From IMG/VR virus record IMGVR_UViG_3300043436_003246, positions 1-24,627 of that record: DNA of 24,627 nt. One strand, given 5' to 3'. Of this stretch, positions 1-24,627 are shown piece after piece. Under the pieces are notes generated by a model, which saw nothing but the letters and a program-made list of their open reading frames with translations, was not told the origin of the DNA and made no database searches. The translations under genes and the position numbers were made by a program. Every line of letters starts with the position of its first letter. The first letter of the stretch is position 1. This DNA comes from a virus.

Positions 1-3000
1 AGAAATTAAGTTCAGCGCCATCATTATGAGAATAAACTTGACCATTAACATCCCAAGACACATTGATAATACCAAGTGTTTCAGCCCACATTGGGGTGTA
101 GTCTACCATTGTAATCCATCTATCTCTTAGGTATGAGAATACAACTCCCTCTGTTGAATATACATCAAGTAGTATTCTAAAACCTACATTTGACGGGAGG
201 GTAACCTCATTAGTAACTGTTATATCGTAGTCGTCAGTCCCAACCAACTCAACGCTAACAACCGTGTTGTATGTGTCATTTGTAGGTGACGAACCTGATA
301 ATAGTATTGAAGTGCCTGGAGGTAAAAGTTCTATTAAATTTTCAGCGCTATTAATAACACTTATTACATATCCTGTTTCGTTTATTCTGCAATTTAATAT
401 TTCTTGAGTATCGTCATATTTTCTAAAGAAATTAGCATACTCCATGTTCTGCTCATCAATCATTGATATGATTTCGTACTTATCGAAATTCAAAGATATG
501 TCAGTAGCCTTTGTAGAAGTATAGTAGTTAAACTTATACTTGCCACTTGATATATCATTCTGACCATTATTAGATGTTCTGATAAACGCTCCTGTGTGAT
601 AATCAAAATAGTACAAATCACCTTCAATCAACTGCACGCTTCCTGGATGAACTGTACCAAACAAAGTGTCATATGGATTAACACCACCAAATACTTTATC
701 CGTGTAGGCAAGTTGACCTGTTCCATCACCACCTGTAGCGTATGACTTTTGAATGTAAATTGCAGTTTCCTTTCTATCTTGCAATGTCTTTAATGTATAT
801 CCAACCTGCTTTAATCGGTTGATAGAACCAAATGTATCATCAAGGTATAGACTTGAACCTAACCCCTGAAATGCTGAGAGGCCGTTGATATTACTATTCT
901 GAACAAGAGGAAGTGAATGTATTACACTTGATTTAAGATGGCGGCGTTTCGCATTTACGTCGTCGACACCAAATCTACCACGTCCATGATTATCAGAATT
1001 GTAGAAGTCGCTATAGTTAGGGTCCTCAATCCAATACAAAATATGATTAGTATCGTTAGCGTCCTGTTCTCCAACCGAAACTTCAAATTCAAGGACACCC
1101 TTACCCATATCTCTCAAACGGCAATATACATCTCCATAATCGATATCAACGATAGCTGGAAGTGTAGCGTCTTGGTCTTGAGTATTTCCATTGTGATATC
1201 TATCTTCCGTATGAGGATTTTCAATAGTAAATTCAGATCCTATTTCGTACCAAATATCATCCTCCTGCTCCTTCTTAATAGAATATATTTCAAGAAGTCC
1301 ACCGTAATCATCAGCTCTAGTTCCTAGTGCTGTTTGCCAGTCAAAGTTATTTACAATAATAGCATCTGAAGCATCAAATCCACCTCCTGGTAAAAACTCA
1401 AGAACTTCTAATTCTAAGTATTCAGAACAGTAGTCATATCTATTACCTGATGAAGATCTTGAAAACGCACCAAGCCAAGTCATGTTAGAAGCGTTCATAG
1501 GCCCTGGCCAAAAAGACACGGGATTTGAATACCTTCTTAAAAATCTAACCATATCACCTTTTTGCGGCGTTTGATTTATGGTTGCTCCCTTGTACGTTTT
1601 TAAAAAATAACTTTCAAGACTAATCTTTAATCGTGCAGAAGTGTATGATTCGGGATCTACTTCAATTTTAGTAAAACCTCTCTGTTGGAAATTAAGTATT
1701 GTTTCATCCTTCTTAACCAAAATCTGATAATGGGTAGCCCAATCAGGTGGGTAATGGTTAATAGTTAATTCAGCAGAAACTGTGTATGGCTTATACCCTG
1801 CAACTCCTGCATCAGTTTCCTGTGATGGAAACGGAACATCTAATTCAGCTTGTATAATATTACTAGCCTTGTATTGAACACTTCCTGATCTATTAGCTCT
1901 ATCGTAGTACTGAATACCAAATACCTTTTTAGAACCTGTCTTTAGTGATTTAGTAACCTTGTTTCTTCTGTACCAATAGATTCTCTCGTCTACATCAAAT
2001 GTATTAGTTCCGTCAACAGGACCTACTAGAGCATTATCAATATGAATAATAGTATCAGGGCCATAACCACCACCTGAATATGGCGATACAGCAAATGGCT
2101 GTGCAAATCCAAGTCCTGGATATGTAGTATTTATGTAGTCACAAAAGTTCTGTTGGAAATCACCAAAATCAGCTATGTCCGCTGCTGTTATTGTGTAGTA
2201 TATTGTGTATGATGTTTCCGCGTCATCTAATTCACATAGGCCAAAACTCAACACATCCCCCTCTTCCATTGTAGGCCAATAGTCAGACGCTCTGAAATCT
2301 ATATATGAACCGTATGGGTTTTGAGTTGGAAATGGAAGTGGACCAACTGCGAATACAGTTTTATATGAACCTACAAATCTTGAATCAATCCCATTTGGAT
2401 CGTAATAGGAGATTATATGTCCTGCTACGTTAGTTAATTTAACTCCGTTAATATCTACATAGTCATATGGAGTAACAACTCGGTTAATCTCCATATCAAT
2501 GTCCGTCAACAAATCATAATCGGTGTAATAGTTACCGTATACAATGCTATTGTTTGAAAGTATCTCTTGACAACTAGCTACTTGCGGAATAGAATCAAAA
2601 TTATACTCTGTATATGTAGCCGGCTTGATTTGGGTATTACCATTAAATATAACGGTGAAAGTTTGGTTGTCTGGATCTATTAAACCTAAATCCTTTTTAT
2701 CCATTTCAACAAACGCTCCCCAAACTCCATTCTCTCCAATGCGATATGCTACTCTAATCTTTTTTACTAAATGCGGGCCTGTTTCAACTTCAATATTGAT
2801 ACTATTATCTCTAGTTGGATTAACGGTATCAGCACCACCTAAAAACTCATCGTATACAGGTAGTGGTAATTTCGTAATAGGGCTCCATTTAGACTCCTCA
2901 TTATTATCAAAGATGTATTGATATCTAAACTGATATTGATTGCCTCTAAGCTTATTAAAACTAATATCAGTGTTGTCAAAATACTCACAGGCAGGACTAA

Positions 3001-3610
3001 ATAACGGAGGGTGTTTGGCGGCGTCCATTGTATAGAACGCTTCATCAATAGTAGAAAAAGCGTTTACAGGATATCCTTCAGGATCTGCTCCATCGGAATC
3101 CATGTACTTAATTGCCTTGTTTATATCAATCTTTCTCGGCGGATTGAATTGCAATAGCCCATCAACATTGTATTCAAAACTATCAAAGTATCCATCCGTC
3201 CAATACAATAGGTTATCTACGATATTGGTGTGGTATACTTTATTTGAAAGTTGGAAGTTAAGGGCTGTACCTCCATTACCCAATAACCAGTTTCCTAGCA
3301 CTAGAGTAATTGAGAAGTCATTGATATTATATGACCAAATTGTATGGTCGCCTGCCGAGTTGTGGACCATGTAAATAATAGATGAACCTTCAATCCATCT
3401 AGCACTACCGATAACTGTGTTTAATCCTGCTGGAAGGTCAGGGTTATCATGAAGTAGATTCCCCGGCATAGATTCCATAGCCCCCTGATTCTGCGATTCT
3501 GCTGAACCTGAGCGTGTATATTTGGACATTCTAAAATCACCATTGGGAATTAGGCGTGCCTCATCATCGGTGTTAATTCCACCTGAAAATATAATATCTT
3601 TTGCTTCCAT
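1..3610 (-). CDS. Giant tail protein, muzzle/stabilisation-like (partial, C-terminus off the left edge)
   Basis: The reading frame is open from an ATG at 3610 to the window edge, giving at least 1,203 residues with no stop. The start overlaps the stop of the upstream gene (TAATG), as expected in a phage tail operon. The N-terminus reads MEAKDIIFSGGINTDDEARL, followed by IPNGDF. This matches the 'GGlNtDd...lipnGdYr' opening that I recall from the large tail stabilisation or muzzle proteins of crAss-like and other Bacteroidetes phages. The rest is rich in Asp, Tyr, Gly and Asn with beta-prone segments, and I see no transmembrane segment or enzyme motif. Inference: it forms the distal part of a short tail, docked on the ring/adaptor proteins encoded just upstream. 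A receptor-binding tail protein is the alternative. The coding call is very secure; the family call is moderate. Confidence 0.75.
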   Translation of the reverse strand, partial: MEAKDIIFSGGINTDDEARLIPNGDFRMSKYTRSGSAESQNQGAMESMPGNLLHDNPDLPAGLNTVIGSARWIEGSSIIYMVHNSAGDHTIWSYNINDFSITLVLGNWLLGNGGTALNFQLSNKVYHTNIVDNLLYWTDGYFDSFEYNVDGLLQFNPPRKIDINKAIKYMDSDGADPEGYPVNAFSTIDEAFYTMDAAKHPPLFSPACEYFDNTDISFNKLRGNQYQFRYQYIFDNNEESKWSPITKLPLPVYDEFLGGADTVNPTRDNSINIEVETGPHLVKKIRVAYRIGENGVWGAFVEMDKKDLGLIDPDNQTFTVIFNGNTQIKPATYTEYNFDSIPQVASCQEILSNNSIVYGNYYTDYDLLTDIDMEINRVVTPYDYVDINGVKLTNVAGHIISYYDPNGIDSRFVGSYKTVFAVGPLPFPTQNPYGSYIDFRASDYWPTMEEGDVLSFGLCELDDAETSYTIYYTITAADIADFGDFQQNFCDYINTTYPGLGFAQPFAVSPYSGGGYGPDTIIHIDNALVGPVDGTNTFDVDERIYWYRRNKVTKSLKTGSKKVFGIQYYDRANRSGSVQYKASNIIQAELDVPFPSQETDAGVAGYKPYTVSAELTINHYPPDWATHYQILVKKDETILNFQQRGFTKIEVDPESYTSARLKISLESYFLKTYKGATINQTPQKGDMVRFLRRYSNPVSFWPGPMNASNMTWLGAFSRSSSGNRYDYCSEYLELEVLEFLPGGGFDASDAIIVNNFDWQTALGTRADDYGGLLEIYSIKKEQEDDIWYEIGSEFTIENPHTEDRYHNGNTQDQDATLPAIVDIDYGDVYCRLRDMGKGVLEFEVSVGEQDANDTNHILYWIEDPNYSDFYNSDNHGRGRFGVDDVNAKRRHLKSSVIHSLPLVQNSNINGLSAFQGLGSSLYLDDTFGSINRLKQVGYTLKTLQDRKETAIYIQKSYATGGDGTGQLAYTDKVFGGVNPYDTLFGTVHPGSVQLIEGDLYYFDYHTGAFIRTSNNGQNDISSGKYKFNYYTSTKATDISLNFDKYEIISMIDEQNMEYANFFRKYDDTQEILNCRINETGYVISVINSAENLIELLPPGTSILLSGSSPTNDTYNTVVSVELVGTDDYDITVTNEVTLPSNVGFRILLDVYSTEGVVFSYLRDRWITMVDYTPMWAETLGIINVSWDVNGQVYSHNDGAELNF

Positions 3611-4356
3611 TAGCGAATGTTAAATCCACAAGCTGCGTAAATGGTATCCATCGCCTCATCCATTGTAGGTCCTTTAACCAAGATATTCGCATCCCATAGG
3701 GTATCCTTGTACTGTCTTTCCTTATCCTTAGCCATAGAAACAATCTCCGGCTTGAGTTCGCACATCTGCCATATCAAATAGTTTCTAAACGCTTCAACAT
3801 AGGCAACAGGCACTAGAGTATTTCCATTAACATTTCTGCCTGAACTTAAATACTCAACAACGGCCTGACCCGTAGGTAGTGCCTCAACGAACTGAATGTA
3901 TCTTTCAGCTTCATTAACTCTATAGTAGTTGATGTTAAATCCACCGCCAGCTGTGTATAGAGGTCCATAGTATGTTCCGTTATAGAATCCTTCGGCTATC
4001 CAAAATCCACTGCCGATAGCACCTGATTCTGCTGTTTGTATATCATTGCATATTTCAGGACCTGTAGATAGAGCAATAGTATTGTCTATACCTAGTGTCC
4101 ACACACGATTTCCAATCTTATAACCTACTTTGGTATAACGAATGAAATCACTTGGCATCGGCCAAATACGAGTGTTAGCATTTACAGTAACATAGTCAAC
4201 CACAACAGAAGGCATTTCATAGCCACGGAGTTTCTCTTGATAGAACTCAATGGCTAGCTGCTCAATCCATTCGTAGTCGCTAGTAGTGTAGCCGAAGTTT
4301 TTCATTCGGCTAATTGCTGACATCGTAACGTATGTAATATTCTTAACTGGCTCCAT
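3610..4356 (-). CDS. Short-tail adaptor/ring protein (third of three)
   Basis: 248 residues. It opens with helices (a conserved-looking YEWIEQLAIEFYQEKL near residues 28-43), then a beta-rich middle with WPMPSDFIRYTKVGYKIG and a Gly/Tyr-rich stretch (FYNGTYYGPLYTAGGG, about residues 124-139), and ends with helices containing VPVAYVEAFRNYLIWQ. This 'LP-DF--YTKIG ... YYG ... P-a-vEAlr-Yi-W' pattern is one I associate with tail ring/adaptor proteins of Bacteroidetes podovirus-like and crAss-like phages, which share a general plan with P22 gp4. It overlaps both neighbours by one base and directly precedes the giant tail gene, so it probably bridges the portal and the distal tail. The assignment is from pattern memory and context, not a search. 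Confidence 0.65.
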   Translation of the reverse strand: MEPVKNITYVTMSAISRMKNFGYTTSDYEWIEQLAIEFYQEKLRGYEMPSVVVDYVTVNANTRIWPMPSDFIRYTKVGYKIGNRVWTLGIDNTIALSTGPEICNDIQTAESGAIGSGFWIAEGFYNGTYYGPLYTAGGGFNINYYRVNEAERYIQFVEALPTGQAVVEYLSSGRNVNGNTLVPVAYVEAFRNYLIWQMCELKPEIVSMAKDKERQYKDTLWDANILVKGPTMDEAMDTIYAACGFNIR

Positions 4357-4949
4357 TATTTAGCTGGCTGTGTTGGTTTGTCCGAATCAGGGACATTGTT
4401 ATTATACACCTCTTCTGGCTTCAATCCTGCCTGTTGGATCATTTGAACTACCATCTGAAAGATAGCAGATTCCTTTCCCGGAGCCGTCAAATAATCGTCA
4501 TCCGACATTGAGTTAGGGTTAGGTATCATCTCTACCGTAATAGTTTCTGTAGGAGTTCCGTTGAAGTACAATTTACGTCCTTGTAGATAGGCTGTTACAA
4601 GATTAGTTTGCGGCTTCAAAATATTCATGATGTGGTTCTCAATAGTCCCCATACGAGGAGGATACCAACACCCATCACTTCCACTAATGTATGTTAAACT
4701 CTCGCTACCCATAAGAGGTGTAGCAGGAAGGTCAACGTAAAATCTTGGAGCCGCCCCCTGACGATCTAAATCGTAGGGAACAGAAGCATCCTTCTTAGCC
4801 TGAGGATTAGAATAGACAACGTCGGTATATACTAGACCGATAAGATAGGCAATAACTTGATAGGGATACTTTCCTTTGATATCCTCCGTTACATCCCCAC
4901 CTGCTAGGCGGTTCTGTATCAATTCGACCATCTGTCTTTTAGTAATCAT
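4356..4949 (-). CDS. Short-tail ring/structural protein (second of three)
   Basis: 197 residues, with stop and start overlapping both neighbours by one base. The N-terminus MITKRQMVELIQNRLAGGD is a helical opening I recognise from small structural proteins of Bacteroidetes phages. It is followed by a beta-rich core with aromatic and proline residues (FYVDLPATPLMG, WYPPRMGTIENHIMNI, GRKLYFNG). The C-terminus (VPDSDKPTQPAK) is polar and probably disordered. No enzyme motif or membrane segment is visible. Its place between two adaptor-like proteins suggests one of the stacked ring proteins of a short tail. It could also be a head-tail connector. Confident as a gene, moderate on role. Confidence 0.6.
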   Translation of the reverse strand: MITKRQMVELIQNRLAGGDVTEDIKGKYPYQVIAYLIGLVYTDVVYSNPQAKKDASVPYDLDRQGAAPRFYVDLPATPLMGSESLTYISGSDGCWYPPRMGTIENHIMNILKPQTNLVTAYLQGRKLYFNGTPTETITVEMIPNPNSMSDDDYLTAPGKESAIFQMVVQMIQQAGLKPEEVYNNNVPDSDKPTQPAK

Positions 4950-5668
4950 TATTGTCCTTTATTTATATCTAATGTCTGCAAGTTAAACTGAGATCTGATA
5001 TTAATTGTAAAGTATTTTACTATCAATTCAACAAGGTTGTATGTAACCGACTCCGGCCACTCAAACTCAACACTTGCACTTGGAGTCCCTATAGGAGCAA
5101 CAGAGTTGTTCTGATGGTATGTTCCAGGTGGTAGATAGAAGATTTCTGTATCTACAATGTCATAGTCAAATACAGGATCTGTTGGACGGCGAAGGTATGT
5201 AAATGTTACGGCTTCGATTCCAATAGGTCTTAAAAGCATCTTGTTGTTCTGAATAGCTGATATTGGACGGTCCAAACTCGGAGCCATAATCTCTGTTCCA
5301 ATACGATATCCAAAATCTGCCTGATTCAAAAACTCAATAGGACGAACCTTTTCAATTGCACCTGCGCAAGTATTGTCAAACTGAGAAGTATAGGAGCGAA
5401 CATAGTAGTAGTAATCCTCTGGGAACTCGTAGTACCCAAAAGAATCAACCGGGATAGGCGTGGTTCCACTATCACCAATAGTAGTTACAAAAGGAAGAAG
5501 GTCGTCAGTAATCTCACGTTTCTCTTCAAAGACTTTAAGTAGGTCATTAATCTGTTCAAGATTGACCCACTTAATAGCCTCATTGTAATTTCTTGGAGTA
5601 ATGTATCCACCATACTGGTCTTTACCTAGTTGGTTGTATACTTTATCTAATATTTCTCCTAGATTCAT
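4949..5668 (-). CDS. Short-tail adaptor/ring protein, P22 gp4-like plan (first of three)
   Basis: 239 residues. The N-terminal half is helical (MNLGEILDKVYNQLGKDQYG, then NEAIKWVNLEQINDLLKVFE), followed by LPFVTTIG and FPEDYYYYVRSYT, a basic stretch VRPIEFLNQADFGYR, and a beta region with MLLRPIGIEAVTFTYLRRPT. It ends with a helix (FEWPESVTYNLVELIVKYFT). The order helical bundle, 'lP-DYy', 'V-P--i--v---Ylr-P', then a C-terminal helix is typical of the tail accessory/adaptor proteins that bind under the portal in short-tailed Bacteroidetes phages. It starts the block of three overlapping tail genes, 12 bp after the upstream fibre-like gene. Inference: the first ring bound to the portal. Assignment is by pattern, not by search. 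Confidence 0.65.
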   Translation of the reverse strand: MNLGEILDKVYNQLGKDQYGGYITPRNYNEAIKWVNLEQINDLLKVFEEKREITDDLLPFVTTIGDSGTTPIPVDSFGYYEFPEDYYYYVRSYTSQFDNTCAGAIEKVRPIEFLNQADFGYRIGTEIMAPSLDRPISAIQNNKMLLRPIGIEAVTFTYLRRPTDPVFDYDIVDTEIFYLPPGTYHQNNSVAPIGTPSASVEFEWPESVTYNLVELIVKYFTINIRSQFNLQTLDINKGQ

Positions 5669-5680
5669 ATTTTATCAATA

Positions 5681-6823
5681 TTAAGAATACTCAATAAGAA
5701 AACGGAATTTTAATCCAACTAAGTTGTTGATTCTAGGCTGTAAATTGAAACTGATATACTGAGTTGAGTAGGCGTCGTTTCCATCAACATCTACACCTAA
5801 ATACTTTGTACCTATGGTTGAAATACCTGCTTGAGAAATTGGGTATGTATCATAGGAAAGTTCTCCCCAAGCCGTTCCTGGATCACCAACATTTGCTGTA
5901 AGCTCATGAACACCTAAAGTAGCACCTGTGACAGTTTGGTTTACAGTTCCAAAATCTCCTAAGTTGCCAGCTGCAGACGTCCATCCTGGAGTGAGTCCTT
6001 CAAAAACAGATGTTCCTGGAAGATAACTATTCATTGCAGCAGCTGAAGTAAGACCCCATTGAAAACTACTTAGGCCTGTAGATGATATGTTTGTATACAC
6101 TTTAACTTTAATAATACTATTCCAGGGAGTAGATGGTTGAAATGCAATCCCTACAAATCCTGGGATATTATTTACAGTAAGATTAGGATATGTAGGTTTA
6201 AACGCTCCGTTGTAAGCCCAATATGAATTAGCAAAAAAACTTTCCCCTATTAAATATTGAGTACTATCAGCTGCGCTAATAACACCATTTCCAATTGTTC
6301 CTGTATTAGCTACAGTAATTACACCGCTATCGTATTGAGCGACAGTAGCTGGATTCCAAGTCCATTCTCCAGGAAGAGGATTTTCTGTACATATAAACTG
6401 ATAAGATCTTCCGTCAGGTGGAATGCTTGCAGGAGCATCTATTGGGTTATTATTGATTTGACCTCCAGCCATTGAAGGAAATAACAATACAGTCATATTA
6501 GACTTGTTGATAACATAAACCATTTTACCTGTTACTGGTAATGGCAGCTTGCAAGCATAATTAGTAGCAGTCGCTGTAGTTATTATGTTAACACCATAAG
6601 ATAATGTTAAATCTGTATTTGCTAATGTTGTTCCCTCAGCAGATAGGTTGTTATTAACATTTAATGTTGCGTTAGATGAAAGATTAGTAATAGATATAAT
6701 ATTACCACTATTAGGGCTGTCTACATCTACAATATTTACATATGTATCTGAAGGGTTTTCAATAGTTTCCTTCTTTAATCCTGCGGCATTCTTTTTTAGG
6801 TAGTACCAATTCTTTATGAACAT
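5681..6823 (-). CDS. Fibre- or decoration-like structural protein, unknown family
   Basis: 380 residues with low charge and many Asn, Thr, Ser, Gly and Val, as in beta-structured phage fibres and head decorations. Blocks that look like beta-sandwich strands include GKMVYVINKSNMTVLLFP (about residues 99-116) and FICTENPLPGEWTWNP (about 143-158). The C-terminal third (YISFNLQPRINNLVGLKFRF) looks like another beta domain. The first 25 residues are basic and amphipathic (FIKNWYYLKKNAAGLKKE) and may anchor the protein to the capsid or tail. I do not recognise a named family. It lies between the collagen-like fibre and the tail adaptor genes, so a virion surface role is likely. The 40-bp gap upstream is almost all A/T with no recognisable promoter. 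Confidence 0.55.
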   Translation of the reverse strand: MFIKNWYYLKKNAAGLKKETIENPSDTYVNIVDVDSPNSGNIISITNLSSNATLNVNNNLSAEGTTLANTDLTLSYGVNIITTATATNYACKLPLPVTGKMVYVINKSNMTVLLFPSMAGGQINNNPIDAPASIPPDGRSYQFICTENPLPGEWTWNPATVAQYDSGVITVANTGTIGNGVISAADSTQYLIGESFFANSYWAYNGAFKPTYPNLTVNNIPGFVGIAFQPSTPWNSIIKVKVYTNISSTGLSSFQWGLTSAAAMNSYLPGTSVFEGLTPGWTSAAGNLGDFGTVNQTVTGATLGVHELTANVGDPGTAWGELSYDTYPISQAGISTIGTKYLGVDVDGNDAYSTQYISFNLQPRINNLVGLKFRFLIEYS

Positions 6824-6863
6824 ATTTTTATTTTTTAATATAATATTTATTGATGTTTTTGTT

Positions 6864-8996
6864 TTATGCGATTATTTCAATACCATAATACGTGTAATTT
6901 TTAGTTAAATTACTTGGATTGTATATATATGGAGTAATATACAAATCTTGGGTAATATCTAAAGTAGAGCCATAATCATCAATATTACCTGTTTTTTCAA
7001 GTACATTAATTGATGCTGTTGGAGTAGCGTATAATATAGATTCAAAAGTTCCAGAGTTAGAAAACCCTTGAAAATATAATAAAAATCCCACAGATTCATT
7101 AAATGATGTTAATGACGAGCTGTTTGATATTTTTAATTTTAATGAAATTTGATTATTTGGAGCTGTTGTACCTGCACAATAAACAGTGTATTTAATTTTT
7201 AATATTTGACCGTAAATCAATGATCCCGCAGGAATTACGTATTGATTTAGAGGTTCATTAGAAATTCCAGCAACAGATCCACTGGTAAATTCAATACTTG
7301 TTTGCTGATAAATTACACTTCCAGGAGTTCCGGGCTCACCTTGTGGACCTGTTTCTCCGATAGGGCCTTGTGGGCCAATAGGACCTTGTGGGCCTTCGGG
7401 ACCTGTAGCTCCATCAACGCCAGCAGGACCTATAGGACCTTGACTACCTGGAGCACCTGCATTAGCCAATGCAATCCAATTGCCAGTATCAAATGGAGGT
7501 GGAGTATTTGAAGTTAATGGGCCATTTATACAAACATAAGACGTCATAGTTCCATTTGCATCATCAAGAACAACATCATAAGTTTGATATGTAACATCTA
7601 AATCCCAATAACCTTCCCAGGTTAATCCGGCAGGAACGGCAGGGCCCATTGGGCCTTCAGGACCTTGCGGACCTGTTGCTCCTGTCTCTCCATTCTCTCC
7701 AGCTGAACCAGCAGGACCTTCAGGACCTTGTGGGCCAACAGGACCTTCAGGACCAACGATTGAAGGTATTGCTTCAACTTGAGCTAACAGCTCTAAATAT
7801 GAGTTGTATAAATCTTCAAAGGCAGGAGTTCCTGTTTGAGATGCATTATCAATCCATTGTGGATTAGTTGTGTTTCCGCAGCAGTTACAATCACACTCAG
7901 TACCACTTGCGCTTAACAACTCAACCATTTGATTGTAGTAGCTTTCGTATTCAGCTTGATTACCACATGCTTGTGCCTCCTTTGCTAGAGGGTAAAGAAG
8001 CGCAATACCTTCTGCGTATTTAGTGTATGGACTTGTGCTTCCGCAATTTAAAGCATCCATATGCTTTGTATAAAGAGCTTGAACACAATCATTTAAATTG
8101 CATAAGGTTCCAACACACGTCACTACAAATTCAGTAGATGAATTTAAACTAACTGATAGTTCTAAATCATCATCTTGAGTCTTTGTTAATGTAGCGGCTA
8201 CGGATTTAGTCCATGTACCTGTAGCTAATTCCGTTAATGTTAAAATATATAAACCTGTAGATTGAGGGTTGGTCGCAGGAGCTGGATACAACCCACTAGG
8301 GTAGTATGCTGTTAAGCTGTGTGACGAAACTGTAAAATCTAAATAGTCGGTAGTATCTTCAAAAGTAATTGAACCAAACTGTGATGATTGGCAATCGTAT
8401 GTAGCTGTTACAGATGCAACAGGAAGAGTACATCCGCTATACGTGTAATCTAAATCAACCTGATCATTTCCGTTATATGTAAAGGTAGCGACACCAGCTT
8501 CTGTTGTAAGAGCTGTTGAAATAGTGATAACCGTATCTGACCCGCTATTAATTGCACTTACAACCGTTTTACTTCCATTGTTTCCTGCTCCAGATAATGA
8601 AATAAAGAATACATCACCTGCATCAAACAGGTCGGCAATATTAACTCCCGGAAGTGTTACTGTGTTTCCAACACTTGAGATGTTAATATCAGCTTGTGTA
8701 TAGTAGTATTGAGGGCTATATGTTACAGAATACGCTCCGTTTAAAATATCTCCTGATGCTACAGGTAGATTATATGGACCTGCAACATCAACACCTGTAC
8801 TGATATTAGTTGCAGGGGTAGCAGGATTTGTTATAGAAACAAAAGCAGAACCCGAAGGTCCCGTAATTGTCAAAAGTCCTTTTATAGAAACAACTGAAGG
8901 GTTTACACCTTGAGCTGAATAGGTTGTATTATCCGTTACAGTTACCGTTTTTGTGTCGATGTTGAACGATGTAACTACATTGAAATTTAGTGCCAT
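6864..8996 (-). CDS. Collagen-like head/tail fibre protein with a carbohydrate-binding-like insert
   Basis: I place the start at the ATG at 8996 ([16 protein letters not shown]; 710 residues). An in-frame ATG at 9044 would translate straight through a terminator hairpin and is unlikely. Order: a beta-rich N-terminal part (1 to about 300); a Cys-rich linker ending in CDCNCCG (about 365-371); Gly-X-Y collagen repeats (about 412-455); a module with [17 protein letters not shown] and WIALANAG (about 456-509) that resembles chitin-type CBM5/12 modules; a second Gly-X-Y block (about 510-558); and a C-terminal beta domain (about 560-710) that may be the tip. Collagen-like repeats in phages form trimeric fibre stalks. 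Inference: a surface fibre that binds host or mucosal glycans. A consensus promoter (9015-9044) and terminator separate it from the upstream head gene, so it is probably expressed independently. The product class is well supported; the ligand is not. Confidence 0.8.
7320..7765 (-). repeat. Collagen-type Gly-X-Y coding repeats in two blocks
   Basis: Two G/C-richer blocks (about 7320-7465 and 7632-7765) encode Gly-Pro-X triplets such as GPQGPEGP and [10 protein letters not shown]. At the DNA level they are degenerate 9-bp repeats, on the + strand variants of GGACCTTGTGGGCC. The 165 bp between them encode the CBM-like module. Repeats of this kind change length readily by slippage or recombination. 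Confidence 0.85.
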
Positions 8997-9014
8997 AATA
9001 CGTATACGTTTGTA

Positions 9015-9044
9015 CAAAACTAAAAAAGGCGGAGGAAAATCCAA
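9015..9044 (-). promoter_or_regulatory. Bacteroidota-type promoter for the collagen-like fibre gene
   Basis: On the minus strand a TTG (9044-9042) is followed after exactly 19 bases by TAGTTTTG (9022-9015), matching the Bacteroidota consensus TTG-N19-TAnnTTTG. The predicted start of transcription is about 9008, leaving a leader of about 12 bases before the ATG at 8996. The -33 element lies inside the terminator hairpin at 9022-9054. Confidence 0.6.
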
Positions 9045-9054
9045 CCGCCCTTTT
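9022..9054 (-). terminator. Rho-independent terminator after the 9071-10048 gene
   Basis: GGCGG (9028-9032) pairs with CCGCC (9045-9049), with a further GG/CC pair inside. In minus-strand transcription the hairpin is followed by a run of six U (9027-9022). It begins 16 bases after the stop of the upstream gene. The A-run and T-run on either side could also let it act, more weakly, on plus-strand transcripts. Confidence 0.75.
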
Positions 9055-9070
9055 AATAATTTATTCTACT

Positions 9071-10048
9071 TTACTTTGAGTATTTCTCGATAGCCTCTTG
9101 AGCCTCTAAATTACTCGTAACGAACTCGATAAGATTAAAGATTTCTTCATCCTCACCTGTACCTGCAACCTTGCAAATAGCCTTCGGTTTTCCTCCTGTC
9201 TTAATCTTCCAATCTGTACCGTCATTGTAAATTTTTGTAGCCTCAATCAAAGCAACAACTCGATTCTTTAAGCTTGTTGTTTCTACTACTGCCTCTACTG
9301 TTTTAGGGGCGGCTTCCGAAGCTTTAGGTTTGCTAACCACAACCTCTGCTTCAGGGGCAATAGAACGCTTAATTGAATAGTACTTCTCTTGAGATGCTTT
9401 AGACCCAGAAACCAAATCAAACAATGTGATACGATCCACCTTCTCTTCATCTCTAACAGGAATGTTCATTTTAGTCATTACTGCTTTTAACATTTCAAAA
9501 GAAATTCTGCTTCCTTCGATAAGAATCTCATCTTCAAACTTACGGCGTGCAGAAATATTATCCCACTTGCTTTCAACATCATCAGCAGGAATAATGAAAG
9601 TAAAATCAGCATTATCCTTTTTATAAGCACAATCGTTATTGTTAAATTCAGGGCAATAGAACCATAAGAAAATTAACAGCTCTAAGTCTGTTGACGGTTC
9701 TAATTTAGAATTATGAGCAAGTTGAAAATTTAGATTGTTAAACTTGTAATCTCCATTTGCATAGTTTGGAGCTGATTTAGAGAAAATAACTTCTACATTG
9801 AAGCCATCTTCCATATCGTGTCCAATAGACTTGATACCTTTTGGTGTTGGTGGGATAACCCGATTTCCAACTTTCACATCTCCTCCCGGAGTGAACAAAT
9901 CAACAACACGCATTCTGTGTTTAGCGTAGTTGTAATAAATTGGTAAAGCCCCCTGTTTTCTAAAGAACGATGGGAATGTTTGTTTTAGGATTTCAATATG
10001 ATCTTGCAAATCCTCTTTTGTTAACCTTTTGCCTTCTCTGTATAACAT
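9071..10048 (-). CDS. Unknown protein downstream of the major capsid gene
   Basis: 325 residues; I do not recognise the family. Residues 1-200 look globular, with KRLTKEDLQDHIEILKQTF, a Gly/Pro loop (FTPGGDVKVGNRVIPPTPKG), the hydrophobic segment LELLIFLWFYCPEFNNND, and helices including GSRISFEMLKAVMTKMN. Residues about 235-260 form an Ala/Pro/Val/Lys/Glu-rich linker (KASEAAPKTVEAVVE). A small C-terminal domain (about 262-325) contains DGTDWKIKTGGKPKAICKVA and an acidic helix. It follows the capsid gene after a weak hairpin and is closed by a strong terminator. Inference: a head-associated protein (minor capsid, completion or internal protein). The two-domain form with a flexible linker would also fit a DNA-binding virion protein. 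Clearly a real gene. Confidence 0.5.
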   Translation of the reverse strand: MLYREGKRLTKEDLQDHIEILKQTFPSFFRKQGALPIYYNYAKHRMRVVDLFTPGGDVKVGNRVIPPTPKGIKSIGHDMEDGFNVEVIFSKSAPNYANGDYKFNNLNFQLAHNSKLEPSTDLELLIFLWFYCPEFNNNDCAYKKDNADFTFIIPADDVESKWDNISARRKFEDEILIEGSRISFEMLKAVMTKMNIPVRDEEKVDRITLFDLVSGSKASQEKYYSIKRSIAPEAEVVVSKPKASEAAPKTVEAVVETTSLKNRVVALIEATKIYNDGTDWKIKTGGKPKAICKVAGTGEDEEIFNLIEFVTSNLEAQEAIEKYSK

Positions 10049-10075
10049 GATTTATAATTTTAATTTGAAAATATA

Positions 10076-10104
10076 AAGGGTAGGGACGCTTTATCCCCAC
10101 CCTT
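10076..10104 (-). terminator. Hairpin (weak terminator or processing site) after the capsid gene
   Basis: AAGGGT (10076-10081) pairs with ACCCTT (10099-10104) and GGG (10083-10085) with CCC (10095-10097), making an interrupted stem of about 9 bp. On the minus strand it is followed by TATATTTTC, U-rich but not a clean U-tract. Partial termination here would let the capsid gene be expressed more than the gene after it. Confidence 0.5.
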
Positions 10105-10117
10105 ATTATAAGCTATC

Positions 10118-11506
10118 TTATTTGTACAATAGACCGCATTGCTCGATTTTGAACCAGTCGAAACCGAATTGAGTCAACATGTAAACAACATAGTTGTCGT
10201 TTGGTCCAAGACGGCGTGGAGAAGCTGCTCCATCATCCCAAACCTTCATGAAACGATCTTCACCGTCCATAGACTTGTATGTTAATTCAACACAGTTGCG
10301 CAATACACCTTGAGCATCAGCAGACTTCTCAGCAGGGATAAAGAATCCGTAGTCTTTAAACTTAGCAGATGAAGTAGCTCCGAACATAACTGGGTCATAA
10401 GACAAGTCAAATGATTTCAAGTTTAAGTTCTTACCGTTCAAAGTGATTGTGCTGAACGCGAATGTAGACATCATTGTTTCGAAGTCAGTGTTGTTACCAA
10501 AGATGGTCTTAGCACTTTCTTGACGAGTAGATGCGATGTTTACGTTGTTAGTGTAGCTCAACAACTCTTGTTCAGCAGCAACATAAAGATCTTTAGATAA
10601 CAAACCGATAAGGTCAGTTCCAACCCAGTTAGCTTTCAAACCGTTAACTAAGTTATAGAAGTCATCAACCAAAGTTGCAGAAGTCCAAGCCTCTTGAACA
10701 GCGCGATCTTTGAAAGTTTCAACCATACCTTTAGTAGTAGAAGGTTGTCCAGCAGCAGTTGTAACATCACCGTAGATCATAGAACCAACCAATCCCAAAA
10801 GGTGACGGTATTCGTGTTGAGCAAACAAGTGTGTGTGGAATCCTTTCAAAGACTTACCATCATCCATCATTACAGGATAAAGTTTGTCAGTCAAAGCATC
10901 ACCGGTGATTTTAGCGGTTGTCTTGTGACGTTGCAATTGGAAAGAAAATTTCTCCCAGTAGCTAGCCTTTGCCTCTGGTTGTGCAGTATCCTCATCGAAA
11001 GAAGAAGAGTAGATAACCAAAGTTGGTTTTGTTGCAGACCAGTTAGAACCATCTAAAGTAACAACAGTATAAGTGAAGATATCACCTGAGTTAGATTTAG
11101 CTGTAATACGTCCTTTTTGTTCAGTGTCAAGGTCAATAACCAAGTCACCGATTGCAGGATACGCGTAGTACTGAACTGAAGTAGAATCAACTTCTTGAGA
11201 AGCATCGTAAGTGAAAGATTCAGTTGGAGAACCTCCAGACCAAGCTCCAATAGCTGTAGCAGCTAATTTGCTATGGTAACGATTTTCTTCGAAGTGGAAA
11301 CCACCGTTAGAGTTCGTGATAACACGCTTAGCTCCTTGAGCGATTAAAAGGTTTAAGATCTCCAAACCTTGACCACCGAAACGGCGATACAATTTAGTTG
11401 ATACGTCTGGAGGAAGTGCGTCGATAGACGACAAAAGCGTATGTTGGCCGTAATTAGCGGCGCCCGTACCATACGAGTGATTTACAATTGGAATAGTAGT
11501 AGCCAT
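10118..11506 (-). CDS. Major capsid protein (probable)
   Basis: 462 residues, a usual length for an HK97-fold capsid subunit. It lies directly after portal and scaffold genes, the standard order. The N-terminus (MATTIPIVNHSYGTGAANYG) reads as an N-arm, followed by LSSIDALPPDVSTKLYRRFGGQGLEILNLL; mixed alpha/beta segments follow (GDALTDKLYPVMMDDG, then HEYRHLLGLVGSMIYGD), and the C-terminus contains DNYVVYMLTQFGFDWFKIEQ. No signal peptide or protease motif is present. The leader (11507-11537) is almost all A/T, which suits strong translation in Bacteroidota. Hairpin 10076-10104 follows the gene. Fold assignment rests on size, context and composition; a structure prediction would settle it. Confidence 0.75.
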   Translation of the reverse strand: MATTIPIVNHSYGTGAANYGQHTLLSSIDALPPDVSTKLYRRFGGQGLEILNLLIAQGAKRVITNSNGGFHFEENRYHSKLAATAIGAWSGGSPTESFTYDASQEVDSTSVQYYAYPAIGDLVIDLDTEQKGRITAKSNSGDIFTYTVVTLDGSNWSATKPTLVIYSSSFDEDTAQPEAKASYWEKFSFQLQRHKTTAKITGDALTDKLYPVMMDDGKSLKGFHTHLFAQHEYRHLLGLVGSMIYGDVTTAAGQPSTTKGMVETFKDRAVQEAWTSATLVDDFYNLVNGLKANWVGTDLIGLLSKDLYVAAEQELLSYTNNVNIASTRQESAKTIFGNNTDFETMMSTFAFSTITLNGKNLNLKSFDLSYDPVMFGATSSAKFKDYGFFIPAEKSADAQGVLRNCVELTYKSMDGEDRFMKVWDDGAASPRRLGPNDNYVVYMLTQFGFDWFKIEQCGLLYK

Positions 11507-11537
11507 TTTTTAAAATGTTTTTATTTGTGTGTTTTTT

Positions 11538-12692
11538 TTAAAAGCCTAACGCTGCACGAGTTGCCGATAGGTGTGGACTTTCCTTAATATCTCCTGACGG
11601 AGCGTCTTTACGGTCTACTACTTTCCCACCATTATGTACACTTCTGATGGTATCTTCCTTAAGTTTGCCAGCCGCAGACTTAAGTACTTGTTTCATAATT
11701 TGTTCTCTGTTTTCTAACCATACCCGGTTTTCGAGAACTTTCATAGCCGTTTGTACGCCTTGTTCATCTGGAGCCATTCCAGTCATGTATTGTTTAATCT
11801 CAGGGATGTAACGGTCTAGATCCTCTTTGCTTACCGCGAAGTCTATAGTTACATCTCCAACATCTTCTACATTAACTTTAATAGGAATAGATTTCATCTT
11901 CTCTGGTACTTGTGCTAACACATTTTCCCATTGTTGACTTCTCTCATCCATAGCCCGTTGGCTATCATTGCGTTGTGTTTGCAAATATGTGAAATAATCC
12001 TGGTTAGTATCGAACTCTTTTCTTTTGTTTTCAATACTTTTTAACGCCTTCTGCGCTTCAATACGAAGCCCGATAGGCATTTCATCAACTGAATCGAACG
12101 TAGAGTCCACATCCATGTTGTTTTTATTAGCCACGTATTCCATTACGCGGTCTAAACCAAGACCTGCTAACTCCTTATCATTCAGAATTTCCAAAATAGC
12201 CAAAGCCTTTACAGGATTGGTTTTCAAAGACTCGTCTGATGTATTAAGGATTGTAGTAGCTAAATTCAAATCATCAATACCTGTAGTGCGAACAAAGTTG
12301 TTTAGACGATGAATGGTATCGTTTGCAAACGGATTTTTAATATCACGTGCAAATGGAACGATATCTTCAACCTCTTTATACTTATCAGCAACCTCCTTAT
12401 ATCCTTTTGACGCTTGAACATAACTCTTTAACTCATCTACTGAATTAAAGCCTAGTTCTGTTAGGTCAAATGATGGAGTTGCTGGCGGCTCCGAAATTGA
12501 CGGCTCATCACTTGAAACAGCAGCTAACTCCTCTTGAGTTACTACAGGTGTTTCAATAGGAGAACCCTCTTCTAAGCCCTCTGGCATTGTGTACTTCTGC
12601 ATCTCCTGTTCGATGCGATCTTGTGACCATCCTTCGATAGCCGCATTTGCAGCAACATCTGCTGGCAAATAGTTGTTTTCGTTACCTTCCAT
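11538..12692 (-). CDS. Probable capsid scaffolding protein
   Basis: 384 residues, acidic, mostly predicted helical, with an N-terminal low-complexity stretch rich in Glu, Pro and Ser (about residues 40-75, including SSDEPSISEPPATPSFDL). Helical segments such as LKSYVQASKGYKEVADKYKE and a long helix around IENKRKEFDTNQDYFTYLQT suggest coiled coil. The C-terminus contains a basic segment (VHNGGKVVDRKDAPSGD), and basic C-terminal segments bind capsid protein in known scaffolds. No Ser-His or Asp protease motif is visible, so this does not look like a protease-scaffold fusion. It sits four bases after the portal gene and just before the capsid gene, the canonical scaffold slot. It could also be a structural protein retained in the head. 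Confidence 0.65.
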   Translation of the reverse strand: MEGNENNYLPADVAANAAIEGWSQDRIEQEMQKYTMPEGLEEGSPIETPVVTQEELAAVSSDEPSISEPPATPSFDLTELGFNSVDELKSYVQASKGYKEVADKYKEVEDIVPFARDIKNPFANDTIHRLNNFVRTTGIDDLNLATTILNTSDESLKTNPVKALAILEILNDKELAGLGLDRVMEYVANKNNMDVDSTFDSVDEMPIGLRIEAQKALKSIENKRKEFDTNQDYFTYLQTQRNDSQRAMDERSQQWENVLAQVPEKMKSIPIKVNVEDVGDVTIDFAVSKEDLDRYIPEIKQYMTGMAPDEQGVQTAMKVLENRVWLENREQIMKQVLKSAAGKLKEDTIRSVHNGGKVVDRKDAPSGDIKESPHLSATRAALGF

Positions 12693-12696
12693 GTTA

Positions 12697-15006
12697 TTAT
12701 AGATTACCTGATATTTCTACCTCTTTTTGCTTTTCAAGTGTACCCTCTTGTGCAAGCTCAGCCATTCTATGGTTGTGTTTAACTTGTTCAAGAAGTGCCT
12801 TTTGTTGGTACTCTGAAAGCATTCCTTCTGTTTTCAATTGTTGAACAGCTATATCAGCTTGTGCCTTAGCTTGTTGAGCCATCATAGCTGACTGCTGTTG
12901 AGCTTGCGCGTTCATCTGCATAGCCTTGTCCTTTTGAGCTTGAATTTCGCGCTTAGAACGCTCTTCTGATAGGGTTAAATACCATGAAGCAAACTCATCA
13001 TTACCCTTCTCAAGTTCCTTCTCAATGAAGAGATAGTCACCCATTGTAATTCCAGGCATTCCGCTTTTACCTACTTTCATAGATTCTAGGGCGGCTTGCA
13101 TAATCACCTGTTTGCGTTGGGCAGTAGGAGTTGATATTAATGTAATTCCAATTTGATCAAGAGTTAAATCCTCAAATGAATTTAAGGCGTTCATCTTTTC
13201 AGAGCCTAATAGATTAGCATAATACTTCTCTACATCTTTATCAAACTTGATATTTGTTCTAGTCATAAGGATAGCCTTTCTAGCAGCCTTCTCCTTAAAT
13301 CTCATCAATGCCTTTTTAAGAGGGTACATCGCATGGTTAGTTGAATCAACCTCCATTTGAGCCACTCCTAATCCCTGCTCTGAATTATTTGTAGGTTGAG
13401 CAGCCATAGCAGGAGTAATACCTGCAAGGTCCATGATACGATTCATATCATCCTGCCAGCAAGTTAACCACTCTTGAAGTTGTGGTCCGATACCTCCAGG
13501 AAGCTCCTGAATAGAATTAGCCCCACCACCTTTATTCAAGATGTCTGTCTTAGACTGAATGAATTGATTACCTGTTTGACGACGGATACGAATAAGCTCT
13601 AGTGGAGTCATCTTACCAAATCCCATATCCATATTAGACAATAGTCCAATATCAATCATAAGACCTTTAGGTGCAGCACTCCATTTAGCGGCTTGTAACT
13701 TAATCCATGTCAACATTAATGAGTCAAGATGCGGCTTCCATCTTTCAACGATAGCCTTTCCTGGGATACGCTCAAAGAAATAGCTTAACGCTACATTTCC
13801 TTTAGAGTCACGCATCATATTCTTTTGCATACCATAATCGTAAACGAATCTAGTACCCAAAATATAATTTCCTATGTACAAATTCTGCACGCAGGTTACA
13901 TCTGTTTTTCTCTTACGTCCATCAGCATACGGCTTTTTAATAACGCCATACTCCTCAGGAGCATACACATAAGTTCCGTCCTTCTTCTCGCGACCTGTAA
14001 AGTAGTCGTAGTCATTAGACTTATATTCAAAGTGAAGAACTTCAACAACGAAATCTTCCCAAATATAACGTCCTGTTACAGGGTCCTTGCGATTGAAGTT
14101 GAAATCCTTATCGCTATAACCTTGAGTTTCATAGTATATTCTAGCAAGCTGCTCAAGGTCTTGTGGACTAGCACCCAAATTAAGTAACTTATGCTTAATA
14201 TCCTTAATTTGAACCCTTTCAATATGGCCTGCAAATGCCGGTTCTGCTTCTTCACTTTCATCAATATATGCTGTTACAAATGCTGCTGGATTGATGAACT
14301 TCATCTTTGTTGATCCATCATCATCAGTATATACACGACCAACGCAGAAATTAGTTTCAACTAACTTCTCAATTGTTCTCAATCTAATCTTATCCCAATC
14401 ACTAATTTGAAATACATGCTCTGCGATATCAGCCATTGCCATTTCTAACGGCAACTTAAAGCCATGATATCTCTCGTACATATCCAATTCCGTTTCATTA
14501 GCAGGAACCCAAGGATATTCCTTAACAGGAAGTCCAATCTGCTGACGCATAGGATTAATTAACTTATCTTCATAGTATAGTTTCCACTTTTCATAAGCCT
14601 TCTGATAGCTAGCTTCCTTATTCAAAGATTCTACATGAACCTTGAAATCACTTGCACTAAGCATAGACTTAATCGTAGAAATGAATTTAGGAGCAGGACT
14701 CACAATCTCATAACTTACGTTTGTATATGCCTTACGAGAATATTCCGTGAAGTTTCTATCTGTACTATTCTTATCATTCTTAGTTCCCAAGAACCAGTCA
14801 CGATAAGGTGCAGATGACTGACGCGATTCTGCATAGTCGGTCATCATTTGAAACCAACCTGTAGCACTATGGCCAAACAGGGTTCTTCCATTGTACCATC
14901 TTGAATAGATAGCCTGACCAACTTGGCTAATAAAGCTAAGTGATTCTTTTTGCTCTCTAGGTACATTATCGGACGGAAAACCGATTATTTCGCTGAATTT
15001 CAACAT
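12697..15006 (-). CDS. Portal protein
   Basis: 769 residues, within the range of portals in Bacteroidetes podovirus-like phages. It lies between the large terminase and scaffold genes. Portal-like features are the mixed N-terminal domain (FQMMTDYAESRQ, about 52-63), the region around NQFIQSKTDILNKGGG, and a helical wing/stem with DDMNRIMDLAGITPAM at about 515-530, where 'aGITP' is commonly seen in portals. The last 90 residues (about 680-769) form a Gln/Ala-rich helical tail (AQAQQQSAMMAQQAKAQADI), likely the crown or barrel that projects into the head. Function: the dodecameric ring at the DNA-entry vertex, docking the terminase during packaging and the tail adaptors afterwards. The start follows a TATATTTG box at 15013-15020, but no -33 TTG is seen at the right distance. 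Confidence 0.85.
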   Translation of the reverse strand: MLKFSEIIGFPSDNVPREQKESLSFISQVGQAIYSRWYNGRTLFGHSATGWFQMMTDYAESRQSSAPYRDWFLGTKNDKNSTDRNFTEYSRKAYTNVSYEIVSPAPKFISTIKSMLSASDFKVHVESLNKEASYQKAYEKWKLYYEDKLINPMRQQIGLPVKEYPWVPANETELDMYERYHGFKLPLEMAMADIAEHVFQISDWDKIRLRTIEKLVETNFCVGRVYTDDDGSTKMKFINPAAFVTAYIDESEEAEPAFAGHIERVQIKDIKHKLLNLGASPQDLEQLARIYYETQGYSDKDFNFNRKDPVTGRYIWEDFVVEVLHFEYKSNDYDYFTGREKKDGTYVYAPEEYGVIKKPYADGRKRKTDVTCVQNLYIGNYILGTRFVYDYGMQKNMMRDSKGNVALSYFFERIPGKAIVERWKPHLDSLMLTWIKLQAAKWSAAPKGLMIDIGLLSNMDMGFGKMTPLELIRIRRQTGNQFIQSKTDILNKGGGANSIQELPGGIGPQLQEWLTCWQDDMNRIMDLAGITPAMAAQPTNNSEQGLGVAQMEVDSTNHAMYPLKKALMRFKEKAARKAILMTRTNIKFDKDVEKYYANLLGSEKMNALNSFEDLTLDQIGITLISTPTAQRKQVIMQAALESMKVGKSGMPGITMGDYLFIEKELEKGNDEFASWYLTLSEERSKREIQAQKDKAMQMNAQAQQQSAMMAQQAKAQADIAVQQLKTEGMLSEYQQKALLEQVKHNHRMAELAQEGTLEKQKEVEISGNL

Positions 15007-15047
15007 TGGTTACAAATATAGATATAAGAGTACGCTAAAAAACATAC

Positions 15048-15077
15048 TTTTTGATTTTTATTCAACCTAATCAAAAA
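15048..15077 (-). terminator. A/T-rich inverted repeat at the end of the terminase gene
   Basis: TTTTTGATT (15048-15056) and AATCAAAAA (15069-15077) are perfect 9-bp complements separated by 12 bases. The repeat overlaps the TAG stop (15067-15069) and, in minus-strand transcription, is followed within a few bases by GUUUUUU. It may be a weak terminator or a transcript-stabilising hairpin between the terminase and portal genes. The low G+C of the stem keeps confidence modest. Confidence 0.4.
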
Positions 15078-17499
15078 ATTCTAGCAGGTTGTCCATAACT
15101 CTCGTTGAGTTAGCCTCTTGCAAGTATTTAGGAAAGGCGCTCTTTGATCCGAGCAGGGCCATCCCACCTGCGGCAAATAAGTCATAGTTAGTCATCTCGC
15201 TTGGGTCATTAATCTCAAGACATTCCTCAAGAAGCTCTATGTGATTATCCGTCTTACCAAACAGTCTAATGTAATTCATGTATTCGGTAAATATCTGTTC
15301 TTTGTCGGCTTCCGTTGTATATCGGCCAGGCGCTTGAGCTAGCTTGCCGTTAGGGTCCAAGTCATTTAAAAGATAACCCTCATAACCCCATTCACGAAAC
15401 TTTTCAATTACAATAGGTACGTTACGTTCAGGATACACATGCGCTCCAAATAGGATAGCTAACTTTAACATGTCCTCGCAATAGGTATTACCATCATCAA
15501 CACGAATGTTATAGGTAACAACAAACTTATTACTAATCCATTGGTCAACCGGCTTATCCATACTGTCAAATGCCGGATCATGCTTGTAGAACATAGCTCC
15601 ACCACCATTAGACTTTCTACGGCCCTTTACGTCCCTATTATTGAACTTAAACGGGTCACACCCTAATATATATCTATTTACAACTTCAGGCGAAGGATAC
15701 CACGTGTTTGCCTCGCTATCGAAGTACTTCTTATTCCTTTGATCATCTGACGGAAGATAGGATACCACATACTTTCCTTCAGGATCATCCGTAACACGAA
15801 CATTACTTCCAAATCCACCTACCCAATCCAGTCTAACTGTTCTTGTTCTAAATAGACGGTCAAACTTTAATTGGTTAATACGTGTTCTTAAAATAGAAAG
15901 GTCGAAGTTATTATTCTTACTTGCTTTAGAGGCGGCTTCCTGAAGTGTCCAGGGGTTATCTCGAATCTCTCCGTTCAAACGAAGATCAAGTCCCTTCTCT
16001 TCTAAGTCCTTTCTAGTGTTCATTAGGATTGTTTTAGCTCCTCTGGAAACCATGTTTCCCTCCAAGTTTCTAATAGGCTCCACTGGATCTTCAATGATTG
16101 AGTTGCCGTACTCATCCACACACTCGTCATACCCGTCGTATGCTGGGATGAAAAGGGTGTATAATCCGCTGGTTGTGAATCCGTTTTCGTTTCGCTCATC
16201 GTAATATGAAGATTTAATTAGGTCAAAAAATTCCTTACCACCACCTGCCTCAAATTCACCAAGTGTTGAGGTGAACATCGCTAATCCGTTGATACGCAAA
16301 CCTTGAGATAGACACTTACGAACAACGTCCTGCCATCTTCTTGGAATAGAAACACCTGAGTCACCGTGCTTACCACCTTCATCATCTAGATAGGCGTGAA
16401 GCTTCTGTCCATCAAATGCTCTTTCACTAGACGCGCGCGATTCAATCCAACCATCGTGACTAGCTATTCTATTTTGCGAAACCCCTTGCGTTCTAGCAGC
16501 AGGGTATGTAAATGATAACTTCTCTTTTGGGAAGTCGGTACCATCATGTGCTGGCTTCAAGAAGAATGGAATCTTTCTCCACGGTTTAACAACCTTATCT
16601 ATATAAACGTCCTCTTTTGCTTGACGCTCTGTGATAGATTGTATTCCGCCCTTCTGTTGTTTACGTTCTGTTGTGATGCAGTATAATATACAGGCGGCTT
16701 GCGAAGTTGCTCCGATACGACGTCGCTTAGGGAAGATATATCCGTAGCAGGTTCTATAACCCATATCTACAACATACTTACCTTCATCAACATAAGCTGC
16801 TGGATATTTAGAAGCAAAATCCTCCGCGTTCTTTACACGCTGAAAGAATTTGGTTTTAATGTTCCCTTCATGCCTATATGTAACTCGATACTTATATACC
16901 GCTTCTGTTGTTGTGTAGCAGTGCTTTGCAAATAGAAAGATGCGGCGATCCAAATCTCGGTACCACGGAAGTGAGTCTTGACGAGTTTCATTTTGTATAT
17001 CCCAAAAGTTGAGATACACATAATGCCATCCATCTATATATGTTGGAACTCCATTATTGAAGAACCAATAACCCTGATAGCGTCTTTTGATTTGAACCTG
17101 AATCCACTCAATCTCGTTCCTGTATTCAAGACGGTTGGATTCTAACTCTGCGTATATATCCTCCTGCGTAACCGCCTCACGCTTCTTTAATTTATTCTTC
17201 TTGCGAATGATATCCTGTATGCTCTTTAATTTTTCAGGAACCTCCTGATGTTTAAAGCGTTGGTTTCTAGGGTGAAGTCCATAGCCGTCAATAAGCTGAA
17301 CAGCCTCATCCCAATCTTTTCCATAAAAGGATTCAACGGAAGGAAGCTTAATCTTAATAGTTTCAAGAATAGGATCATGCTCGTGGTATACAGCATATTC
17401 CTGCTCTCGCTTATATTCGCTATGCCATTTACTAGTTGCCAACTTCAGGGAACATTTGGTTTGACTTGTTTTTACTTGGCGGCTTCGAATCAGGGGCAA
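15067..17499 (-). CDS. terL: Terminase large subunit (packaging ATPase and nuclease)
   Basis: 810 residues. ATPase domain: a deviant Walker A KRRRIGATSQ (258-267), with basic residues before the loop instead of the GKT/S lysine as in several phage terminases; Walker B AYLDDE (369-374) with the catalytic Glu; and a coupling-motif-like TSTLGE (410-415). Nuclease domain, RNase H-like: first Asp in ILGCDPF (D615) and a late Asp in TNYDLFAAGG (D773), spaced as in other TerL proteins. It cuts concatemeric DNA and drives it through the portal, which is encoded next. The ATG at 17499 overlaps the upstream gene by 68 bases, unlike the tight joins elsewhere. The next in-frame ATG is far downstream (residue 246), so the alternative start is a TTG at 17442. 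The function is secure, the start is not. Confidence 0.93.
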   Translation of the reverse strand: MPLIRSRQVKTSQTKCSLKLATSKWHSEYKREQEYAVYHEHDPILETIKIKLPSVESFYGKDWDEAVQLIDGYGLHPRNQRFKHQEVPEKLKSIQDIIRKKNKLKKREAVTQEDIYAELESNRLEYRNEIEWIQVQIKRRYQGYWFFNNGVPTYIDGWHYVYLNFWDIQNETRQDSLPWYRDLDRRIFLFAKHCYTTTEAVYKYRVTYRHEGNIKTKFFQRVKNAEDFASKYPAAYVDEGKYVVDMGYRTCYGYIFPKRRRIGATSQAACILYCITTERKQQKGGIQSITERQAKEDVYIDKVVKPWRKIPFFLKPAHDGTDFPKEKLSFTYPAARTQGVSQNRIASHDGWIESRASSERAFDGQKLHAYLDDEGGKHGDSGVSIPRRWQDVVRKCLSQGLRINGLAMFTSTLGEFEAGGGKEFFDLIKSSYYDERNENGFTTSGLYTLFIPAYDGYDECVDEYGNSIIEDPVEPIRNLEGNMVSRGAKTILMNTRKDLEEKGLDLRLNGEIRDNPWTLQEAASKASKNNNFDLSILRTRINQLKFDRLFRTRTVRLDWVGGFGSNVRVTDDPEGKYVVSYLPSDDQRNKKYFDSEANTWYPSPEVVNRYILGCDPFKFNNRDVKGRRKSNGGGAMFYKHDPAFDSMDKPVDQWISNKFVVTYNIRVDDGNTYCEDMLKLAILFGAHVYPERNVPIVIEKFREWGYEGYLLNDLDPNGKLAQAPGRYTTEADKEQIFTEYMNYIRLFGKTDNHIELLEECLEINDPSEMTNYDLFAAGGMALLGSKSAFPKYLQEANSTRVMDNLLEFFD

Positions 17500-18100
17500 A
17501 CATCATATACTCCTCTGGTCTAATCCCTAAGTTGTCTTGAGCAAGGAACTTGGTAATCTCATTCTCAAGTGCCTTTGTTGTTTCGCCCTGCATAAATCGA
17601 GTTCGAGCATCACTTAGCTGCTTACGAATAGATTCGATGTTAGCGATGTGATTCTTTTGGTCAACCGCATCTTCCGGCATAGACATCTCAAGAAGGTCGT
17701 ATAGAATTTCTTCTGCACGAATCATGATAGCCCAATCCTCCGGTTGTTGCAATCGTAGGAACAGAACAATCTTTGCTCTTACGTTTGCGTTCTTATTTAA
17801 AAGAATATCGTTGTATGTCTGTGGATATGAGCCATCTAGTTCAGGCTCAATACCTAACTCTCTCAAAGCCCATGTCTTTCTCTTGCTTAATTGTGGATAG
17901 GCATCTATGCCTGGACTTCCTGGACTGTACATTAAGATGATATACCTCAATACAAAGTCGGGAGTGATTTCAGGCGGCAATCCAAAGTTGTTAGCGAAAA
18001 CAGTTCCATGCTGCGCAAGGTCAGGAAACTTGAATACAACCTGCTCCGTACTCGGAACACGGTCTATTCTGTATTTCATTTTAGAATACTTACTCTCCAT
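17432..18100 (-). CDS. Unknown protein upstream of terL; candidate small terminase or packaging factor
   Basis: 222 residues. I recognise no family. The N-terminal half is globular (EQVVFKFPDLAQHG, then PDFVLRYIILMYSPGSPG). The C-terminal half is largely helical (VRAKIVLFLRLQQPEDWAIM, then a charged helix NIESIRKQLSDARTRFMQGE) and ends in a basic, disordered tail (SKPPSKNKSNQ). Small terminases usually sit just before terL and combine helical oligomerisation with DNA binding, so position and helical content are compatible, but I see no clear helix-turn-helix. The ATG at 18100 overlaps the upstream gene by 11 bases; an ATG at 18079 would remove the overlap. No other gene in the window is a better small-terminase candidate. 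Confidence 0.5.
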   Translation of the reverse strand: MESKYSKMKYRIDRVPSTEQVVFKFPDLAQHGTVFANNFGLPPEITPDFVLRYIILMYSPGSPGIDAYPQLSKRKTWALRELGIEPELDGSYPQTYNDILLNKNANVRAKIVLFLRLQQPEDWAIMIRAEEILYDLLEMSMPEDAVDQKNHIANIESIRKQLSDARTRFMQGETTKALENEITKFLAQDNLGIRPEEYMMFAPDSKPPSKNKSNQMFPEVGN

Positions 18101-18818
18101 CTATCTTAGCCATTATGATGTGCGACTGAATAAAAACAAGTGGTTCCATTGTCCTGTTATAGGCAAATTCCAAGTCAACAGGAGAACCTCTAAATGTCTT
18201 TACTCTTTCACCTACTTCGCAAGATACTGATTTCCATCCACTTTTGAAAGGAAAGTTTTTCTTCCAATCGTATTTTATATCTCCACTCGGTGTGTAAACA
18301 ACGTCAAAGATATCCGGTTCATCTCCAGATGCACCTTCAAGATGCTCAAGAATAATGAACTGACTAATCTTTTTCATTGGGACGCGCTTGCAAACAACGT
18401 AGTCATTAAGCGCAAGGAATCCACTATCACTCTTTCTTAATACGAGTTCTTTATATGGAACAATTAAAAGATGAATCATTTCCTCACCATCTTGATAGGC
18501 AAAGTAGAAACTTTCATCTCTCTGCACGGTACAAATCTTAGCAATAGCGTCTGGAGTAAACCAAACCTGATCACCAACTTCGACCTCTACAGGCCCATCC
18601 CATGAGTAGTTAAGCGGACCTAAATCTGCTTTTGGGCTAACAGAAACAACAATTCCGCTGCGTGCAGCAAGCATAATCCTTGCTTCATCGCTCACGGCTT
18701 GTAGCGAAATCTTTGCGTTATTTAATACGATATCGGGTGTAATAACGTATGGTATTTGAACCAATACTCTACCCACGCCAACATTCAATGATAGAGCCTC
18801 CTCCTTCGTGATAATCAT
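18090..18818 (-). CDS. Tandem GroES-like co-chaperonin-type protein
   Basis: 242 residues that read as two GroES folds in a row. Repeat 1 (about 14-128): GRVLVQIP, a loop with hydrophobic tripeptide IVL (30-32), SGIVVSVSP, VEVGDQVWF (80-87) and LLIVPYKELVL. Repeat 2 (about 133-240): NDYVVCKRV (138-146), a loop with IIL (155-157), CEVGERVKTF and LVFIQSHIIMAKI. Compare E. coli GroES: DRVIVKRK, mobile-loop IVL, VKVGDIVIF, EVLIMSESDILAIV. The 16 residues between the start of NDYVVCKR's Asp and IIL nearly equal the GroES spacing. Such loops contact GroEL. Phage co-chaperonins (T4 gp31, RB49 CocO) help fold the capsid protein, and this gene opens the packaging/head block. A double GroES is otherwise known in chloroplast Cpn20. 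Assignment is by eye. Confidence 0.6.
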   Translation of the reverse strand: MIITKEEALSLNVGVGRVLVQIPYVITPDIVLNNAKISLQAVSDEARIMLAARSGIVVSVSPKADLGPLNYSWDGPVEVEVGDQVWFTPDAIAKICTVQRDESFYFAYQDGEEMIHLLIVPYKELVLRKSDSGFLALNDYVVCKRVPMKKISQFIILEHLEGASGDEPDIFDVVYTPSGDIKYDWKKNFPFKSGWKSVSCEVGERVKTFRGSPVDLEFAYNRTMEPLVFIQSHIIMAKIDGE

Positions 18819-18835
18819 AATATCTTGATTTAGTA

Positions 18836-18865
18836 GGGAATAACTTCCTGTTATTTTGTATTCCC
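18836..18865. repeat. Inverted repeat ahead of the GroES-like gene
   Basis: GGGAATA (18836-18842) and TATTCCC (18859-18865) are perfect complements. A competing inner stem, AATAAC with GTTATT (18839-18844 and 18850-18855), shares bases with it. The site begins 17 bases upstream of the gene starting at 18818, in the 117-bp gap where a promoter or leader is expected. I find no TAnnTTTG promoter on the minus strand here, so late transcription may use another signal. It may be an operator or a leader hairpin. Confidence 0.4.
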
Positions 18866-18906
18866 CATAATGTACTTTTGTTTTGCCTTACCTTCCTGTT
18901 AAGATT

Positions 18907-18928
18907 AGGAGCGTCCTCGGAGGCTCCT
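18907..18928 (+). terminator. Hairpin with T-tract oriented on the plus strand
   Basis: AGGAGC (18907-18912) pairs with GCTCCT (18923-18928), followed on the plus strand by TTTCTTTTT (18929-18937). In plus-strand sense this is a good terminator, yet the flanking genes are on the minus strand. In minus-strand sense the hairpin follows the metallophosphoesterase stop by only a few bases but is followed by AATCTT rather than a U-tract. It may end antisense transcription, or be a weak terminator or processing site for the upstream minus-strand genes. Confidence 0.45.
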
Positions 18929-18935
18929 TTTCTTT

Positions 18936-19937
18936 TTACACAACCTTTCCATTTATAATCATTCTATTGTCTACCGAGAATCTTCCTGTAGCGTCAAATT
19001 CTACTAGACAAAATCCATGCACCCAATCATTATGTGGCATATAGTCAGGATTTAACTCACATAAACACCCGGTAGTAAAAGCTCCGTGTATAGTATCGTG
19101 TATATCTCGTGTCACAAATTCCGATTTTCTATGGAAGTGTCCGCACACGGTATTTCTTTTTGTCTTTAGGTATAATGCTCTTGCCGGCTGAACCGTTCCA
19201 CCACCTCTATACTCGTGACCGTGTATAATACACAAGTCCCCTGCAAGAGCAACTGTTTGAGATTCAACTAATTTAACTCCATTCTCTCCAAATCTTAAAA
19301 GCATTTGAAGTTCAAACTCATCCGTTTCAATCCACTCTGGAGCTTTGATGGTTAACCAACGCTCTAGTCTGTGTTCGTGATTTCCAATCTTATAATAGAT
19401 CCCTGCCTTTGGGAAGGCGGCTCTCAATTCTTTAAGGAACCATCTACCCTGCTCAAGTTCAACCTTCATCTTAGGTTTGCTTGGATCTTTATCAAAACTT
19501 GACAATGCATAGAAGTCAAGTATATCTCCATTTAGATAAACACAATTTACATTATTGTCCAAGCCATATTGAATAGCCGCCCTTAACGCCTCCTCATCGT
19601 GATATGGAAAATGTATGTCCGAAAGAACAAGAATCTTATTATGATGAATAGGTAGCGTTAAGAAGCTAGGTGATGACTTATACGATTCGGGAATATTAGC
19701 AAATGGAGTGTAGTTATATGTAACAGGTCTTTGCAATTCAGGATCTACACTTTTTCTTGTTTCCTTACCACCCAATCCAGCATGGTTTTTAAGAATTGAA
19801 CGTGCATGATCTACGCTGCTAAAAAGAAGTTCGTGATCAGCATACATCTTCTTGGCAATAGTCATTATTGGAAGCTTTGGGTATTTCTTCAAATACTTAA
19901 CGGCAAGTTCACCTGTGGGTGTTTTTTTACGCGGCAT
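18936..19937 (-). CDS. Calcineurin-like metallophosphoesterase with an N-terminal extension
   Basis: 333 residues. The full metallophosphoesterase motif set is present: LSDIHFPY (D107, H109), LNGDILDF (D138), KIGNHEHR (N186, H187), IHGHEY (H239, H241) and CGHFHR (H267, H269), giving a two-metal phosphoesterase centre. Residues 1-60 form a small basic helical domain (ELAVKYLKKYPKLPIMTIAK, then VDHARSILKNHAGLGG) that resembles a helix-turn-helix and may bind nucleic acid; I have seen this combination in other Bacteroidetes phages. Substrate is unknown; members of this superfamily include nucleases, nucleotide phosphatases and protein phosphatases. It begins one base after the preceding gene ends, so the two are co-transcribed. 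All catalytic residues look intact. Confidence 0.85.
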   Translation of the reverse strand: MPRKKTPTGELAVKYLKKYPKLPIMTIAKKMYADHELLFSSVDHARSILKNHAGLGGKETRKSVDPELQRPVTYNYTPFANIPESYKSSPSFLTLPIHHNKILVLSDIHFPYHDEEALRAAIQYGLDNNVNCVYLNGDILDFYALSSFDKDPSKPKMKVELEQGRWFLKELRAAFPKAGIYYKIGNHEHRLERWLTIKAPEWIETDEFELQMLLRFGENGVKLVESQTVALAGDLCIIHGHEYRGGGTVQPARALYLKTKRNTVCGHFHRKSEFVTRDIHDTIHGAFTTGCLCELNPDYMPHNDWVHGFCLVEFDATGRFSVDNRMIINGKVV

Positions 19938-19938
19938 T

Positions 19939-20268
19939 TTAATTGAATTTGTATTTATCTCTTCCTGAGAGGAAACTGCTATATATCATAGCAAGTTCTT
20001 TAGCATTACCTCTAAGGGTTAGCGTCTGTCCTGCTATTAAGGTTACAAGAGTAGATTTTAATGATATTCCTCCCTTCGAGTTTAAGTTGTTGGCTATGTA
20101 TAAAATGTCGGCTATTGCAAAATAGCAGGGCGACCACTCGGCAACAACACCATCCTCTCGTGTTTCGTCCATGTCATACTCCATTAGAATGAAGCAGTGC
20201 AACATGCCGTTACTATCTATAGCGAAGTTGTTTGACATATTGACGAAATTATGTATTTTATTCGACAT
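19939..20268 (-). CDS. Small hypothetical protein
   Basis: 109 residues from the ATG at 20268; an ATG at 20238 (MSNNFAIDSNGMLHCFILME) would give 99. I do not recognise the family. It is mildly acidic, with a beta-prone first half (LHCFILMEYDMDE, then WSPCYFAIADILYIANNLN) and a helical end (GNAKELAMIYSSFLSG). It lies between a strong terminator (20301-20322) and the metallophosphoesterase gene, so it probably heads its own transcript. The gap before it carries a 16-bp near-palindrome (20275-20290). Confidence 0.6.
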   Translation of the reverse strand: MSNKIHNFVNMSNNFAIDSNGMLHCFILMEYDMDETREDGVVAEWSPCYFAIADILYIANNLNSKGGISLKSTLVTLIAGQTLTLRGNAKELAMIYSSFLSGRDKYKFN

Positions 20269-20274
20269 TGGTGC

Positions 20275-20290
20275 TAGATGTTAATATCTA
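20275..20290. promoter_or_regulatory. 16-bp near-perfect palindrome, operator candidate
   Basis: TAGATGTTAATATCTA is self-complementary at seven of eight base pairs. It sits six bases upstream of the ATG at 20268 and just after the terminator of the SSB-like gene, where transcription of the minus-strand block might start. A/T-rich palindromes this short do occur by chance. Confidence 0.35.
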
Positions 20291-20300
20291 CAAAAACAAA

Positions 20301-20322
20301 AAAGGGGGTCTAACCCCCCTTT
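20301..20322 (-). terminator. Strong rho-independent terminator after the SSB-like gene
   Basis: AAAGGGGG (20301-20308) pairs with CCCCC...TTT (20314-20322) around a five-base loop. On the minus strand the stem is followed by a long U-rich tract (the complement of 20291-20303). It ends transcription 12 bases after the SSB-like stop codon and separates that early gene from the block to its left. Confidence 0.85.
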
Positions 20323-20334
20323 CGCTCAATCAAC

Positions 20335-20676
20335 TTAAAACGGTAAATCATCATCTGATTGTACCGGGGCTGCCTTCTTCCCTCCTGTCTGTTTGGGAGC
20401 CGCTTCCTTCACCTCTATTGAGTAGACATTCAAACTAGTGTAGTACTTTTCCTTGTACTCCTTTGAACGAATGTTAAACTTTACATCAGATACATCGCCC
20501 ACAACTGGCGTCATGACGCTATCAAGTGACTTACCTCCAATTGTGAAGGCGTATGTGTCCGTGTAGGTGTTTCCACCAACTTCTCTAGAGTTCTCAAGTA
20601 CGAACTCAATAAAATCAAAATTGCCGCGAGTTTGCTTTTCTCCGACTGCTACCACTTTTCCTGTAATATTAAACAT
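20335..20676 (-). CDS. Single-stranded-DNA-binding-like protein (DUF3127 type)
   Basis: 113 residues from the ATG at 20676 (MFNITGKVVAVGEKQTRGN). An in-frame ATG at 20703 lies upstream of the predicted transcription start and is rejected. The body is an OB-fold-like beta barrel (FDFIEFVLENSREVGG, TYAFTIGGKSLDSV, VGDVSDVKFNIRSKEY, YYTSLNVYSIEV). Next comes a disordered Lys/Ala/Gly linker and the C-terminus SDDDLPF. An acidic tip ending in DLPF is the protein-docking tail of bacterial SSB and is typical of the DUF3127 family of Bacteroidota. It probably coats single-stranded DNA during phage replication and recruits partners through the tail. It has its own promoter (20693-20723) and terminator, and diverges from the replication operon. 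Confidence 0.85.
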   Translation of the reverse strand: MFNITGKVVAVGEKQTRGNFDFIEFVLENSREVGGNTYTDTYAFTIGGKSLDSVMTPVVGDVSDVKFNIRSKEYKEKYYTSLNVYSIEVKEAAPKQTGGKKAAPVQSDDDLPF

Positions 20677-20692
20677 GATATATAATTTTCCA

Positions 20693-20723
20693 CAAATATA
20701 CATGGTTGTTCTACATTTACCAA
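20693..20723 (-). promoter_or_regulatory. Bacteroidota-type promoter for the SSB-like gene
   Basis: On the minus strand TTG (20723-20721) is followed after 20 bases by TATATTTG (20700-20693). The predicted transcription start, near 20686, leaves about ten bases before the ATG at 20676. The sequence TTTTCCACA (20686-20694, plus strand), which fits the relaxed DnaA-box form TTWTNCACA, overlaps the -7 element. Confidence 0.7.
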
Positions 20724-20760
20724 AATATTTTTATTAACACGGTGTTTATATGTTTATTTG

Positions 20761-20790
20761 TTGCATTCGTATTTTTTGATTGTATATTTG
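20761..20790 (+). promoter_or_regulatory. Bacteroidota-type promoter for the replication operon
   Basis: TTG (20761-20763) is followed after exactly 19 bases by TATATTTG (20783-20790). Transcription should start near 20797, giving a leader of about 113 bases before the ATG at 20910. Its -7 octamer is identical to that of the divergent SSB promoter. Confidence 0.75.
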
Positions 20791-20796
20791 CCATGT

Positions 20797-20895
20797 CGAA
20801 AGACGGTTAGAGTAGCAGCTAACGAAAAACATTATAATAGCCCTGTGATTTAGGACGTGTCTGCTACCACTCCTAAGTTACGGGGTTTATTTTTT
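20797..20895 (+). promoter_or_regulatory. Structured leader with terminator-like hairpin: candidate attenuator
   Basis: Between the promoter and the first gene of the replication operon, bases 20841-20854 pair with 20872-20885 in a continuous 14-bp stem (11 Watson-Crick and three G-U pairs, ends CCC/GGG and TAGG/CCTA). The stem is followed at once by TTTATTTTTT (20886-20895). This is a terminator in front of a gene. Upstream bases 20807-20818 (TTAGAGTAGCAG) can pair, with small bulges, with 20861-20876, which covers the loop and part of the right arm (CTGCTAC, CTCCTAA). The two structures exclude each other, as in attenuators. No ligand-binding fold is recognised. It could also release a small RNA of about 100 bases. 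Confidence 0.55.
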
Positions 20896-20909
20896 ACAAA
20901 AAGTATAAT

Positions 20910-21764
20910 ATGGAAAGCGAATCGCACTTTGGAAGGCATGCAAAAGAAAGGGAGCTAAGATACTCTAGGGTTCCAAACAATCTAATACGGAATAACAAAT
21001 TATCGTGTGAAGCTCGTGTTTTTGTTATGTGGGCGACAAGTCACGATAGTAGTTTTGTTTGGACAAGAAAGCAGGCAATGGAAGCTATGAATATTAAATC
21101 AATGACAACATTTTACAAGGTTGTTGAAGAGCTAAGCGAAGCTAAGTATCTAATCAAAATTCCTTTTATAAACTCCACAACAAGCCCGGCAAGTGAGATA
21201 TATATGATGTATAAAGCTCCGCACGATTCTGCTGAATACAAAGATTGGTATGATGACTCCGAACCTGCTTCTACTAAAAAGGTAGGGGTACCAAAAAATG
21301 ATACCCCCCTGGTACCAAATTTTGATACTACCCCGGTACCAAAAAATGGTACACTTAAGAATACTATATCTTTAGAACAACCAAAAGAGAATATTAATAA
21401 AGAAAATATAAAAAGAAAGAAGGCGGCGAATGAATTTGTTCCACCAACTGTTGATGAAGTTAAGCAGTACTTTCTTGAAAAGGGATATTCTCCTTCAAAG
21501 GGTGAGCAGGCATTTAACTACTACAACTCGAACGATTGGAAGGACAAGAACAACAAGCAGGTTATGAACTGGAAGATGAAGATGCAACTTTGGTTCAAGC
21601 CGGAGGACAAGATTGACGTTTCAAAGCTTAAATTTGAAGTCGAGAACCCGGAGCAGTATGAAGGATTTAATAAATACCGCCACTACAACGAGGATGTTCT
21701 CAAGCAGCTAGTTGATGGAGTATGGCATTATCAAACACGACCAATAGGATTTAAAAAGGGATAA
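20910..21764 (+). CDS. Replisome organiser / replication initiation protein (helix-turn-helix plus DnaT-like C-terminal domain)
   Basis: 284 residues. N-terminal winged-helix region (about 17-100): YSRVPNNLIRNNKLSCEARV, then WTRKQAMEAMNIKSMTTFYK, the plan of phage replisome organisers (lambda O-like and DnaD-like initiators). A linker (about 120-170) holds three eight-residue repeats VPKNDTPL, VPNFDTTP, VPKNGTLK, which at DNA level are iterons (21287-21352). The C-terminal domain (about 174-235) has FVPPTVDEVKQYFLEKGY, FNYYNSNDW and NWKMKMQLWF, a helical module common in Bacteroidetes replication proteins and similar in plan to DnaT/DnaD helicase-recruitment domains. Expected job: bind the origin and load the primase-helicase encoded two genes later. 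It is the first gene of the operon; stop and next start are two bases apart. Confidence 0.8.
   Translation: MESESHFGRHAKERELRYSRVPNNLIRNNKLSCEARVFVMWATSHDSSFVWTRKQAMEAMNIKSMTTFYKVVEELSEAKYLIKIPFINSTTSPASEIYMMYKAPHDSAEYKDWYDDSEPASTKKVGVPKNDTPLVPNFDTTPVPKNGTLKNTISLEQPKENINKENIKRKKAANEFVPPTVDEVKQYFLEKGYSPSKGEQAFNYYNSNDWKDKNNKQVMNWKMKMQLWFKPEDKIDVSKLKFEVENPEQYEGFNKYRHYNEDVLKQLVDGVWHYQTRPIGFKKG
21287..21352 (+). repeat. Three 24-bp-spaced iterons inside the initiator gene: candidate replication origin
   Basis: GGTACCAAAAAATGATAC (21287-21304), GGTACCAAATTTTGATAC (21311-21328) and GGTACCAAAAAATGGTAC (21335-21352) start exactly 24 bases apart. Each is an imperfect palindrome of the form GGTACCA-N4-TGRTAC. 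The six bases between them differ. The layout, with an A/T-rich block directly downstream, is that of the lambda origin inside gene O. Confidence 0.65.
21361..21420 (+). other. A/T-rich block next to the iterons: candidate DNA-unwinding element
   Basis: Only 11 of these 60 bases are G or C, by direct count, and the plus strand is strongly purine-biased (mostly A). It starts nine bases after the third iteron and encodes the disordered, Lys/Asn/Glu-rich end of the linker in the initiator protein. In iteron origins such a block is where the strands open. Confidence 0.5.
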
Positions 21765-21765
21765 T

Positions 21766-21984
21766 ATGATGACACCGAGGAATAAGGCAATACGGCTTGT
21801 TAATCAGTTTGGATTAGAGGCGGCTTTCAAAATTGCACACGAAATGACAAACACACTTGGATGGATGGCACTAATGGCCGCCACCAAAGAGATGAGTGAT
21901 GAATATAAGAACGAAAGGTTCTATTGGGATACAGTTAAAGAAATAATACAAAAGGAACGCGATGGCATCGGAAAAGATTTATAA
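21766..21984 (+). CDS. Small hypothetical protein of a type common in Bacteroidetes phages
   Basis: 72 residues. It begins PRNKAIRLVNQFGLEAAFKI and ends with the helix FYWDTVKEIIQKE. I recall many small Bacteroidetes phage proteins with the same plan: an N-terminal 'p--kAi-Lv--f' helix and a C-terminal 'FW--Vk-eI-k'. Function is unknown and nothing suggests an enzyme. It starts two bases after the initiator stop and its last 23 bases overlap the primase-helicase start, so it is translated as part of the replication operon. Confidence 0.65.
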   Translation: MMTPRNKAIRLVNQFGLEAAFKIAHEMTNTLGWMALMAATKEMSDEYKNERFYWDTVKEIIQKERDGIGKDL

Positions 21985-23674
21985 CCTAGAAAATAGAAAG
22001 ACATACATCATCAACGCAGAAAGACGTGGTGAGAACAGCATGTCCTGCCCTGTATGCTCTGGCGACAGGAAGAAGAAGAATGTTAAGTGCATGAGCTTCA
22101 ACACGATAGAAGGTGTTGGTCATTGCAACCACTGCAACGCACGCTTTGTACGCAAGGTTGAGGATCAGGAGATTCAGAGATATACGCGTCCTGTACCTAC
22201 ATCCAACCCAACCTCTCTTCCCGATAAGATTGTTAACTGGTTCAAGGAGCGTGGAATCAATTCATCTACGCTAATTGACTTCAATGTGGAAGCTGGAAGG
22301 ATGTTCTTCCCCCAAGTTGCGCAGGAGAGGAACTGCATTATGTTTAACTACTACCGCGATGGAGAGTTAATCAACATCAAGTACCGAGATGCTGAGAAGA
22401 ACTTTCGACTTGTCAAGGATGCGGAACTGATATTCTATAATTTAGATAGCATTAGTCAAGATTTTGTTGTCATTACGGAAGGGGAACTAGACGCGATGGC
22501 CTATCATCAGGTTGGAATAACATCAGTTGTGTCCGTTCCTAATGGAGCTTCAAAGAATAATAGACTGCAGTATGTCGACAACTGCATTGACCGATTTGAG
22601 GATGTAAAGACAATCTACCTTGCAACAGACGATGACGAACCCGGCCGTGTGCTTCAAGAGGAGCTTGCTAGACGCTTCGGAAAGGACAGGTGTAGGAAGA
22701 TATCATTCTTCGGGAAAAAGGACGCTAATGAGCTTCTAATGACGGATCCGTTAATGCTTCCTGAAACATTGGAAGCCGCTGAAGAATATCCGTTAGAGGG
22801 AATCGTAACTATAGACGGCATAGCAGACGACATTTGGAGATTAAGACGTGAAGGTTTAAAGCCAGGATGCGACATATCAATTGATGCGTTTAATGAACTG
22901 CTAACCTTTGTTCCTGGATATGTTACAGGAGTTACAGGAATACCTAACCACGGTAAGTCGGAATTCCTAGATCAGATAATGGTTGATCTTTCAGTTAGAC
23001 ACGGATGGAGGTTTGGAATCTTCTCGCCTGAGAACTACCCACTTCAGCTCCACTTCTCGAAGGTGGCTAGCAAACTAGTAGGAACGGCGTTTAACGATAT
23101 GGGGGACCGAGAAATCATAGCCGCCATGAACTACTGCCGTGATAACTTCTTCTACATAGCCCCTGAGGAGGATAATAGTTTGGACAGCATAATTGAACAT
23201 GCCAAGAGTCTAGTTAAGAAGTATGGGATAAACGCAATCATCATCGATGCGTGGAACAAGCTTGACCACACCTATCAGACGTCGGAAACCCAACATATAT
23301 CCAAGGAGCTAGATAAGTTAATCAGCTTCTGCCGAAAGTATAGCGTACACGCCTTCGTGGTGGCCCACCCTACCAAGATGTCGCGTGACCCAAAGACGCA
23401 GCAGTACAATGTAGCTACCCTATACGATATGGCTGGGTCCGCCCACTTCTACAACAAGTGCGACAATGGTATATCGGTATACAGACACTTCTTCGAGGAT
23501 GGTGGTTCAATGCCCGAAATCTTTGTGCAAAAGGTAAAGTTCAAACATTGGGGACGTCAGGGCAGTCGCGAGATGCAGTATGATGTTCCGAGCGGTAGAT
23601 ATTATATAGTTGGAAAACTTAACAAAACTTCCTATCTTAGCACGGAATTTAAACAAGAGGAATTTGAGCTATGA
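21962..23674 (+). CDS. Bifunctional DNA primase-helicase (T7 gp4 / Twinkle type)
   Basis: 570 residues, the usual length for a T7 gp4-type protein. Zinc ribbon: CPVC (29-32) and CNHC (55-58). Toprim primase core: ITEGELDAM (171-179) with catalytic Glu173, and ATDDDEPG (221-228) with the metal-binding Asp residues, followed by KKDANELL. RecA-like hexameric helicase domain (about 290-560): Walker A GIPNHGKS (326-333), Walker B AIIIDAWN (425-432) and VVAHPTKM (466-473). It unwinds the fork and makes primers, so the phage needs no host primase for its lagging strand. It overlaps the small gene upstream by 23 bases and the next gene by four (ATGA). All key catalytic residues are intact. A Met at residue 27 would remove the upstream overlap but cut close to the zinc ribbon. 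Confidence 0.95.
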   Translation: MASEKIYNLENRKTYIINAERRGENSMSCPVCSGDRKKKNVKCMSFNTIEGVGHCNHCNARFVRKVEDQEIQRYTRPVPTSNPTSLPDKIVNWFKERGINSSTLIDFNVEAGRMFFPQVAQERNCIMFNYYRDGELINIKYRDAEKNFRLVKDAELIFYNLDSISQDFVVITEGELDAMAYHQVGITSVVSVPNGASKNNRLQYVDNCIDRFEDVKTIYLATDDDEPGRVLQEELARRFGKDRCRKISFFGKKDANELLMTDPLMLPETLEAAEEYPLEGIVTIDGIADDIWRLRREGLKPGCDISIDAFNELLTFVPGYVTGVTGIPNHGKSEFLDQIMVDLSVRHGWRFGIFSPENYPLQLHFSKVASKLVGTAFNDMGDREIIAAMNYCRDNFFYIAPEEDNSLDSIIEHAKSLVKKYGINAIIIDAWNKLDHTYQTSETQHISKELDKLISFCRKYSVHAFVVAHPTKMSRDPKTQQYNVATLYDMAGSAHFYNKCDNGISVYRHFFEDGGSMPEIFVQKVKFKHWGRQGSREMQYDVPSGRYYIVGKLNKTSYLSTEFKQEEFEL

Positions 23675-24204
23675 TATCTGACTTAACATCGTGTGTTAAA
23701 CCACATCTAATCATTCAGTTTTTGGAAACAATTGTAAACGGCGAAACCGACACACTACAGTCGGATGCAAGACGCATGCTCGAAGGCATTAACAATACAC
23801 TTGACATTTCGGATAACCCGGACCAGTTTATAAACATAGCCCTGTCATCTTGTGCGGCTGTGTTCAATACAAGCCCGGAAGAAATTATGTCCAGGAAGAG
23901 GAATAGTAATATTATTGACGCGAAGAGGTCGTATATGTGGATTCTTAAAACCACATTGGGCTGCACGCACCGACTAGTTTCGGAAACGCTAAAGATGCAC
24001 CATAGCTCGGTCATCCACCATCTCAACACGGTAGACAACTACCTGATGTACAACGCCGACTTCCGCGCCAAGATAAACCAGGTAGTCATAGATCTAAAAC
24101 AGATTGGCTACCACGTTCCTTCGGAGCAGTTCGTCAAGCATGTAAACAAGGCGGAGCAGAAGAAGAGCAAGATCAGAGAAAAGCTAAAGAGAAATAGAGT
24201 ATAA
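23671..24204 (+). CDS. Orphan DnaA DNA-binding-domain protein
   Basis: 177 residues. Residues about 52-145 align by eye with domain IV of DnaA: FNTSPEEIMSRKRNSNIIDA matches the helix and basic loop 'y-i---dl-SkrR---ia--R', then VSETLKMHHSSVIHHLNTVD matches the DnaA signature 'ig--fgGRDHTTVlHa-rki'. The AAA+ ATPase domain of DnaA is absent. The first 45 residues are an unknown helical segment and the C-terminus is strongly basic (KAEQKKSKIREKLKRNRV). It overlaps the helicase gene by four bases, so it is translationally coupled to it. Roles to consider: binding phage or host DnaA boxes to start replication, repress transcription, or compete with host DnaA. Recognition-helix identity differs (HHSS versus RDHT), so the target may differ. 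Confidence 0.75.
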   Translation: MISDLTSCVKPHLIIQFLETIVNGETDTLQSDARRMLEGINNTLDISDNPDQFINIALSSCAAVFNTSPEEIMSRKRNSNIIDAKRSYMWILKTTLGCTHRLVSETLKMHHSSVIHHLNTVDNYLMYNADFRAKINQVVIDLKQIGYHVPSEQFVKHVNKAEQKKSKIREKLKRNRV

Positions 24205-24220
24205 ATAGTATTAGGGATAG

Positions 24221-24248
24221 GCGGCTAACCTAATAAATTTGGAGCCGC
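24221..24248 (+). other. Hairpin between the DnaA-like gene and a small ORF
   Basis: GCGGCT (24221-24226) pairs with AGCCGC (24243-24248); inside, CC/GG and AA/TT pairs extend the stem (24229-24233 with 24238-24242). The hairpin lies 13 bases upstream of the next ATG. There is no U-tract (followed by TAAAAATC), so it is more likely a transcript-stability or translation-control element than a terminator. Confidence 0.5.
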
Positions 24249-24261
24249 TAAAAATCTAACT

Positions 24262-24414
24262 ATGGACAACAAACTAAACTTTCTAAAATCCCAAATCGCT
24301 GTATTCAATCCAACATGGACAAAAGAACAGGTAGAAATGGAAGCAATCCGTGTACATAACGAAGCCAAGTCAATCGATGATGATGACGAGGGATGTCTTT
24401 ATTGCGGATCGTAA
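24262..24414 (+). CDS. Small hypothetical protein (50 residues)
   Basis: ATG at 24262, TAA at 24412-24414. The first 37 residues look like a charged helix (FNPTWTKEQVEMEAIRVHNE). The C-terminus is SIDDDDEGCLYCGS: a run of four Asp and a CxxC pair, which could be half of a metal site or a redox pair. The CLYCGS end has a zinc-knuckle look, but one pair alone cannot make a full zinc site unless the protein dimerises. It lies between the DnaA-like gene and another small gene in the same direction, ten bases apart, with an A-rich leader, so I accept it as real despite its size. Confidence 0.6.
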   Translation: MDNKLNFLKSQIAVFNPTWTKEQVEMEAIRVHNEAKSIDDDDEGCLYCGS

Positions 24415-24424
24415 AAAATAAAAT

Positions 24425-24627
24425 ATGAGTGAGAAGAAGCAAACCTCAGTAGATGTCCTCTTCGAAAGACTGTGGGAAACTCCAAGAGATAAGTGGGAGT
24501 GGAATGCGGCACTCAAGGAGGTAAGGGAGATGCATCAGAAGGAAATTGAAGAAGCGTATGTAGATGGTCAAACTATTTCAAATGCCTATTCAGGAGCGTC
24601 AAATTACTACAACGAAACATTTGAATA
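24425..24627 (+). CDS. Small phage protein with YYNETF motif (reaches the right edge)
   Basis: ATG at 24425, open for 67 codons to the window edge; the last two bases, TA, could start a stop codon. It reads MSEKKQTSVDVLFERLWETP, then WNAALKEVREMHQKEIEEAY, and ends SNYYNETFE. A 'QtaVdwL-e-l' start, 'A--mek-qi--Ay--G' middle and '-YYNETF' end is a pattern I recall from many small proteins of Bacteroidetes phages. Function unknown. Since the family usually ends within a few residues of YYNETF, the gene is probably nearly complete here. Confidence 0.7.
   Translation, partial: MSEKKQTSVDVLFERLWETPRDKWEWNAALKEVREMHQKEIEEAYVDGQTISNAYSGASNYYNETFE

Follow-up and report, generated by a model that had tools for sequence, protein, structure and literature searches.

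How are the replication genes of a phage expressed when the promoter visible for them is followed, ahead of the first start codon, by a hairpin that looks like a transcription terminator? This question is raised by IMGVR_UViG_3300043436_003246, a 24.6-kb virus fragment that we analyzed over its whole length of 24,627 nt (the window). Structural genes and ssb, the divergent neighbor of the leader (20335..20676, minus strand), are read leftward, and a replication operon is read rightward from 20910, in the order putative replication initiator (20910..21764, plus strand), small gene and TOPRIM primase/helicase (21962..23674, plus strand). The putative initiator remained without a match in a Pfam search and gave DNA-binding or unknown-function matches in PHROG, and its C-terminus matches the “replication protein” of Flavobacterium phages. 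As the nearest annotated relatives of the terminase and of this C-terminal part are mostly Flavobacterium and Cellulophaga phages, we infer a flavobacterium-like member of the Bacteroidota as the host. One leftward gene (6864-9044, minus strand) encodes a long phage protein, probably a fibre or adhesin, in which collagen-like repeats of the form GxxGPxG occur.

A scan for Bacteroidota-type promoters identified the -7 box TATATTTG (consensus TAnnTTTG) at 20783..20790 on the plus strand and, 19 nt before it, the TTG of a -33 element at 20761..20763, which is kept in relatives. The consensus promoter of the original prediction therefore exists as a good match, but it is of the Bacteroidota type and absent from the list of a sigma-70 scan. 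In a flavobacterial start-site map the -7-type box occupies -12 to -5 (PMC9723704), and on this basis the transcript start is predicted at G20795, the first G of a 5' hairpin. The spacing from box to first G is 3-5 nt, mostly 4, in the distant relatives described below as set B. An ATG is located at the predicted start, but neither frame nor length of a leader peptide is conserved and this candidate was discarded. For the divergent ssb gene a promoter of the same type, TATATTTG, lies at 20693-20700 on the minus strand and leaves a very short 5' leader, and the gene is followed at 20299-20323 (minus strand) by the strong terminator GGGGGG-TTAGA-CCCCC with a T-run, which has the top terminator score in the window.

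The predicted leader RNA is built from three hairpins on the plus strand. The 5' hairpin GUC-GAAA-GAC (GUCGAAAGAC, 20795..20804) has three pairs and a GNRA loop, and hairpin H1 (20806..20823) consists of the stem GUUAG/CUAAC (20806-20810/20819-20823) and the 8-nt loop A-GUAGCAG (AGUAGCAG). An A/U-rich linker of 15 nt (20824..20838) leads to hairpin H2 (20839..20887), the putative terminator. The 14-bp stem proposed earlier for 20841-20854 and 20872-20885 is present and extends to a main stem of 17 bp (20839-20855/20871-20887), above which, beyond the bulged C20856, three further pairs (20857-20859/20868-20870) close the 8-nt loop UCUGCUAC (20860-20867). The TTTATTTTTT expected after the stem was confirmed, ending 14 bases before the ATG at 20910. 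It belongs to the U-tract region UUUAUUUUUU (20887..20896), whose first U is able to pair at the base of the H2 stem and which places the predicted RNA 3' end at about 20892-20896. RNA folding of the hairpin region gave -32.6 kcal/mol compared with a shuffled mean of -20.3 (z -3.65), and 0 of 200 shuffles were as good. Terminator scores were positive, although that of H2 in the window is so by no more than a modest margin (5.7). Nevertheless, the stable hairpin directly followed by a U-rich tract that characterizes an intrinsic terminator is present, with a U-tract kept in all three sets of relatives (A, B and C), and it is situated in the leader between promoter and gene, as in an attenuator.

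The segment GUAGCAG of the H1 loop (20812-20818) is perfectly complementary over 7 bp to CUGCUAC in the H2 loop (20861-20867), where it engages seven of the eight terminator-loop bases, all but the first. This kissing contact is possible with the stems of H1 and H2 both intact. An upstream segment competing with the terminator had been proposed, and the pairing is real, but it is mainly a loop-loop contact compatible with the finished terminator; the right-arm bases thought to pair with 20807-20818 add only a weaker extension to a core that is confined to the loop. Mutual exclusion of two folds holds up only in part: the nested fold that excludes the terminator reaches -21.6 kcal/mol compared with -34.7, a cost of 13 kcal/mol, whereas nascent RNAs with their 3' end at 20869-20872 fold best in this way. 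According to these calculations, competition with the terminator stem is possible only as a transient during transcription. A rough estimate of the reach in the close relatives (set A, linker 14-15 nt) suggests that the linker is just long enough across the stacked helices, with 87 Å needed and 94-101 Å available when fully stretched.

Set A comprises 11 other virus contigs with the leader, in which conservation extends from the -7 box through the U-tract and ends abruptly thereafter, the first nine bases of the U-tract being invariant. Four different kinds of gene directly follow the U-tract in this set. A comparison of the window with the relative L015 illustrates how selective the conservation is: 76 of 79 positions agree in the three hairpins and 10 of 15 in the linker, but only 44% of the four-fold sites of the primase. 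In the set as a whole the linker keeps its length while its sequence drifts. In an alignment of 10 sequences all pairs are kept in all sequences, and double-sided changes affect three of them, two H1 pairs and one kissing pair. This covariation rests on two haplotypes, perhaps spread by recombination. L014 and L015 are identical for about 1 kb before the leader, differ at 11 positions within it, and the next gene is replaced.

A second set consists of distant relatives. A scan for the promoter together with the 5' hairpin led to L109/L129 (scored by the set A model R1 at a rough E-value of 2.5e-6), and its relatives plus a pattern of the apical part led to 32 virus contigs with 26 distinct leaders (set B). 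The stems differ in sequence from those of set A and the order of elements is identical: the 5' GNRA hairpin and H1 come first, the linker connects them to a long hairpin whose apical stem has 3 bp and whose loop has 8 nt, and the U-tract comes last. Across 24 aligned leaders 99.5% of the cells are paired, and ten pairs show double changes, a number reached by none of 500 shuffles (mean 6.2). The covariation score is 0.258, compared with 0.107 for shuffled and at most 0.070 for slid alignments, and the 5' hairpin itself shows a compensatory change from GUC/GAC to GCC/GGC. The kissing helix is perfect in 24 of 24 leaders across four alleles, two of which are shared with set A, indicating that this complementarity is under selection. 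Predicted energies of the contact are -9.1 to -10.6 kcal/mol for matched alleles, -3.5 kcal/mol for the two main set B alleles when mismatched, and -6.4 and -8.4 kcal/mol for mismatches between the window allele and its sister. Conversely, a model built solely from set B recovers the window (E 6.6e-7) and set C (6e-5 to 6.5e-4), all E-values being rough. A lack of stem-pairing conservation among relatives had been set beforehand as grounds for refuting the hairpin, and the pairing holds in more than 30 distinct sequences.

A longer version of the leader is found in the six contigs of set C, namely L098 (identical in L106 and L123), L119, L125 and L130. Here the H1 loop carries UUGGAACC or UGGAACC, with the complement within the terminator hairpin. 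In addition, the linker contacts an inner loop of that hairpin through four different sequences that are complementary each time. This second pseudoknot (GGTAA/TTACC, GAGAAAA/TTTTCTC, AAGGTAA/TTACCTT, AGAGTTA/TAACTCT) is the faster-changing one. An AGUA/GAA internal loop common to sets B and C looks like a bulged-G module.

Other loci share only parts of this architecture. In a different phage group (L101, L102, L103, L113, L120, L121, L124 and L127) the same promoter and GUCGAAAGAC/GGC 5' hairpin precede a long hairpin of the AACCCTC...GGGTTTATC type, and in L101 and L103 this hairpin is situated just after a terminase-like gene and before TTAAACGCAGTAGGG-type repeats. As no kissing pair was evident in L101-L103 and their kin or in L097, L099, L100 and their kin, these loci with the same 5' hairpin were left out. 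A looser kissing pattern in viral contigs gave L034, L037-L039, L041, L043, L045, L095 and L096, which looked like chance. In the sister primase clade L019-L027 the operon starts about 40 nt after TAnnTTTG without a structured leader; judged from this clade, the leader is dispensable for such phages, and L019-L027 offer a natural comparison for its role.

Searches of databases did not link the leader to any described RNA. No Rfam family reached its threshold in the window or in the set B loci L158 and L160-L162, the only weak sub-threshold match being a microRNA hairpin model that we attribute to chance. Nucleotide similarity searches yielded nothing useful for the window or a set B leader among annotated phages and plasmids, nor for a set C leader among annotated phages. 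A 16-nt core pattern gave 46 scattered matches in GTDB contigs, judged to be chance. In about 790 genomes the promoter plus 5'-hairpin pattern had 7 matches, as many as the reversed control (7), and none with the architecture; model R3 found no match in 149 genomes. These genome searches were on a small scale and had no positive control. Our searches of the open-access literature yielded no description of such a leader in Bacteroidota phages. Taken together, the leader RNAs look like a structured family, so far undescribed, that belongs to phages of Bacteroidota-type hosts, and like a new RNA family whose job is probably of a known kind. A ligand-sensing leader, which had also been considered, finds no support in view of the missing Rfam match and because an obvious conserved unpaired ligand-like core is not apparent.

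What follows the leader is less constant than the leader itself. In those contigs whose downstream genes were traced, the first few of them make up a replication module that usually begins just past the U-tract and is sometimes preceded by one small uncharacterised gene. The module types are many and unrelated and include an O-like initiator with Phg_2220_C, DUF6291 proteins and several winged-helix-like initiators, followed by DnaB helicase, a VirE-like primase or a TOPRIM primase-helicase; proteins without a Pfam match were named by position and by reading of the sequence, and some of the virus contigs may be incomplete. The comparison shows that initiator genes are exchanged among phages behind a constant RNA.

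We consider it somewhat more probable than not that the leader is an attenuator: an RNA of about 100 nt would be released whenever the polymerase does not read on into the replication operon, and the kissing loops would tune or address this choice. Transcription would start at about 20795 from the Bacteroidota-type promoter, and the transcript would fold into the 5' GNRA hairpin, H1, the linker and the terminator hairpin H2, with the 7-bp kissing contact between the H1 and H2 loops. Most transcripts would stop at the U-tract and be released as the ~100-nt RNA, and those reading through would express the initiator and the primase/helicase. So little sequence separates the U-tract from the first start codon that another promoter would not fit there, and the sole visible promoter of the operon is located upstream of the terminator, so that the replication genes should depend on read-through, and for this reason attenuation is favored. 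Promoter, fold, U-tract and position thus lend plausibility to the attenuation and the released ~100-base RNA of the original prediction; from them we infer actual termination, RNA accumulation and regulated read-through, and likewise a role of the kissing contact, in cis or in trans. Most likely this contact would set termination efficiency, either inside a single nascent RNA or by pairing of a released molecule with a nascent one. Covariation by itself is no proof of an effect of kissing on termination, and a purely cis structure could likewise yield it. Pairing of released with nascent RNA would provide a feedback on replication that depends on dose and is specific to the allele. Feedback in trans, or exclusion specific to an allele, is worth testing because very similar phages carry different alleles (L014/L015, and L166/L184, which the tree shows to have identical helicases). 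We give a small but real chance to an RNA-coded specificity cassette for immunity or copy control, in which the released RNA would kiss leaders of the same allele on other genomes present in the cell, raise termination before the replication genes of these genomes, and thereby limit replication and exclude co-infecting phages of that allele; the exchange of alleles between these otherwise very similar phages would fit it.

The same features can be read differently. Its own promoter and terminator, strong conservation and independence of the identity of the next gene would also suit a free-standing trans-acting small RNA, with the ~100-nt RNA as main product, acting on RNAs of phage or host or on a protein of the host, and the operon living on leaky read-through. 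A possible target is at hand in the ssb mRNA: CTGCTACCACT, part of the loop and right arm of the terminator, is found again at 20646-20656 (plus strand) inside ssb, antisense to codons near the start, which gives an 11-nt complement. This complement does not track the loop allele in relatives, and we dismissed ssb regulation by base pairing as probably a coincidence or coding constraint; moreover, the RNA is always found directly before replication genes and not elsewhere, so that this reading is rather doubtful. It is unlikely that H2 serves as an RNase III site or controls ribosome access in a leader for processing, stability or translation, the U-tract being merely a U-rich start region. 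The long near-perfect stem, a start codon mostly 15-25 nt from it and a 5'-terminal hairpin that could protect the mRNA are compatible with this idea. In most set B leaders the start codon comes 9-14 nt after the measured right arm, but in L165, L167, L169, L174 and L180 it is 22-37 nt away and the U-tract still adjoins the hairpin; therefore, the U-tract is part of the terminator and not of the start codon region.

Two further readings have far less in their favor. The put RNA of phage HK022 is a promoter-proximal structured leader that suppresses termination and works in cis whatever genes follow. The position and the independence of the downstream gene seen here resemble such an element, which would modify RNA polymerase for antitermination downstream, but put is not itself a terminator and the present RNA ends in a terminator-like U-tract that a polymerase-modifying element does not need, which makes this very improbable. 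Hardly credible is an element acting as DNA, a replication origin or cruciform, for which only the location in the divergent ssb/initiator gap speaks, where origins can occur. H2 of set A retains G-U pairs, which alternate with G-C and U-A, and as G and U pair only in the RNA of this strand they indicate an RNA of the plus strand. Furthermore, the window leader folds with -34.7 kcal/mol on the plus and -24.5 kcal/mol on the minus strand, and the spacing from promoter box to first G is kept.

The attenuator reading has parallels in known systems. The P4 CI RNA comes from the leader of a replication operon, pairs within the same leader and promotes premature termination ahead of the replication genes (PMC4825925). 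The present RNA is like P4 CI RNA and c4 in originating from such a leader and pairing with sequences of that leader. However, P4 CI RNA arises by processing of a longer leader and has seqA and seqC as its pairing partners, whereas here both partners are hairpin loops of one compact RNA and one of them is the loop of the terminator itself; the covariance model of the c4 antisense RNA (RF01695) was not matched in the window or in L158 and L160-L162. Attenuators of the pT181 type likewise have a terminator in the leader of a rep gene, with specificity set by a kissing hairpin loop and stem (PMC3753616). Their antisense RNA is transcribed from the opposite strand, whereas both partners are located on one strand here, and the TAnnTTTG-type scan found no minus-strand box from 20700 to the right end of the window. 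In the pT181 type an upstream leader segment pairs with an arm of the terminator and so prevents termination; the upstream segment here pairs with the terminator loop and not chiefly with an arm. For IsrK of prophage Gifsy-1, one promoter gives rise to a short terminated RNA and a read-through mRNA, the latter being the target of the former (PMC4825925). A single promoter for a short RNA and a read-through mRNA is also predicted here, but what IsrK affects is the translation of an antiterminator operon in Salmonella. Flavo-1 and other Rfam motifs are also structured RNAs of Bacteroidota, for none of which a threshold was reached in the window or in the set B loci.

The Bacteroidota phages are an abundant and little-studied group of viruses. 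Plasmids and the P4/c4-type elements of Proteobacteria are well-known cases of replication genes controlled by RNA. The strong covariation, the predictable start and end, and natural alleles changed at both loops provide ready-made compensatory-mutant and allele-swap tests, and the leader marks replication modules in unannotated virus contigs. With its two loops changed in concert, the leader recurs in about fifty other virus contigs ahead of replication genes that are unrelated to one another, and it looks like a portable switch for starting viral replication.
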